Source: Chloroflexus sp. Y-396-1 (GTDB lineage Bacteria; Chloroflexota; Chloroflexia; Chloroflexales; Chloroflexaceae). From it: a stretch of DNA of 64,000 nt. A model generated the notes under the pieces. It was not told the DNA's origin and made no database searches. It was given only the letters and a program-made list of their open reading frames with translations. The stretch covers positions 4,812,633 through 4,876,632 of the forward strand of contig NZ_KI911784.1 in NCBI RefSeq assembly GCF_000516515.1, read 5' to 3'. Shown here piece after piece: positions 1 through 64,000 of this stretch. A program made the position numbers and the translations under genes. Positions within the stretch are counted from its first letter, which is position 1, and every line of letters starts with the position of its first letter.

Positions 1-84
1 GGAATCCCATAGGCGCTCCATAGGCTATGATTACGCGCTTATTATACGTGCTAGCGTTACGTTGTATGTTGATGGAAAACAAAC

Positions 85-111
85 GCGAAGCCCTGGTAGG
101 TTGGGCTTCGC
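85..111 (-). terminator. Terminator of the leftward coiled-coil/Hsp70-like gene group
   Basis: A perfect 9-bp inverted repeat (arms GCGAAGCCC and GGGCTTCGC, 9-nt loop) lies 30 bases past the stop of the leftward gene. Read leftward it is followed by a T-rich stretch (GTTTGTTTTCC), as expected of an intrinsic terminator. Confidence 0.7.
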
Positions 112-141
112 AGAAGAAGAGTTTATCTGCGCCAGGTAGCT

Positions 142-1128
142 CTATGACACCGGCAATGAACGATAGCTATGCGCCAGATCGTTGTAATTGGCCAGCAGTG
201 ATCGATATGGCTCCAGCAGACTGTATTCCAAATGGATCGGCTTACCCTTGTTCTCGATCAGGTGTAAAACATTTTCTACCTGTTTCAGTTCATCAATGAG
301 TGAGGTCGCAAACTCGACTTCAGTTTTGCTTGCCATCGCCAAAACCAATTCTAACCGCCAACCCAACTCGATCAGGACGGGGTAGGGCAACATTTTGTGC
401 AGTTCCTGCTCTAGGCGCTGTTGTTCGCTTTGAATTGCCCAATTAACAGGCTGTTGGATTAACCTTTCAATATGCTCTTTGATAGGGAGATTCTTGTAGA
501 AAGGATTACTACGAAGCTCGTTAACCCACGATAGTTGTACCTCTAGCTGCTTTATCTCCCTCTCCCACTCACGGCGCAGAACGGCTCGTAGCTCGCGCAG
601 TTCATCGCGCATCCGACGTAATTCCATCTGTTCGCGCTCACCAATGGGCCGCATACAGCGTTCACGTGCAGCAACGAAGATTCGCTCATATTTGGCTGAC
701 TGATCGATCCGGCGCATAGCAACAAGCCAGTCTATTTTCTTGTCAATGTTTTTAATTCTCTCGACCAGATCGGCAGTCGAAATGAAGTGGGCAACACTCA
801 CCACCAGTGTCACCAGCGATGTGGCAACCAGTCCCAAATTTTTACTGATCTGCCCCATTTCGACAATTTTGCCGGTTGCATCAACCAGCATCGGACGTGT
901 CCCATTGCCCATAATGCTAAGTTGGCCTAGATGAAGCAAGCGTTGGCCTTCAGGTGAAAAGGTGACGATATAGGTATTATAGGCAGCGTCAATGTTTACT
1001 GCTTGAATCAGAATGGTCGTACCATCACCGATCCCCATACTCCAAAGACGCCGGTTGAGATTGTCTTTCGGTGTGTCATGAAGAGCGGCGAACGAAGCTG
1101 ACTGCTGAAGGAAATCGTCAAAGCTCAT
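142..1128 (-). CDS. Membrane-anchored coiled-coil protein of unknown function
   Basis: I do not recognise a family. With the ATG at 1128 the protein has about 328 residues; an in-frame TTG at 1215 would add 29. The first ~90 residues look like a beta-rich soluble domain. One hydrophobic segment follows (around NLGLVATSLVTLVVSVAHF), and then a long charged helical region rich in Arg, Glu and Leu, very probably coiled coil (about residues 115-260). The gene overlaps the upstream membrane peptide by 11 bases, so the two are probably translated together, downstream of the Hsp70-like gene. Neither start has a good Shine-Dalgarno; I chose 1128 because it gives a short overlap. A membrane-tethered adaptor is possible, but that is inference. 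Confidence 0.6.
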   Translation of the reverse strand: MSFDDFLQQSASFAALHDTPKDNLNRRLWSMGIGDGTTILIQAVNIDAAYNTYIVTFSPEGQRLLHLGQLSIMGNGTRPMLVDATGKIVEMGQISKNLGLVATSLVTLVVSVAHFISTADLVERIKNIDKKIDWLVAMRRIDQSAKYERIFVAARERCMRPIGEREQMELRRMRDELRELRAVLRREWEREIKQLEVQLSWVNELRSNPFYKNLPIKEHIERLIQQPVNWAIQSEQQRLEQELHKMLPYPVLIELGWRLELVLAMASKTEVEFATSLIDELKQVENVLHLIENKGKPIHLEYSLLEPYRSLLANYNDLAHSYRSLPVS

Positions 1129-1327
1129 GTCGCCGAAAGGCCATTGAAACTGGTATACTGCTGCTGGAGATACCAGCGGTGCCGGTATTGTCTTGAGGAT
1201 CAGGGTGAGGTGCAAGAGGATTTTTGCTGCCTGATTTAGAATATTCGTAGAACAACCAGCTCGCCAGGATGCCTGCGACGATCACCCCAATTACAAACAG
1301 GCTGGAGAGTAATCCTAAACCATCCAT
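1118..1327 (-). CDS. Small single-pass membrane protein
   Basis: A 69-residue protein with one N-terminal transmembrane helix (about residues 5-28) and a polar Ser/Pro-rich tail. A clear Shine-Dalgarno (GGAGG) sits 8 bases before the ATG, which supports translation despite the small size. The stop overlaps the start of the downstream coiled-coil gene, suggesting coupled expression and possibly a membrane complex. No family recognised. Confidence 0.65.
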   Translation of the reverse strand: MDGLGLLSSLFVIGVIVAGILASWLFYEYSKSGSKNPLAPHPDPQDNTGTAGISSSSIPVSMAFRRHEL

Positions 1328-1529
1328 ACAGGGTAGCCTCCATTACAGTTAAGGTTGCTTTGAGCATACTATAGCTGATGGTTGAAACTAATCTGTAACT
1401 GCTACCCTTGCCTTGCGAGGAAAATGGGTAGAACCGGTTGCAACCTGGATCAGCGCACCGGTACGGACGGTTTGGAAAGCCGAGCCAAATGGTGTTCTGG
1501 CAAAAGGTTTGGCTCAAGCGCCTGATAAG

Positions 1530-1546
1530 GCGGGCCGGCGGCCCGC
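1530..1546. repeat. GC hairpin repeat, family A (copy 1)
   Basis: GCGGGCC and GGCCCGC around a 3-nt loop, followed by a CTCCCAGGAAAGAG-like flank. Nearly the same element recurs at 6486, 12688, 27122 and 46231, always between genes. Here it lies just past the stop of the Hsp70-like gene and may act as a terminator. Confidence 0.75.
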
Positions 1547-1573
1547 GCTCCCAGGAAAGAGAACAATACACTA

Positions 1574-2908
1574 TTACGATTGATACGCCTGTATCGCCAA
1601 ACCAGCCGCAACACTGGTAAACACATCTATCTCCTGCAATTTCTCGGCGCCGAACTTTTCACTCAACATACGGATGAAGCGCGGAACGCGGGAACTCCCG
1701 CCGGTACGCAGCACGACATCGATTTGATCGGGCCGCAAGCCGGCTGCTGCTAGCGCCCGATCGATACAACGTTCGACTGCCCGTACATCAGGGCCAATCA
1801 GTCGCTCGAAATCCCAACGTGGTATCTCATCGCGTACCGTCTGCTCACCCATGTCGAGGATGAAGGTGGCGCGATCAGCCTGAGATAACGCCACTTTAGT
1901 GCGCTCGACCGCTTCATACATTGGTAAACCATAATTCTTACGAACCAGGGTGCGCAGAGCCTTCAGTTCGTGGGGACGATCACCAATCGCGACCGCTTCA
2001 TCGATAATCGCCAGATACTTGGGCTGGGTCAGATCGATAATCGTCTGCCATTCGCTGAGATGCTCTAAGACATGGCTTGGGAACGGTAAACGACGCGGAC
2101 CAAGTGTAGCCCCCTCGCCAAAGTGCCGCAAGAGGCGGCCCATGACAATTCGACGGTCGAGCAGGTCGCCGCCTACCGGTACACCATCCGTTGCTAAAAA
2201 CGATGGTCGCCCTCGCTCATCAAGCTCCATGATGGTAATGTCGAGCGTACCACCACCGAAATCGAATACCAGCACCCGTTGCGGCCGGCGATTGGTAGAG
2301 ACATAAGAGAGTGCTGCCGCAGTAGGCTCTTCGAGAAAGCTAAACGATCGCAGACCGGCCAGCCGACACGCCGCCTGCATACGTTCAAATGCCAGCGCAT
2401 CACTTGCCGGATCGGTCGCGTAGTGCACCGGTCGCCCTATCACCAGGTGGCTGATCGGGGTGCCAAGTTGCTGTTCGATCCGTTCAACGATCATGCGCAA
2501 GACCAGCGCAATCAGCTCTTCCAGCGAATAGTACACACCGAAGACGTTGGTCTTCTGAAAACTACGGTCACGGAGGTGACTTTTCAACGACTGAAACAAG
2601 CGTCCAGGGGCGTTTGCATCTACTTTCACATACAGCGCCTGCGTCACCGTACCGCTCTCGGCAAAGGTCAATTCAGCATCACCGATATACCGCCAAACAT
2701 ATTCAATCTCACGCCCAACATTTCCCTCGGTGAAGCGATTGATTGCCTCACGTCCGATAAAAGGTACGCCCTCGCGGGTGATAAAGAGCGTCGAGCGTAG
2801 AATGGTCGGCTGAACGTTTATCGGGTCAAGATTGATCAGACGCAAACGGTGGCCATCGTACACCGCAGCACTCGAATTCGTGGTGCCGAAATCAAGCCCG
2901 ACGCGCAT
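1574..2908 (-). CDS. Hsp70-family ATPase without substrate-binding domain
   Basis: About 444 residues covering only the actin-like ATPase fold of Hsp70. Visible motifs are phosphate-1 (DFGTTNS, residues 6-12), phosphate-2 (FDFGGGTLDI, near 225) and the adenosine motif (RTGGSSRVPRF, near the C terminus). The peptide-binding beta-sandwich and lid of DnaK are missing, so it resembles the short YegD-type Hsp70s rather than a general chaperone. Two ATGs compete. The one at 2908 has GAGGAGG at ideal distance, while the one at 2914 directly abuts the Shine-Dalgarno, so I use 2908. It lies upstream of two small membrane-associated genes on the same strand; the 246-base gap contains a GC hairpin, so they may or may not share a transcript. 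Client unknown. Confidence 0.88.
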   Translation of the reverse strand: MRVGLDFGTTNSSAAVYDGHRLRLINLDPINVQPTILRSTLFITREGVPFIGREAINRFTEGNVGREIEYVWRYIGDAELTFAESGTVTQALYVKVDANAPGRLFQSLKSHLRDRSFQKTNVFGVYYSLEELIALVLRMIVERIEQQLGTPISHLVIGRPVHYATDPASDALAFERMQAACRLAGLRSFSFLEEPTAAALSYVSTNRRPQRVLVFDFGGGTLDITIMELDERGRPSFLATDGVPVGGDLLDRRIVMGRLLRHFGEGATLGPRRLPFPSHVLEHLSEWQTIIDLTQPKYLAIIDEAVAIGDRPHELKALRTLVRKNYGLPMYEAVERTKVALSQADRATFILDMGEQTVRDEIPRWDFERLIGPDVRAVERCIDRALAAAGLRPDQIDVVLRTGGSSRVPRFIRMLSEKFGAEKLQEIDVFTSVAAGLAIQAYQS

Positions 2909-3203
2909 TGTCATCCCTCCTCGATCCTGATTGTTGTGGCGAAGTAAGAGTTTACCTGCATCATACCTTCCTATCGCAACATAAGCGAGAAAGGGAACTG
3001 GAGGAGGTAGGGCCTGTCAACCGTTTGTTGCCCAGAACGCTCTTAAGAGCCTGCTTCAGACAAGCTCTAAAACCCTCGCTTTGCCACTGTCACACTGACT
3101 TGAACTTCAAGCGTATTCTCTTCAGACGATTCTGTCAATCCGTCTTGAGACGGAATATCGAATACGACTGTGCAGTGTGATTGTCGTTCCGTAACGAGGG
3201 ATT

Positions 3204-3233
3204 TTGAGCATTTTCTTCATTGTCTGGTATGAT
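3204..3233 (+). promoter_or_regulatory. Orphan promoter-like sequence
   Basis: TTGAGC at 3204-3209, an 18-base spacer, then TATGAT at 3228-3233 preceded by TGG (extended -10). The next gene on this strand starts 410 bases downstream and has its own -10 box, so this site would drive a long leader or a non-coding RNA. Confidence 0.35.
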
Positions 3234-3361
3234 GAACGCTCTTTCCTGGCGAATGAACGGAGAGCTACGAGCGAGGAACGTTATTCAGGCGCTCAAAACG
3301 TCACAACCCACACGATTGCCCGGGTTCGCGGGCAGAGGCCTGCGTCGTTCAGTGTGCGAAT

Positions 3362-3510
3362 GGAACCCATCGGCTTGCATATCAGCACATTCCTACAGCC
3401 CCTCGCTTGTGCTCACCCCCTCGCCCCTGCTTGCGCCCCCCTCGGCCTCCCCCACGCAAGCGGGGGGATTGGGGGTGAACCCGCCCCTACACAGCGATGA
3501 CGGCATCTGT
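3362..3510. repeat. Dispersed repeat family B (copy 1, diverged)
   Basis: Begins with an AACCCATCGG...CATATCAGCAC block. About 90 bases later comes a GC-rich block with AAGCGGGGGG and GAACCCGCCCCTAC. The same blocks in the same order occur at about 5178 and 12240. Confidence 0.5.
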
Positions 3511-3607
3511 CGCTTTCCGCTCTCTGCACATCGCTACTATCTGGTAGAAAAAACGTTCCACGGTGAGCATTGTACGGTTATGAATAACGTGCGCAGATGC
3601 ATCCTGC

Positions 3608-3613
3608 TATAAT
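3608..3613 (+). promoter_or_regulatory. Probable -10 box of the solute-binding protein gene
   Basis: A perfect TATAAT lies 32 bases before the GTG start. No good -35 hexamer is seen at 16-18 bases. Confidence 0.45.
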
Positions 3614-3644
3614 AAAGAGGCCCGACCAATACTGCGAGGACATT

Positions 3645-4928
3645 GTGCACCATCGGTTTTGGCTCTTTCGTCTGTTGCTCCTTTGGTTGCTGACGCAGAC
3701 TGCTTGTGCGGGGTTTCCTTCCTCCACTGCGCCAACAACCCTGTCTGAGCGTGTGGTGTTACGTTTGTGGCATGCGTGGCCAGCAACCGAGGCCCGCGTC
3801 TTACAAACGCTGGTTGATACATTTAACCAAGCTCATCCTGAATGGCAGGTGGTACTCCAGACCAGACCTGCAGTAAGCCTACCGTCTGATCTGGTAACTG
3901 CCGTTGGTGAAGGCGGCGGGCCGCATCTAGTGATTATCCAGAGTCATACACTCGGTGTACTGGTAGAAAACGGTGTATTGCGTTCGCTCGATGATATGCT
4001 TGCTGGGAGCGAATTGAATAGTCTCTTGCCCACCGCAGTTGGCGCTGCCAGCGTCTCGGTTGACGGGCGACCAATGTTATTTGGCGTACCAATTACGTTT
4101 GACACATTGGCACTTTACTACAATCGGGCAAATATTTTACAACCTCCGTCCAGTATCGAAGAGCTGCTGTTAACCGCCAGGGCTTTGACCGATCGTGAGC
4201 GCGATCCGCCGGTGTGGGGATTAGCCTACAACCTCGCGCTTGATCGAACGATTGGGTATCTTTACGCCTTTGGTGGTCGGGTATTTGATGAGCAAGGAAC
4301 GGTGGTGCTCGGAAGCAGCGGACGTGAAGGTGCTGAGCGCTGGTTAACCTGGTTGAGTCAGCTCTATCGCGATGAGCTATTGTTGGCGACCCTCGATGGT
4401 GTATTAGTAGATCGAGCATTGCAGGCACGTGAGGCAATCATGACGATTGATTGGGCACACGCCCAGGCTGAATATCGTGCGATCTGGAACGATCAGCTTG
4501 GTGTGACCCTACTTCCAGTGGTGAGTACCGAAGATCGGGTGCCGCAACCGTATGTCCAGGCCGATGTGATTGCGATCAATGCGCGCCTGAACAATCCGGC
4601 CGAGCAGGCGGCTGCGCAGGCGTTTATCCGCTTTATGATCGACGTCGATAGCCAGCGGATGTTGTTGATGGCGGGTCGTCAGCCAACCCAGCTCGCATTG
4701 TCACTCAATGATACCGACCTGGCCGATAGTGTACAATTGGCTGCTGCCCGTGCGTTTCGACTGCAAGCCCAACGAGGGCTTCCCATGCCTACCGATCGGA
4801 TTACCAATGAACTGGTCTGGAATACGCTGGCCGATATGCAACTCAGCGCAGTACGTGGTTTGATCACCCCTGAACAGGCAGTCACCCTGGCTGATGAAAT
4901 CCTACGTAGCCGAATAACGCCGCCCTAG
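3645..4928 (+). CDS. Extracellular solute-binding lipoprotein (ABC sugar type)
   Basis: About 427 residues. A basic-hydrophobic signal (FRLLLLWLLTQTAC) ends in a Cys near residue 21, giving a probable lipoprotein although the lipobox is not canonical (Gln at -3). The mature part is a family 1 solute-binding fold: LRLWHAWPATEARVL near the start, then the usual two-lobed pattern with segments such as GVPITFDTLALYYN and MTIDWAHAQAEY. I chose the GTG at 3645 because GCGAGGA precedes it; an upstream ATG at 3597 would start before the probable -10 box (TATAAT, 3608-3613). No permease or ATPase gene is adjacent, so its transporter must be elsewhere, or it serves as a sensor subunit. Substrate unknown; sugars or oligosaccharides are typical for the family. 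Confidence 0.85.
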   Translation: MHHRFWLFRLLLLWLLTQTACAGFPSSTAPTTLSERVVLRLWHAWPATEARVLQTLVDTFNQAHPEWQVVLQTRPAVSLPSDLVTAVGEGGGPHLVIIQSHTLGVLVENGVLRSLDDMLAGSELNSLLPTAVGAASVSVDGRPMLFGVPITFDTLALYYNRANILQPPSSIEELLLTARALTDRERDPPVWGLAYNLALDRTIGYLYAFGGRVFDEQGTVVLGSSGREGAERWLTWLSQLYRDELLLATLDGVLVDRALQAREAIMTIDWAHAQAEYRAIWNDQLGVTLLPVVSTEDRVPQPYVQADVIAINARLNNPAEQAAAQAFIRFMIDVDSQRMLLMAGRQPTQLALSLNDTDLADSVQLAAARAFRLQAQRGLPMPTDRITNELVWNTLADMQLSAVRGLITPEQAVTLADEILRSRITPP

Positions 4929-5525
4929 AAGTAGGAGACTGCTAAAGCATAGTTTTAGTAGCGAGGGTTACTTTCCTCACCCTTTACTATCGAAACCGTG
5001 GAATGTTCGCCGCCAGGGATTTTCATAGTGCTCAGCTTTAAGTTGCATTCGATGACCAAATGGTTCAAAAACAGAGCGACACTGACGAACATCAGGCGCA
5101 TGCTTGCGGCAATCCCCGATCTGTGCAGTTTCTCTGGGAGCGCAAGTTTCTAGCCCGCGTTGTAGAGTACACGTTCAGAAATCATCGTTTAGCGCATCAG
5201 CACACCATTACCCTCAGGCTTCCAGCAAGCGGGGGACCCACCCCTACCGCTGCGGTAATGCGCATGATCGGCAAGACAATAGAACGTGCCTGCCGACAGA
5301 GTTGACCAACTGACCAAAACCTCTTACAATAATCACAAAGTCCAGACACAGGTGAACGGTTAAGGTGCAAAAAAGTTGGCGAACCTAGTTGCCGTTCGTG
5401 AGAAGATGTAGTAGAATAAGCGACGTGTAGGCCGTCGAGATGTTAGTTCTGCACTAATTGGTGTTAAGGCCCACACTATTTCGTTCTTGTCCCGAACTGG
5501 CTGACGGCCTCTAAGGAGGATATGA
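4929..5525. other. Intergenic region with dispersed repeat
   Basis: No supported gene. A weak inverted repeat (CTGCTAAA...TTTTAGTAG) directly follows the lipoprotein gene near 4939-4961. A copy of repeat family B occupies about 5178-5290. The last 130 bases should hold the promoter of the Roadblock gene, but no clear box is visible. Confidence 0.6.
5178..5290. repeat. Dispersed repeat family B (copy 2)
   Basis: Carries TTTAGCGCATCAGCACACCA, then AAGCGGGGGACCCACCCCTACCGC and GGTAATGCGCATGATCG. It aligns by eye with 12240-12355 over about 110 bases and more weakly with 3362-3510. Confidence 0.6.
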
Positions 5526-5894
5526 ATGGCAAGCAGAACCGAAGAGATGGTGCGGCATCTGAAGGCCCTATCGATGAACACACCCGATATTGAGGCCTCC
5601 GCCGTAGTTAGCGTCGACGGCCTCATCATGGCTTCGGCGCTGCCGGCAGATGTCGAAGAAGATCGGGTTTCGGCGATGAGCGCGGCTATGCTTTCGCTTG
5701 GTGAGCGTATCGCCAGCGAGTTGAAACGTGGACAGCTTGATCAGGTCTTTGTGCGAGGAGAAGACGGTTACGTTATCCTAATGGCTATCGGTGAAGAAGC
5801 AGTGTTAACAGCGCTGGCACAGAGTCGGGCCAAGCTGGGTCTGGTCTTCCTCGATATGCGGCGCACGGCGAACGAGCTGCTCAATCTCGTGTAG
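5526..5894 (+). CDS. Roadblock/LC7 domain protein
   Basis: 122 residues, the whole length being one Roadblock/LC7 fold: an N-terminal helix, AVVSVDGLIMASALP strand-turn-strand, the helix ending IASELKRG, then VFVRGEDGYVILMAIG and a C-terminal helix. Proteins of this fold (MglB type) dimerise and act as regulators or GTPase-activating partners of small Ras-like GTPases. No GTPase gene is adjacent. A strong Shine-Dalgarno (AAGGAGGA) precedes the ATG, and a terminator follows directly, so this is a single-gene transcript. Confidence 0.9.
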   Translation: MASRTEEMVRHLKALSMNTPDIEASAVVSVDGLIMASALPADVEEDRVSAMSAAMLSLGERIASELKRGQLDQVFVRGEDGYVILMAIGEEAVLTALAQSRAKLGLVFLDMRRTANELLNLV

Positions 5895-5930
5895 CCATTG
5901 CTCGCTCAGCCAGACCGGGAATGGTGTTCA

Positions 5931-5963
5931 AGCAGCCCGTATTTAGGCGGGCTGTTTGTGTCT
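5931..5963 (+). terminator. Intrinsic terminator of the Roadblock gene
   Basis: AGCAGCCCG and CGGGCTGTT pair around an 8-nt loop, followed by the T-rich TTGTGTCTT. Confidence 0.75.
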
Positions 5964-6485
5964 TGACCGTGGCTACGATACTCTATCGTAGCCAGGTTTG
6001 GCTGGCGGTTGAGTACGGAGGGATTACCGAAGAGGAGGTTTTTTGCTTTCGGTTGGCAGAAAAATTGGCTGATAGAGCGTTTCTATTCGATGCTACGCTT
6101 TCGCCTCTTTACCCGCCCCCTTGTCTCAGTCTTCTCCGCTGAGGAGGAGAAAATCATAACGATTCTCACTCCTACCTCGCGTTAGGGAGCTGATCCGGGA
6201 AAGCGCCTTTCAAGACGGTACGTCGGGGTGGAGAGCGGATTACTCAACAACGCCAGCAAACGTATCTCTGCCCAAGCACTCTGTGCGACCCTAACCTGGC
6301 AGCAGAGTAAGCGAGCAAGAGCCTATTCGAACCATCTCGTTGCGGGAAATAAAGATTATCGCCTGTCGTCCCTTCGCGTACTGATGCGCACGCGGCAGTA
6401 CCGAAGTGTACCAATGGACGAATAGCCCCATTGCTCCCGGCAGCAATCGCCGATAGGGAAGGTCAAGGTGTAACATGATCGGTGC

Positions 6486-6502
6486 GCGGGCCTCCGGCCC
6501 GC
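6486..6502. repeat. GC hairpin repeat, family A (copy 2)
   Basis: GCGGGCC-TCC-GGCCCGC, followed by ATCCCC. Same stem as at 1530, 12688, 27122 and 46231. Confidence 0.75.
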
Positions 6503-6636
6503 ATCCCCTAGCCCCCATATCCGTCAATGACCGAGGATTAGTTCGCGAACTGCCCCTCCAGAACGGCGGGCACAAGATGCGCCTGACGACTGTTAATCAT
6601 GGGCATCGGTCATTCGCTCACTAGCAGGGCCTACCC

Positions 6637-6665
6637 GTAGGGGCACGGCGGCGCCACACCCCTAC
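6637..6665. repeat. Hairpin repeat, family C (copy 1)
   Basis: Arms GTAGGGG and CCCCTAC enclose a GC-rich loop. The 13-mer AGGGGCACGGCGG (6639-6651) is identical to 19393-19405. Confidence 0.6.
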
Positions 6666-6735
6666 AAGTCGTATATCCGACAGGACTCATTCCCCATGAT
6701 GTAACGACGAGGTATTCGGATAGGATCTAAGCCAT

Positions 6736-8559
6736 CTATTCTGGCTCTAGTGGCTCAATATCGACAATATGGGCATCGAAGATGTTGAGTGCAGCCCGCA
6801 CAAACTCATCTTTACGCGCCTCACGGATTTTACTGCGTAAATCGGTTGGTTCTACCGACTTCTCTTCTATCGTACAACGCACTGCGTAAGGTTTACCCAA
6901 ACGTCGGCGCAAGACATCCTCAATGATCGAGCGGTTCTTCGGCTCTTCCAGGCGTTGTTTGTGAAATGAGGAGGTCACTAACAACACGACAGTATTTCCC
7001 TCAACATCGTAAGGACGGGCGCTATTCAGGAGAGCCTGGACCGTCGGGCTGCGCGGGCGAACATCACGTTTGATCTCTTCCCAGGTAGCTTCTATGTGCT
7101 CGAGCACCGACATATCTGCATCGGCAGCTCGGGCGACGGTAGGATCGGTCGGTGGCCGGAGCTGCCGACTGGCTGCCCAGGTGGCTGGTGGCGGCGGGAG
7201 TGGATCAGTGGCAAGTGAAACCGCTGGCGGTGAGGTGCTTTCTGCTTGGGGTACACCAGGATCACGCGATGGTGATTCCGCTAATGAAGATACAGAGACG
7301 TGTGAAGGTTCAAGATTGGTTGGTGGCAGCGCAGGTTTCGCCGGTGAATGCACTTCTGGTGTTGACACCGAAGAGACCGCTATTCCCACTTCCCGACCTG
7401 TTGGCGGACGTACCAGTTGTGGGTTTGCCTGTGGAACGAATGAAGACGGCGCCGTTGGTAGAGAAACGGAAGCTGGGGTGAGCAACGCTTCAACCACGGC
7501 AACCTCTAGTGGCAGCTGACCGTAGGGGGTCGTTCGCAATTGAGCATCGAGGTTACTGAACAGTTTCACCCAGTGAACCAATGCCGCCATATCGGACTGA
7601 ATGGCCCACCGGCTCAATTGCGTGACTTCGTCATCCCCCACATCGAGAAGGGTGCGATCATTTGTTGCCTTCAACAGCATCACTGCACGCAGTCGCTCAA
7701 CGAGATCGCGGGTAAACTGACGCAGATCGGCCCCCTGCTGTACCACGGCATGCACTGACCGTAACGCGGCTGTCACGTCGGCGCTCAGCAGAGCGGTAAC
7801 CAGAGCATCGATCTCGGCAGCCGCCGTCATACCGAGCAAGCGTTGCACCTGTTGCAACGTAATCGGGCCTTCGACAAACGACGCTAGTTGCTCAAGAATA
7901 CCGAGCGCGTCACGCATACTACCGGTCGCAGCACGGGCAATTGCCTCTGGAACACCTTCAGCAAGAGTGATGCCTTCGGCGGCAGCGATCCGGCGGAGAT
8001 GTGCCGCCATTGCAGCAACACTATGTCGGACAAAGGTGAAACGCTGGCAACGCGACAAGATGGTTGCCGGTACTTTGTGAACTTCTGTGGTTGCCAGAAT
8101 AAAGAGCGCATGATCAGGCGGTTCTTCTAGGGTCTTGAGCAGAGCATTGAACGCCGCCGTCGAGAGCATATGGGTCTCATCGATGATGTAGACCTTCATA
8201 CGCGCCACACTAGGGCGAAACTGCACGCGCTCGATAATCTCGCGAGCATCTTCGACACTAGTATGCGAGGCGGCATCCATCTCAATGACATCAACGGCCC
8301 GTCCCTCAGCAATCGCAATACATAATTCGCAGACACCACATGGGCGGGCTGCCAGATCGGGATGGAGACAGTTCACTGCTTTGGCCAACAAACGGGCCAT
8401 CGTTGTCTTACCGACGCCGCGCGGACCGGTGAACAGATATGCGTGACCGACCCGGTCTTCGGCAATCGCGTTACGCAGCGTTTGCACAACGTGCTCTTGC
8501 CCGACCAGCTCGGCAAAGGTCTGAGAACGCCATTTACGGTAGAGAGACTGAACAGCCAT
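6736..8559 (-). CDS. dnaX: DNA polymerase III subunit gamma/tau
   Basis: 607 residues. The clamp-loader ATPase subunit of the replicative polymerase. An AAA+ domain (about 1-240) carries Walker A (GPRGVGKTTMA), a zinc module (cysteines around PCGVCELC), Walker B (YIIDETHML) and the sensor/arginine-finger region (LSRCQRF). The collar domain runs to about residue 360. A Pro/Ser-rich linker (about 370-490) and a C-terminal tau-like domain follow, so the full tau form is encoded; I see no obvious slippery heptamer for a short gamma form. The start at 8559 begins with the family's usual MAVQSLYRKWRSQTF. Upstream ATGs would add 44 unrelated residues and cross the promoter region. Confidence 0.95.
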   Translation of the reverse strand: MAVQSLYRKWRSQTFAELVGQEHVVQTLRNAIAEDRVGHAYLFTGPRGVGKTTMARLLAKAVNCLHPDLAARPCGVCELCIAIAEGRAVDVIEMDAASHTSVEDAREIIERVQFRPSVARMKVYIIDETHMLSTAAFNALLKTLEEPPDHALFILATTEVHKVPATILSRCQRFTFVRHSVAAMAAHLRRIAAAEGITLAEGVPEAIARAATGSMRDALGILEQLASFVEGPITLQQVQRLLGMTAAAEIDALVTALLSADVTAALRSVHAVVQQGADLRQFTRDLVERLRAVMLLKATNDRTLLDVGDDEVTQLSRWAIQSDMAALVHWVKLFSNLDAQLRTTPYGQLPLEVAVVEALLTPASVSLPTAPSSFVPQANPQLVRPPTGREVGIAVSSVSTPEVHSPAKPALPPTNLEPSHVSVSSLAESPSRDPGVPQAESTSPPAVSLATDPLPPPPATWAASRQLRPPTDPTVARAADADMSVLEHIEATWEEIKRDVRPRSPTVQALLNSARPYDVEGNTVVLLVTSSFHKQRLEEPKNRSIIEDVLRRRLGKPYAVRCTIEEKSVEPTDLRSKIREARKDEFVRAALNIFDAHIVDIEPLEPE

Positions 8560-8595
8560 CACCGATTCCCGATATCCATTTGCACCGCAAACGAT

Positions 8596-8643
8596 ATTAT
8601 ACCAGAGTAAGACTTTCTTCATCCGCGTGGACAGTGGTATAAT
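8596..8643. promoter_or_regulatory. Divergent extended -10 promoters of dnaX and the unknown/AAA+ operon
   Basis: Two TGGTATAAT sequences face away from each other: leftward at 8604-8596 toward dnaX and rightward at 8635-8643 toward the 8684 gene. Neither has a good -35, as is typical of extended -10 promoters. Confidence 0.65.
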
Positions 8644-8683
8644 CCACACACAGGTATCATCGACTGCTCCTAAGGACATCACT

Positions 8684-9340
8684 ATGCTCACCTACGAGCA
8701 ACTGATTTCACTGCTTATTGAAGCGCTCGAACAGCAACAGATCAATATCGTGCATACGCAAGAATTGGTTGATGTGCACACAATGGGGCGAAGCCTGTAT
8801 GTCACTTGTTTGGCCCCAAACGTTGACAAACACGGTAATTGGACACGGCCTCCCTTACGGGCGGTCATCAGTTTGCAATGGCCGGCTGAGCTAACAGTTG
8901 TTTCGCTGCATGGGCAACCGATGATCGATATGCTCAATCAACTCGTTGCTCGCCGTCGGGAATTACAGCAAGAACAACTGTTAGGGTTTGAGCTAACCTA
9001 CTATCTACCATTAAGTCAGGCCGAGCAAGCGGCAGCCGAACTGTCATTTCAGACCGAAAAGGTCATTGATCTGTTTGCCGATCAATTCGACATTGACAAC
9101 AACCTCGCTATCAACGCTGTGATGCGTTACGGTGTTGATCAGGAGCCAATTCTGGCCCAATTAACTGTCACTCGGCAGTTTCCAATTGCCCGGTTAGAAC
9201 TTGATCTGATTGAGGAAGCAACGGCTGCGATAGCCGATGAGCTGCACGAAATGCTACCGCGGCTCTACGCTGCCTTTCATGCTGGCCAAAATGAGCCGGG
9301 GCTTGATCCGCAGCTCTATTTACGTCCACCTACTGCCTGA
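8684..9340 (+). CDS. Unknown protein coupled to a McrB-like ATPase
   Basis: 218 residues from the ATG at 8684, which has TAAGGA upstream; a longer frame from 8627 would begin inside the promoter. I do not recognise a family. It is acidic and helix-strand mixed, with no signal peptide or membrane segment. Its stop overlaps the start of the AAA+ gene by one base (TGATG), so the two proteins are very likely made in a fixed ratio and work together. Confidence 0.75.
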   Translation: MLTYEQLISLLIEALEQQQINIVHTQELVDVHTMGRSLYVTCLAPNVDKHGNWTRPPLRAVISLQWPAELTVVSLHGQPMIDMLNQLVARRRELQQEQLLGFELTYYLPLSQAEQAAAELSFQTEKVIDLFADQFDIDNNLAINAVMRYGVDQEPILAQLTVTRQFPIARLELDLIEEATAAIADELHEMLPRLYAAFHAGQNEPGLDPQLYLRPPTA

Positions 9341-10962
9341 TGCCATTTTCATCTCTTGCACTCCAGGCATTACTACAACCTGGCGTTAGTGAGCGCTGGC
9401 ATGCCGTACAACGGCTGTTGCATCCAGAGATGCTGACACTGGCCCAGCAGGCAGCCGAACGGGCGGCTAAACTTTTACCACAGCGATGGCCGCTCTACGA
9501 ATTGAGCTTTAAGTCACGACGGGCAATTGACCGTGGGAGTGGCCGTCGTGATCCGATTGCAGATTACTGGTTTGCCTTCGATCGGCCACCCCGTGGCGCC
9601 GGTGTTATGGTTACCGTGAGTGGCCTTGAACGCACTCTTGCGGTTGGTCTGCAACTGTGGGGAGTGCGCCGTCCACAACTGGCCTACATCTGGCGTACCG
9701 CACGACCGGTATGGGAAGCGTTAATTGATCGGATTGAGCGTGAAGGTCAGGCCCGTTTTGCCGGTCGGCGGTTGCCGGTACCAGGAATGCGCTGGATCGA
9801 CCACTATCTTAGTCGTCGTGCGCAGTACCTGTGGGCCGGTTTTGTGTACTCTTGGGATCGTCTGCCGTCGGCAGAGCAGGTGATCGACGATATTTGTTCT
9901 CTTCTCCCTCTAAACGAGGCGCTTATGGAGCAGGCCGAGATCGATCTTGCGCCTACCCACACAATACGTGAGACGCCAGCACGCTACGTTACCGGTGCGC
10001 CATCGGTTAGTCAGATCACAGCGATCGTTCGGCAGCGTGGGATGGTGATTGACGAACGTACCCTAAAAGCCTTCCACCTCGCAGTTCAGGCGCGGCCACT
10101 GGTCATCCTGGCGGGACCAAGTGGCAGTGGTAAGACCTGGTTGACCCGCCTCTACGCCGACGCCCTGGTAGGAGTTGATGAAGGTCAGCCCAATCCGTTC
10201 TACCTCCTGGTAGCAGTGCAACCTGACTGGCACAGTGCCCGTGATCTCCTTGGTTATTACAACACCCTGACCGGGCTATACCAACCGACGCCATTTTTGC
10301 GTCATGTGTTAAAGGCAGCGGCTGACCCCAATCAGACTTATATTGTCTGCCTTGACGAGATGAATCTGGCGCGACCAGAATATTATCTAGCGCCGATTCT
10401 GTCGGCGATGGAGACAGCAGAGGGATTGATCGATCTGGGTACACCGCTTGCCGAAACACCACTGGCTGGCGGCGGAATCGTGCATAATCCGCTGCGGTTA
10501 CCGGTCAATCTGCGTCTAATTGGCACCGTCAACGTTGATGAAAGCACCTTCACCCTGAGCGATAAAGTACTAGACCGGGCTAATCTGATCGAGCTAGGTT
10601 CGGTTGATATACAGGCACTGCGTGCAATGTACCAGATCGCAGACGAGCAGATATGGCACATCTTGAGCGAGGTACAGACACTCTTTCAGGCAGCGGGGCG
10701 ACCGGCAGGATACCGAGCACTGCGCGAGACACTTGAATTCATAACGCAAGCAAGTGATATGGCGGCCCTGGAGGCACTCGATCTTCAGCTCTTGCAACGT
10801 TTCTTACCGCGTCTGCGCGGCGATGATACGCCACGGTTTCGTCAAGCCCTCAGCGGATTACACACTCTCTGTGTTGGGAAACTGCCGCGTAGCGCTACCC
10901 GTCTTGCCCACATGATTGCCCGGCTAGACCGGGAAGGGTACACCGACTTTTACGGGTATTAG
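9340..10962 (+). CDS. McrB-like AAA+ ATPase
   Basis: 540 residues. The N-terminal ~240 residues are of unknown function. The C-terminal half is an AAA+ module of the McrB/MoxR type: Walker A GPSGSGKT (about 259-266), Walker B VCLDEMNLARPEYY (about 337), a GTVNVDES sensor segment near 397 in place of the GTMNTADRS-like motif of McrB, then SDKVLDRA. In McrBC systems this module is a nucleotide-driven translocase feeding the McrC nuclease, but no McrC is adjacent and the N terminus is not a recognisable DNA-reading domain. Translation is coupled to the upstream unknown gene by a one-base overlap. It could be a chaperone-like ATPase or part of a defence or repair system. Confidence 0.8.
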   Translation: MPFSSLALQALLQPGVSERWHAVQRLLHPEMLTLAQQAAERAAKLLPQRWPLYELSFKSRRAIDRGSGRRDPIADYWFAFDRPPRGAGVMVTVSGLERTLAVGLQLWGVRRPQLAYIWRTARPVWEALIDRIEREGQARFAGRRLPVPGMRWIDHYLSRRAQYLWAGFVYSWDRLPSAEQVIDDICSLLPLNEALMEQAEIDLAPTHTIRETPARYVTGAPSVSQITAIVRQRGMVIDERTLKAFHLAVQARPLVILAGPSGSGKTWLTRLYADALVGVDEGQPNPFYLLVAVQPDWHSARDLLGYYNTLTGLYQPTPFLRHVLKAAADPNQTYIVCLDEMNLARPEYYLAPILSAMETAEGLIDLGTPLAETPLAGGGIVHNPLRLPVNLRLIGTVNVDESTFTLSDKVLDRANLIELGSVDIQALRAMYQIADEQIWHILSEVQTLFQAAGRPAGYRALRETLEFITQASDMAALEALDLQLLQRFLPRLRGDDTPRFRQALSGLHTLCVGKLPRSATRLAHMIARLDREGYTDFYGY

Positions 10963-11338
10963 ACAGCACCCGTAACCTTTTCAACAATTTCAGCGCCGAG
11001 TCTCCTTCGATCCTAGGTGGATGGCCGCTCGTTCGCGTGGTGCAGGAAGCGGCGAACCCCTCGCCTTCTTCCTAGTCCCCTTCCTCTCATCTTGGCGGAG
11101 AGGAAGGGGAAACGTAAGGCGAGTTTGGTTCCCAGCACGCCACTTCGGCGGCAGACATCATCAGCGAGCCAACCGGATCGTCACCGAGAGGGCCGTCAGA
11201 ACGAGAAGCTGCACGTCTTCGCATGCACTGCAAGCGGGTTGGGAACTCAGCTTCTCATTCATTCCTGCTCTCTTTTTCCTAGCTTCTCTCTTCTACCCTA
11301 GATAGGGAACAGAAAAGCCCTGTCGTCCGGGCACGATC
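10963..11338. other. Intergenic region
   Basis: The end of the AAA+ operon converges here with the leftward propeller gene. No clear terminator, promoter or gene is visible; purine/pyrimidine-skewed tracts occur near 11060-11110. Confidence 0.5.
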
Positions 11339-11953
11339 TTACGCCACCCGTACTGCTGCCAGACAGCGTACAGCATGCGGAACGTTCCCCACCAGTTGCC
11401 ACGAACGGCCACGGTCATCGCTACGCCAAATCTGGCCTGTATCGGTTCCAGCCCAAACAACGTCAATATGGTAGCTGCTAGGGGCAAACGCACTCAGCCG
11501 ACCATGCCAGCTTACCGACACTTGTTGCCAGTTTTTTCCACCATCATCACTTCGCAACAGACGTGTTCCATCAGCATTCGCGGCTAAAAGTACCTCTTGT
11601 TTCCCAGAGAGCACGGCTAACAGTGAGCAATCGGCCAGGGGTGGTTCAGTCTGACGCCAGACACCCATTCCCTGAACCGTGGCAACAGGAACCCGATCAC
11701 TATTCAGGAAATTAAAGAGCATGCGATCTTCAGCATCGGCTTCACGCCACTGCCGACCACCATCATCACTACGCCGAAATTCCTGCCTGGTTGCGACAAC
11801 CAGACTTAGCGAATCGGCTGCTACCAGACCAATGATCTGCTCACCGGGTAGGGAAACATCAGGCAACAATCGCCAGCGTCCTAGGCCACCTGGATCACTA
11901 AACATATAGAGGCCATTGTCGGTACCAACGTAAAGCACTCCTGCTTTTGCCAT
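11339..11953 (-). CDS. Asp-box (BNR) repeat beta-propeller protein
   Basis: 204 residues with three good Asp-box motifs of the SxDxGxxW type (SDDGGRQW at 62-69, SDDGGKNW at 135-142, SDDRGRSW at 178-185) and a degenerate one near 19-27. These mark blade turns in sialidase/sortilin/Ycf48-like propellers. At this length it would make only about four blades, fewer than the usual six to eight, so it may dimerise or be a trimmed relative. No signal peptide. No good Shine-Dalgarno. Function unknown; binding of a protein or sugar is typical of the fold. Confidence 0.75.
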   Translation of the reverse strand: MAKAGVLYVGTDNGLYMFSDPGGLGRWRLLPDVSLPGEQIIGLVAADSLSLVVATRQEFRRSDDGGRQWREADAEDRMLFNFLNSDRVPVATVQGMGVWRQTEPPLADCSLLAVLSGKQEVLLAANADGTRLLRSDDGGKNWQQVSVSWHGRLSAFAPSSYHIDVVWAGTDTGQIWRSDDRGRSWQLVGNVPHAVRCLAAVRVA

Positions 11954-12239
11954 ATCGTCTGGTTTACCGAACCTGCTTTACAACAGGCCCGGAAGGCCGC
12001 CTTTCTTCGGCCACCACTGACATATTACACGAACATCTTATGCCATATTTGCTCATTTGACGAACCAGATAGCGTCTCTATTATTGAATTCCTGAGTATT
12101 ACGCAGTTGGACGCTCTGAGTACCATACTAACCATATATGCCGTATTGTACTGCCTTCGATACGTTCTCTCACATGAGTTCCCGCGCCGTTTGCCTAGGA
12201 GCACAGCTCTCTGGCCCGCATCCCATAGTACATAGCGGT

Positions 12240-12355
12240 AAACCATCGGTTAGCGCATCAGCAAACCACCATCACCCAGGCCCCACCGCTTGCGGAGGTT
12301 GAACCCGCCCTACCGCTATGGTAACGCATCTGATCGACGAGACAACGGCGGCAAC
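12240..12355. repeat. Dispersed repeat family B (copy 3)
   Basis: AACCATCGGTTAGCGCATCAGCA, then a GAACCCGCCCTACCGC block and GGTAACGCATCTGATCG. It matches 5178-5290 block for block. Confidence 0.6.
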
Positions 12356-12687
12356 AGGGTCGTAGTCGCAGACCAGGTTGAAACAAGAAGCTGTGGACGG
12401 GTCCGGTGCTCACCTCTTTTACTCATTCTCCTTCCACTTACCCTCTCCCTCTCTCCTCCTGTTTTCATCCCACCCAACAGCGGTTCGGAGAGCTGGGAGT
12501 GAACAGTGAAACAAGCGCAGAAACGTGCACGGCAGCGGCAGCGCTCTGTTCCAACGGTGGTCTGTATCGGTCTCTCGTTGGTACGCCGACGGTATCCGTC
12601 ACCGCACGAGAGGGGCGGGTTTAGAACCCGCACCCCGAAGGTGTACTCATGCGCCAGCCGATATCTTCTCGTCGCACACGACACAAC

Positions 12688-12704
12688 GCGGGCCGGAGGC
12701 CCGC
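12688..12704. repeat. GC hairpin repeat, family A (copy 3)
   Basis: GCGGGCC-GGA-GGCCCGC followed by GCACCCAGG, the same flank type as copies 1 and 4. Confidence 0.75.
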
Positions 12705-12756
12705 GCACCCAGGTGACAGCGAACTTCAGCGGCAGCAGATGCAGGCGGTTCGTCGG

Positions 12757-12818
12757 TTCGCTCCGTCGTTGAACCGTATCGCACGTTTTCCCAAGCTGAG
12801 AACTCTGAAAACCCCTGC
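12757..12818. repeat. Dispersed repeat family D (copy 1)
   Basis: The order TCGCTCCGT, TTGAACCG, AAGCTGA, CTGAAAACCCCT is repeated with changes at 63919-63978 and more weakly near 55350-55390. Confidence 0.45.
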
Positions 12819-12846
12819 CGCAGCGGTAGCATCGGTCATAGGAGTG

Positions 12847-12855
12847 TGCTATGAT
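12847..12855 (+). promoter_or_regulatory. Extended -10 promoter of the histidine kinase operon
   Basis: TGC followed by TATGAT, about 87 bases before the kinase start. No convincing -35. Confidence 0.45.
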
Positions 12856-12941
12856 AAACAAAGTAATTTCGGCAAGAGCGCATCCCCGTTTGATGACTCC
12901 TCAAGATGTTCGTACATGATAACTCATGGCGGGATAAAGCT

Positions 12942-14012
12942 ATGTCGCTTGCATCGATCCGGTATTTCTGGCATAGTGCCGATCCGCTCCCCAGCGCTAT
13001 TCGTTTCGCCTGTCTCTATATTCTTATTGCCGGAGCCTGGATCATCCTTTCTGATCGCCTGTTAAGTGAGCTGGTAACTAATACCGAAGAGCTGACGAAC
13101 TGGCAGACCCTCAAAGGATGGGCCTTCGTCGCCATCATGGCAATCTGGCTGGGCATTGAGCGCTGGCGAATGATCTTGCACAATCAGCAGACTTATAACA
13201 AACTCCGCGCCGCGAATGCAGCACTTCAGGAACTTAATGCGTCGCTCGAACAGCGCATTGCTGAACACACAGCACCCTTACAGATGGCCAATCAGGAGTT
13301 GAGTGAACTTAATCAGGAACTTGAATCATTTACTGCTATCGTCTCACACGACCTGAAAGCCCCGCTGCGGGTGATTGATGGGTACAGTCAACTGCTATCC
13401 CGTTTTCACGCCGGTCATCTTGACGAAGATGGCCGCCAGTGCATACAGAACATTCGAGCCGCGATCAAGCAGATGAATCAGTTGATCGATGATCTGTTGG
13501 CATACACTCACATTGAGCGTAAACCACTTCACTATACCGTTATCGATCTTGACAACATACTTCAGGAAATTCTTGACCCATACACCGAGCAAATTATCGA
13601 TCGTGGTGTTGTTGTCGAGCGTGACTTGCGCTGTTCTCGCCTATATGTCGATAAAACCGGCTTAACCATTGCACTACGTAATCTGATCGACAACGCGCTC
13701 AAGTTCAGCGTGCACGTTCCTCAACCACGACTGACGATAGGCAGTGATATTCAGCATAACGCAGTACGATTGTGGGTGAAAGACAACGGCATCGGCTTTG
13801 ACATGCGTGATCATGACCGCATTTTTACTATTTTTCAGCGTTTACATCCACAGGAAGCCTACCCTGGCACAGGAATTGGGCTGGCAATTGTACGCAAAGC
13901 GGTAGAGCGCATGGGTGGGCGAGTATGGGCGGAAAGCAGTCCCGGTGTTGGGGCAACCTTTTATCTGGAGATACCAAATGCCAACGCATCCTCTTCGCCT
14001 CCTACTGATTGA
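12942..14012 (+). CDS. Sensor histidine kinase with two membrane helices
   Basis: 356 residues from the ATG at 12942, chosen over the ATG at 12906 because GGGATAAAG precedes it. Two membrane helices (about residues 18-40 and 57-77) enclose a short external loop of under 20 residues. A short coiled coil leads to the phosphoacceptor helix (SHDLKAPLR), then a HATPase domain with the N box (RNLIDNALKFS), G1 (DNGIGFD), F-like segment (IFTIFQRLH) and G2 (GTGIGLAIVRK). It belongs to the phytochrome-type HisKA kinases but has no chromophore domain; with so small a sensor loop it probably senses the membrane itself or a partner. It overlaps the next gene by 35 bases, so that HD-GYP regulator is its likely target. 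Confidence 0.9.
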   Translation: MSLASIRYFWHSADPLPSAIRFACLYILIAGAWIILSDRLLSELVTNTEELTNWQTLKGWAFVAIMAIWLGIERWRMILHNQQTYNKLRAANAALQELNASLEQRIAEHTAPLQMANQELSELNQELESFTAIVSHDLKAPLRVIDGYSQLLSRFHAGHLDEDGRQCIQNIRAAIKQMNQLIDDLLAYTHIERKPLHYTVIDLDNILQEILDPYTEQIIDRGVVVERDLRCSRLYVDKTGLTIALRNLIDNALKFSVHVPQPRLTIGSDIQHNAVRLWVKDNGIGFDMRDHDRIFTIFQRLHPQEAYPGTGIGLAIVRKAVERMGGRVWAESSPGVGATFYLEIPNANASSSPPTD

Positions 14013-16203
14013 AGACAATCCATTCGACGCCGATCTCTTTCGGCGTACAATGCAACAGTTTAATCCCGCAGCGACCATCACTCATATCTCTTCATATCAC
14101 GCAGCCTACGAACATGTGCAGGGATTATCACCTGCCGATGTTCCATACGAAGGGGTCGTACTCGACCTGCACTTGCGTGACGGCGATGGACTTGATCTTC
14201 TAGCTCTGATCCGGTCGCAAAACTTACCGCTTGCCGTCGTCATTTTGACCGGCGGCGGTGGCGATCATATGGTTATTAGTGCCCTCAAGGCTGGCGCTGA
14301 TGATTATGTAATCAAGCGTGATGATTATCTTGACCGCATTGGTGCGATTGTTGAACAGGCATGCCAGCGCTTTCATTCACAACAGGTTCGCCGAAGTCAA
14401 GCTATCCAGGTAACGGTGATTGAATTATCGCCGAGCAATAGTGAAACAACCATTCAATACCTCCAACGCACAGCACCCCATTTGCACTGCCGAAATATCC
14501 GTGGACAGCATTCGTTTCTGTACGAACTCGATCACGGTCATCCGGTCGGTGACGTTGTACTTATTGATTGTGCTCAACCTAATCTGGCAATGCTCGATCT
14601 GGTAAAAGAGTTAATTCAGTTTCGCCGGATCAATCAGCCGCTTATTGTTATGGCGCAACCGGGCAATGAAGAGTTCCCTCTCCAGGCGCTACGGCTGGGG
14701 GTTGCTGATTACATCATCAAGCGTGAAGGATTCCTTGGACAACTAGCTATTGCAATAGAAAATGCGCACTACCGCACCCAGCTCGATCAGCAACACCGCC
14801 GTTTACAGTTGCAGGCGCAAGCTCTCAACGATGCCGCAAATACAATAGTCATTACCGATCGGGACGGTGTTATCGAGTGGGCGAATCCTGCGTTCACCGC
14901 ACTTACTGGTTATGAGGTTAGCGAAGTGATCGGCCGTTCGACGCGGATTTTGCGCTCTGGCAAGCATGATCGAGCATTTTATGCTGAACTCTGGGATCAG
15001 ATTTTGTCGGGCAAACCATGGCGAGGGCGGATCATCAATCGGCGGAAAGATGGTAGCCTCTACCATGAAGAGATGACCATTACGCCCGTTGCCGATGAGC
15101 ATGGGCAGATTTATCGTTTCATTGCTATTAAACAAGATATTTCCGATCAAGTTGCCCGTGAACAACGGCGGGCAATCATCGCTACTATTGGCGCCTCATT
15201 ACGTCCGGCTCAATTATGGTCAGAACTCACGCCAATTTTGCTTGGACAGGTGCGCGAGGTCATGCAGGCCGAGAGTATTGCGCTGCTACGTCCAACTGCA
15301 TCAATACTCCAGATCGATCTAGCACTCGACTGTCTGGCCAGTCTCGAACAGCAACCTGCCCTGCTCGCAGTGGTGACCGAACGGCTCAGTCGAACCGATG
15401 CGCCAATAGAACTTACCGATATTTTTGGAACATCGACGAAAGTTGTACTTGGTGTTCCCCTGAATGCTACCAACCGCCAGATCGGTGCACTGCTTTTGAC
15501 ACGCGCAACCCCACTAAGCGAATTTGAAATGAAACTGCTTAGAGATATTGCCGACCTAGCAGCAAATGCGCTCCATCGTACCGATCTGTTCGAGCAGCTC
15601 CGTGCAGCTAACGCTGAGTTACGTGCGGCCTACGACGAGACAATTGAAGGATGGTCGCGTGCGCTCGACCTGCGTGACCGCGAGACGGAAGGACATTCGC
15701 GGCGCGTAACCGAATTGACGGTACGAATCGCAGCCCGTATGGGCTTTAGTGAAGAAGAACTGGTGCATATCCGTCGCGGTGCGCTCTTGCACGACATTGG
15801 CAAAATGGGGATTCCCGATGCTATCCTGCTTAAACCCGGCCCGCTCGATGAGCAAGAATGGGCGATTATGCGGACTCATCCCACGCTGGCGGTCGAATTT
15901 TTACGACCGATTACATTCCTCGCTCCTGCTCTCGACATTCCATGGTGCCATCACGAAAAATGGGATGGTACCGGTTATCCACGTGGGCTACGTGGTGAAG
16001 AAATTCCACTCGCTGCCCGCATCTTTGCAGTTGTCGATGTCTACGATGCTTTGACCAGTGATCGACCATATCGTGCAGCATGGTCACACGAACGGGCATT
16101 GGCTTACATTCGCGAACAGGCCGGGCGTCATTTTGATCCACGAGTGGTAGAGGTGTTTGAACAGGTCATCACCGAAATCAACAGCAATGCTATAATGAAG
16201 TGA
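13978..16203 (+). CDS. REC-REC-PAS-GAF-HD-GYP response regulator (c-di-GMP phosphodiesterase)
   Basis: 741 residues from the ATG at 13978, which has CTGGAG upstream and lies inside the kinase gene. Receiver 1 (about 5-125) has the phosphoacceptor in VVLDLHL and Lys in YVIKRDD. A second receiver-like domain (about 140-265) has Asp in VLIDCAQ. A PAS domain (about 285-400, TDRDGVIEWANPAF) and a GAF-like domain (about 410-545) follow. The C-terminal HD-GYP domain carries HDIGK, HPT, HHEKWDGTGYP and the DVYDALTSDRPYR motif; all metal ligands appear present, so c-di-GMP hydrolysis is expected. The double receiver suggests two phosphorylation inputs. Probably cytoplasmic. Confidence 0.92.
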   Translation: MPTHPLRLLLIEDNPFDADLFRRTMQQFNPAATITHISSYHAAYEHVQGLSPADVPYEGVVLDLHLRDGDGLDLLALIRSQNLPLAVVILTGGGGDHMVISALKAGADDYVIKRDDYLDRIGAIVEQACQRFHSQQVRRSQAIQVTVIELSPSNSETTIQYLQRTAPHLHCRNIRGQHSFLYELDHGHPVGDVVLIDCAQPNLAMLDLVKELIQFRRINQPLIVMAQPGNEEFPLQALRLGVADYIIKREGFLGQLAIAIENAHYRTQLDQQHRRLQLQAQALNDAANTIVITDRDGVIEWANPAFTALTGYEVSEVIGRSTRILRSGKHDRAFYAELWDQILSGKPWRGRIINRRKDGSLYHEEMTITPVADEHGQIYRFIAIKQDISDQVAREQRRAIIATIGASLRPAQLWSELTPILLGQVREVMQAESIALLRPTASILQIDLALDCLASLEQQPALLAVVTERLSRTDAPIELTDIFGTSTKVVLGVPLNATNRQIGALLLTRATPLSEFEMKLLRDIADLAANALHRTDLFEQLRAANAELRAAYDETIEGWSRALDLRDRETEGHSRRVTELTVRIAARMGFSEEELVHIRRGALLHDIGKMGIPDAILLKPGPLDEQEWAIMRTHPTLAVEFLRPITFLAPALDIPWCHHEKWDGTGYPRGLRGEEIPLAARIFAVVDVYDALTSDRPYRAAWSHERALAYIREQAGRHFDPRVVEVFEQVITEINSNAIMK

Positions 16204-16250
16204 GTAACCGTCGCTAGCCCTTCCAGGCAAGCGATTGTCGTGTTTTGTAC

Positions 16251-16269
16251 CAGGCAGTCTCACTGCCTG
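16251..16269 (+). other. Hairpin in the secA leader
   Basis: CAGGCAGT-CTC-ACTGCCTG, a perfect 8-bp stem ending 15 bases before the secA start and just before its Shine-Dalgarno (GAGG). With no T run after it, it looks more like a leader structure than a terminator. Confidence 0.5.
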
Positions 16270-16284
16270 TCATGAGGTGTTGAT

Positions 16285-19257
<2,973 letters not shown>

Positions 19258-19392
19258 ACCATCGTCAGAATGGCAGCTATCATTGCAGAAGGGGCGGGCA
19301 GGGAAACCCAACCCGTGGTTGTGTGTATGGCGTCGTATTCATCACAGAATACGAGATAGTACAATTTTGGAAGGACCATTCGCCAATAAAGG

Positions 19393-19416
19393 AGGGGCAC
19401 GGCGGTATTGTGCCCC
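19393..19416. repeat. Hairpin repeat, family C (copy 2)
   Basis: GGGGCAC and GTGCCCC pair around a 9-nt loop. It shares the 13-mer AGGGGCACGGCGG with 6639-6651. It lies between the convergent secA and membrane-protein genes and may terminate transcription. Confidence 0.6.
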
Positions 19417-19532
19417 TGATGAATCCCGGCCACATCTTCCATTCCGCCAACACCATCGATACGGTCAACGTAGACGATACGATTGATCCAGTCAGTGGTA
19501 CCGCCCTCCGTCCGTCATAACGATTTACCGTA

Positions 19533-19901
19533 TCACATTGCGAAAAACGACAAGTAAAAGATCAGGAAAAAGATAAAAGACACTACATTTGCAAGCAATG
19601 CTGCCATATAGCAGGCCGCTGCCCGGCGCTTGCGAATCAGCATAAACACGAAACCCTCAACCACTACAGCCAGCGCAAACGCTGCTACTATTACGACTAG
19701 TGGGTTCTCTAGGGACAGTATTAATTGACCGAGCAATCCAATGACGACCGATGAAACTATACTGGCAATCGCTGCATCCCCCAAGGCTCTGAACAGCGGT
19801 TGCCACTTGATCTGCACCAGCGTCAGCCATTCCAACAGCAGCATCAAGATCAGCAGACCAACACCTATCGGACTAAGTAGAAGTTCGGTGAAGGGAAACA
19901 T
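19533..19901 (-). CDS. Small polytopic membrane protein
   Basis: About 122 residues from the ATG at 19901 (AAAGG upstream). Four hydrophobic stretches: about 6-26, 42-62, 66-87 and 99-121, separated by a short basic loop (RKRRAA). No family recognised. It lies just downstream of opcA on the same strand; the 45-base gap allows co-transcription with the gnd-zwf-opcA operon. Confidence 0.6.
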   Translation of the reverse strand: MFPFTELLLSPIGVGLLILMLLLEWLTLVQIKWQPLFRALGDAAIASIVSSVVIGLLGQLILSLENPLVVIVAAFALAVVVEGFVFMLIRKRRAAACYMAALLANVVSFIFFLIFYLSFFAM

Positions 19902-19946
19902 TGATTCAACCTTTAGACAATACACCGTACCGACAGTAGACCGACA

Positions 19947-21101
19947 TTATAGTGGATCATTGTGATAACTTGTTAAACGCCGGGCCAGGCTACCGGCCAA
20001 GTTCAACGCTGCCGCAAAGGTTCGATCACGACTTAGGAGGCGTAATTCGCTACTCAGGAGATCGGTCAGCGTTACGGGATCAACCTTTACCATTCGTTCA
20101 ATTGGGGGAGTAGCGGCAACAGTTGCCCGTGTACGGGCATGACCTGCATCGTCAGTCTGCTCAACTACGAACTCGGCCCGCTGATTATCGACTGCCCGCA
20201 GCACAACGCTCGCCAGACCCGCTCTGGACGGAGATAACGATGGCCGTATTTCAACACTTACCAGCCGAATGGCTGCCGGCCCAACGCCGACCGCAGGACG
20301 ACGCAAGTACAACCGAATAGTCTCACCTTCAACACCAACGGCTTCTTCAAGCGGCGCCCATTTCAGACAACTGGCTAACCAGCCGACAAAGAGCAGGGCT
20401 GCAACCGGATTCACCACTGTACCGGTAGCATACTCGATCACGATCTCATCGATCCGATGCAAGTGCGGTAAGAAGGTACGGCTATCGAAGAACTGGGCCA
20501 CCAACTCACGCCAGGGGGTTAGACGAGTCCACCCCAGATCGCTCACTGCTGGCGCACCGTTTGCCTTTTGCTCAAAGGTTGCCAGCTCGGCCAGCTCTGC
20601 TAACGGTTCAGCGAACGTTGTTGAATCGACAATGACTCGATCACACAACCGATACAGGCGTTGTACCAATGGTTGAGCGAACGGTTGAGGACCAGGCGCC
20701 CACAGGACAACCGGCAGATCAGGAACTAACAACGGCAACACCAGACCGGCCAGTTGCCCAGCCGGCGTTCCACGAGCACTGATCGTAATTTGTTCACCAC
20801 ATACCTGGGTACGGCCAGCATTGGTAAGCGTACAGAGCGCTTGCACCTGAGCCTGCACCTCGGTTGTCGTACCGGGACGGTCGATGACAATCACTGTACG
20901 ATTGGGATGCTGTGCAGTCAACCCTGGGGCAACTGACAGAATCTGTTCTGCCCAGGCATCATCTGGCGCCCGTGCTATCAAGTTCAGAGTCAAAGCCCGG
21001 ATAACTGCCTGGCCACCAGCATTGGGATGGATGGCCTGTTCTTGCCACATCTGACGTAACTCACGCTCGATGGCGCCAATATCAATAGCCGCCTCGCTCA
21101 T
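19947..21101 (-). CDS. opcA: Glucose-6-phosphate dehydrogenase assembly protein OpcA
   Basis: 384 residues. OpcA proteins bind and activate the oligomeric glucose-6-phosphate dehydrogenase in cyanobacteria and actinobacteria. The family is recognised from the start (IERELRQMW), the RALTLNLIA segment, VIVIDRPG, the conserved LPLLVPDLPVVLWAPG block and RVIVDS. It follows zwf with a 16-base gap on the same strand, the arrangement seen in other OpcA-containing genomes. Confidence 0.92.
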   Translation of the reverse strand: MSEAAIDIGAIERELRQMWQEQAIHPNAGGQAVIRALTLNLIARAPDDAWAEQILSVAPGLTAQHPNRTVIVIDRPGTTTEVQAQVQALCTLTNAGRTQVCGEQITISARGTPAGQLAGLVLPLLVPDLPVVLWAPGPQPFAQPLVQRLYRLCDRVIVDSTTFAEPLAELAELATFEQKANGAPAVSDLGWTRLTPWRELVAQFFDSRTFLPHLHRIDEIVIEYATGTVVNPVAALLFVGWLASCLKWAPLEEAVGVEGETIRLYLRRPAVGVGPAAIRLVSVEIRPSLSPSRAGLASVVLRAVDNQRAEFVVEQTDDAGHARTRATVAATPPIERMVKVDPVTLTDLLSSELRLLSRDRTFAAALNLAGSLARRLTSYHNDPL

Positions 21102-21117
21102 AATCTACTCCACCATT

Positions 21118-22644
21118 TCATAATCGCCGCCAGGATCGACCATCACGAGCGATAAACTCATCAGCCTCTACAGGCCCCCAACTTCCGGCTTCATAGTTTG
21201 GGAACGGCTGTGGTGGGCCTTCGGCCCATGCCCGCAAGATTGGCGTCAACAATGCCCAGCTCGCCTCGACTTCATCACGACGGGTAAAGAGGGTGCCATC
21301 ACCAAGCATGCAATCGAGTAAGAGCCGTTCGTATGCTTCCGGTGAAGTTACGCCAAACGATACCCCATACCGAAAATCCATCGTGACGGGCCGAATCTGA
21401 GGTTGACCGGGTACTTTCGAGCTAAATTTGAGCGAAATCCCTTCATCGGGTTGTATCTTCATCGCCAGGACATTTGGCTCAAGATCGTTCAATGGTGTAT
21501 CGGCGAAAATCATCGTCGGGGCAGCCTTAAATTGGATGGCAATCTCGCTTACCCGCCGGGGTAAGCGCTTCCCACTGCGTAAGTAAAACGGTACCCCAGC
21601 CCAACGCCAGTTGTCGATGAAGAGTTTCAACGCCACATACGTTTCGGTCTGCGACGTCGGTGACACACCCTTCTCTTCCCGATAACCGCGCACCGGTCGG
21701 CCATTGGCACTACCCGGCCCATACTGACCACGCACAGTATCGTGGAGCGCAATTGGACGCACGGCACGCAAGACCTTCACCTTCTCATCGCGCACGGCAT
21801 CGGCGTCGTACACCGATGGTGGTTCCATCGCCACCAGACACAACAATTGCATCAGGTGATTCTGGATCATATCACGCAGTGCGCCAGAGGTGTCGTAGTA
21901 GCCACCGCGATCTTCGACACCAATGGTTTCGGCAACGGTAATTTGCACATGATCGATATGACTCCGATGCCAGATTGGTTCAAAGATGGCGTTGGCAAAG
22001 CGGAAGATCAAGATATTCTGCACCGTCTCTTTGCCGAGATAATGGTCGATCCGGTAGACCTGATCTTCATTGAAAACTGACAGAACTTCGGCGTTGAGGG
22101 CCTGGGCACTGGTCAAATCGTGACCAAATGGCTTTTCAATAATGATGCGCGTCCAGCCAGACGAGCGAGCCAAACCGTGGGCACCCAATTGGGCAATAAT
22201 GGTTGGGTAGGCTTCCGGTGGGGTAGCCAAATAAAAGACGTGATTACCACCGGTACTACGCTCTCTATCAATTGCCGCCAGTCGTTCGACTAGACGACGA
22301 TACGCATCAGCATCATCAAAATTGCCCCAATGGTAATAAATGCCCTGGGCAAAACTGGCCCACAATTCCGGATCGACCGGCCCTGAGCGAGAGTTCGCAT
22401 CGACGGCTTCGCGAAGGAGATCGCGAAAAGAGTCGTCGGTCCAATCACGACGGGCGAAACCGACCACTGAAAAGCCAGCCGGTAAACGACGTTCGCGGGC
22501 CAGATTGTACAGGGCAGGTACCAGCTTACGTCTGGTCAAATCACCGCTAGCGCCGAAGATGACCATTGTGCACGGTTCAGGGGTTCGGCCCATACGCAAC
22601 CCGGCACGTAGTGGGTTGTCTAGGAAAGCCATGGTCACGTTCAC
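21118..22644 (-). CDS. zwf: Glucose-6-phosphate 1-dehydrogenase
   Basis: 508 residues. Oxidises glucose 6-phosphate to 6-phosphogluconolactone with NAD(P)+. Signatures: the nucleotide-binding GASGDLTRRKLVPALYNL and the substrate/catalytic RIDHYLGKE, both intact; length is normal. The first codon is GTG at 22644, immediately after the gnd stop, with GTGGAG just upstream; an ATG at 22632 is the alternative but lacks a Shine-Dalgarno. It lies between gnd and opcA in one operon. Confidence 0.96.
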   Translation of the reverse strand: MNVTMAFLDNPLRAGLRMGRTPEPCTMVIFGASGDLTRRKLVPALYNLARERRLPAGFSVVGFARRDWTDDSFRDLLREAVDANSRSGPVDPELWASFAQGIYYHWGNFDDADAYRRLVERLAAIDRERSTGGNHVFYLATPPEAYPTIIAQLGAHGLARSSGWTRIIIEKPFGHDLTSAQALNAEVLSVFNEDQVYRIDHYLGKETVQNILIFRFANAIFEPIWHRSHIDHVQITVAETIGVEDRGGYYDTSGALRDMIQNHLMQLLCLVAMEPPSVYDADAVRDEKVKVLRAVRPIALHDTVRGQYGPGSANGRPVRGYREEKGVSPTSQTETYVALKLFIDNWRWAGVPFYLRSGKRLPRRVSEIAIQFKAAPTMIFADTPLNDLEPNVLAMKIQPDEGISLKFSSKVPGQPQIRPVTMDFRYGVSFGVTSPEAYERLLLDCMLGDGTLFTRRDEVEASWALLTPILRAWAEGPPQPFPNYEAGSWGPVEADEFIARDGRSWRRL

Positions 22645-23547
<903 letters not shown>

Positions 23548-23583
23548 GATGTGCTCCTCGATCATTCAAAGCTGGTAAGTGTA

Positions 23584-23611
23584 TTGACAATGGTTGCACA
23601 GGCATTATACT
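23584..23611 (+). promoter_or_regulatory. Promoter of the LCP gene, overlapping the leftward gnd promoter
   Basis: A consensus-like promoter: TTGACA (23584-23589), 16-base spacer, TATACT (23606-23611). On the opposite strand TATAAT occupies 23609-23604, facing gnd. The two -10 boxes share bases, so the divergent genes may compete for polymerase. Confidence 0.65.
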
Positions 23612-23680
23612 CCCCTCTGATGATAATGATGCTACAATTCTACTGGACTCATCGAGTAATTTTGTTGCAGGAGCAACCGA

Positions 23681-25099
23681 ATGTCAGACATCACACCACG
23701 GCGAAACATGTCTTCACCTTCCGGTGGTGTTCCTTATACCGGCGAGACGCGAGTAATGCGTCACCTGAATCGTTCGTCGCCCCATCATGCCAATCCTAAC
23801 CGACGACGCTGGCCAATCGGCTGGATATTGTTAGGATTGGTTGGTTCGATAATCCTGGTGATTGGTCTGAGTTACTGGCAGGTACGGCAACTGGCGCAGC
23901 GGATTGTTGTCAGTGATCCACGTGGCCCGACGTTTGCTTCACCGTGGCTTGGTGCTAACATTCTGGTGATAGGAGTCGATATTCGCCGTGATCGCCCGGA
24001 AGAAGGGATACGCAGTGATACGCTGTTGCTCGTGCGGTTTGACGGTATGGAAGGCTGGGTCAACTTACTGTCAATTCCACGAGACACGCAAGTCGATGTA
24101 CCTGCACTCGGTGCGAGCAAAATCAACGCCGCTTATGCGTACGGGTATCGTCACGCTGCTGAACTCTACGGCACTGGGGTTAGTCCAGAACAGGCAGGTA
24201 TGGCTTACGCTGCTGATGTGGTCAGCCGTTTTCTCAACCTTGAACAGCACGGTATGCGGGTCGATTATGTGGTACAGATCGATTTTGATGGCTTCGCAGC
24301 GCTGATTGATGCGCTTGGTGGCATCACTATCGATGTGCCACGACGCATTGTAGATGACAATTACCCGACTGCCGATTACGGGGTGATGCAGGTAAAGTTT
24401 GAACCTGGTCCGCAAAGAATGGATGGAGCGCGAGCATTGATTTATGCTCGTACTCGCCACGCCGATAACGATTTTGGACGCACCGAACGACAGCAACAGG
24501 TCGTACAGGCTATCGTGCAGGAGATTCAGCGACGTAACTGGCTAGAGCGCATCATGCTGTTGCCACGCCTGCGTGATGCTCTCGCCAAAACCGGTGAGAC
24601 TCCGGCTATCCTGACAACGTTGCCGTTTGATCAGCTCGATTCGTTGCTGGCAATAGCACGACTGGCAGGGAGTCTCGACCCGGCACTGATTGGCCGCTAT
24701 CGGATTGAACCGGGAAGTGTTGCGGTACAAATGAACGGTACAAACTTGATCTGGGACGCTAGCGACGTTGCGGCAATGGTTAACCGTTGGCTGACTCCAC
24801 CGGGCGAAGCGAACGAACAGGCACACGTACAGGTATTCAACGGCACTGATGTCGCAGGTCTGGCTCGTCGTACCAGCGAAAAGCTCAAGACAAACGGTTT
24901 CACGGTTCTTGCACCCACCGATGCACCACCAGGCGACTATCCGCGCACGGTTGTCTATCAGGTTGGGAATACCCCCTTCACCGCCCGTCGCTTGGCCAAA
25001 TTGCTCAATGCCCAATTGATCGTCGGTCGTCCGGTGGGGATCAGCAGCGAAGCTGAAATCGTAGTAATTCTAGGTAATGATGCTGCGAGTGATGAGTAA
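23681..25099 (+). CDS. LytR-CpsA-Psr (LCP) family envelope protein
   Basis: 472 residues. LCP proteins transfer lipid-linked glycopolymers to peptidoglycan outside the membrane. A cytoplasmic basic N terminus, one membrane helix (about 46-68), then the LCP domain (about 90-260) with SDTLLLVRFD, the SIPRDTQVDVP motif and the RTRHADNDFGRTERQQ segment that supplies pyrophosphate-binding arginines. A LytR_C domain follows (about 385-470, from HVQVFNGTDVAGLA). The start has GCAGGAG upstream. Confidence 0.93.
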   Translation: MSDITPRRNMSSPSGGVPYTGETRVMRHLNRSSPHHANPNRRRWPIGWILLGLVGSIILVIGLSYWQVRQLAQRIVVSDPRGPTFASPWLGANILVIGVDIRRDRPEEGIRSDTLLLVRFDGMEGWVNLLSIPRDTQVDVPALGASKINAAYAYGYRHAAELYGTGVSPEQAGMAYAADVVSRFLNLEQHGMRVDYVVQIDFDGFAALIDALGGITIDVPRRIVDDNYPTADYGVMQVKFEPGPQRMDGARALIYARTRHADNDFGRTERQQQVVQAIVQEIQRRNWLERIMLLPRLRDALAKTGETPAILTTLPFDQLDSLLAIARLAGSLDPALIGRYRIEPGSVAVQMNGTNLIWDASDVAAMVNRWLTPPGEANEQAHVQVFNGTDVAGLARRTSEKLKTNGFTVLAPTDAPPGDYPRTVVYQVGNTPFTARRLAKLLNAQLIVGRPVGISSEAEIVVILGNDAASDE

Positions 25100-25155
25100 C
25101 ATCGCCGCTTCCTCTCACCAGCGGGGGGATGTCAGGCAGGAAGAGAGGAACAGCC

Positions 25156-25899
25156 ATGAACCAACCATCAATTCAGGTGTACGAGCATACCGATGATCTC
25201 TACCGGGCAGCCGCTGATGCAACAGCCAGACATATCCGTACCGCAATCGATGACCGTGGGCGGGCACTGGTCGCACTTTCCGGTGGCAGTCTGGCTACAC
25301 GCCTTTATCCGCTGCTCGCCGGTCAGCCGTTCCGCGAACAGATTGACTGGCAGGTCGTTAGTATCGTATTTGCCGATGAGCGGTACGTACCATTCGATAA
25401 TGTTGAGAACAACTATCGCGCTACCCGTCAAACGTTCCTTGATCATGTTCCGGTACAGTCGGATCACGTCTTCCCGGTACCAACCTACTATCGTGACCCT
25501 GAGCAGGCGGCAATGATCTACCAACAACAGGTGCGGGCACTACTGGGTGCGCATGGCGATCAGATTGATGTGGTGTTGTTGGGGATGGGGCCAGACGGTC
25601 ATACAGCGTCTCTCTTTCCTCATCATCCATCGCTGAAGTCCATCACGGCTGATGCGTTGACGGTAGTCGTACCTGATGCACCAAAGCCACCTCCGTTACG
25701 GCTGAGTTTAACACCGGCCGCCCTCAGTACGGCGCGATTGGTGCTGTTTGTCGTGAGCGGTGCCGATAAGGCGGCAGCGGTGAAGGCAGCACTGGATGAA
25801 ACGGGAGATCCGCTCGCACAGCCTACCCGTCTGGTCAGACCAACCCATGGACAAGTTATCTGGATGCTTGATCAAGCAGCGGGAGGACAACTACGCTGA
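25156..25899 (+). CDS. pgl: 6-Phosphogluconolactonase
   Basis: 247 residues from the ATG at 25156 (AGAGGAA upstream). Hydrolyses 6-phosphogluconolactone, the step between Zwf and Gnd. Family motifs: ALSGGSLATRLYPLL, FADERYVPFDNVENNY and LGMGPDGHTASLFP. It follows the LCP gene by 56 bases and points away from gnd-zwf-opcA, so the complete oxidative branch is encoded within 6 kb but on two strands. Confidence 0.94.
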   Translation: MNQPSIQVYEHTDDLYRAAADATARHIRTAIDDRGRALVALSGGSLATRLYPLLAGQPFREQIDWQVVSIVFADERYVPFDNVENNYRATRQTFLDHVPVQSDHVFPVPTYYRDPEQAAMIYQQQVRALLGAHGDQIDVVLLGMGPDGHTASLFPHHPSLKSITADALTVVVPDAPKPPPLRLSLTPAALSTARLVLFVVSGADKAAAVKAALDETGDPLAQPTRLVRPTHGQVIWMLDQAAGGQLR

Positions 25900-25919
25900 A
25901 GGTTGCTGATAGTCGTTTA

Positions 25920-26822
25920 GCGCCTATCCGAATTACCCCGGCGGCACGGAGGGCGATCACACCACCGGCGAAGTGGAGGAAGGCAAGATACTGCTCGGGC
26001 TTCTTCTCCCAGCCTATCAGCAGGCGGCAAACCCGATTAAGTCAACGATGCCTGCGCTCCACCACCCAGCGTCGTACCCGCCTGCCCGCTGCGCACGCGA
26101 TCTCCTGCGCTTCCTCGCCACGCCTGCGCACGTGTGCCGTGAAGCCAAATGCACGCAACGCGGTGCGCACCTCGTCATCATCATAGCCTTTATCTAGGCA
26201 CATCCCTCGCGGTCGCTCCGCCGTCGGCGCCAGTCGCGCCACAACGATGCGTGCGATGGTCGCACGCGCCAGTTTTATGTCGTGGCGATTGGCGCCATCA
26301 ACCACCACGCCGATGGACGCGCTATGCCCCTCGGTCAGCACCCACCGCTTGCCCCCGCTTTCCCACCTTCGGTCGGATTGCCCCCTTGCCCCCTAGCGGC
26401 GTCTTGATCATCGCCCCGTCCATCCTTAGCCGGTCCCAATCAATGCCCTTCCGTTCATCACATCGTTCGACGCCGACCTGCCAGCGTTTCAGGAACACGC
26501 CAGCGACGCCCCACTCCCGCAAGCGATCATACGCCGTGGATGTGGCGCACCGGTCCGTCGCGTGCAACGCCGCCCACTGACAACCGGTACGGAGCACATC
26601 GAAAGATGGCGTTGGCGCAGCGGCGATCGGACATACGTGGACGACCGCCGCCAAAGCGATGGGTATTCACGTGGAGCGGCGGGAGCAGCTCCAGCACGGC
26701 CCAACGTTCATCCGAGCTGCGAACGCCGGTCGTGGTCGTGTTGGTTGGGGTGCGCGCACGTGCGCGCTTGGGTGTTGGTTCAGTACTCATACGATACGTA
26801 TACCAGTTTTTCGGATAGGCTC
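25920..26822 (-). mobile_element. Degenerate IS5-family insertion sequence
   Basis: About 0.9 kb bounded by imperfect inverted ends: GCGCCTATCCGAA at 25920-25932 and TTCGGATAGGCTC at 26810-26822 (12 of 13 match when inverted). GAGCCTATCC-like ends are typical of IS5-family elements. Inside is a broken leftward transposase. Only a TA core is shared by the flanks (TTA left, CTA right), so the target duplication is not certain. It lies directly after pgl. Confidence 0.85.
25935..26790 (-). pseudogene. IS5-family transposase, frameshifted and nonsense-mutated
   Basis: The family's landmarks appear in order, but in different frames. Frame 1, from 26790: LLPP, HRFGGGRPRMSDRRCANAI. Frame 2, from about 26610: DVLRTGCQWAAL, DWDRLRMDGAMIKTPLGG. 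A short stretch near 26360-26385 fits a third frame (NPTEGGKAG). Then from about 26355: GGKRWVLTEGH, DGANRHDIKLA, ERPRGMCLDKGYDDDEV, RRWVVERRHR. A TGA at 26044-26042 replaces the Trp usually found after RRWVVERxH; downstream of it IGWEKKPEQYLAFLHFA is still recognisable. At least two frame changes plus a stop mean it is inactive. Confidence 0.85.
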
Positions 26823-27173
26823 CTAATAGGAACGAAATTCCTGCTCACATCCGAGATGACGTATTGGGGTTTAGCGCACTCACGTTAGGAGATATGGCTA
26901 GCAACCTGGGTATCCAGAAGAGTTAGCCGGCATTAGTGACGGACGGAAGCGGGAGGAAGGGTCGAGTTCCTAACCCATTTCAATTTCCCCACTCTCGTCC
27001 CGTGGAGGAGAGGAAAATGGCTGGGAAAAGGCGATGAGTGTTGGATGCACTCTACAGCACAGGCGCGTCACCCTGCACTGTTGTCCGTCGCATGATAGAT
27101 TTCCCCTGCTCACCGCAAAACGCGGGCCAGAGGCCCGCACTCCCAAGAAAGAGGACGATTTTCCAATCGCACG
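26823..27173. other. Intergenic region between the IS and the hydrogenase operon
   Basis: No gene supported. It contains a family A GC hairpin at 27122-27138 just past the hypE stop. Confidence 0.6.
27122..27138 (-). terminator. Family A GC hairpin at the end of the hydrogenase operon
   Basis: GCGGGCC-AGA-GGCCCGC. Read leftward it is followed by GTTTTG and lies 36 bases past the hypE stop, so it is a plausible operon terminator as well as a member of repeat family A. Confidence 0.6.
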
Positions 27174-28229
27174 CTAACAGATACGCGGGAGCTGTTCTCC
27201 GATCAACGTATCAACGACACGAGTACCACCAATACCGGTACGAGCAACAACAACTCCGGGATGGTCGGCAGTTGCGTAACCAATCAACGATGCCTCACGG
27301 CCTAGCGGATGATGACGCATTGTGGTCAGTAACAGCTCAGCATCAGCTCGCTCTACAAATACAATCAATTTCCCTTCATTGGCGATGTGCAGCGGATCCA
27401 TACCGAGCAATTCACAGGCTGCCTGTACAGCAGGAGGTACCGGAATATCGCGTTCAACAATCTCAACGCCAATACCAGCAGCGTGGGCAATCTCATTAAG
27501 AGCTGCGGCTACTCCGCCACGTGTTGGATCACGCATCGCATGAATACGTGCGCCGCTGGCAAGCATAACGCTAACCAGTTCGTGGAGCGCAGCCGTATCT
27601 GAAACAACCGGTGCGCCAAATTCAATACCTTCGCGCACGCTCAGAATCGCCACACCGTGTAACCCGATTGGTCCACTGACGATAATGGCATCGCCAGGAC
27701 GGGCTTGGTCGGGGCCAATGTTGATACCGGTTGGAATTAAACCAAAGCCGGTGGTAGTAATGTAGACACCATCTCCATGACCACGATCTACTACTTTCGT
27801 ATCACCAGCAATCAGGTGAACACCGGCTTGCCGGGCAGCGCGTCCCATGCTCTCAGCAATAATACCGAGTTGGTCGAGCGGCATCCCCTCTTCGAGAATA
27901 AAGCTGGCAGTCAAGGCTATCGGCCGTGCTCCCATCATCGCAATGTCGTTGATCGTTCCGTTCACTGCCAGTTCGCCAATATTCCCACCAGGAAAGAACA
28001 ATGGGCGCACGACGAAACTGTCAGTCGAGATAGCAATCCGGCTGTTGCCGACTTCGGTCACAGCGGCGTCGGCTAATGGGCTGTGCAGCGTGCCAAAAGC
28101 AGGCAGAAAGAGATGATTGATCAGTTCGGATGACAGCTTACCACCGGCGCCGTGCCCCATCACAATTGTGGGGTAGTCACGTAATGGCGCCGGACAGATC
28201 CAATTGCTCACGTCAAGTGGTTCGTTCAT
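27174..28229 (-). CDS. hypE: Hydrogenase maturation protein HypE
   Basis: 351 residues. HypE dehydrates the carbamoyl group received from HypF on its C-terminal cysteine to a thiocyanate, the source of the cyanide ligands of the NiFe site. The diagnostic C terminus PRIC is intact. The PurM-like ATP-binding fold shows MGHGAGGKLSSELI, the ISTDSFVV segment, and AVNGTINDIAMMGARP. It is the last gene of the operon, 87 bases after hypD. Confidence 0.97.
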   Translation of the reverse strand: MNEPLDVSNWICPAPLRDYPTIVMGHGAGGKLSSELINHLFLPAFGTLHSPLADAAVTEVGNSRIAISTDSFVVRPLFFPGGNIGELAVNGTINDIAMMGARPIALTASFILEEGMPLDQLGIIAESMGRAARQAGVHLIAGDTKVVDRGHGDGVYITTTGFGLIPTGINIGPDQARPGDAIIVSGPIGLHGVAILSVREGIEFGAPVVSDTAALHELVSVMLASGARIHAMRDPTRGGVAAALNEIAHAAGIGVEIVERDIPVPPAVQAACELLGMDPLHIANEGKLIVFVERADAELLLTTMRHHPLGREASLIGYATADHPGVVVARTGIGGTRVVDTLIGEQLPRIC

Positions 28230-28316
28230 AGTGGTATCCAGCGTTTGTGTTCGTAGCGTTGCTCAAGGATAGCGAAGCAATCTTCGGCACCGATAGCATT
28301 CCCTCGCTTCAATACG

Positions 28317-29432
28317 TTACCCGTTCACCCCAACGTTCGCCGTTGGAATAAAGCGACCGTATTGATAGTACGCTGCACAGGCGCCCTCACTTGAAACCAT
28401 TGTTGCCCCTAGCGGGGTTCGTGGCGTGCATTCCTTCCCGAATGCCGGGCATTGATTCGGTTTCAACCGTCCCTGCAACACCTCACCACTTCGACACAAC
28501 ATCGACTCAGTCGTTTGAATGTTACTAACGTCAAATCGTCGCTCGGCATCGAATGCGGCATAACGGTCGCTCAACCGCCAACCACTGCGTGGAATGACAC
28601 CGATACCACGCCACGCACGGTCGGTAACGGTAAAGACATCAGCCAACATCTGTTTGGCGGCAACGTTACCTTCCGGCCGCACAGCTCGCTCATACGCATT
28701 TTCAAGTTCAGCTCTGCCCTGTTCGAGTTGCAGGATCACGCGCCGGATACCCTCTAGTACGTCGAGTGGCTCGAAGCCGGTAACGACAATCGGTACACGA
28801 TACTTCTCGACCAGGGGCTGGTATTCGTCGGTACCCATGACACTACACACATGACCGGCAGCGAGAAAACCCTGTACACGGTTGGATGGCGATTCCATGA
28901 TGGCACTGATGGCTGGTGGAACCAGAACGTGTGAAACCAGCATCGAGAAGTTCTTGAGACCGAGCCGAGCTGCCTGATAGACCGCCATCGCGTTGGCCGG
29001 TGCAGTGGTCTCGAAGCCGATGGCAAAGAAAACTACTTCACGGTCGGGATGTTGCTGAGCAAGTTTGACAGCATCGAGTGGTGAATAGACAACGCGCACA
29101 TCACCGCCTTCACTCTTTACGCGAAAGAGGTCTTTACGGCTGCCAGGAACCCGTAACATATCGCCAAATGAACAAAAGATGACTTCAGGTCGAGCCGCAA
29201 TAGCCAAGGCCTTATCAATGATCTCTAGCGGCGTCACACAGACCGGACAGCCGGGTCCGTGAATCAGCTCGATCTCTGGGGGCAAGAGCTGATCGATCCC
29301 GTTGCGGATAATAGAGTGGGTTTGACCACCACAGACTTCCATGATCGCCCAGGGTCGGGTCGTGATCCGCCGAATCTGGTCGAACATCCGTCGAGCCAAT
29401 TCGGGATCGCGAAACTCATCAAGATATTTCAT
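28317..29432 (-). CDS. hypD: Hydrogenase maturation protein HypD
   Basis: 371 residues. Iron-sulfur scaffold that, with HypC, builds the Fe(CN)2CO unit. Motifs: [18 protein letters not shown] and the Cys-rich C-terminal part ([27 protein letters not shown]). The ATG at 29432 is preceded by ACGGAGGA and lies inside hypC (14-base overlap); in-frame codons upstream read through hypC and are not real. Confidence 0.97.
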
Positions 29433-29691
29433 GGCGATCCTCCGTATTGGGCTGGAGTTCTTCTTCGAGCACGCCGAGTGATTGGAAGAGGGCAAGCGTT
29501 TCACGAGCTGACTCTTCATCGAGCCGGGTGATGGCGAAGCCGACGTGCACGATGGTATAGTCACCAACTTGCAATTCGGGCAAATAGGCGAGACAGACTT
29601 CCTTAATGATCCCGTTGAAATCGACCTTGCCCATGCGGGTGAGGCCATTGTCGTAGATTTCGATAATGCGACCAGGTATGCCAAGACACAT
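29419..29691 (-). CDS. hypC: Hydrogenase maturation chaperone HypC
   Basis: 90 residues, starting MCLGIPGRI; Cys2 is the essential ligand that carries the iron unit from HypD to the large-subunit precursor. Its end overlaps hypD by 14 bases, so HypC and HypD, which act as a complex, are translationally coupled. Confidence 0.96.
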
Positions 29692-29750
29692 ACTATTTTT
29701 TCCTTTCAGATGGCGAATAAAACCTTCGCTTCAAACAAGAGAGCTAGCTA

Positions 29751-30860
29751 TCACGCACGATGGAGGGCAACGATCACACGATTATTACCCGAATCGGCAA
29801 TTGCTAGCCATTGCTCGAAGGCGTACAAACCGTAAGGCCAACAGAGCGAATCTGGCGCAACAGCCTGCCAGCGATTTTCACCGCTCGCGGCAAAATCGGG
29901 CTGACCGTAAACGGCGTTAGCCGGTAGACCCAGGCCAATTCGTGGCAGCGGTTGCCAGATCAAGATACGATTGTTTGCGGTATCGGCAACCAGCAATCGG
30001 TCGGCTGAGCAGGTCACCGCATAAGGGAAACGCAGGCGCTGGGCGCCCTGTGGCACGTGCGGTTGTTCAAAGGCGCTTTGCATATCAGCCTGCCCCAAGA
30101 CCAGATCGGCAGGACGGTCATCAGTTGGCGGCGGTGTCCAACCCAGCACGCGATGATTACCAGCATCGGCGACATAAAGTGTTTTGCCATCGCCGGCGAT
30201 CGCGTGCGGCCAGCGAAAGCTGTAAGCAGTTGGGGGGCCGCCGCGATTCTCAGCGTTCTGAAACCCGTCTTCCTGGCCGAGGATCAGATCGGGCGGCTGA
30301 TGAGCCTCTGGAAGACCCTTCCATCCCAACACCCGTCGATTACCGGTATCAGCAATGTAAAACCACCCCGCGATCCAGGCTACTCCATACGGCCAGTAGA
30401 GCGTCGTTGGACCCACTGCACCACCACGGTTTGGCTCGATGTCAAACAGCGAATCCTGACCAATCACACTATCCGGCGGCGTGTCAGACTGTTCTGGAAT
30501 CCGATGCCAACATAATACACGATGATGCCAGGCATCGGCAAGGTATAAGCGATCTGCGGCTACCGTTACCCCGGTAGGGACGTGAAACCCGTTGGTTGGG
30601 CCACGACCGGCTGCTCGCGGGCCTTCGTGATAGAAATCGGGTTGACCAAGCACCAAATCAGCAGGTTGGTGATCGGTTGTAGGTAGACCATGCCAGATCA
30701 ACACGCGATGATTACCGGTATCTACCACGATCAACCGTTCGTGATCGAGATAAACACCGCGTGGTGCGTAGAGATTGGTTGGAGTAGCCGTCGCCGCCGG
30801 TAGGGCTAGCCCACCGGGTGCTGGCGCACCCAACCAGCGCACAGGATGGAACGCGCTCAT
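29751..30860 (-). CDS. NHL-repeat beta-propeller in the hydrogenase operon
   Basis: About 369 residues made of repeated NHL-type units, each ending in a variant of VVDTGNHRVLIW (e.g. LADAWHHRVLCW, IADTGNRRVLGW, VADAGNHRVLGW, VADTANNRILIW, IADSGNNRVIV): five or six blades alternating with LVLGQPDF-like linkers. No signal peptide, so cytoplasmic. The start overlaps the stop of the Rieske gene (ATGA), indicating coupled translation. NHL genes accompany uptake hydrogenases in several phyla; the exact role is not known to me. A docking platform is a reasonable guess. Confidence 0.88.
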   Translation of the reverse strand: MSAFHPVRWLGAPAPGGLALPAATATPTNLYAPRGVYLDHERLIVVDTGNHRVLIWHGLPTTDHQPADLVLGQPDFYHEGPRAAGRGPTNGFHVPTGVTVAADRLYLADAWHHRVLCWHRIPEQSDTPPDSVIGQDSLFDIEPNRGGAVGPTTLYWPYGVAWIAGWFYIADTGNRRVLGWKGLPEAHQPPDLILGQEDGFQNAENRGGPPTAYSFRWPHAIAGDGKTLYVADAGNHRVLGWTPPPTDDRPADLVLGQADMQSAFEQPHVPQGAQRLRFPYAVTCSADRLLVADTANNRILIWQPLPRIGLGLPANAVYGQPDFAASGENRWQAVAPDSLCWPYGLYAFEQWLAIADSGNNRVIVALHRA

Positions 30861-31714
30861 TGTGGTCGCACCCAAATAATACCATCAACGACACGCAACG
30901 GGAATGGTTCAAGCTGGGCCTGGGGCGCCGTCAGACATTCACCGCTCGCGACATCAAAACAGAAGCCGTGCCACGGACAGGTGAGCGTGCCGTTTTCGGG
31001 ATCGAGCATTCCACCATCCAGCGGACGACCCTGGTGAGCGCATGCGTTACGATAGGCACTCAGACGGTTGGCAAGATTAACGATGAGAACGTTCCCACGC
31101 TCGGTTGGAATGCTCATCATCTGCCCGGATGGCACCTCTGACACTGCTGGGCCACGTACCCAGCCTTTTGTCTCATCGGGCGACATTTGCGCCTCAGGTC
31201 GCAGGATCGTGGGTGCCGGTTGGTCGGTAAGCACTTCCAGTCGACTGATCTCTGGTACTTCGCGTAACAACACCTCTTCAACGTGTTTACGCAGCGTAAA
31301 CGCCGATAGTGAGCAGCCGTTGCACGATCCATGCAGACGCAGATAAGCAACACCGTCCCGAACATCAACTAACTCGGCATCACCACCGTGTGACTGCATA
31401 TACGGCCGAGCATTGTCGAGCACACGTCGAGCGCGAGTGAGTGGATCGGCACGCACAATCCCATGCATCACCAGCAACGCATACACCGCCGGATCGGCCA
31501 CCAATTCCAGTAACAACTCTTTGCCGCGCGGGTCTTGCTTCAGGTGGCGCACCATCGTGGTGAGTGCCAGCTTATGAAAGGCCTCAATGGCCTGTTTCAA
31601 CTCAAGTGCAACGGCCTGGGCCGACGGTTCTAGTTTAGCTACGGCGGCTACTGCTGCATCAACGCGAGCAGCCACTGATTCGAGGTCATCGGCGACGGTG
31701 TGTGATTGGGTCAT
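30857..31714 (-). CDS. NifU-like/Rieske fusion, candidate hydrogenase electron-transfer protein (HucE-like)
   Basis: 285 residues in three parts. A helical N-terminal ~90 residues. A NifU C-terminal-like domain (about 92-165) with the CNGC metal motif in HGSCNGCSLSAF. A Rieske domain (about 180-280) with both ligand pairs intact: CAHQGRPL (Cys, His) and CPWHGFCFD (Cys, His). A [2Fe-2S] Rieske centre plus a second Fe-S site fits an electron relay from the hydrogenase to the respiratory chain; proteins of this layout are encoded beside group 2a hydrogenases (called HucE in mycobacteria). No membrane segment. Its stop overlaps the NHL gene start. Confidence 0.9.
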   Translation of the reverse strand: MTQSHTVADDLESVAARVDAAVAAVAKLEPSAQAVALELKQAIEAFHKLALTTMVRHLKQDPRGKELLLELVADPAVYALLVMHGIVRADPLTRARRVLDNARPYMQSHGGDAELVDVRDGVAYLRLHGSCNGCSLSAFTLRKHVEEVLLREVPEISRLEVLTDQPAPTILRPEAQMSPDETKGWVRGPAVSEVPSGQMMSIPTERGNVLIVNLANRLSAYRNACAHQGRPLDGGMLDPENGTLTCPWHGFCFDVASGECLTAPQAQLEPFPLRVVDGIIWVRPQ

Positions 31715-31729
31715 AGCTATCTCGATCTC

Positions 31730-32128
31730 TCATTCACCATAACTGATCATACGCTCTAGCACTTCTTCACTGCGCATCACAAGTATGTCGGCAAACGCAC
31801 GGCGTGCCATGATCTGTAGTGTATCCTCGATTTTGCCGGCAGGTAATGCAGGGAGGGTTCGCCCTGCAACCGCTTGCAAAACAAAACAGGCACCGGCAGG
31901 ATTATCGAGGAGAACATCCTGAAACATTGCGGCGACAAATTGATCAAGCCAGATTCCTTCACCTTGTGGCTCGCTTCGCAGGCGGGCCAGAGCAGTCTCG
32001 GCGCCAGCACAACGTTGGACGATGCGCTCAACAAAGCGATCAACAGCCATCATTACAAGCAGATCAAATTGTTGACGTTGGTATAGTTCCATAGGTCTGG
32101 TAAACGGTTTCCTCGTCTCTGCTACCAC
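31730..32128 (-). CDS. Unknown helical protein of the hydrogenase operon
   Basis: 132 residues from a GTG at 32128, or 120 from an ATG at 32092; neither has a good Shine-Dalgarno. Mostly helical by pattern, with no membrane segment or metal motif apart from two scattered cysteines. It sits 15 bases before the Rieske gene, so it is almost certainly part of the operon. No family recognised. Confidence 0.7.
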   Translation of the reverse strand: MVAETRKPFTRPMELYQRQQFDLLVMMAVDRFVERIVQRCAGAETALARLRSEPQGEGIWLDQFVAAMFQDVLLDNPAGACFVLQAVAGRTLPALPAGKIEDTLQIMARRAFADILVMRSEEVLERMISYGE

Positions 32129-32211
32129 CCAGGGCAGGTATATTCACAGCATTCGATGATCTACGCGCTAGTTCACTCGCGAATGTGCCGCACGCAATCC
32201 AAGCAGTGAAC

Positions 32212-33447
32212 TCAATCTTTCGCGTTGTTCACCACTGCTTCGTGATGATCGATATTTGCCAGCAATTCATGGATCGTTGCCACAGCGGATTCATCACCGA
32301 TCTGTGTAAAAAGAGTGGCAGCCTGGTTCAGACGTGCCCGGGCTTCGGCGAAGATGCCAAGGTGAGCGAGCGCATTACCCAGGTTTGCCAGCAACCGGGC
32401 ATAGCCCGCCGGATCGGCTACCGGGTCACGTCGTTGTAATAGGTCTTCGTAGATGGAAACCGCTTCCAGCAGATGATCGGCGGGGCGGGCCGAGTGCACA
32501 TACTGCAGGGCATTCGCCAGATTCATGCGCACACTCATCCATTCCTGCGGATGCTGGTGTGGATCGTACACGCTCAGCGCTGCCCGCAATGCCTGTACGG
32601 CAATCGCACCGCGCAGACGATCACCGGCCTCGGTCATCGGCATTGCCAGGTATGCCAGAGCCAGATTGTTCTGCAGAAACGCAAATTCCAGCGGATGGGT
32701 CTCGCGCTGGAAGAAACGCAACGCCTCTTGATAGCAGCGCACGACGGCCTGGAGCAAACTCCGTTGACCATTGGCGCGCTCTTGTAAAATCTGGCCCAAC
32801 TGCATCGCGGCACGGGCACGTATTTCAACAAGACCATTGGTAGGAATGAGATCAAGTGCTTTTTGCAACCACGCTGTGATCGTCGTCAATTCACCACCGG
32901 TTTGGATGGCCAGCTCGGCCCGGTTAACATATATCTGACCGGCCAGCGGCGGTGAAACGGGCAGAGCCGCAGTGATGGCTTCCGCAAAGTAATGATCCGC
33001 AGCCGACAGATCATCGCGTTCGATAGCAGCAGCGGCGTATGTGATCAAGCCAAGGGCTCGGATTTCACCGGTTGCCGCAGTAAGCGACGGCAACTCATGA
33101 CGATGGCCCATTGTAAAGGCGGCAATCTCATACAAACAGGCCAACTCCTCATCGAGCAACACATGCAGTATCAGATCAGCATCGGCTGAGCCGGTCAGGA
33201 CATACCGATTGTATGCCGCAATCGGTTGCGGGAAAGGTGGCAAGGCTGCCAGGGCCGCCGAGAGATTGCCAGCCAGGGCGTGAGCGTAAAACTGCCACGC
33301 AGTTGGCCACTCGGTTGGGGTTGCACCACGCAACAGAGCAGCTAGCGCAGTTGCTGCGCAGGGTTCGTTGGTCGGCGGCAATACGAGATAACCGGCCGGT
33401 AGGGCAAAAATTCCGAGCGGTTGCGGACGAATTGTCAGATAGCTCAT
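32212..33447 (-). CDS. Tetratricopeptide-repeat protein of the hydrogenase operon
   Basis: 411 residues. After an N-terminal ~110 residues of unclear fold, helical TPR-like units follow to the C terminus: YFAEAITAAL, AELAIQTGG, AAMQLGQIL, NNLALAYLAM, MNLANALQYV, LLANLGNALAHLG with EARARLNQAATLF. Such solenoids hold protein partners together. The ATG at 33447 overlaps the upstream stop (ATGA), which fixes the start; upstream ATGs in this frame lie within the previous gene. Confidence 0.88.
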   Translation of the reverse strand: MSYLTIRPQPLGIFALPAGYLVLPPTNEPCAATALAALLRGATPTEWPTAWQFYAHALAGNLSAALAALPPFPQPIAAYNRYVLTGSADADLILHVLLDEELACLYEIAAFTMGHRHELPSLTAATGEIRALGLITYAAAAIERDDLSAADHYFAEAITAALPVSPPLAGQIYVNRAELAIQTGGELTTITAWLQKALDLIPTNGLVEIRARAAMQLGQILQERANGQRSLLQAVVRCYQEALRFFQRETHPLEFAFLQNNLALAYLAMPMTEAGDRLRGAIAVQALRAALSVYDPHQHPQEWMSVRMNLANALQYVHSARPADHLLEAVSIYEDLLQRRDPVADPAGYARLLANLGNALAHLGIFAEARARLNQAATLFTQIGDESAVATIHELLANIDHHEAVVNNAKD

Positions 33448-33755
33448 GCCATTTCCTCTGCAACTGGCTGTAGCGTCATACATAGAACGCCATTGGTTGC
33501 ATCCCACACTGCCCGGCGCCAACCGGGCTGCGTATCGGGTGGTAATGCTTCCCAAATCAAGACACTCCGATCACCACGTGCATTACGTTGCTTGAGCAGT
33601 AAACCTCCGGCTGCTGGACCACGGAGTGGAACCAGCCAAACCTCATCTCCACGCGGTAACACGACCAGGAGATCGGTCGGAAAATAGCGTTGGGCCAGTG
33701 ACGCCGGCAGATGAAGATAGCCCTGCGCAGTCAGTTCAAGCAGCCACGTCTCCAT
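33444..33755 (-). CDS. Small unknown protein between the protease and TPR genes
   Basis: About 103 residues from the ATG at 33755, inside the end of the protease gene (20-base overlap), with its own stop overlapping the TPR start. The pattern is a compact beta-rich fold (WLLELTAQGYLHLP, DLLVVLPRGDEVWLVPLRG). No family recognised. The double overlap strongly suggests a real, co-translated gene. Confidence 0.7.
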   Translation of the reverse strand: METWLLELTAQGYLHLPASLAQRYFPTDLLVVLPRGDEVWLVPLRGPAAGGLLLKQRNARGDRSVLIWEALPPDTQPGWRRAVWDATNGVLCMTLQPVAEEMA

Positions 33756-34263
33756 GATGATCACTACTGCTATCAAACACCCTAGCGTAGCCCGGATACG
33801 GTTGCCATGGGTTATGGTGAAGATGGTGGGCCAAGTCCTCCATACGAGCCGCGACCGGAGGGCTAAGCGGGGCGCCAATAGTGAAGTCGGCTCCCTCTAT
33901 CAGATACACCTGTACTGAACGTGGGTACTCATCTTTGAGCAGCCAGCGCCCAAACGCCAGTGCGTGATCCCAACGAAACGCATGCAGGTTGATCCCGGTG
34001 AGCGGTGGCAATTGTTCGACGATCGAACCAGGTACAGAGTAAATCGTTCCGGCTTCAGCACCGGTGCGAGCGGCATCAACCAGGATCACCATCTCCACCC
34101 CTCGCATCCGAAAGGCAACATCCATCCCGCTGGTGCCGGCATCGGCGACGCCAACATCGGGCGGTAAGCCCAGTTCAAGCAATCGCCGCACCAGCACCGG
34201 CCCAACGGCATCGTCGCCGCGCAGTAAGTTCCCACAACCGATAATGAGCAACTGTTCAGACAT
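33736..34263 (-). CDS. Hydrogenase maturation protease (HyaD/HybD family)
   Basis: About 175 residues from the ATG at 34263. It should remove the C-terminal tail of the large subunit after nickel insertion. Motifs: GCGNLLRGDDAVGP, with the nickel-sensing acidic residue present as Asp, VADAGTSGMD, and a conserved His in LHAFRWDHAL. It follows hupL on the same strand, the usual position for the cognate protease. Confidence 0.92.
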   Translation of the reverse strand: MSEQLLIIGCGNLLRGDDAVGPVLVRRLLELGLPPDVGVADAGTSGMDVAFRMRGVEMVILVDAARTGAEAGTIYSVPGSIVEQLPPLTGINLHAFRWDHALAFGRWLLKDEYPRSVQVYLIEGADFTIGAPLSPPVAARMEDLAHHLHHNPWQPYPGYARVFDSSSDHHGDVAA

Positions 34264-34362
34264 ACGCTGTCTATTTCCAGCTAAAGGCAAGCAAAACACA
34301 TTTCGTCTGCACCGATGATCCCATCAGACACCGGTGCAGACATCCTTGCGCGCTTGCCCCTG

Positions 34363-36000
34363 CTACGCGCCTTCCCCAATGCGGAACTGTGCTAACGCCT
34401 TGCCGGTCTTTTCGTCGTAGGCGTGTACGGTGCAGACCAGACAGGAGTCATAGCTCCGTGCCACATGACCGAGTTCAACCGGATCACTTGGATCGGTAAT
34501 CGGTGTGCCAATAAACGCCTGCTCCATCGGCCCATTGACCTCGCGGCCATCACGTGGCCCGATATTCCAGGCCGTCGGCGTTACCACCTGATAGTTTTCG
34601 ATCTTGCCGTCTTTGAGCACGATCCAGTCCGAGAGGCTCCCACGGGCAGCCTCTGTTGAACCGAAACCACGTCCTTCGGGAAGCTCTTTCGGTTTGATGT
34701 AAAACTTCTCGTGCAGATTGATCTGATCAAGCCACTTGCGAACCAGTTTGTAGTATTTGGGTGCTTCGTGCATTCGAGCCATTACCCGCACCAACACACT
34801 TGGGCCGACAGTGGTTACTGCATCGAGGAACAGCGGATCGTAGTCCTGCCAGTCGGCAGCCCCCGGACGACCGGCAATCACCTGACGGGCCAGCGGACCA
34901 GCCTCTACCGGATGACTGCCAACGCCAGGGATCAGGTAGCGCGGCGCCTTTGCCCACGAATACTTACCCTGACGATGCCCCACAGCCGGATCGATGGGTT
35001 CGGTTCGACCTTCAAACGGATGGAGAGCGTGGCTACCCTCATAGAAGGAATGGGTCACATCTTCACGCACATTGGCCTGGTCGAAATCGTAGAACTGACC
35101 ATTAACATAGACCCCCGACCGGGCGATGAGGGCCGCATTACGCCCTTCAATGGTCGGACGCGCATACCGTTCGGGATGGAAATAGGTACCGGTAGCAATA
35201 TAGTTATTCCAGCCAGCGCCATACTTATCCAGACCGGCAGCCAACGCGAAGCGCAGGAAAAAGCCACAGTCTGAGTTGTAATGGCGTTCGTTCTCGTGCA
35301 TCCATTCCATCACGTCGGCCCAACTCTTGTTTTGCAGCCAGCGATCGACCGAACAGCCGAGCCACTTCTTCTCAAGCCATTCATCTTTCCAATACTCAAG
35401 AATAGCGATGGCGCGCGTAACATCGGCCAACGTCGGCGCACACATCACCCCGCCAGGGATCATAAAGCTCGAATGAGGCCACTGCCCGCCAAAAATGGCG
35501 TAAATCTCAACCGGCTTATTCGAGAGGGTTACCCCGTGCTCGTAGCTGGTGCCGACGAAAGGAGCAAAGCGGCGTACCGCCTCATCGTATTCGGGTAAAT
35601 GTGCGTATTTCTTGTTCGTCAAATCAATCGCAAACAGAGCGTAGAACCAACGCGGAATGCTCTGCAAGGTCTCACAAGCCTGCGCGATATTGCGAATGAG
35701 TGTCGCGTTTGGCGGCAACTCGGTTTGCCAGGCGGTATCGAGGGCGTAAGCTGCTTTGGTTAAATGACTCCCTCCGCAGATGCCACAAATCCGTGGAGTT
35801 ACAATCAAACCAGCCTGAGGGTCTTTCCCTTTCAGAATAATCTCAAAGCCGCGAAACATTGAGGCTTCAGTCCACGCACTGGTCACAACGCCATCGCGAA
35901 TGGTAACGCGCAGGTCGAGATCACCCTCAACTCGACCAAGTGGGCTAATCCGCAGATCACGACCGGTGAGCGTTGCCGGATTTTCGATAATATTGACCAT
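34363..36000 (-). CDS. hupL: Uptake [NiFe]-hydrogenase large subunit, group 2a type
   Basis: 545 residues. Binds the NiFe(CN)2CO site that oxidises H2. The proximal Cys pair is in TPRICGICGGSH (about residues 69-80) and the distal pair in DSCLVCTVH, followed by a 19-residue tail that the neighbouring protease should cut after His. DSC instead of the commoner DPC, and segments such as GGQWPHSSFMIPGGVMCAPT, are shared with cyanobacterial HupL, placing it in group 2a (also called HucL). No export signal; cytoplasmic side. GGGAGAAG precedes the ATG. Confidence 0.96.
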   Translation of the reverse strand: MVNIIENPATLTGRDLRISPLGRVEGDLDLRVTIRDGVVTSAWTEASMFRGFEIILKGKDPQAGLIVTPRICGICGGSHLTKAAYALDTAWQTELPPNATLIRNIAQACETLQSIPRWFYALFAIDLTNKKYAHLPEYDEAVRRFAPFVGTSYEHGVTLSNKPVEIYAIFGGQWPHSSFMIPGGVMCAPTLADVTRAIAILEYWKDEWLEKKWLGCSVDRWLQNKSWADVMEWMHENERHYNSDCGFFLRFALAAGLDKYGAGWNNYIATGTYFHPERYARPTIEGRNAALIARSGVYVNGQFYDFDQANVREDVTHSFYEGSHALHPFEGRTEPIDPAVGHRQGKYSWAKAPRYLIPGVGSHPVEAGPLARQVIAGRPGAADWQDYDPLFLDAVTTVGPSVLVRVMARMHEAPKYYKLVRKWLDQINLHEKFYIKPKELPEGRGFGSTEAARGSLSDWIVLKDGKIENYQVVTPTAWNIGPRDGREVNGPMEQAFIGTPITDPSDPVELGHVARSYDSCLVCTVHAYDEKTGKALAQFRIGEGA

Positions 36001-36018
36001 TGCCAGCTTCTCCCATTG

Positions 36019-36990
36019 CTAAACGACGAACATGTCTTCCTTGGCCCACTTGGGAGCCGCCACACGAGCCGCTGCTGCCAGCGCCATATAACTGATCGGA
36101 TCGGTACCGGTTGGAACTTCTTTCGGAATGGCCCCACTGATCTTCTGCGTCTTGAATACCGTACCAGGGGCCAGATCGAAGAACGGAAACTCAGGTTCGG
36201 TACAGCCGGTGCACGGCATACCGGCGCGAGTCTTCGACGACTGGCGGTTCCAGAGAATGCGATTGCAAGGCGAACGAGTCATAGGACCACGACAGCCAAA
36301 TTCGTAAAAGAGACAGCCGGTGCGCGTGCCCTGGCCGAATTCGAGCGTTGATTGCTTGTACTCAAAAAACTGAACGCGAGTGCAGCCGGTCTGGGTGAAG
36401 CTGGTAAAGAAGGTCTGTGGTCGCTGCAACTCATCGAGGGCAATATCGGCAGCCCGACCACTGGCGACAGCAACCAGAATCTGTGTCACCCAATCGGGGT
36501 GTGCCGGGCAGCCAGGGATGTTAATCACCGGTAAACCGGCCTTAGAACGCCAGTTGGGGCCGAGGAAACCGCCCAATTCGCGCTTATGGAATTGAAGGCC
36601 GGTTGATTGGCTGGGGTTGGGAGCCATAGCCGGAATACCACCCCAACACGCACAATCACCGATAGCAACTACAATCCCGGCCTGAGCAGCCAGTTCGCGA
36701 ACCCACTCTTGCATTGGTCGGTCGGCAAACATATTGTAGCGTCCGGTACCGTTTGGCGCCTGGATCACGGTACCCTCAAACACGAAAATGTCGAGTGGAC
36801 GGACGCCGCTGGCACAATCGTAAAAAATGCGTTTAGCGTTCTCGCCCAACTCCATACCGAGCGACGGATGCCACAGAATCTCAATGCCAAAATCGGTTAC
36901 CAGATCGCATGCGCTGGGTTCCTCGGCATTGAGGAATGACATCGTGTTGCCGCTACAAGCGCCACCCTGTAGCCAGAGCAGTGTTGCCAT
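36019..36990 (-). CDS. hupS: Uptake [NiFe]-hydrogenase small subunit, group 2a type
   Basis: 323 residues. Carries the Fe-S relay from the NiFe site. The start LWLQGGACSGNTMSF is nearly that of cyanobacterial HupS. It has no Tat signal and no C-terminal membrane anchor, unlike periplasmic group 1 enzymes. At the proximal cluster the usual CxxC reads CSGN (Cys12...Asn15), so the fourth ligand is not Cys; other ligand regions are GDCACWGG, NIPGCPAHP and several Cys in CLFYEFGCRGP, CNRILW and MPCTGCTEP. GAAGGAGA precedes the ATG; hupL follows after 18 bases. Confidence 0.96.
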   Translation of the reverse strand: MATLLWLQGGACSGNTMSFLNAEEPSACDLVTDFGIEILWHPSLGMELGENAKRIFYDCASGVRPLDIFVFEGTVIQAPNGTGRYNMFADRPMQEWVRELAAQAGIVVAIGDCACWGGIPAMAPNPSQSTGLQFHKRELGGFLGPNWRSKAGLPVINIPGCPAHPDWVTQILVAVASGRAADIALDELQRPQTFFTSFTQTGCTRVQFFEYKQSTLEFGQGTRTGCLFYEFGCRGPMTRSPCNRILWNRQSSKTRAGMPCTGCTEPEFPFFDLAPGTVFKTQKISGAIPKEVPTGTDPISYMALAAAARVAAPKWAKEDMFVV

Positions 36991-37047
36991 GAATGCATCT
37001 CCTTCATCCTCTCAAAACGAACGAACAAATCATACTGCCCGGTTACG

Positions 37048-37740
37048 CTATGCAATCGTCTTGGTACCCTTGTGTCGCGCTTGCATCTGTTCGCGCAGCC
37101 ACGCCATCCACTCCTGCAAACCGGTTTCACTGCGGGCCGAGGTAGCAATAATGGGTGCCAATGGGTTCACTGCCCGAATATTCTCCTCAGCCATTGCCCG
37201 ATCAAACCCAACCGGCCCGGCCAGGTCCATCTTGGTCAACAAAATGGCATCAGCAGTTGCAAACGTGGCAGGGTACTTCAACGGTTTATCTTCACCCTCG
37301 GTAGTTGACAATAAAACAACTCGCGCCGCCTCACCGAGGTCATAACCGGCAGGACAGACAAGATTCCCAACATTTTCGATAAACAGCAGATCGATCTGGT
37401 TGAGATCCCAATCGGCCAGATGACGGGCCACGATGTCAGCTTCGAGATGACACATATCACCGGTCTGAATCTGACGCACCAGACCACCACTGCGCGCCAA
37501 CCGTCGAGCATCGTTATCAGTCGCCAAATCACCGACCAATGCAGCAACACGGCATTCCGCCAGCATGGCCCGCATCGTCGCTTCAAGTAAGCTCGTCTTA
37601 CCCGCACCGGGGCTAGAAAGGAGGTTAACTACCGTTACACCCGCAGCGTGAAAGCGAGATCGTAACTCAGCAGCGAGTTGATCATTCTTGCTCAACACTC
37701 CCTGACGTATCTCAATTAAGCGTTTTGTTTCGTAGCTCAT
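37048..37740 (-). CDS. hypB: Hydrogenase nickel-insertion GTPase HypB
   Basis: 230 residues. SIMIBI-class GTPase that with HypA delivers nickel. Walker A SSPGAGKTSLLE, the metal-site segment ENVGNLVCPAGYDLGE, LLTKMDLAG and SARSETGLQEW. No His-rich N-terminal nickel store. Its ATG overlaps the hypA stop (ATGA). Confidence 0.97.
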   Translation of the reverse strand: MSYETKRLIEIRQGVLSKNDQLAAELRSRFHAAGVTVVNLLSSPGAGKTSLLEATMRAMLAECRVAALVGDLATDNDARRLARSGGLVRQIQTGDMCHLEADIVARHLADWDLNQIDLLFIENVGNLVCPAGYDLGEAARVVLLSTTEGEDKPLKYPATFATADAILLTKMDLAGPVGFDRAMAEENIRAVNPLAPIIATSARSETGLQEWMAWLREQMQARHKGTKTIA

Positions 37741-38081
37741 GGTGTCTCCAGGGCAACCAGTTCTAATTCACGACCATGAACGATCTGCCCACAAGGACGA
37801 TGACACGATGGACAGCGAAACAGTCGTGGATTGGGCAATGTCACTTCAGCACGACATTCAGGACAAAAAACTACTACCGGTACCTCTTCAATGATCAGTT
37901 CGGCGTTCGCCAGTGGGGTACCCTCGGCGGCAATTGCGAAACTGAAGCGCAAGGCATCGGCAACTACACCAGATAACGCACCGATGCGTACATGAACAGC
38001 ACTGATCTGTTCAGCACCTGCTTCCTGAGCTGCTTTGGTAGCAATGTTGACGATATTGTATGCAATCGATAATTCGTGCAT
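37737..38081 (-). CDS. hypA: Hydrogenase nickel-insertion protein HypA
   Basis: 114 residues. The nickel-binding N terminus MHELS (His2) and the zinc loop with two Cys pairs (CPEC...CPSC, plus CGQ) are intact. Coupled to hypB; starts 4 bases after the DUF1641 gene. Confidence 0.97.
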   Translation of the reverse strand: MHELSIAYNIVNIATKAAQEAGAEQISAVHVRIGALSGVVADALRFSFAIAAEGTPLANAELIIEEVPVVVFCPECRAEVTLPNPRLFRCPSCHRPCGQIVHGRELELVALETP

Positions 38082-38085
38082 GAAC

Positions 38086-38955
38086 TTACTTCAGCGAACG
38101 GCCAAAGCGACGACCGAATTCAACTATCAGGGCAGCGGCGCGCTGGACATCGGGATCACGAAGTGCCTTCAGCAACCCCAACACGCCCACTGCTTTCGGC
38201 GACTGCCGTAACTCTTTGCGACTGGCAACGAAGGCATCGCCCGCTTCGCCCACTAGGCGCACCGTTTCTGGATCGAACACGCCCGAATCCAGGAGGGCAT
38301 CGAATTCTTCCGAGGCGATAAATGGTTCGATGCGCTCAATCACCTCAATAAAGTTCGGCGCCACGGCGACTAACCGGGGGAAATAGGGCAAGAAGGTAAC
38401 CATTGCATCGATAAGTTGGGTCGGCGTCACCGACTGGGCTACCATAACGTTCCGCATCTCTTCAATCGAACTGCGGATATTCTCGGTCAGCTCATCACCA
38501 CGGGCCAACAGGTGATCGAGGGCGCTTACCAGGAAGGAGAGTAACTCGCTGTGAGCCAGCAGGCGCTCGAGTGCGGCCAGGACTTCAGGTTTGGTCAGAG
38601 TCGTCAGAAGACGTTGAAACGCAGGTTGTGCTGTCAGTGCAGCCAACTGCTCGACGGTATCGGTAAGTTGGGGAAGCGTGCGCGACAATCGGATAAGCTG
38701 CGTCGTCAGATGACCACCATCTTCAGGCAAGGCAGCGCGCAACTCGTGAACGCTGGCGGCCACATTGTCGGCGATAGTTTCACCACGTTGTAACAGGCTA
38801 TCAACTGCGCTCACCGAGAAAGCTAGAAGCTCAGCTTTGTCGAGCAAGAGGTGGAGTGCAGCCGCCGTCTGCGGTTCGTTGAGTCGTTCGAGTAATGCAC
38901 TGGCGTTCAGCGAACGATCGGTACGACTGGTGGTTGTAGCGCCATTGCTAGTCAT
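38086..38955 (-). CDS. DUF1641 protein with two related halves, first gene of the hydrogenase operon
   Basis: 289 residues, almost entirely amphipathic helix. Residues about 22-72 and 121-172 look like copies of one unit: AELLAFSVSAVDSLLQRGE against SELLSFLVSALDHLLARGD, each followed by a (D/E)N(I/V)xxS(V/I)xE segment. Further on come a hydrophobic stretch (about 180-215) and a conserved-looking C-terminal part (GVLGLLKALRDPDVQRAA) typical of DUF1641. DUF1641 proteins accompany hydrogenases and formate dehydrogenases. By position it could be the counterpart of HucM, the quinone-handling partner of group 2a enzymes, but that is speculation. GAGGAG precedes the ATG, and the operon promoter lies about 90 bases upstream. 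Confidence 0.85.
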   Translation of the reverse strand: MTSNGATTTSRTDRSLNASALLERLNEPQTAAALHLLLDKAELLAFSVSAVDSLLQRGETIADNVAASVHELRAALPEDGGHLTTQLIRLSRTLPQLTDTVEQLAALTAQPAFQRLLTTLTKPEVLAALERLLAHSELLSFLVSALDHLLARGDELTENIRSSIEEMRNVMVAQSVTPTQLIDAMVTFLPYFPRLVAVAPNFIEVIERIEPFIASEEFDALLDSGVFDPETVRLVGEAGDAFVASRKELRQSPKAVGVLGLLKALRDPDVQRAAALIVEFGRRFGRSLK

Positions 38956-39268
38956 TGCGCTCCTCGCCTTAATAACGATAGCGGATACACGGCTGTTGCT
39001 TCATGGCACCATGAAGGCCTAAATAAGAATTATGTGCATGCTCGAACAAAGTATAATGGTCATCAATCGACAACGTCAAGTGGTATTTTCACAACTTCTG
39101 GTTATGATGACCGGGAAGCGATGGCAACGGAATGCTGACAACGGCTAGTGATCCTCGACCCATCCACCATTACGTTCTGCGGTGGCTCAGCATAGGTTGA
39201 TTCGAAGCACATGGGAAATGAATATATGTTACAGTACATTGGTAGCATACAATTGATAGGTAGGCACA
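38956..39268. other. Divergent regulatory region, hydrogenase operon and hypF
   Basis: 313 bases with no gene. It holds the leftward promoter (39079-39050), a rightward TATAAT at 39052-39057 about 210 bases from hypF, and a rightward TACAAT at 39248-39253 close to hypF. A CCACC...GGTGG inverted repeat lies near 39166-39185. Regulator sites cannot be named. Confidence 0.55.
39050..39079 (-). promoter_or_regulatory. Probable promoter of the hydrogenase operon
   Basis: On the minus strand: TTGACG (39079-39074), 18-base spacer, TATACT (39055-39050). The start of transcription would be about 90 bases before the DUF1641 gene. Confidence 0.55.
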
Positions 39269-41581
39269 ATGAAAGGCGAAACTGCGCATCCACAGCAACG
39301 ACGCTGGCGGGTAAGCGTCCACGGGATTGTTCAAGGAGTTGGTTTTCGGCCATTCGTGTTTGGGTTGGCCGAACGCTGGCGGTTAACCGGTTTTGTGCGT
39401 AACGACAGTAACGGGGTCACGATAGAAGTAGAAGGCGAAGAGCAGGCGCTACAGTCATTCGTACAGGCGTTACGTACCGAAGCGCCGCCGTTGGCTCGGA
39501 TAGAGCAATTACGGGTCGAACCACTGGCACTGGTTGGCGACAAGGAGTTTGTGATTACCGCTAGTCAGGCCCAACCTCAGCGTCGCACGCTCATTGCACC
39601 GGATACAGCCACCTGTGCCGATTGCCTGCGTGAGATCACCGATCCGCATGACCGTCGCTACCGTTATGCCTTCACCAACTGCACCAATTGCGGCCCCCGC
39701 TTCACGATCGTTCTTGATGTGCCTTACGACCGCATCAATACCACGATGCGCGATTTTCCGCTCTGTCAACAGTGTCAGGCGGAATACAACGATCCACGTG
39801 ACCGGCGCTTCCACGCCCAACCAACCGCTTGTCCGGCTTGCGGCCCTCGTCTCCAGTGGTCGGCAGGTGACACCGATGATCCAATCGCTGCCGCTGCAAG
39901 AGCAATCGCTGATGGGCAGATCGTCGCAGTCAAAGGCCTGGGAGGCTACCATCTGGCCTGCGCAGCCGATGATGAAGCGGCGGTGAGGCGGTTACGGCAA
40001 CGAAAGCAACGTGAGGCACGCCCACTGGCACTGATGGTCCGTGATGAAACGGTGGCAGAGCAGCTCTGCCAGATCGATCCGGTAGCTCACACCTTACTTA
40101 CCAGCCCGGCGCGCCCGATTGTGCTTCTTCCCCGCCGACCAACTGCACCAGTTGCACCATCAGTTGCGCCGGGGATGCAGACATTGGGTGTGATGTTGCC
40201 CTATACGCCACTGCACTATCTCTTACTTAACGAATACGCCGAGATTATCGCGCCAGGGCGGGTTGCAGCAATTGTGTTAACCAGTGGTAATCTGAGCGAT
40301 GAACCAATCGCTTACGAGGACGATGATGCGTTCACCCGACTGGCGCCAATTGCCGATGCCTTTCTGAGTCACAACCGACCCATTCACATCCGCTGTGATG
40401 ATAGCGTAGTGCGGATAGCCGCAGGTGGGCCGCTCATCATTCGTCGCTCACGGGGCTACGCACCGGCACCGATCACATTGGCTACAGCCTTGCCCTGTTC
40501 GATCCTTGCTTGCGGGGGTCATCTCAAGAACACGTTCGCGCTTGGACGTGGTCGTGAAGTCTTCCTCAGTCACCATATTGGCGATCTGGAGAATCTCCCC
40601 ACATTACGCTCATTCCACGAAGGGATCGTCCATTTTCAACGATTATTCGGCATAACACCAGAGGTTGTTGCTTACGATCTGCATCCGGGCTATCTGGCTA
40701 CCCAGGCGGCATTAGCAATGCCGATAGAGCGAAAGATTGGCGTGCAGCATCACCACGCTCACATTGCTGCCGTTCTTGCAGAATATGGACTGGATGGGCC
40801 GGTCATTGGGCTGGCAGCCGATGGCAGTGGCTACGGAGCTGATGGTACAGTGTGGGGTGGCGAGATATTAATCGCGACCTGCGCTACGTATACGCGGGTT
40901 GGTCATGTGCGTCATTTGATCCTACCGGGCGGTGAACAGGCGGTACGTCAGCCATGGCGGATTGCGGCAGCAGCACTCTCCCAAATATACGGCACTCATT
41001 TCTGGCAGATGGACATACCATTCACGCGCCAACTTGATCGCACCACCTGGACAGTATTGGCTCGTATGATTGAACGAAAACTAAATAGCCCGCTAACCTC
41101 AAGTCTGGGACGATTATTCGATGCAACAGCAGTATTGGTAGGGCTTGGTCAGATTGCTCGTTACGAAGGCGAGTTAGCGATATTGCTCGAACAGATCGCC
41201 GATTGGCAACAACCTCCATATCCAATGCCAATCGAGGAGTCAGCAACTCCTGATACTCCGTTTACTCTTGATGGGTTGGCACTGCTATCGGCGCTGGTTG
41301 ACGATCTGCGGCAGAGTGTTCCGCCAGCGGCTATTGCCGGGCGGGTTCATCAGGGGATTGCTCACGGCTTATGGCTGGCCTGCCGGCGAGCGCGTGATGA
41401 ATATGGTCTGACAACAGTTGCGCTCAGTGGTGGGGTGTTTCAGAATGTGCTTCTACTCGAACTACTTGCCGAGTTGTTACGCAACGATGGGTTTACTGTG
41501 CTCCTCCCACGGCTAGTGCCACCTAACGATGGTGGCTTGGCATTCGGTCAGATTGCCGTAGCCGGGGCTTGCGTAGGCTGA
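39269..41581 (+). CDS. hypF: Carbamoyltransferase HypF
   Basis: 770 residues. Makes carbamoyl adenylate from carbamoyl phosphate and passes the carbamoyl group to HypE. Domains in order: acylphosphatase (about 10-95, VHGIVQGVGFRPFV), two zinc-finger pairs (CADC...CTNC and CQQC...CPAC, about 107-190), YrdC-like (about 195-385, VKGLGGYHLACAA), and Kae1-like (about 400-765, HHHAHIAAVLAEYG, ALSGGVFQN). All parts intact. Transcribed away from the other hyp genes, so it can be expressed separately. Confidence 0.97.
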   Translation: MKGETAHPQQRRWRVSVHGIVQGVGFRPFVFGLAERWRLTGFVRNDSNGVTIEVEGEEQALQSFVQALRTEAPPLARIEQLRVEPLALVGDKEFVITASQAQPQRRTLIAPDTATCADCLREITDPHDRRYRYAFTNCTNCGPRFTIVLDVPYDRINTTMRDFPLCQQCQAEYNDPRDRRFHAQPTACPACGPRLQWSAGDTDDPIAAAARAIADGQIVAVKGLGGYHLACAADDEAAVRRLRQRKQREARPLALMVRDETVAEQLCQIDPVAHTLLTSPARPIVLLPRRPTAPVAPSVAPGMQTLGVMLPYTPLHYLLLNEYAEIIAPGRVAAIVLTSGNLSDEPIAYEDDDAFTRLAPIADAFLSHNRPIHIRCDDSVVRIAAGGPLIIRRSRGYAPAPITLATALPCSILACGGHLKNTFALGRGREVFLSHHIGDLENLPTLRSFHEGIVHFQRLFGITPEVVAYDLHPGYLATQAALAMPIERKIGVQHHHAHIAAVLAEYGLDGPVIGLAADGSGYGADGTVWGGEILIATCATYTRVGHVRHLILPGGEQAVRQPWRIAAAALSQIYGTHFWQMDIPFTRQLDRTTWTVLARMIERKLNSPLTSSLGRLFDATAVLVGLGQIARYEGELAILLEQIADWQQPPYPMPIEESATPDTPFTLDGLALLSALVDDLRQSVPPAAIAGRVHQGIAHGLWLACRRARDEYGLTTVALSGGVFQNVLLLELLAELLRNDGFTVLLPRLVPPNDGGLAFGQIAVAGACVG

Positions 41582-41951
41582 AACCTTGCTGCGCAATCGG
41601 CGTTTTGATGAGTGGGCACGCAGTGAAGCTGAACCTACATTCGGCACCTTTCCCGACAAGATGGACATGTGATCGATTTTCGAGCAGGATCATCGGTAGG
41701 CGCATGAGCATGAGGTTGTCTGGAGCATGGGAGAAGCACGGTGGGAGTGGGTGCAGTGTGCGGTTGAAATCCATTGGTCGGCGCATCACTCTGCTCGCAT
41801 GAGCAGGATGATGAACTCGCCACTACTGCCCACTCTTCTGCTCTCTTTTCTCTTTCCACATTTATGGGCGCTCCCTTGCCCCAAACCATCCGCTGTCGTA
41901 CAATAGAAAGAGCAACTGATACGCACCTGAAGGGCAAGGAAACACGAGTTT
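41582..41951. other. Intergenic region
   Basis: No gene supported. A GAAATCCATTGG...CGGCGCATCA block near 41765-41790 weakly resembles repeat family B, and TACAAT near 41899 could be the deformylase -10 box. Confidence 0.5.
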
Positions 41952-42509
41952 ATGGCTATTCGAAGAATTTTACGGATTGATGACGCCGAGGATCGCAAAA
42001 TCCTGAAAATGCAGTGCCGTCCGGTCAAGCTCCCTGACCGTAATCTCAAGCAACTGGTAGCTGACATGTTCGAGACAATGCGTGCTGCACACGGCGTAGG
42101 ATTGGCTGCACCGCAAATTGGCATTCCCATCCAGCTTTGTATTATCGAGCTTCCTGCCGAGTATGAGGAACATCCAGACGGCAGTGTTGTTGAGATAACC
42201 CCTGCAAAACCATACGTTCTTATCAACCCGCGGATCGTCAAGATGAGCGATGAAGAGGTGATGCGCGACGAAGGGTGTCTCAGTCTACCCGGTTGGTATG
42301 GATTGGTACCGCGCCAGACATGGGTGACCGTCGAATTTCAGGATTTAAATGGCAAACATCACCGGTTACGCCGCGCCGATGATTTGTTGGGGTGGGCGAT
42401 CCAACATGAAGTCGATCACTTACACGGCATTTTGTTTACTGAACGAATTCGTGACCTGAGCACGCTGCGCGATATTACCAAAGAACGTGAGCCACAACCG
42501 GCTGGATAA
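41952..42509 (+). CDS. def: Peptide deformylase
   Basis: 185 residues. Metal hydrolase that removes the formyl group from new N termini. All three motifs are intact: GVGLAAPQIG, EGCLSLPG (Cys metal ligand) and QHEVDHLHG (two His ligands and catalytic Glu). AAGGAAA lies upstream of the ATG. First of a probable three-gene rightward group with the HD protein and rpiB. Confidence 0.95.
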   Translation: MAIRRILRIDDAEDRKILKMQCRPVKLPDRNLKQLVADMFETMRAAHGVGLAAPQIGIPIQLCIIELPAEYEEHPDGSVVEITPAKPYVLINPRIVKMSDEEVMRDEGCLSLPGWYGLVPRQTWVTVEFQDLNGKHHRLRRADDLLGWAIQHEVDHLHGILFTERIRDLSTLRDITKEREPQPAG

Positions 42510-42539
42510 GCGATAAATACCATCGACTCCATAAGCGGT

Positions 42540-43085
42540 ATGCAGACATCCGACCTTGTCAACAAAGCTCTTCTCTTTGCTGCGCAGGCCCACAATGGTC
42601 AGCTTCGACCTGGTAGTACGCTGCCTTATCTCGTGCATCTGAGCGATGTCGCACTCGAAGTTGCAACCACATTGATGGTCGAACCAGGGTACGATCCAAC
42701 ATTAGCCCTTTGCTGTGCCCTGCTCCACGATGTGCTCGAAGATACGAACATCGATGAGGCAACGCTGGAAGCCCATTTTGGGCCAGCGATTGTTGGTGGT
42801 GTTCGTGCCCTTACCAAAGATCCGTCACTCCCATCGAGTGAACAAATGATCGATAGTCTGCACCGTATTCAACAGCAACCTCGTGAGGTTTGGTTGGTGA
42901 AACTCGCCGATCGGATCAGTAACCTGTCAACTCCACCTCCTGCCCATTGGTCGCCAGAGCGGATTAGTGCTTACTGCACTGAAGCTGAGTTGATCCTCAC
43001 CACACTTAGCCCAGCAAGTCCATACCTGGCAACTCGTTTGCGCAGCCGGATCGACCAGTACCGAAAAATGACAGGTGTATCTTGA
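42540..43085 (+). CDS. HD-domain hydrolase, (p)ppGpp hydrolase-like (MESH1/SpoT type)
   Basis: 181 residues, a lone HD domain of the SpoT/MESH1 kind: AAQAHNGQLRPGSTLPYLVHL, the metal motif LLHDVLEDT, and VKLADRISNLSTPP. No synthetase, TGS or ACT domain, so it would be a small alarmone hydrolase or a related nucleotide phosphohydrolase. It lies 30 bases after def and 31 before rpiB. The activity is a family-based inference. Confidence 0.85.
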   Translation: MQTSDLVNKALLFAAQAHNGQLRPGSTLPYLVHLSDVALEVATTLMVEPGYDPTLALCCALLHDVLEDTNIDEATLEAHFGPAIVGGVRALTKDPSLPSSEQMIDSLHRIQQQPREVWLVKLADRISNLSTPPPAHWSPERISAYCTEAELILTTLSPASPYLATRLRSRIDQYRKMTGVS

Positions 43086-43116
43086 TCTGATGATGGTTGG
43101 CACGAAAGGAGGTTCT

Positions 43117-43557
43117 ATGCGGATTGCCGTAGGGAGCGATGAACAGAACTACGTTACCGACGCCTTAATCGCCGAACTGAAACAGCGTGGTCATGAACTT
43201 ATCCTGTTTGGGCCGCTTGCCGGTAACACCGATCCATGGCCCGACGTAGGACGAGCCGTTGGCGAAGCCGTTGCTACTGGACGGGCCGACCAGGGTATTG
43301 TTTGTTGCTATACTGGTACCGGTGTCAGTATCGCTGCCAACAAAGTACCTGGGGTGCGTGCTGCGCTATGCCACGACGCCCAAACTGCGGTCGGCGCCCG
43401 CAAGTGGAACGACGCAAACGTGCTAGCCCTTAGCCTGCGGACAACCACGCCGGAGATCGCCCGTGAAATCCTCGATGCCTGGTTTGCTACAGAATGTCCA
43501 CCAGAAGAACGGGCAACCATTGAGCGCTTAAAGGACGTTGAACGAACGTCGAACTAG
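43117..43557 (+). CDS. rpiB: Ribose-5-phosphate isomerase B (RpiB/LacAB family)
   Basis: 147 residues from the ATG at 43117, which has AAAGGAGG at ideal distance. Interconverts ribose 5-phosphate and ribulose 5-phosphate. Motifs: the N-terminal MRIAVGSDE, catalytic Cys region CCYTGTGVSIAANKVPGVRAALCHD, and the WNDANVLALSLR segment. Links to the oxidative pentose phosphate genes at 20-26 kb, whose product is ribulose 5-phosphate. Confidence 0.92.
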   Translation: MRIAVGSDEQNYVTDALIAELKQRGHELILFGPLAGNTDPWPDVGRAVGEAVATGRADQGIVCCYTGTGVSIAANKVPGVRAALCHDAQTAVGARKWNDANVLALSLRTTTPEIAREILDAWFATECPPEERATIERLKDVERTSN

Positions 43558-43600
43558 CAAGTGAGATTCTCAAATACGCACGAAGTGACGGTCATTCCTG

Positions 43601-43669
43601 TGGTATAGTACAAAAGGAACGCACATGACATGCACCAGTCCCGGTTTAGATGCCGGGGCTTTCTTATGA
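43601..43669 (+). promoter_or_regulatory. Mini transcription unit: promoter, 14-codon frame and terminator-like hairpin
   Basis: TGGTATAGT (43601-43609, extended -10) is followed by AAAGGAA and an ATG at 43625 opening a 14-codon frame (MTCTSPGLDAGAFL) that ends at 43669. The frame contains an 8-bp hairpin (AGTCCCGG at 43637-43644 with CCGGGGCT at 43653-43660) followed by TTCTTA. It could be an attenuator/leader for the downstream SDR gene or a tiny RNA. Confidence 0.4.
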
Positions 43670-43801
43670 GTAAGGAGTTAGCGCACGGGAGCTTAGCGAA
43701 CAAATACATTGTCCAATTTTTGTCAGGAATCTCATCGCAGCAGAAAGGAGTACGTGGCTTTTGCTGTCGTTTGAAGGCGACAGTCGCTGCCGCTATCAAT
43801 T

Positions 43802-44665
43802 ATGGAACAGATCATGCAAGGAAAAACCGTCATCGTGACCGGCGCCAATTCTGGAATCGGGTATGTCACGGCACGCGAGCTGGCCAAAATGGGAGCACGA
43901 GTGATGATGGTCTGCCGCTCACAGAGCAAGGGTGAAGCGGCCCGTCAACGTATCGCGCAGGAAGCTACCGGAGCGCCGCCGGAACTGGTACTTGCTGATT
44001 TCGCCTCACTGAACTCCGTGCGTCGGGCAGCCAGTGAGTTGCTTGAACGTTGTCCTCGCATTGATGTTCTGGTCAACAATGCTGGCATCTTCGTTTCAGA
44101 ACCGCTTGCCAGCGCCGACGGCTATGAACTGACCTTCGCTGTCAATCATCTGGCGCCGTTCTTGCTCACCAACCTATTACTCGACCGCATTGTTGCCAGC
44201 GCACCAGCGCGCATTGTCAACGTCTCTTCATTTGCCCACGTAGCCGGCAAGATTATGATCCCGCAGATCGCCTCTCCCCAACGACCAAACATCTCCCAGG
44301 CCTACAGCGACTCGAAGTTGTGCAACATCCTCTTCACCAACGAACTGGCACGGCGGTTGCAAGGAAGCGGAGTGACTGCGAACAGTCTCCATCCGGGTGC
44401 AGTTGCGACCAACTTTGCCGCTGATGCACGTGGTCTGTTTGCATTTTTCTTCCGACTTGCCCGACCTTTCATGCTCTCACCAGAACAGGGAGCGGAAACA
44501 TCGATCTATCTGGCGTCATCACCAGAAGTTGAAGGTGTCAGTGGCGTCTACTTTGTACGCAAAAAACCAGCCCAACCATCAGCCGCTGCGCAGGATGCGG
44601 CCCTCGCCAGACGACTGTGGGAGTTTAGTGAACAACTGGTACGCGAAAAGGTCGTCGCCGTCTAG
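43802..44665 (+). CDS. Short-chain dehydrogenase/reductase (retinol dehydrogenase-like)
   Basis: 287 residues. Classical/extended SDR with the cofactor motif TGANSGIG, the NADP-type basic residues after strand 2 (CRSQSK), NNAG, a Ser in NVSSFAH and the catalytic YSDSK. Closest in style to the retinol dehydrogenase/protochlorophyllide reductase-like SDRs, but the substrate cannot be told. The start could also be the ATG at 43814; neither has a strong Shine-Dalgarno. Confidence 0.88.
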   Translation: MEQIMQGKTVIVTGANSGIGYVTARELAKMGARVMMVCRSQSKGEAARQRIAQEATGAPPELVLADFASLNSVRRAASELLERCPRIDVLVNNAGIFVSEPLASADGYELTFAVNHLAPFLLTNLLLDRIVASAPARIVNVSSFAHVAGKIMIPQIASPQRPNISQAYSDSKLCNILFTNELARRLQGSGVTANSLHPGAVATNFAADARGLFAFFFRLARPFMLSPEQGAETSIYLASSPEVEGVSGVYFVRKKPAQPSAAAQDAALARRLWEFSEQLVREKVVAV

Positions 44666-45106
44666 CAATTGTCCGAAACATCCTGCCGACTTGACAAGCT
44701 GACGATTGCCTGCTGCCACTCTTGCCGTGCCTTTCCCTGGCCGATTGCACAACGGCCAGGGTTGTGGCGATTCTTGCGCATGCTGCCCGTCAACGCACGG
44801 ATTGGTGCAGGACATATATCGCTAGCACGCACCGATTCGGTCTACTCAAGATTTCATCCGCACACCTCAAAACGCAAGTAAAAGGATGTCATCATCTGAG
44901 TAGCAGGAGTTCTTTTGTGGTAATGGTCACATTTTAATATAGCAAAAGACACGCGGAGCAAGGATAACAGGCGCGGGTTAGAACAGGGGACCCTTGCTAT
45001 TCCGCCACACCACGGAGCCGATATTAACGCTTGCAACGAACTATGCAGCATATCCGTGCTAGAATAAACACCATAGCGCCGACAACCGTTAAGCCGGAAA
45101 GCACCA
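44666..45106. other. Intergenic region
   Basis: No supported gene and no clear hairpin repeat. GTGCTAGAAT at 45056-45065 could be a weak extended -10 for the following regulator. Confidence 0.45.
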
Positions 45107-46186
45107 TTGACTATGCAAGGTCAACCATATCATGTGTTGGTCATCGATGATGACCCTAACGTGCGCGATATTCTAAGTAATCTGCTCAAACGCGAACGTT
45201 GTGTAGTGCGAACCGCCGAATCAGGTCTGAGCGGGATAGCCGCTGCACGCGCAGAATTGCCCGATCTGATCCTCCTCGACGTAATGATGCCCGATCTCGA
45301 TGGGTTCAGCGTCTGTCGAATGTTGCGTGATGATCCGCTGACGGCTGAAGTACCTATCATTATGATTACAGCACTTGATGATCGATCATCACGGCTAGAA
45401 GGGGTCAAAGCAGGCGCCGATGAATTTCTCTCAAAACCGGTTGAATTAAGCGAACTCCGTCTGCGTGTGCGCACAATGCAGCGTATTAATCGCTATCGAC
45501 GCCTTATTGAAGAACGCGAGCGAGCTGCCGCGCAGGAACGTTTACTGACCGAACAGGCCCGCCAGGCAGCGCAGGCTATTGCTGAGGCGTATGATCAGAC
45601 GTTAATCGGATGGTCACGTGCACTCGATCTGCGCGATAAAGAGACTGAAGGTCATTCACAACGTGTTGCCCAACTCACCCTGGCTGTTGCCCAGGCATTG
45701 AATATTCCGCCCGAAGAACAAATCAACATGTGGCGCGGCGCTATGCTGCACGACATTGGCAAGATTGGGGTGCCCGACTCCATTTTACACAAACCAGGCC
45801 CATTGACCGAAGAGGAATGGGAAATTATGCGTTGCCATACCACCTACGCCTATGAACTGCTCTCACCGATTGCCTATCTGCGGCCGGCCATCGATATTCC
45901 CTACTGTCATCATGAGAAATGGGATGGAACCGGTTATCCGCGTGGGTTACGTGGAGAGCAAATCCCGCTGGCCGCCCGTATCTTCGCCCTCGTCGATGTA
46001 TGGGATGCGCTAACCAATGATCGTCCTTACCGCAAGGCGTGGAGTCGCGAGCAGGCCTATCAGTACATTCGCGATCAAAAAGGGAAGCATTTTGATCCAA
46101 ACCTGGTTGATCTCTTTCTCTCAATTGCTGCACCCGATCTGGTAAAGGCTGCTGAGCGGCAGGTAGCAGGCGAAGACGAAGCGTGA
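45107..46186 (+). CDS. REC-HD-GYP response regulator (c-di-GMP phosphodiesterase)
   Basis: 359 residues (357 if the ATG at 45113 is used; GGAAAG fits the TTG at 45107 better). The receiver (about 10-130) has acidic pocket DDD, phosphoacceptor in LLDVMMP and Lys in FLSKPV. A helical linker rich in Gln/Ala leads to HD-GYP (about 165-345) with HDIGK, HHEKWDGTGYP, DVWDALTNDRPYR: all motifs intact. It closely resembles the HD-GYP half of the regulator at 14-16 kb, so they are probably paralogues. No kinase gene adjacent. Confidence 0.92.
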   Translation: MTMQGQPYHVLVIDDDPNVRDILSNLLKRERCVVRTAESGLSGIAAARAELPDLILLDVMMPDLDGFSVCRMLRDDPLTAEVPIIMITALDDRSSRLEGVKAGADEFLSKPVELSELRLRVRTMQRINRYRRLIEERERAAAQERLLTEQARQAAQAIAEAYDQTLIGWSRALDLRDKETEGHSQRVAQLTLAVAQALNIPPEEQINMWRGAMLHDIGKIGVPDSILHKPGPLTEEEWEIMRCHTTYAYELLSPIAYLRPAIDIPYCHHEKWDGTGYPRGLRGEQIPLAARIFALVDVWDALTNDRPYRKAWSREQAYQYIRDQKGKHFDPNLVDLFLSIAAPDLVKAAERQVAGEDEA

Positions 46187-46230
46187 TAACCGGATGATAG
46201 CAGTTCGGCTATAGGGCAGGGAGTGAGGTA

Positions 46231-46249
46231 GGCGGGCCGGTGGCCCGCC
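46231..46249. terminator. GC hairpin (family A, copy 5) between convergent genes
   Basis: GGCGGGCC-GGT-GGCCCGCC, followed rightward by TCTTCAGAAGTTTTC. Placed 45 bases past the HD-GYP stop and before the leftward SH3 gene's end, so it can serve both directions. Confidence 0.65.
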
Positions 46250-46285
46250 TCTTCAGAAGTTTTCTTCAGGAGACAAATGGTGGAA

Positions 46286-46903
46286 TTATTGACTCGGCGC
46301 AAGAAAATCGACCGCGACGTACCCTTCCAAACCATCAGGAGTACGTACCGGACGCCAGACAAAATCAGGTCCGGGAACATCTTCACCGATCTGCTCAAGT
46401 CGAGTTCCATCGGGCAAAGTGGTAATCGGTGCATTATTCCGATTTGGTTCTGGTCGCAGGAATAACCCCTGACCACCGGTATTAACGACCACAAAGAAGC
46501 GCGGTGCTGGTGTTGGTGCCGGTGACGGGACGGAAGTGTTCGTTTCATCCGTTGATTGGGTCGGAATGATGATGCCAGGCTGGAGGGATGTATCTGTCGG
46601 TGTCCCAAGAGGAACTTCACGCCGATCGTCGCGTAGGTACCACAGCAAGAGTAATGCAATCGACAACAAGAGCACAAATGCAACAACGACATAGGGCCAG
46701 CCCCGTTGCTGTAGCCAACGGGGAACTACGTGCCACATATTATTCCGGTTAATCATACCTCGATTGGGCCGCGATGGTCGCCACGCCGGAGAAGCTGATG
46801 TCGCGTCCAGACGTTCAGTACGCGGTGTTTCGCGCTGACGAACTGCACCTCTTCCTAATTGTGGATCGGTAGCACCAGCCTGCCGTTCCTGTTTATCACT
46901 CAT
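46286..46903 (-). CDS. Membrane-anchored SH3-like domain protein
   Basis: About 205 residues from the ATG at 46903 (ACGGAGG upstream). A polar, basic cytoplasmic N terminus (~65 residues), one membrane helix (VVVAFVLLLSIALLLLWYL), a Pro/Ser/Thr-rich external spacer and a C-terminal bacterial SH3-like domain (from VVVNTGGQGLFLRPEP to YVAVDFLAP), which usually binds peptidoglycan or cell-wall peptides. Confidence 0.82.
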   Translation of the reverse strand: MSDKQERQAGATDPQLGRGAVRQRETPRTERLDATSASPAWRPSRPNRGMINRNNMWHVVPRWLQQRGWPYVVVAFVLLLSIALLLLWYLRDDRREVPLGTPTDTSLQPGIIIPTQSTDETNTSVPSPAPTPAPRFFVVVNTGGQGLFLRPEPNRNNAPITTLPDGTRLEQIGEDVPGPDFVWRPVRTPDGLEGYVAVDFLAPSQ

Positions 46904-47027
46904 GGAACACACCTCCGTCTGCATCACCTCCGAGCTATGATAGCACATCTTTATGAGCGAACCGGTCAGGCTAGCAATGTCTAACTCAGACTACCGGTGT
47001 ACCAAATGCCGATGATCGGCTATTGCT

Positions 47028-47966
47028 TCACTCAAGACCACTCATCGCCTGTCGATCCAAATACGCTAGCAACGGATGCAGATAAGGTGTCACCCCTTTG
47101 TAATCCAGTATTGACGGATCGAGCTGCCGTAGCATACGCGCCAGCGCTGCCGCCCATTGTGGATCGGTAGTCAATTCGGCTAAAGCAACAACATACGTGC
47201 GCACGGTAAAGAGAACAACCGGGTGACGCACCATACGAACCAGCGTCTGTCGTTCAACCCGATAAAAAACCTTCTCACCAGCATTTTCAGCCGTAATTGC
47301 CGCCTTTTGCCGATCCAATGCGCCAAGACGCGGTGAAAGATCGAGATCCGGTAGGACGACCAGCGACCAGTTGCGCCGCCAAACCGGACGTTGTGGCTGC
47401 AAACGAGCTATCAGTTGATTGGTTGACGCTGCTAGGTGCGCATTAAAACCGGGTACCGGCCCGTGTATCATTGCCATCGGTAAGCCCATCTTGTCGGCAA
47501 GACACCAGCGATTAGGAAAACAAAGCTGACCGGCAATCAGCGGATGACCGGCAGCTTCATCCACTGCAATTAACAAAAGATCCTCTTGTACCTGCCGCCC
47601 CAACCAATCAATCGGCCAAAGACCGAGTTCCTTACCAACGCGAATGATGGCCGTTTCACCGCACAGGCGATTTTCCCAATGCAGTTCGGTATCACGTTGC
47701 TCTACGTAAAACCATTGCGGATAAGAACGGGCCAGCTCCTCAACGCCCCATACTAGTAATTCCCATTGGGCAGGCAGACTTTCCGGGTATGCCTGTACGT
47801 AATACGAATGATCGGCAGCTAGTAGTGCCCGCTTCAACGCCAACTCTGCATGGTAGTGGTCAGGATCAACGTGAAAGACCGGTGCCCCGTGTAGTGGATA
47901 AGCCCCAACTCGCAAGACCGGCAATGAGGGAATAGCGAATGGATGAAATGGCCAGGATTCAACCAT
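47028..47966 (-). CDS. Heme-dependent oxidative N-demethylase-like protein (DUF3445)
   Basis: About 312 residues. The start at 47966 has GAGG upstream and overlaps the preceding gene by 8 bases. The DUF3445 pattern is recognised from the WPFHPFAIPS start, GAYPL, the HVDPDHYHAELALKRALL stretch and the FPNRWCLADKMGLPMAMIHGPVPGFN core. Characterised members are heme enzymes that remove N-methyl groups oxidatively from small methylated amines. Here it is coupled to a homocysteine methyltransferase, so a role in using a methylated compound is likely; the substrate is unknown. Confidence 0.8.
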   Translation of the reverse strand: MVESWPFHPFAIPSLPVLRVGAYPLHGAPVFHVDPDHYHAELALKRALLAADHSYYVQAYPESLPAQWELLVWGVEELARSYPQWFYVEQRDTELHWENRLCGETAIIRVGKELGLWPIDWLGRQVQEDLLLIAVDEAAGHPLIAGQLCFPNRWCLADKMGLPMAMIHGPVPGFNAHLAASTNQLIARLQPQRPVWRRNWSLVVLPDLDLSPRLGALDRQKAAITAENAGEKVFYRVERQTLVRMVRHPVVLFTVRTYVVALAELTTDPQWAAALARMLRQLDPSILDYKGVTPYLHPLLAYLDRQAMSGLE

Positions 47967-48909
47967 AGCGAACCTCATGGGCAGCCCAGATAGCCAGAGC
48001 ACGAATGTGTTCAGGTGTGGTTCGACAGCAACCACCAATGATTCGTGCTCCGGCTGCGTACCACTGGCGGGCCTGTGCTGCAAAGTCATCAATCTCGGTT
48101 GACCCGATCCAGCATTGTGCCACTGGATCGTAAGTCTCGCCTGAATTGGGATAGACGACAATCGGTTTAGACGTAACTCCACGAATTGTCTGTATCAAAT
48201 CGGGTAGAAATCGAGGTGCTGTACAATTAATACCAACCGCTACAACTTGCGGATGCGTAGCAATTTCCGCAACGCATTCGGCAATCGATTCGCCTTGCGC
48301 GTTATGCTGCCCGTCACGTGCGCTAAAGCTGATCCACGCAGTATATTGGGGAAATTCGGCTAACAGCGCAACCAATGCCCGTGCTTCGTCAAGGCACGGT
48401 ATCGTTTCACAGGCAAAGAGATCGGGCTGAGCCGCAGCTAGCGCCGCCATGCGTGGGCGATGAAATGCCATCAATTCACGGATAGATAGGTCGTAGTTAC
48501 CACGATACTCTGAACCATCGTGCAAAAATGCACCATAAGGGCCAATCGAAGCGGCGACGAGTGGCCGGATCCGATCAATCCGATTTGCCGGATCAGCCCA
48601 AAACTGATCACGTGCAGCACGTGCTAGCTCTACTGAACGCTGTAACAGCACGACGGCCTGATCAATCGAAAACCCGCGTGCCACAAAACCAGGGATGGTC
48701 GCCTGATAGCTGGCAGTAATGACGACATCGGCGCCTACGGCAACATAGTCGGCATGAACAGCCTGGATCAACGATGGGTTTTCGATCAACACCTTTGCCG
48801 ACCAGAGTGGATCATTAAGATCGCAACCACGCCGCTCTAGCTCTGTCGCCAGCGCACCATCAAGGATCAGCAACCGACGTTGGGTAAGGGCATTCGCTAG
48901 GGGGTTCAT
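47959..48909 (-). CDS. Homocysteine S-methyltransferase family protein (MmuM-like)
   Basis: 316 residues from the ATG at 48909. Zinc-dependent barrel that moves a methyl group to homocysteine. Landmarks: LLILDGALATELERRG, ADVVITASYQAT, the first zinc Cys in VGINC, and the Cys pair in IGGCCRTTPEHI. MmuM-type enzymes use S-methylmethionine; betaine or other donors are possible in the wider family. No Shine-Dalgarno, but an extended -10 lies only ~37 bases upstream, so the leader is short. Overlaps the DUF3445 gene. Confidence 0.9.
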   Translation of the reverse strand: MNPLANALTQRRLLILDGALATELERRGCDLNDPLWSAKVLIENPSLIQAVHADYVAVGADVVITASYQATIPGFVARGFSIDQAVVLLQRSVELARAARDQFWADPANRIDRIRPLVAASIGPYGAFLHDGSEYRGNYDLSIRELMAFHRPRMAALAAAQPDLFACETIPCLDEARALVALLAEFPQYTAWISFSARDGQHNAQGESIAECVAEIATHPQVVAVGINCTAPRFLPDLIQTIRGVTSKPIVVYPNSGETYDPVAQCWIGSTEIDDFAAQARQWYAAGARIIGGCCRTTPEHIRALAIWAAHEVRYG

Positions 48910-48945
48910 AGGTTTTGCTGTAGTCAAATCAAATACCTGTATCCA

Positions 48946-48954
48946 ATGATACCA
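48946..48954 (-). promoter_or_regulatory. Extended -10 promoter of the methyltransferase pair
   Basis: TGGTATCAT on the minus strand (48954-48946), placing transcription start about 30 bases before the ATG. Confidence 0.5.
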
Positions 48955-49069
48955 CAGTGTGCCAGACACGATGGTTTTTCGCCACGCCAGGTCAGATCAA
49001 CCGCACCTGTAGAGATGGGTGAATGATCGGCTCACTCCTTTTGTCAGGTAAGGTAAGGGACGCATGTGA

Positions 49070-49861
49070 TTACGTGCTTTCTCGCTGCTGTAAACCGTAC
49101 AGCATAGTAAATTTCACCACTTCATGCCATGCCAGCGTCGCACAGAGAAACAGACCCAACCCACCATCACGCCAGCCACCAAGCTGCACATAGCGTCGCC
49201 AAAACTCGCGTGCAGGTGCACCGATCAGGTTCCGTAACCGCATCCTCCGTCCAGCCCGATACAGCATCATCGCTTCTGCAAACGCATATCGAGCCTGCTT
49301 TTGCCACAGCTCATCAAGACGCTCGATATTGAGATGGAGCAAATGACCGCTCAGCAGAGCAACTGCACCTTGCAGACTGGCCACTTCGTGAACAGCAACG
49401 TGCTCATCGTAAGTGGCAGCATCGCGGCGGAGCAAACGCAGTTGAAAATCCGGGTACCAGCCACCACCGCGTAACCGTTGACCGAAAAAAAGGTTGTAGC
49501 GCGGAATACGGTAACCGGCAATATCTGCTGGAGGGCCCACATGCATCAGCGTTGCAATTTCAACAAACAATGCAGGTGTTAACCGCTCGTCGGCATCGAT
49601 AAAGAGTACCCACTCGCCACGACAGCGTTGCAGCGCCAAATTGCGTTGGGCACTAAAACCACGCCACCTCTCAATCAATACCCGCGCCCCATGAGCCTGC
49701 GCAATAGTTGCCGTCGCATCACGGGTCTGGTCGTCGACGATGACCAATATATCGCTACTGAGACCGGCAACACTGCGCAGGCAGCCGGCAATATAGCGTT
49801 CTTCGTCACGGGCAATAATTGCAATTGAAAGCAGAGAATGTTGATCGACAGGCGACATCAT
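49070..49861 (-). CDS. Family 2 glycosyltransferase (WaaE/KdtX-like)
   Basis: 263 residues. GT-A fold inverting transferase with SIAIIARDEERYIAGCL, VIVDDQTRDAT, the nucleotide-sugar motif FIDADERL and a C-terminal hydrophobic segment near the membrane. The sequence style is that of LPS-core-type beta-glucosyltransferases (WaaE/KdtX); in an organism thought to lack LPS it more likely decorates another glycoconjugate. Its ATG shares one base with the ruvB stop (TGATG), so it is translated with ruvB. Confidence 0.9.
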   Translation of the reverse strand: MMSPVDQHSLLSIAIIARDEERYIAGCLRSVAGLSSDILVIVDDQTRDATATIAQAHGARVLIERWRGFSAQRNLALQRCRGEWVLFIDADERLTPALFVEIATLMHVGPPADIAGYRIPRYNLFFGQRLRGGGWYPDFQLRLLRRDAATYDEHVAVHEVASLQGAVALLSGHLLHLNIERLDELWQKQARYAFAEAMMLYRAGRRMRLRNLIGAPAREFWRRYVQLGGWRDGGLGLFLCATLAWHEVVKFTMLYGLQQREST

Positions 49862-50913
49862 CAAAACAGAGTTGTTTGCTGCGGACCAATCTCAAGATCA
49901 GGCGGTAGAGCACGTTCAGGATACGGCAGCCCCAGATGTTCGTAGGCGCGGCGCGTCGCAATCCGACCACGTGGCGTGCGCTGCAAGAAACCAAGCTGCA
50001 ACAAGAATGGCTCATATACGTCTTCGATAGCATCGACCTCTTCGGCCAACGCCGCAGCCAGTGTACTCAGACCAACCGGACCACCGTTGAATAATTCAAT
50101 AATTGCGCGTAACAACCGTCGGTCATTCTCATCAAGACCCAACTCATCAATTTCAAGTTGGGCCAGCGCCGCCCGTGCCACCTCAAGCGTAATCGCTCCA
50201 TCAGCCACAACCTGGGCGTAATCGCGCACACGCCGCAAAATACGATTCGCGATCCGTGGTGTACCACGTGCCCGGCGGCCAATTTCGTGTGCACCTGCAG
50301 GACTAATCGGCACACCCAAAATACGAGCAGATCGAGCGACAATTTCGGCCATTGCCTCATCAGAGTAAAAGACGAGCCGATGCACAGCGACAAAACGATC
50401 TCGTAGTGGTGAGGTGAGCAGGGCTAGTCGTGTCGTAGCTCCGATCACCGTAAAGCGGGGCAAATTGAGGCGTAGACTACGCGCACCTGGCCCCTTCCCC
50501 ACAACCAGATCGAGCGCAAAATCCTCCATAGCAGGGTAAAGCACCTCTTCCACAGCCCGATTCAGCCGGTGTACTTCATCAATAAACAACACATCGTTTG
50601 CCTGAAGACTGGTCAGAATAGCCGCCAGATCACCGGCCCGTTCAATCGCCGGTCCACTGGTAATCTTAATTTTGGCCCCCATCTCATTGGCGACCACATT
50701 CGCCAACGACGTCTTGCCTAATCCTGGTGGACCGTAGAAGAGTGTATGGTCAAGCGACTCATTCCGTCCACGAGCAGCGGCAATCGCAATCCGCAGTTGC
50801 TCAACGACCTTCTCCTGCCCGATAAACTCATTCAATGTCCGTGGACGGAGGCTCTTTTCGATCTGTTGGTCGTCGCTGTCTGAATGAGGATTAACCAGCC
50901 GCTCGGCGCTCAT
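49861..50913 (-). CDS. ruvB: Holliday junction branch-migration ATPase RuvB
   Basis: 350 residues from the ATG at 50913; in-frame upstream codons cross the promoter. AAA+ motor with Walker [12 protein letters not shown], Walker [11 protein letters not shown], sensor [17 protein letters not shown] and the C-terminal winged helix (LGLPYPER). Works with RuvA on Holliday junctions; ruvA and ruvC are not in this window. Confidence 0.97.
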
Positions 50914-50961
50914 GCTGTCGTTTTCCTTCCTGCTCGCACAGGTGTACGTATCTTTGCGCTG

Positions 50962-50970
50962 ATTATACCA
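50962..50970 (-). promoter_or_regulatory. Extended -10 promoter of ruvB
   Basis: TGGTATAAT on the minus strand, about 50 bases before the ruvB start; no -35 match. Confidence 0.6.
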
Positions 50971-51786
50971 TGGCAAGAGTGCCACGAGGCGGTTTTGGTA
51001 TTTCGCCCCTGTCGATACCGTGCAAAACGGCGCACAGAATGGTGAATGGCATATCCCTGTTGGCTCGCCGGTTATGCACGTCAACGCATTGGAGAAGCGG
51101 GGTAGTAGTGCACTGGTGCACCGCCACGTACCTGGTGAACGCATGGATCACCTTCACTCTAACCCTCTTCCTCGCTACGAATGGAGAGCGGAAGAGGGAA
51201 CAGGAGGAAGGAGGTTTCTCACTATTTTCAAAGATACTAAAGGATTGCAATCCGGCAAGAGAAGCGGAAGAGAGTATGAGGAACGGCTAGAACCTACCCA
51301 CACTGGTGCGCTCACCGATGGATTTCAGCCGCGCTATCCAGATGTGACTAGGTGGGCGTCGGCTGAAGTGGCGAGAAACTACGAGCCTCATCAAACACCT
51401 AGGCTTTTGATGAGGCTCGACCAATGGCATCTCCAGAATAGTTTGGGGAACGTTGGCGGACACCGCAGGCGTCTCTTCAACGCTATAGAAACGGGTGGCA
51501 CCGGTTTCAGCGCCAGTACTGCGGAGCACGCTCGGCCCCCTCACCTTCCCCCCTACCCCCTTCCTCACCCACAAAAGGCGAGGAAGGAGGTTGGTCGGCT
51601 CCCCCTTACTCCCTTTCAAGCTCCCACGTGGGGAGCGGAAGAGGGGACGCAGCGCGGCCAGCGCGAAAGCATGTTGAGCATTCCCTCACGCAATAGTTGC
51701 GCAGGTACAGTACGTGCCCAATGAGAAAGCTGGGTTCTTGATCAGGCTCTCAGTAGCACACCTGACACCCCTCCCCCACCGAAACA
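50971..51786. other. Intergenic region between ruvB and the helicase gene
   Basis: About 0.8 kb without a supported gene. It holds a striking 14-bp inverted repeat (51382-51419) and purine-rich tracts (GAGGAAGGAGG-like) near 51200 and 51585. Plus-strand open frames here have no ribosome site or family features. Confidence 0.6.
51382..51419. repeat. Perfect 14-bp inverted repeat
   Basis: CGAGCCTCATCAAA at 51382-51395 and TTTGATGAGGCTCG at 51406-51419, loop CACCTAGGCT. No T run follows on either side, and the nearest gene ends are hundreds of bases away, so it is not an ordinary terminator. Confidence 0.85.
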
Positions 51787-53433
51787 TCACGCAGCAACTG
51801 CCGCTTCAGTAAGCAGTATGGCGCGTACCCGTTGACCACGCAACGTAGTACGGTTCAGCGCCTGAAGAACGTGTTGAGCATCCCGTCGCGGAACTTCAAC
51901 GATACTGGTGCGTGCCCGCACCTCAATCATACCAATACTGCGACCCGGCAAACCGGCTTCATTAGCAATTGCTCCGACAATATCGGCCGGACGAATCTGA
52001 TCGTTGCGACCGAGATTGATTTGCAACCGCGCCATCCCTCGCTCTGCCCGCTCAGGATCGGGTTTACCCCGCTGAGCACGGGATGTCCGCTCTGCACGTT
52101 GCGAACGCTCTGGCGATGTCGGTTCGAGTCGGGTAATGGTATCGACCTGCTCGGTTTCGTCTTCGTTCAGAAGCAACTTCAACGCCGCTGCGGCCACGGC
52201 ACGCATATCGCTTGTGGCTGCTAACTCATCAGCCAGTTTCATATAGGTTGCCAGACCTGCTTGCGCTATTGCTGCCTGCAACTGCTGGAACAGAACTGAA
52301 CGTCGGCGAGCTGCCACATCGGCCAGCGTCGGCATCTGACAGCGTTCGATCCGAGTCCGAGTAACCCGCTCGATAATCTGCAACATACGACGCTCGCGCG
52401 GAGTGATAAAAGTGATGGCTACTCCATCGCGACCGGCGCGACCGGTACGGCCAATACGATGGACATAGCTTTCGGGGTCAGTCGGCACATCGTAGTTGAT
52501 CACATGACTGACCTCGGCAATGTCAAGCCCACGGGCAGCAACATCGGTTGCAACGAGGACATCGAGCTGTCCCTCACGGAAGCGGCGCATCACCCGATCA
52601 CGCACGGCCTGACTCAGATCACCATGGAGCGACTCGGCCGCATAACCGCGCCCCTGGAGCCGTTCACCAATCTCATCGACTTCCTGTCGGGTGCGGCAAA
52701 ACACAATTGCTAGCCGAGGCATCTCGACATCGAGTACGCGGCAGAGAGCATCGAGCTTGTCACGGGCAAGAACCTCGTAATAAATCTGCCGAATACGAGG
52801 TGTTGTCAACTGCTCGGCCGCAATACTAACACGTACCGGCTGACGGGTATAGCGGAGTGTGAGATGCTGAACTGCCGGTGGTATTGTTGCCGAGAAGAGG
52901 GCTGTCTGGCGTTCGGTTGGCGCCATTTGTAAGATCGCCTCTAATTCCTCGGCAAAACCCATATCTAGCATCTCATCAGCTTCGTCCAGCACGACCATTC
53001 GCAGATGGTCAAACCGCAACGAGCCACGCCGCAGGTGATCAAGGACCCGCCCCGGCGTACCAACCACAACCTGCACTCCCTGGGATAATCCGCGCAACTG
53101 CCGCTCAATCGGTTGCCCACCGTAAATTGGCAGGACTCGTAATGCCCGGTGGCGACCATAACGATGAATGGCCTCTGCCACCTGTACAGCCAGCTCGCGC
53201 GTCGGCGCCAAAACCAGAGCCTGCACGACCGGCTGATCGGTCACCCGTTCAATCATTGGCAGCGCAAATGCTGCCGTCTTCCCAGTGCCGGTCTGAGCCT
53301 GAGCGATTACATCACGACCGGCAAGTAACAATGGAATAGCTTGCGCCTGAATGGGTGTTGGTTCGTCGTAGCCAAGCCCGCTCAATGTGCTTACCAGCGC
53401 ATCACTCAGGCCCAACTCAGCAAAAGTCTTCAT
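51787..53433 (-). CDS. DEAD-box ATP-dependent RNA helicase
   Basis: 548 residues from the ATG at 53433. Motifs in order: Q motif PTPIQAQAIP, I AQTGTGKT, Ia PTRELAVQ, II DEAD, III SAT, IV-V VATDVAARGLDI, VI HRIGRTGRAG. A spacer with basic residues (about 440-475) precedes a C-terminal DbpA-like RNA-binding domain (from ARLQINLGRNDQIRP), which in relatives recognises rRNA. Likely a ribosome assembly or cold-adaptation helicase of the DeaD/CshA group. Confidence 0.95.
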   Translation of the reverse strand: MKTFAELGLSDALVSTLSGLGYDEPTPIQAQAIPLLLAGRDVIAQAQTGTGKTAAFALPMIERVTDQPVVQALVLAPTRELAVQVAEAIHRYGRHRALRVLPIYGGQPIERQLRGLSQGVQVVVGTPGRVLDHLRRGSLRFDHLRMVVLDEADEMLDMGFAEELEAILQMAPTERQTALFSATIPPAVQHLTLRYTRQPVRVSIAAEQLTTPRIRQIYYEVLARDKLDALCRVLDVEMPRLAIVFCRTRQEVDEIGERLQGRGYAAESLHGDLSQAVRDRVMRRFREGQLDVLVATDVAARGLDIAEVSHVINYDVPTDPESYVHRIGRTGRAGRDGVAITFITPRERRMLQIIERVTRTRIERCQMPTLADVAARRRSVLFQQLQAAIAQAGLATYMKLADELAATSDMRAVAAAALKLLLNEDETEQVDTITRLEPTSPERSQRAERTSRAQRGKPDPERAERGMARLQINLGRNDQIRPADIVGAIANEAGLPGRSIGMIEVRARTSIVEVPRRDAQHVLQALNRTTLRGQRVRAILLTEAAVAA

Positions 53434-53493
53434 GGTATTCCGTTTCACAAATACTAACACTTCGCAGCAAAACATGTGCCACGCAAGATATAC

Positions 53494-53502
53494 ATTATAG
53501 CA
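53494..53502 (-). promoter_or_regulatory. Extended -10 promoter of the helicase gene
   Basis: TGCTATAAT on the minus strand, about 60 bases before the start; no clear -35. Confidence 0.55.
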
Positions 53503-53667
53503 CAAAATTCTCGGACATGGAGATCCTTCTGATCTGCTACAGCACACAGTAACGTAACCTTTTATCTCTTCACGAATCATTCTTGAGCATGGTATTCTAT
53601 AAGCGTCCGAGAATATTTTCATGAACCACATCTATGGCAGATGTATCCGATACGGTAGGAGCGTGAC

Positions 53668-54978
53668 ATGACATTACCAATTCGTATCCTGGTAGCTGAA
53701 GACGAGCCAGATGTAGGCATGCTCCTGCGCGAAACCTTGGTAAGTGAGGGATACGAAGTCGAACTGGTACACAATGGGCATCAACTCATTCAAGCCGCGC
53801 AGCAACAACCACCTGATCTCATCCTGGTTGATCGGGTGATGCCGTTGATGGATGGACTGGAGGCGATCCGACAGCTTCGCAATGACACACGTACCTCACA
53901 TTTGCCGATGATTATTCTTACCGCCCTCAGCGATTCATCAAAGATCGTTGAAGGATTGGAAAATGGCGCCGACGACTACATTGCCAAACCATACGACCGC
54001 GAGGTATTACTGGCGCGGGTACGTTCCCATTTACGGCGAGCCGCTCAATTACCGTTGCGTAATCCATTGACCGGTTTACCCGGTAATGCGGCAATCGAAG
54101 CTGAAATCAACCGCCAGCTTGAGCAAAAAGCCAGGTTCGCCTTGCTGTATATCGATCTAGACAACTTCAAGGCCTTTAACGATGTCTACGGATTTGCCCG
54201 TGGTGATAAAGCCATTCATCTCGTCGCCAGCATTTTACAAGAGTACACTGCCCCCGATGACTTCGTTGGTCACATCGGCGGTGACGATTTTGTTGTTATT
54301 CATCTTGGCCCCGATCCTGAAGCGCTGTGTAAGCGCATTATCCAGGTCTTCGATCAACGCATTCGCGCACTCTACGACGAGGCCGATTTACAACGAGGCT
54401 ACCTGGTTGCAACCGATCGCTACGGTATCACGCGACAGTTTGGCATTATCAGTCTTTCTATTGCTGTGGTAACGACCTACAACCGCACGTTCCACAGTAT
54501 GGATGAAATGAGTCGGATCGCTGCCGAACTTAAACAAGCAGCCAAACAGATTGCCGGCAGTACGTATAAGATTGATCGGCGGAGTGAAGAGGCCGTCGCC
54601 AATCCGCTAACAGATCGGCGAGGCGCCAATGCTCCTGAAGCTTTGATTATCTGCCAGAACGATATTGCACGCGGCACCATCGTGGGCACGTTAAACAGTC
54701 GTGGGTATCGCTTGCTGATCGCCGACAATGACATTGCAGCGCAGGGCCTGCTCGCCCATCATCCACATCCCGCCCTCCTGGTCGCCGAGTTTAATCCAGG
54801 CATTATACGCCTCTGGCAAGAACTGAATCAAACCACGCCATTGATTGCGTTGGTCAGAGACGAAACCAACGCCAACGCTGCCCGCGATGCAGGCGCTAAT
54901 ACCGTTGTCTGGGTTGATGACAATCCCGTTGAACTGTCTGATCAATTACAGTTAGCGTTAGCGGCATTAGCCAAATGA
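53668..54978 (+). CDS. REC-GGDEF-pseudoREC regulator (probable diguanylate cyclase)
   Basis: 436 residues; GGTAGGAGC precedes the ATG. Receiver 1 (about 5-120) has the phosphoacceptor in LVDRVMP and Lys in IAKPYD. The GGDEF domain (about 130-295) has the active-site variant GGDDF, with LYIDLDNFKAFND upstream; the inhibitory RxxD site before it is absent (no Arg in APDDFVGHI). The C-terminal ~110 residues look like a second receiver whose phosphoacceptor position reads AEFN (Glu for Asp), so it cannot be phosphorylated normally. Product would be c-di-GMP, opposing the two HD-GYP proteins of this window. Confidence 0.88.
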   Translation: MTLPIRILVAEDEPDVGMLLRETLVSEGYEVELVHNGHQLIQAAQQQPPDLILVDRVMPLMDGLEAIRQLRNDTRTSHLPMIILTALSDSSKIVEGLENGADDYIAKPYDREVLLARVRSHLRRAAQLPLRNPLTGLPGNAAIEAEINRQLEQKARFALLYIDLDNFKAFNDVYGFARGDKAIHLVASILQEYTAPDDFVGHIGGDDFVVIHLGPDPEALCKRIIQVFDQRIRALYDEADLQRGYLVATDRYGITRQFGIISLSIAVVTTYNRTFHSMDEMSRIAAELKQAAKQIAGSTYKIDRRSEEAVANPLTDRRGANAPEALIICQNDIARGTIVGTLNSRGYRLLIADNDIAAQGLLAHHPHPALLVAEFNPGIIRLWQELNQTTPLIALVRDETNANAARDAGANTVVWVDDNPVELSDQLQLALAALAK

Positions 54979-55467
54979 TAACAGAGCGTTTCAACGTTCT
55001 TCCCCTAGCCAGTAATGGTCCTGTGAGGGGATAGAAGTGAGAGGAGTAGGTTTCTAATCCGTCCACCCCACGAGAAGAGGCGCGCAACTTCCCGTTCCAA
55101 CGATGGTCTCCGGTCAGGCTGATGGTCGTGCGCCGATCATGCGCGTGCATGCATTGTCGGCGGGTTCTCAACCCGTCCATCTGCTGTGCTACCGTGACAG
55201 GCGCGGTTCCACCGCCGCCATTGTCGGGGAGGGTGCCCAACCCGACCACCGTATCTAGGCATTCCTGCCCAACGCAAGCCGCCCTCCCACACACCAGGGT
55301 AAGTGGCATCGCGGCGGAGATCGTCATGACGGTGGGAACGACGTTCATTAGTGAACATGACCAAAAACTGAGCACTTTAAAAACCCCTAACCCTCTTGAC
55401 ACGATGCCTACACCCTGTTAGCATAAACATCGTTTGAAGTCGCTATCAAGCATTGGGAGCGTCAGGG
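54979..55467. other. Intergenic region with repeat fragments
   Basis: No gene supported. CTTCCCGTTCCAAC at 55088-55101 recurs exactly at 63763-63776. A CGGGTT/AACCCG hairpin lies near 55162-55176. The tyrS promoter is at 55396-55424. Confidence 0.55.
55396..55424 (+). promoter_or_regulatory. tyrS: Promoter of tyrS
   Basis: TTGACA (55396-55401), 17-base spacer ending in TGT, then TAGCAT (55419-55424). Transcription would start about 40 bases before the gene; too short a leader for a T-box. Confidence 0.6.
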
Positions 55468-56640
55468 ATGGATCTGTCTGATCTGTTACATCGTGGTGTC
55501 GCCGAAATTATTGTCGAAAGTGAATTGCGAGCACGCCTGCAAAGTGGCACACCCCTCCGGTTGAAACAAGGCTTCGATCCCACCAAACCCGATATGCACA
55601 TCGGTCACGCAGTTGGGTTGCGTAAACTCCGTGCCTTCCAGGAACTGGGTCACCAAGTGGTGCTCATCGTCGGTGATTGGACGGCACAGATCGGCGATCC
55701 GAGTGGTCGCGATGAAACACGTACCCGTTTGTCGGCGGCTGAGGTGCGGGCGAATGCCGAAACCTACATGGAGCAGTTCTTCCGCGTGGTTGATCGCCAA
55801 CGCACAGAGGTGCGCTGGCAAAGTGAATGGTTTGGGCAGTTCACGCTCGAACATGCCCTCGATCTGGCCGGTCGCTTTACACTGGCCCAAATGCTCGCTC
55901 ACGAGACGTTTCGCAAACGCTACGAAAGCGGCGCACCACTGACCATCCTCGAATTAATGTACCCAATGCTTCAGGCCTACGACTCGGTCGCGATCAAGGC
56001 TGACGTGGAATTTGGTGGCACCGATCAGAAATTCAATATCCTCGCCGGACGTGAGCTGATGGCACAGTTGGGTATGACACCCCAACAGGTTTTTCTCGTC
56101 CCGCTCATTCCCGGTACCGATGGGCGAAAAATGTCGAAGACCTTCAACAACACGGTCGATATTCGGATGCCACCGGCTGAAATGTACGGTCGGATTATGT
56201 CAATGAGCGACGAGGTATTGCCACTCTACTTTGAAGTACTGACCGATGTGCCAATGGCCGAGATACATGAAATGAAGCAGGCAATGGCAACCGGACAGGT
56301 CAATCCACGCGATTTGAAGATGCGGCTGGCGCGTGAGATTGTGGCGCAGTTCCATGATCCAACTGCGGCTACGGCTGCCGAAGCTGCCTTTATTCGTCAG
56401 TTTGTCGAGCGTGAAGTGCCTGAAGATATTCCGACCTTTACGCTGACAGCCCCAAGCGGCATCGTTGATGTGCTGGTCGCCAGTGGCCTTGCTCCCAGTA
56501 AGAGTGAGGCCCGACGGCTGATCGACGGTGGTGGGGTACGGGTCGATGGCGAACGGGTCGAAGGTTATACACTTACCCTTAATCCCGGTGCAAATGCTGT
56601 CGTGCAGGTTGGCCGGCGCAAATTTGTTAGAGTGGTGTAG
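55468..56640 (+). CDS. tyrS: Tyrosyl-tRNA synthetase
   Basis: 390 residues from the ATG at 55468 (GGGAG upstream). Class I synthetase with HIGH motif in DMHIGHAVGL, the Tyr-binding GDWTAQIGDPSGR, KMSKS as KMSKT, and a C-terminal S4-like RNA-binding domain (SKSEARRLIDGGGVRVDG). The sequence is of the TyrZ (second bacterial) type. The last 14 bases overlap the end of the convergent MNT gene. Confidence 0.96.
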   Translation: MDLSDLLHRGVAEIIVESELRARLQSGTPLRLKQGFDPTKPDMHIGHAVGLRKLRAFQELGHQVVLIVGDWTAQIGDPSGRDETRTRLSAAEVRANAETYMEQFFRVVDRQRTEVRWQSEWFGQFTLEHALDLAGRFTLAQMLAHETFRKRYESGAPLTILELMYPMLQAYDSVAIKADVEFGGTDQKFNILAGRELMAQLGMTPQQVFLVPLIPGTDGRKMSKTFNNTVDIRMPPAEMYGRIMSMSDEVLPLYFEVLTDVPMAEIHEMKQAMATGQVNPRDLKMRLAREIVAQFHDPTAATAAEAAFIRQFVEREVPEDIPTFTLTAPSGIVDVLVASGLAPSKSEARRLIDGGGVRVDGERVEGYTLTLNPGANAVVQVGRRKFVRVV

Positions 56641-56995
56641 GAGCAGAATTATGACCCGCCTCTTCCCCATTAGGAACATGCGCAGCACCAGTTTGCACCA
56701 GTATTCGGTCGTGTTCGATGATCGTCCGAAAGACGGAATCTGTCGTGGCCCAGTCCACAATATCAACCTTCCAGGGTAGATCTGACTCGGCAAAATCATC
56801 TGCAAGCGCGGCTACTACGTCAAGCGCGAGCGGTCTATCGGTCATAATAACTAGATCGAGGTCAGAGTGTACCTTCGCCCGGCCCTGAACCCGTGAACCA
56901 AATGCCCAGACATCGTACTGAGGCACATGCCGTTGCAGAATCGCACGCACAAGTGCCAGATGTTCGGGTTGAATATCAAAACGTCGCTCGCTCAT
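56627..56995 (-). CDS. Minimal nucleotidyltransferase (MNT) antitoxin-like protein
   Basis: About 122 residues from the ATG at 56995 (TTGGAAA upstream), lying 20 bases inside the end of the HEPN gene. The nucleotidyltransferase motif GSx10DxD is intact (FGSRVQG...SDLDL), with a third acidic residue in VDIVDW. Members paired with HEPN proteins silence the toxin, in studied cases by AMP transfer to it. The 3' end overlaps tyrS by 14 bases tail to tail. Confidence 0.92.
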   Translation of the reverse strand: MSERRFDIQPEHLALVRAILQRHVPQYDVWAFGSRVQGRAKVHSDLDLVIMTDRPLALDVVAALADDFAESDLPWKVDIVDWATTDSVFRTIIEHDRILVQTGAAHVPNGEEAGHNSAPTPL

Positions 56996-57413
56996 TACGC
57001 ATTTCCAAGGCACTCAGCACCGCTCGCGCATCGGCCAGGATAGCACCTGCCTGCTCACAAACCATCCGTGCTTTCACACTATCGTATGTGTGAGAGGTTA
57101 TATTGCGCAACTGACGGTAACGAAACCAGGCCTCGACGTTGGTCACTAAACCCTTTTCGGCAGCAGTACGTATTAGGTCACGAAAACTACTAAAATCGAT
57201 CTCCGTAGGAGAAGCAGCGTCCAGCTCGAGTCGCCGCCGAAGCATTTTAATGCACAGTTCGTATACAAACTCAAAGTTCTGTACCACACCAGCCAGGAGT
57301 GTTTGCTGAACTTCTGCGCGTTGTGCATTAAACCAGACCTGATCATTCACAATGCGCAGGGCAGCATCGAGCGATTGGATAGCACGCGATAATGCAGACA
57401 GATCGAGTAGCAT
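56976..57413 (-). CDS. HEPN-domain toxin-like protein (HI0074 family)
   Basis: 145 residues, all helical. The HEPN motif Rx4H is intact within RNITSHTYD, the signature of the HI0074-like nucleotidyltransferase-binding proteins; HEPN toxins of this kind are metal-independent RNases. It is first in the two-gene operon, with the MNT antitoxin overlapping its end, the usual order for this toxin-antitoxin class. Confidence 0.92.
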   Translation of the reverse strand: MLLDLSALSRAIQSLDAALRIVNDQVWFNAQRAEVQQTLLAGVVQNFEFVYELCIKMLRRRLELDAASPTEIDFSSFRDLIRTAAEKGLVTNVEAWFRYRQLRNITSHTYDSVKARMVCEQAGAILADARAVLSALEMRNERATF

Positions 57414-57554
57414 TCCTGTACATCCCTATCCTGAGTGCATCTGAACATTCAATCTTTTCTCCCCAACCTCTGTCTTTCGCGCACCGTGCGGAACGGCATG
57501 AGTGCGAGCTGCCTCAGATGGTACACTATTCTCCGCTTTAGCAGTCTATCGTCG

Positions 57555-58202
57555 CTACACAAGCGGCGAACGAGTGATCAGAACCACGAGCAATCTCCCC
57601 TGACTGACCGAAACTCGTGCCGGTAACTTGTCGATTACATTGCTCACCCCGCGTGCCCGGTCATGGTAAAGGGTTCCATTATGAAGTGGATAGGCCAGAC
57701 CTTCTGTCGTAATACCATGCGCATCACCACCAAAGGGGAGTAATGAAACGGTATCACCTTCAAGACCGGGGATGATGCTCGCGTCATGCACCAGCCAGAT
57801 CTGCTGTGGCAAATCGATAAGGCGCACCCGTCGTCCACGCAATTCATCCATACCCAACAGCATCACGTTCGCCAGCGACTGATCCCAGCGGCCACCCAGC
57901 GCGCCAATCACGTCGATCCGAGTCGCCCCCATTCTGGCCGCAGCCAGCAACGCTAACTCCAGATCGGTCTCGTCTTTGTCGGGTCGGTGCCGTTCGATCA
58001 CAACCCCCTGTGTCTGATACGCAGCCAGCGCTTCAGGCATAATCGAATCGAGATCGCCGATGAGTAAGGAAGGAGCATAACCCTCTCGGAACAGAGCCGT
58101 CCCTCCGCCATCGGCGGCAATCAATCGGTCGGCTGCCTGGATCAGACCACGGTATGGCGCTACATCGATCTCTGGTGCATTTGCCACAATCACTACATGC
58201 AT
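57555..58202 (-). CDS. thiN: Thiamine pyrophosphokinase
   Basis: 215 residues from the ATG at 58202 (a GTG at 58211 overlapping the previous stop is also possible). Transfers pyrophosphate from ATP to thiamine. Landmarks: ADGGG, LLIGDLDSI, RHRPDKDETDLELAL, IGALGGRWDQSLANVMLL and the C-terminal GVSN region. It begins just after the LysE-type gene, so the two are co-expressed. Confidence 0.92.
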   Translation of the reverse strand: MHVVIVANAPEIDVAPYRGLIQAADRLIAADGGGTALFREGYAPSLLIGDLDSIMPEALAAYQTQGVVIERHRPDKDETDLELALLAAARMGATRIDVIGALGGRWDQSLANVMLLGMDELRGRRVRLIDLPQQIWLVHDASIIPGLEGDTVSLLPFGGDAHGITTEGLAYPLHNGTLYHDRARGVSNVIDKLPARVSVSQGRLLVVLITRSPLV

Positions 58203-58207
58203 AGCAT

Positions 58208-58819
58208 TCACATATCTCTGCTCAGCAAAGCGGTCACTCCAAAACAGATAATGACCAACCCTGACACCAGGTTAATTAGGCGCAGCACCGGTACGGTCAC
58301 TCGCTGTCGCATCAGACTAACCCAACCGCTTAGCAGTGTCCACCAGAGGGCTGAGCCGCAAGCCACGCCAGCAACCAACACCAGCCCCATCCCACCTTTA
58401 CCAACAGTGCCAAGCCCGGCAAAGATAACAGTGAAGATAAGAATCGTCGCCGGATTTGCTAATGTCAGCAAGAGGGTCGAAAGATAGGCACTCAACAACC
58501 GACGCCGCGTCGGAGTTGACTCGATAGAGACCGACACCGGTCGGGCGATCATTGTCGTAAGGCCGATCCAGATCAGCGCCAAGCCGCCGACGATCTGCAA
58601 TGCCGTATTCAAGCTGAATATCAATGCACTCAGTGCTTGCAGGCCCAACGCTGCGACACTCCCGTAGAGCGCATCAGCAGTGGCAGCACCCAAACCGCTG
58701 ACAAAACCGACCAACCGACCATCGGTGATCGTGCGTCTGATACAGAGCAGGCCTATCGGACCAACCGGTGCTGCAATCGCCAGCCCAAATACCAGGCCAC
58801 GAATAAAAAGTTCTATCAT
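58208..58819 (-). CDS. LysE-family exporter
   Basis: 203 residues with about six membrane helices. The family N terminus FGLAIAAPVGPIGLLCIRRTI and the mid-protein LTLANPATILIFTVIFAGLG with the NP motif are intact. Exports amino acids or related small compounds. AAAGGAA precedes the ATG. Followed directly by thiN. Confidence 0.92.
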   Translation of the reverse strand: MIELFIRGLVFGLAIAAPVGPIGLLCIRRTITDGRLVGFVSGLGAATADALYGSVAALGLQALSALIFSLNTALQIVGGLALIWIGLTTMIARPVSVSIESTPTRRRLLSAYLSTLLLTLANPATILIFTVIFAGLGTVGKGGMGLVLVAGVACGSALWWTLLSGWVSLMRQRVTVPVLRLINLVSGLVIICFGVTALLSRDM

Positions 58820-58932
58820 CGCTAGCGTTCCTTTTCAGGATATTATACGCGATCCAGACTGTTTTGTTCGCTAGAAAACCATGTATACTGAGGTCACAGT
58901 GTTTGTCAGGCCCTGAGTAAATGAGGACGATT

Positions 58933-60147
58933 ATGCCTGAATTGCGCCGTGTAGCTATTTTTACCAACGAATACCCGCCATACATTTATGGCGGCGCCGG
59001 TGTTCATGTCGAATACCTGAGCCAGGCTCTGGCCAGAATCGTACCGGTTGAAGTACGCTGCTTCGGCGATCAACAGGTCGAAACGCCAAACCTGAAGGTA
59101 CGTGGCTATCCACGTTGGGAAGAAGCACGCCAGAATACCGATCCACGCTTTGCCGGGGCAATTGATGCCGTCGCTCGCTCACTGGCGATGGCGAAAGATA
59201 CGCTTGATGCCGATGTCGTTCATTGCCACACCTGGTATACCGACCTGGCCGGCCTGTTCGCCAGTAAACTGTGGGGCATTCCGTATGTACTTACCATTCA
59301 TTCACTCGAACCGCTCCGACCGTGGAAAGTTGAGCAACTGGGCAATGCGTATCATCTCAGTTCATGGATCGAACGCACCGCTATCGAACAGGCCAATGCG
59401 GTGATCGCTGTGTCAAAAGAGACGCGAGCCGATATTTTGCGTCTATTCAACGTTGACCCCAACCGGGTTCATGTTATCTACAACGGAATTGATCTCAACG
59501 AATATCGCAAAACCAGCGCCACCGATGCCCTCGAACGCTACGGTGTTGATCCGAGTCGTCCTTTTGTCCTTTTTGTTGGCCGCATCACCCGTCAGAAAGG
59601 AATTATTCACCTGGTCAACGCCATTCCGCAAATCGATCCTTCAGCGCAGATTGTGCTCTGCGCCGGTGCGCCCGATACAAAAGAGATCGGGATTGAGATG
59701 GAGGAGCGGGTAGCCGCCGTCAGTGCCCAACGCCCTGGCGTGATCTGGATTCGCGAGATGCTACCGCGACAGGACGTTATCCAGTTCTACTCGCACGCTG
59801 CCGTCTTCTGTTGCCCAAGTGTGTACGAGCCGTTTGGAATCATCAACCTTGAAGCCATGGCCTGCGAAACGGCAGTTGTTGCCTCGGCAGTTGGAGGAAT
59901 CAAAGAAGTCGTCGTCCATGAGGAAACCGGCTTGTTGGTTAATCCAAACCTTAAACCAAACAGCTTCGATCCGGTTGATCCGGCCTCATTTTCGGCCGAG
60001 CTAGCAGTTGCTATCAATCGCCTACTAGCCAATCCAACGTTACGCTACCAGTTCGGTCAGGCCGGACGGCGCCGTGTTGAACAGATGTTTAGCTGGGATG
60101 CGATTGCCCGCCAGACGATTGATCTGTACCGGTCAATTATCGGGTAA
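58933..60147 (+). CDS. glgA: Glycogen synthase, actinobacterial (GT4) type
   Basis: 404 residues; GAGGACG lies just before the ATG at 58933. GT-B fold glycosyltransferase: N-terminal NEYPPYIYGGAGVHVEYLSQAL, then VHCHTWYTD, HSLEPLRPWK, the acceptor/donor boundary VIYNGIDLNEY, VGRITRQKG and the retaining EPFGIINLEAMA. This pattern is that of the ADP/UDP-glucose-using Corynebacterium-type GlgA, shorter than E. coli GlgA (about 477). Ends in a hairpin terminator. Confidence 0.9.
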   Translation: MPELRRVAIFTNEYPPYIYGGAGVHVEYLSQALARIVPVEVRCFGDQQVETPNLKVRGYPRWEEARQNTDPRFAGAIDAVARSLAMAKDTLDADVVHCHTWYTDLAGLFASKLWGIPYVLTIHSLEPLRPWKVEQLGNAYHLSSWIERTAIEQANAVIAVSKETRADILRLFNVDPNRVHVIYNGIDLNEYRKTSATDALERYGVDPSRPFVLFVGRITRQKGIIHLVNAIPQIDPSAQIVLCAGAPDTKEIGIEMEERVAAVSAQRPGVIWIREMLPRQDVIQFYSHAAVFCCPSVYEPFGIINLEAMACETAVVASAVGGIKEVVVHEETGLLVNPNLKPNSFDPVDPASFSAELAVAINRLLANPTLRYQFGQAGRRRVEQMFSWDAIARQTIDLYRSIIG

Positions 60148-60156
60148 AACATGCGC

Positions 60157-60183
60157 AGTAGCCCAGGCCCATTCTGGGCTACT
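60157..60183. terminator. Bidirectional terminator between glgA and the glycoside hydrolase
   Basis: A perfect 10-bp stem (AGTAGCCCAG / CTGGGCTACT, 7-nt loop) followed by CTTGTTCT rightward. The stop codon of the leftward hydrolase gene lies within the stem. Confidence 0.8.
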
Positions 60184-61744
60184 CTTGTTCTATCAGTGCT
60201 GCAACACTGTCAATCTGCACTTCTCCTATCCCGCTCCACATATCATACTCGTCATCGATAACAATGGCAGCGAAATACCATGGATAATCAGGCCGTCGGT
60301 TCCCCTCACCGGCCAGAAAGCCATTCCGCAGAGAATGATAACCAACCGGAACCACCAATGTCTGCCATTCTGGCGGCCCAATCATTCCGGCAGTGATGGT
60401 AAATATCTCGCCTTCGGCATCTCGTAGCCAGAAGCGAAGATAGTGACCACTACCGTCTCCGAGCAGCCGAACCGCAAGTGCTGTGGTATGGTCAGGAAGG
60501 TCAATCGGGTCTCGCAACTCAAAGGCTACGTAGTCATTTGCGCGTGTTGTGAAGCGGTAGGTAATCTGCAAGGTATCCATCACCGAATCGATAGAGCCAT
60601 TTGGTTGCGCTGGTCGTTGCCACTCCCGCCGGGTATGACCATCAAGAAATCGAACCAGTGTCCTCAATTCTTCCTGCGCTGGTGGTTGTTTCGATAACGC
60701 TAGAGTCCGTAATGCAGTAGCAGCCGGCTTGGCGAAGCTGAAATCAGCTCGTCCACTACCGTAAGTAAACAAGCCATACGTATTGTGAGGATCATCTTTG
60801 AGCGCATACCAGAATACATGACTTACTCCGCCTTGCCAGAGCGCGTGGTATGCGCGAGGGAGATAGTCGGCCTGTTGCAGCGCATCAACCAGACCAAGCG
60901 CATCACGATCACTTTTTCCACTCGCCCAACCAACTTCAGTCGCCCAAATTGGTTTCTGACCATAACGAGCAGCAACTGCCCGTACCCTATCGGCAGCCGC
61001 TATCAGGTTACCCTCTTCCGGGTCGAGTGGATCGACGTAAGGATGGATAGCGATGACATCAAACGCATTCCAACCGCCATAGGCAGCAATCGCATGTAGA
61101 AAGCCGGTATCAAATGGATTGATACCTCCCAAAACAATTGTTGCTGTCGGGTCAATCGCCCGAATGGTCTGTGCAGTAGCAAGCAACAGCCGGGTATACT
61201 GTTGAGGGTTCGGAGCTGGCCGCCAAAAAAGCGCCTGATCGGGTTCGTTCCAGATTTGCCAATGCTTCACGATATGTTTGTAGCGTTGGACGACCGCAGC
61301 CGCATAACGAACAAACACCGCTTCATCAGGGGCTGCAAATGATATGAGGTTGGGGTGATCGGTTGGATCGGCGGTTGCCCAGCCAACCGCCGGCCCTAAC
61401 ACCGCCAGTATGTGCAAGCGCTGCCGGTGCAATGCCGAGAGAGCAGCATCGGTAAACGCCCAATCCCAGGTCTCGGCGTTGGGCTGAATACGATGCCAGT
61501 GAATATCTTCGCGCACCCACTCCACACCAAGATCGGCAATAATGGCGGCGGGAACTGGCATTGTGGCCGCATCAGGATAGCGCGTAGCAAGATGGCTATT
61601 AATGCCAATCGCCAATGTTGCCGGTGGCGTGCGAATAGCAATAGGTCGCGTAATCGGATACCCTGGCACCAGGGCATCGCCGGTCACCAGACTAACGGCT
61701 AGTGCCAAAATTACCAAACGGTAGAGACCGGTCAAATATGTCAT
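60179..61744 (-). CDS. Clan-A glycoside hydrolase-like protein (GH39-like)
   Basis: 521 residues. N-terminal signal or anchor (about 9-27), then a TIM-barrel with acid/base Glu167 in QIWNEPD and nucleophile Glu270 in IWATEVGW, and typical LGVEWVREDIHWHRIQP near the start. The C-terminal ~150 residues look like a beta-sandwich (FELRDPIDLPDHTTALAVRL), probably carbohydrate-binding. Exported; substrate unknown. Distant GH39/GH5-type relatives act on beta-xylosides, beta-mannans or uronides. Confidence 0.85.
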   Translation of the reverse strand: MTYLTGLYRLVILALAVSLVTGDALVPGYPITRPIAIRTPPATLAIGINSHLATRYPDAATMPVPAAIIADLGVEWVREDIHWHRIQPNAETWDWAFTDAALSALHRQRLHILAVLGPAVGWATADPTDHPNLISFAAPDEAVFVRYAAAVVQRYKHIVKHWQIWNEPDQALFWRPAPNPQQYTRLLLATAQTIRAIDPTATIVLGGINPFDTGFLHAIAAYGGWNAFDVIAIHPYVDPLDPEEGNLIAAADRVRAVAARYGQKPIWATEVGWASGKSDRDALGLVDALQQADYLPRAYHALWQGGVSHVFWYALKDDPHNTYGLFTYGSGRADFSFAKPAATALRTLALSKQPPAQEELRTLVRFLDGHTRREWQRPAQPNGSIDSVMDTLQITYRFTTRANDYVAFELRDPIDLPDHTTALAVRLLGDGSGHYLRFWLRDAEGEIFTITAGMIGPPEWQTLVVPVGYHSLRNGFLAGEGNRRPDYPWYFAAIVIDDEYDMWSGIGEVQIDSVAALIEQE

Positions 61745-61773
61745 GCCGTAGCTCCTGTATGCCGAACTACTGA

Positions 61774-63651
61774 CTACGGCAGCATATCAGCTCGTGAGAT
61801 ACGATAACGGATCATCTTACGCCAAAGAGTGGCTCGACTTATTCCCAATAGAGCGGCTGCTCGACTCAAGCGTCCACCTGCTGCCCGACCGGCCCGCAAA
61901 ATGGCATCACGCTCACTCAATTCTTGCGTTTCAGCTAGTTTTGGACTATCGGAGAGGACTAGAGGGGTTGTATGGCGCGCAATTGCCGGCGGCAAATCGG
62001 CCACGGTGAGCACACTCTTCCCTGTCGTTTGCACAATCTGTTCTAACACGACTTCCAGTTCACGGACATTGCCTGGCCAGGGATAGCTCCGCAAGGCCGC
62101 CAACGCATCGGGATCGAACGCGATCTGACGCCCAATCTGCTCACTCAGGCGTCGTAGCATGTGGTTCACCAGCAAGATAATATCGTCACCACGCTGGCGC
62201 AATGGTGGGATTTCGACCACAAATGCACTGATACGGGCGTATAAATCACCCCGAAAGCGTCCCTCTGCCACCAGTTGCTCAAGGCCATGTCCATGTGCAA
62301 TGACACGTACATCAATCGGAATGGGACGGATACCTCCACTGCGGATCACACGACCCATTTCAATCGCTCGCAGCAGTTTCGTCTGCTGATCAAAAGAGAG
62401 TGCATCGATAGCCTCAAGGTATAATACCCCACCGTGTGCCAGTTCGAGCTTACCAGGACGACCGGGTTGTTGCTCGGTACCCTCAACACCAAACAGTTCA
62501 CTATCGAGCAACTGACGTGGAATTGCCGCACACGATACCCGCACGAACGGGCCACCAGCCCGATTACTCGCATTATGGATCGCCTGCGCGAAGACTTCCT
62601 TGCCAACTCCAGGCTCGCCCCGCAGCAAGATCGCTCCACGACCGGCAGCGGCGATGCGGGCCTGCCGTAATGCTTGCCGCATGCTTTCACTCTGGCCGAC
62701 AATATCACGAAACGTAAAGGTTGCTCGGGCGCCAACCATCTGCTGCACCAGTTGACGTACACTCTCCGTCGGACGTAGCGTAATCACACTGCCCAGGTAA
62801 CGTCGGCTACGATCCCAAACCGGTCGCACATCACACATAATCGCCTGCGGGCCATCCCGTGTCTGCCAGATGACTTCTTGTTCTTCCAACGTACTCAGAT
62901 TCTGCAGAGCCATAATGATCGCTGGCGGTGGCGTAATCACACTGGTAAGCAACCGTCCGGCAGCCGAACGCACATTAATCCCCAGAATACTCGCTACGCG
63001 CCGACTCAAGCGACGGATCTCACCATTTGGTCCGACAAAGATGAGGCCTTCATTGATCGAATCAAGCGTTGCATACAGTTCGGTAAGCTGATCGTTTGCT
63101 TCATTAAGCAGCCGCTCAGCACGCAATTGACTATGCAGCGCCTGTGCCGCTGCGATCACCATTCCAAGTGCATACGGATGCTGCTCTTCGGCCCGATTGA
63201 GAATGGCTAATGCGCCTAGCGCTTTGCCATCAGGGCTATAGACAGGAGCAGCGGCCAGTGCAAATGGCTGTAGCCAATGACAATAGTGTTCATCACCGGT
63301 TGTCTGAAAGGGGAACGCCTCGCGTAAAGCAAGATCAACTGCGTTCGTTCCGGCAACCTCTTCGGCCAGGCTAATCCCATAACCAATGCCGTATTGCTGA
63401 GCCTGCGTCATCACAGCACTGTCACCGGCCAGATCGATGATGGTGCCCTGTTCGTCACAAACGACAACCACAAAGCCAGGATGTTCACTCATCTGGTACA
63501 AATCTTCAATCGACGACTGGACCAGCGTGCGCAGATGACTCCATCCAACGAGATTGACTGTTCCGGCTTGCGGTACTTGTGTTGGTTCGAGACCACGCGC
63601 CTGACAACGCGCCCAGGATCGCTGAATCGGCGGGAGTGAAGGTGTTGCCAT
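61774..63651 (-). CDS. AcoR-like AAA+ regulator with altered GAFTGA loop
   Basis: 625 residues; GAGGTGG precedes the ATG at 63651. An N-terminal helical region and GAF domain (about 40-175, with the AcoR-like AEEVAGTNAVDLAL), PAS (about 195-295), AAA+ (about 318-545) and a Fis-type helix-turn-helix (GGRLSRAAALLGISRATLWRKM). Walker A GEPGVGKE is intact, but the segment after ELFG reads VEGTEQQPGRPGKLE where sigma-54 activators have YEKGAFTGA, and Walker B reads LYLEAI instead of LFLDEI. It therefore probably does not open sigma-54 promoters; a sigma-70-type regulator of TyrR kind is likelier. Confidence 0.9.
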   Translation of the reverse strand: MATPSLPPIQRSWARCQARGLEPTQVPQAGTVNLVGWSHLRTLVQSSIEDLYQMSEHPGFVVVVCDEQGTIIDLAGDSAVMTQAQQYGIGYGISLAEEVAGTNAVDLALREAFPFQTTGDEHYCHWLQPFALAAAPVYSPDGKALGALAILNRAEEQHPYALGMVIAAAQALHSQLRAERLLNEANDQLTELYATLDSINEGLIFVGPNGEIRRLSRRVASILGINVRSAAGRLLTSVITPPPAIIMALQNLSTLEEQEVIWQTRDGPQAIMCDVRPVWDRSRRYLGSVITLRPTESVRQLVQQMVGARATFTFRDIVGQSESMRQALRQARIAAAGRGAILLRGEPGVGKEVFAQAIHNASNRAGGPFVRVSCAAIPRQLLDSELFGVEGTEQQPGRPGKLELAHGGVLYLEAIDALSFDQQTKLLRAIEMGRVIRSGGIRPIPIDVRVIAHGHGLEQLVAEGRFRGDLYARISAFVVEIPPLRQRGDDIILLVNHMLRRLSEQIGRQIAFDPDALAALRSYPWPGNVRELEVVLEQIVQTTGKSVLTVADLPPAIARHTTPLVLSDSPKLAETQELSERDAILRAGRAAGGRLSRAAALLGISRATLWRKMIRYRISRADMLP

Positions 63652-64000
63652 GTTCCACCTCATCATATCATCCGGCTATTAATATTATATCCTATTGGCA
63701 ACATCCTCTGTTCACAATACCGACTCTCAAACCACCCCTCCGGTATATGAGGAGGCGTGCATCTTCCCGTTCCAACAGTACACCGCTCGTCTCACCGGTT
63801 ATGCCTGCTATACCAATTCTGGCGCGAGGTATCGGGTCTCATCGCACCATCCGCATACCCGCGCACCTAGGAATGGGTCGGGCTTCATTAGCAACGAATA
63901 CGAAATGTGCGTTGATGTCGCTCCGTTTTTGAACCGGTTGATGATCGAATGTAACCCGAAGCTGAAAACTCCTACAAAAACAGAACACACCCTTTACGGC
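63652..64000. other. Intergenic region at the window's end
   Basis: A leftward TATAAT at 63689-63684 may serve the AcoR-like gene. CTTCCCGTTCCAAC (63763-63776) repeats 55088-55101, and a family D tail is at about 63919-63978. No gene supported. Confidence 0.5.
63919..63978. repeat. Dispersed repeat family D (copy 2)
   Basis: TCGCTCCGT, TTGAACCG, AAGCTGAAAACTCCT in the same order as 12757-12818, with the middle part diverged. Confidence 0.45.

Follow-up and report, generated by a model that had tools for sequence, protein, structure and literature searches.

A Huc-type [NiFe]-hydrogenase locus of Chloroflexus sp. Y-396-1 with a two-collar HucM homologue and putative assembly factors

Atmospheric H2 is oxidised by group 2a hydrogenases in many bacteria, Chloroflexus aggregans among them, for which the oxidation has been ascribed to an enzyme of this class (PMC7784904). 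In Chloroflexus sp. Y-396-1 the genes of such a hydrogenase stand together with those of a DUF1641 protein, a TPR protein, a NifU-Rieske protein, an NHL-repeat protein and two small proteins. The question is which of these products link the enzyme to the quinone pool and which of them serve to build it.

Gene content, class and conservation of the locus

In the 64,000-nucleotide window that was analysed, positions 27174-38955 of the minus strand carry 14 ORFs, all with ATG, one stop and an unbroken frame (Table 1). The first-pass annotation had placed fourteen genes in this order on one strand, and the order was confirmed, with the DUF1641 gene first and hypE last. The coupling by overlapping stop and start codons that it described was found as well, in five adjacent pairs: hypA/hypB (4 bases), protease/103-aa gene (20), 103-aa gene/TPR gene (4), NifU-Rieske/NHL (4) and hypC/hypD (14). 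Pfam supported DUF1641, HypA, HypB/CobW, both hydrogenase subunits, HycI, NifU and Rieske, NHL, HypC, HypD, HypE and HypF. The NiFe site is built and inserted by HypA-F; the gap between hypF and hucM is 313 bases. A small protein annotated at ~132 aa was present as an ORF, but its length is probably 120 aa, with the start 12 codons later (MELYQ...), as in homologues.

Table 1. Genes of the hydrogenase locus and the neighbouring hypF (window positions)
Feature	Coordinates	Strand	Remarks
hucM-like DUF1641 gene	38086..38955	-	289 aa; two collar repeats; one C-terminal stalk/DUF1641 part
hypA	37737..38081	-	114 aa; PF01155 2.4e-32; TIGR00100
hypB	37048..37740	-	230 aa; TIGR00073 1.3e-79
hucS (hupS), small subunit	36019..36990	-	323 aa; 7uur_D E=1.3e-189
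hucL (hupL), large subunit	34363..36000	-	545 aa; 7uus_A E=1e-277
HucL maturation protease	33736..34263	-	175 aa; TIGR00072 3e-37; PF01750
Sm1 (103-aa protein)	33444..33755	-	AlphaFold2 pLDDT 93.4; predicted MraZ-like fold
TPR protein	32212..33447	-	411 aa; PF13424 1.9e-5, under Pfam cut-off
P132 (120-aa; earlier ~132-aa)	31730..32092	-	alignment of 20 homologues
hucE (NifU-Rieske)	30857..31714	-	285 aa; PF01106 6.9e-21; PF00355 1.7e-15
NHL-repeat protein	29751..30860	-	369 aa; PF01436 1.9e-23
hypC	29419..29691	-	90 aa; PF01455 6.8e-28
hypD	28317..29432	-	371 aa; PF01924 5.2e-157
hypE	27174..28229	-	351 aa; PF02769/PF00586
hypF	39269..41581	+	770 aa; five HypF Pfam domains; divergent neighbour, completes hyp set

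The assignment to group 2a also held. HucL scored 925 bits against M. smegmatis Huc (7uus_A), compared with 225 bits for the top solved hydrogenase outside Huc, and both cysteine motifs, L1 (RICGICGGSH) and L2 (SCLVCTVH), were found. HucS residues 2-323 aligned with HucS 1-322 of 7uur_D without a gap. Judged from sequence, the locus is a Huc/HupSL-type (group 2a) [NiFe]-hydrogenase cluster, a known kind. The C-terminal extension of HucL beyond ...SCLVCTVH is expected to be the substrate of protease trimming.

Compared with M. smegmatis Huc (HucSLM; 7UUS/7UTD/7UUR/8DQV), HucL and HucS were colinear over nearly their full length, and the DUF1641 protein matched HucM. A mycobacterial relative locus likewise holds HucM, the protease, a gene at the TPR position, NifU, NHL and hyp genes, whereas here hypA/hypB lie inside the operon and the 120-aa protein is extra. 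In Parageobacillus thermoglucosidasius the same order, from DUF1641 through hypE and including both hypotheticals, is given in Table 1 of PMC12976888. In the extended hyp-operon of Nostoc PCC 7120 (asr0689-alr0693; PMC2408588, PMC3126725), TPR, NifU-like and NHL genes stand between hupSL and hyp as they do here, but hypA and hypB lie on the opposite side of hucSL in Chloroflexus. The small protein Sm2, found in 62/104 surveyed loci, had no match in the window.

The loci surveyed for conservation include 80 genome loci, the best 80 of 421 relatives confirmed in a capped scan, a sample that for this reason favours sequences near Chloroflexus and Actinomycetota; cyanobacterial facts were taken from papers, this group lying outside the sample. 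Four duplicates (L037, L118, L121, L122) were left out before counting, and loci with short flanks were excluded from the two denominators given next. Among the 76 loci with 6 kb or more of sequence following the hucL ORF, the TPR protein was present in 74, NHL in 73, NifU-Rieske in 71 and the Sm1 domain in 65; in L120, HucE was scored missing in a partly masked region. HucM was present in 65 of the 77 loci whose upstream flank was 5.5 kb or longer. Thus the gene-neighbourhood conservation expected across HupSL loci was found for most partners but not for the 120-aa protein, which occurred in only 32/76 and is an optional operon member. The exact gene order of the window was found in 14/100 surveyed loci, as counted with first-pass labels, when the Sm1 profile still included protease sequence. 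Among 82 genomes of the order, which are related by kinship, HucL was found in 21, Sm1 in 22 (20 shared with HucL) and the 120-aa protein in 19 (16 shared). One locus labelled Candidatus Gracilibacteria (L033), with a HucL 82% identical, is probably misbinned.

HucM and its collar repeats

The DUF1641 protein matched HucM in two separate parts (7uus_Q, E=1.9e-14; 7utd_Q, 1.5e-8), a profile comparison with 7uus_Q gave 6.8e-28, and PF07849 was assigned at 1.5e-11 with 44.4 bits against a Pfam cut-off of 21. By these matches it is a HucM homologue, which means that the docking to quinone can be assigned to a known protein. Collars were located at residues ~18-77 and ~113-172 (collar HMM, 8e-29 and 2e-24) and a single stalk/DUF1641 part at ~175-289; the internal repeat score was 122, against a maximum of 50 among 1000 shuffles. 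M. smegmatis HucM, in contrast, has one collar, as do the HucM chains in the Huc structures found in the PDB, which come from mycobacteria. The all-helical model of the tandem monomer was poor (pLDDT 49.7, pTM 0.20), so the fold of HucM rests on sequence. ForE1, YjlC and an NDH-2 membrane coupling protein share the C-terminal part with HucM (E 8e-7 to 4e-6), but the match is limited to this part and lacks the collars, and by their names these proteins serve other dehydrogenases. A DUF1641 paralogue elsewhere in the genome adjoins a flavoprotein of the pyridine-nucleotide oxidoreductase family.

Among 76 surveyed loci with HucM, one collar was counted in 46, two in 28 and three in 2. Many non-actinobacterial loci had a HucM with two or three collars, and the collar-number classes clustered on a quick HucL tree calculated without L032 and L037, on which L108, L106, L071, L107 and L095 formed long branches. 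In the available parts of the Parageobacillus (PMC12976888) and C. aggregans (PMC7784904) accounts, DUF1641 is not equated with HucM and repeats are not described. Relative to the open-access papers compared for HucM repeats, in the parts available, the variation in collar number is new, as is the protease-Sm1 fusion described below.

As shown for M. smegmatis, the collars would hold HucS2L2 lobes and the C-terminal stalk would bring menaquinone to HucS; with such delivery, electrons would run from HucL through HucS to quinone, with no separate relay. The mycobacterial four-lobe assembly (8 HucSL : 4 HucM) has one collar per chain, and with two collars here the stoichiometry may differ. Repetition of the collar one to three times among relatives suggests that complex size may vary, and we infer a possible multi-tier Huc complex. 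Speculatively, collar number may set the hydrogenase tiers per quinone stalk, in a modular multi-tier nanomachine whose size changed in evolution as the docking repeat was duplicated in tandem. It is equally tentative that four chains with 1, 2 or 3 collars would carry 4, 8 or 12 HucS2L2 lobes (8, 16 or 24 HucSL). With three collars per chain, no whole number of chains can close a four-collar ring, which argues against mere chain halving. Collar 2 might instead be a structural spacer or longer stalk that binds no lobe, the complex staying at eight HucSL, a real possibility that falls somewhat short of even. The rank correlation of conservation with single collars was 0.42 for collar 2 and 0.68 for collar 1, indicating that collar 2 is further diverged as a spacer would be, and the single stalk part also agrees with this. 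However, in four phyla collar 2 has kept its frame of leucines and prolines together with the RG arginine (97%), and the collar-to-collar spacing was held at 90-109 residues. If multi-collar HucM does alter the assembly, the published architecture would be one case of a modular design.

HucM is not universal, since no match to it was found in six actinobacterial HucSL genomes (one Frankia), all drafts, while a control genome was matched; a single sequence served as the query.

Sm1 and the maturation protease

Sm1 gave no convincing Pfam family match. With a profile free of protease sequence, the Sm1 domain was found fused to the HucL protease in 42/83 surveyed loci with Sm1, 41 of them from actinobacteria and one from Pirellula; in the surveyed mycobacterial loci it is a protease domain, whereas here it has its own gene. 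Because Sm1 and the protease form a single polypeptide in 42 loci, Sm1 may act as a protease helper, and HucL would be trimmed by the protease with the Sm1 domain assisting. The fusion thus offers a specific clue to what this small conserved protein does.

The predicted fold of Sm1 is moderately similar to MraZ (Z 8.8, 83 residues, 2.5 A), and VIA-align placed five MraZ-type entries at Z 8.1-8.8 over 81-86 residues, followed by a B3 DNA-binding domain at Z 5.7. Such an MraZ/AbrB-like transcription-factor fold might point to a DNA-binding regulator of the operon, a role that we consider unlikely. The scores barely exceed the Z of 7 to 8 that is typical when a model has no clear match, the best Foldseek E value was 0.025, and no match of Sm1 to MraZ was obtained by sequence. 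Unlike that of MraZ, the gene context of Sm1 is a protease and a hydrogenase; besides being fused to the protease elsewhere, the Sm1 gene here overlaps the protease gene. The net charge of Sm1 is negative, and DNA binding would leave the conserved core around GGLLLKQRN-GDRS unaccounted for.

Assembly cassette or electron relay

The locus probably encodes a Huc-type uptake [NiFe]-hydrogenase with a membrane/quinone adaptor and dedicated assembly factors. HucSL would oxidise H2 in the cytoplasm, and HucE, TPR and NHL would most likely act in assembly of the HucS iron-sulfur clusters, or in joining HucS to HucL, and not as a respiratory relay. HucE contains a NifU CxxC at residue 131 and a Rieske CxH-x18-CxxH at residue 225; the NHL protein is the sole match of its kind in the genome. 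Sm1, TPR, NifU-Rieske and NHL look like an assembly cassette. All four were kept in 6/6 alphaproteobacterial plasmid loci without HucM nearby, which have two small membrane proteins in its place; the cassette is therefore independent of HucM. This persistence separates assembly from quinone docking, two functions lumped together until now.

The first-pass annotation had proposed one docking and electron-transfer module between HucSL and quinone, comprising TPR, NHL, both small proteins, DUF1641 and NifU-Rieske, with the Rieske cluster as relay. Its DUF1641 part stands as the quinone link, already known as HucM; for the remaining proteins the proposal was not supported, and as a whole it appears improbable. 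The genes are co-located, and in M. smegmatis hucE deletion lowered H2 oxidation and hucE plus hhyE deletion abolished it, for which the authors favour electron transfer (PMC6883350). However, a tetrazolium dye did not bypass the loss of HucE/HhyE, and the authors still allow for a role in maturation (PMC6883350). Purified Huc is made up of HucS, HucL and HucM, and menaquinone analogues are reduced by it; the M. smegmatis enzyme is high-affinity and oxygen-insensitive, its HucS carrying three [3Fe-4S] clusters (PMC10017518). The fusion of Sm1 to the protease, the retention of the cassette without nearby HucM and two Bacteroidota loci (L027, L028) without nearby HucE also speak against the module. 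For the cyanobacterial counterparts, a role in small-subunit maturation was proposed (PMC2408588, PMC3126725). On the other hand, a Rieske domain is odd in a pure assembly factor, and the absence of the cassette proteins from the purified complex could reflect weak binding.

The two small proteins that replace HucM form a two-TM pair, present in 6/6 of the alphaproteobacterial plasmid loci, with HucM in 0/6 as judged from the plasmid loci alone. These counts fit HucM and the pair as alternatives. The exchange stays a lead because two near-identical pairs occur among the six loci and six actinobacterial loci have neither; two Bacteroidota loci also had neither nearby. Profiles of the pair matched only L026, L029 and L030 among 104 surveyed loci. 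Two small two-TM proteins of the asr0689/asr0690 type are encoded in Nostoc, whereas none was found in the window by these alphaproteobacterial, not Nostoc-derived, profiles. At a hydropathy threshold of 1.6, DUF1641, Sm1, TPR, the 120-aa protein, HucE (the highest, 1.59) and NHL were all below, with HypE at 1.62. The 120-aa protein, for which no convincing match was obtained in Pfam or the PDB, occupies the position of the small TM pair in the alphaproteobacterial loci.

Operon content and precedent

The fourteen genes of the first-pass annotation were all intact, kept their stated order and lay on the minus strand throughout, with overlaps in the pairs hypA/hypB, protease/103-aa, 103-aa/TPR, NifU-Rieske/NHL and hypC/hypD. 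The divergent neighbour of the operon was hypF, on the plus strand. The genome is one contig of 4.89 Mb. Almost the whole of HucL (E=1e-277) and of HucS (E=1.3e-189) could be aligned with M. smegmatis Huc, and the nearest named locus among the best 80 of 421 relatives, from Chloroflexus sp. SKYG63, showed 97% HucL identity. Judged by these sequence comparisons, the operon is a Huc locus of the Chloroflexus type. The identical gene order is already listed for a Parageobacillus group 2a locus (PMC12976888). Chloroflexus aggregans is reported to oxidise atmospheric H2, and the same report points out that group 2a operons include genes for HucE and NHL (PMC7784904). In Nostoc, hyp genes are reported to be transcribed together with genes for TPR, NifU-like and NHL proteins, for which a part in small-subunit maturation is proposed (PMC2408588, PMC3126725). 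The operon content is ordinary and well precedented, and the novelty is the HucM variant.

Overlapping frames directly past the hypE end of the operon resemble IS5-type transposase pieces. A contig labelled Candidatus Gracilibacteria (L033) carried a Chloroflexus-like huc locus with 82% HucL identity; this label is probably a binning error.

Locations of features discussed in the text
Feature	Location	Strand
Overlapping frames past hypE	window 26042-26654	minus
Second DUF1641 gene, window's genome	L126:5162-5896 (G000:C1 near 4666449)	
Remnant huc genes, same family (G222)	L127:4953-12252	
Sm2, example	L023:12459-12716	

HucM and its collars

The DUF1641 protein hit 7uus_Q, the membrane subunit of Huc, at E=1.9e-14, most strongly over residues 121-286, and its residues 21-74 hit the collar chain 7utd_Q at E=1.5e-8. 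The DUF1641 profile search, matching HucM 7uus_Q, gave 6.8e-28. These matches identify the protein at the sequence level as HucM. Because residues 121-286 and 21-74 both match, the same HucM region is matched by two separate stretches of one protein. Direct alignment of the two stretches scored 122, compared with 50 at most (mean 29.9) in 1000 shuffles. HucM residues 20-79 have been described as scaffolding four HucS2L2 lobes and residues 80-189 as the quinone stalk (Nature 2023, PMC10017518); the available parts of published descriptions of HucM make no mention of repeats.

A collar (docking repeat) profile was built up from the two repeats of the window HucM. Of the 76 loci with HucM, 46 had a single collar, 28 had two and 2 had three (Bryobacteraceae loci that look like near-copies of each other), with collar starts 90-109 residues apart; L118 duplicates L032 and L122 duplicates L071. 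One-collar forms occurred in Actinomycetota, Bacillota, Deinococcota (Thermus), one Aquificota-labelled record and two Anaerolineae records, and two-collar forms in Chloroflexales, one Caldilineaceae record, Acidobacteriota, Planctomycetota and Gemmatimonadota. Five changes in collar number were enough on a quick HucL tree (79 rows, 74 with HucM). The conservation pattern of single collars was followed more closely by collar 1 (rho 0.68) than by collar 2 (rho 0.42), and the RG-motif arginine was retained at 97% in both alike. If the stalk is still built from four chains, the window HucM would offer eight collars, and a whole number of three-collar chains cannot close a single four-collar ring. 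On these two grounds we tentatively consider a multi-tier Huc complex, with tiers set by HucM collar number, as a rather doubtful possibility; alternatively, the extra collars may simply bind nothing.

The remnant locus in G222 comprised hypE, hypD, Sm1, hypB, hypA, hypF and a shortened HucM of 178 aa with one chimeric collar. A search of that genome for HucL gave no match, and the locus is undergoing erosion.

Six plasmid-borne loci from Alphaproteobacteria (Bradyrhizobium, Sphingopyxis, Octadecabacter, Novosphingobium, Mesorhizobium and Roseovarius) contained Sm1, TPR, HucE and NHL, with no HucM nearby, indicating that HucM is separable from this cassette. In place of HucM, these loci had two small proteins, each with one or two hydrophobic segments, between TPR and HucE; two small two-TM proteins are reported from the Nostoc cluster (PMC2408588, PMC3126725). 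HucM and the small membrane pair are not a clean swap, because no HucM match turned up in six HucSL-bearing actinobacterial genomes, although a control genome yielded one. In L026, L029, L030 and L128-L130, two proteins of ~105-130 aa separated hucL from the protease, with a CxxCMYY ... CxLPEL pattern in three translated loci.

The second DUF1641 gene of the window's genome adjoins a rhodanese/metallo-beta-lactamase gene and a pyridine-nucleotide oxidoreductase-family flavoprotein, which is possibly a sulfide:quinone oxidoreductase (SQR) or NDH-2-like; paralogue and flavoprotein are likely another quinone-adaptor pair. All 7 other genomes of the genus likewise gave a second match to DUF1641. 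YjlC, ForE1 and NDH-2 membrane coupling protein were further matches of the DUF1641 profile. These matches, the ForE1 work (PMC8808070) and the flavoprotein-adjoining paralogue suggest a general role of DUF1641 proteins as soluble quinone adaptors.

Accessory proteins: relay or assembly

The first-pass annotation had joined DUF1641, TPR, NHL and two small unknowns into a docking and electron-transfer module serving the quinone pool. This holds for DUF1641, as HucM, on a basis already known, and is probably wrong for the other members. TPR (74/76), HucE (71/76) and NHL (73/76) were almost invariably present in a different set of 76 loci, those with at least 6 kb downstream of hucL; the 120-aa protein was conserved in 32/76. 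HucE has both metal motifs and its Rieske domain is redox-active, and the HucE paper favours electron transfer (PMC6883350). However, purified Huc, consisting of HucS, HucL and HucM, still reduced menaquinone analogues (PMC10017518), loss of HucE was not compensated by tetrazolium dye, and the HucE paper itself leaves assembly roles possible (PMC6883350). An electron relay through HucE is thus less likely, and an assembly role for TPR, HucE and NHL more likely.

No mycobacterial locus was among the 39 first-pass matches of the 120-aa protein. Across 82 Chloroflexales genomes it was found in 19, HucL in 21 and both in 16; the three genomes with the protein and without HucL were draft assemblies. 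We propose an optional assembly role for it, nothing further.

Sm1, the 103-aa protein, had no convincing match in Pfam or PDB sequences. Its AlphaFold2 model was confident (pLDDT 93.4) and resembled MraZ with Z 8.8 over 83 residues, where models without a clear match usually reach a best Z of 7-8; Foldseek E-values were weak. Sm2 (~85 aa, conserved) lay between protease/Sm1 and TPR in 62/104 loci and had no match in the window. Of the 83 loci having Sm1, 42 (41 actinobacterial by title, one Pirellula) carried it as a C-terminal fusion to the HucL protease; elsewhere it was unfused except for five Sm1-Sm2 fusions (L024, L036, L037, L040 and L045; four Acidobacteriota, one Sulfobacillus). The protease fusion, together with the gene overlap, points to a role of Sm1 in HucL maturation.
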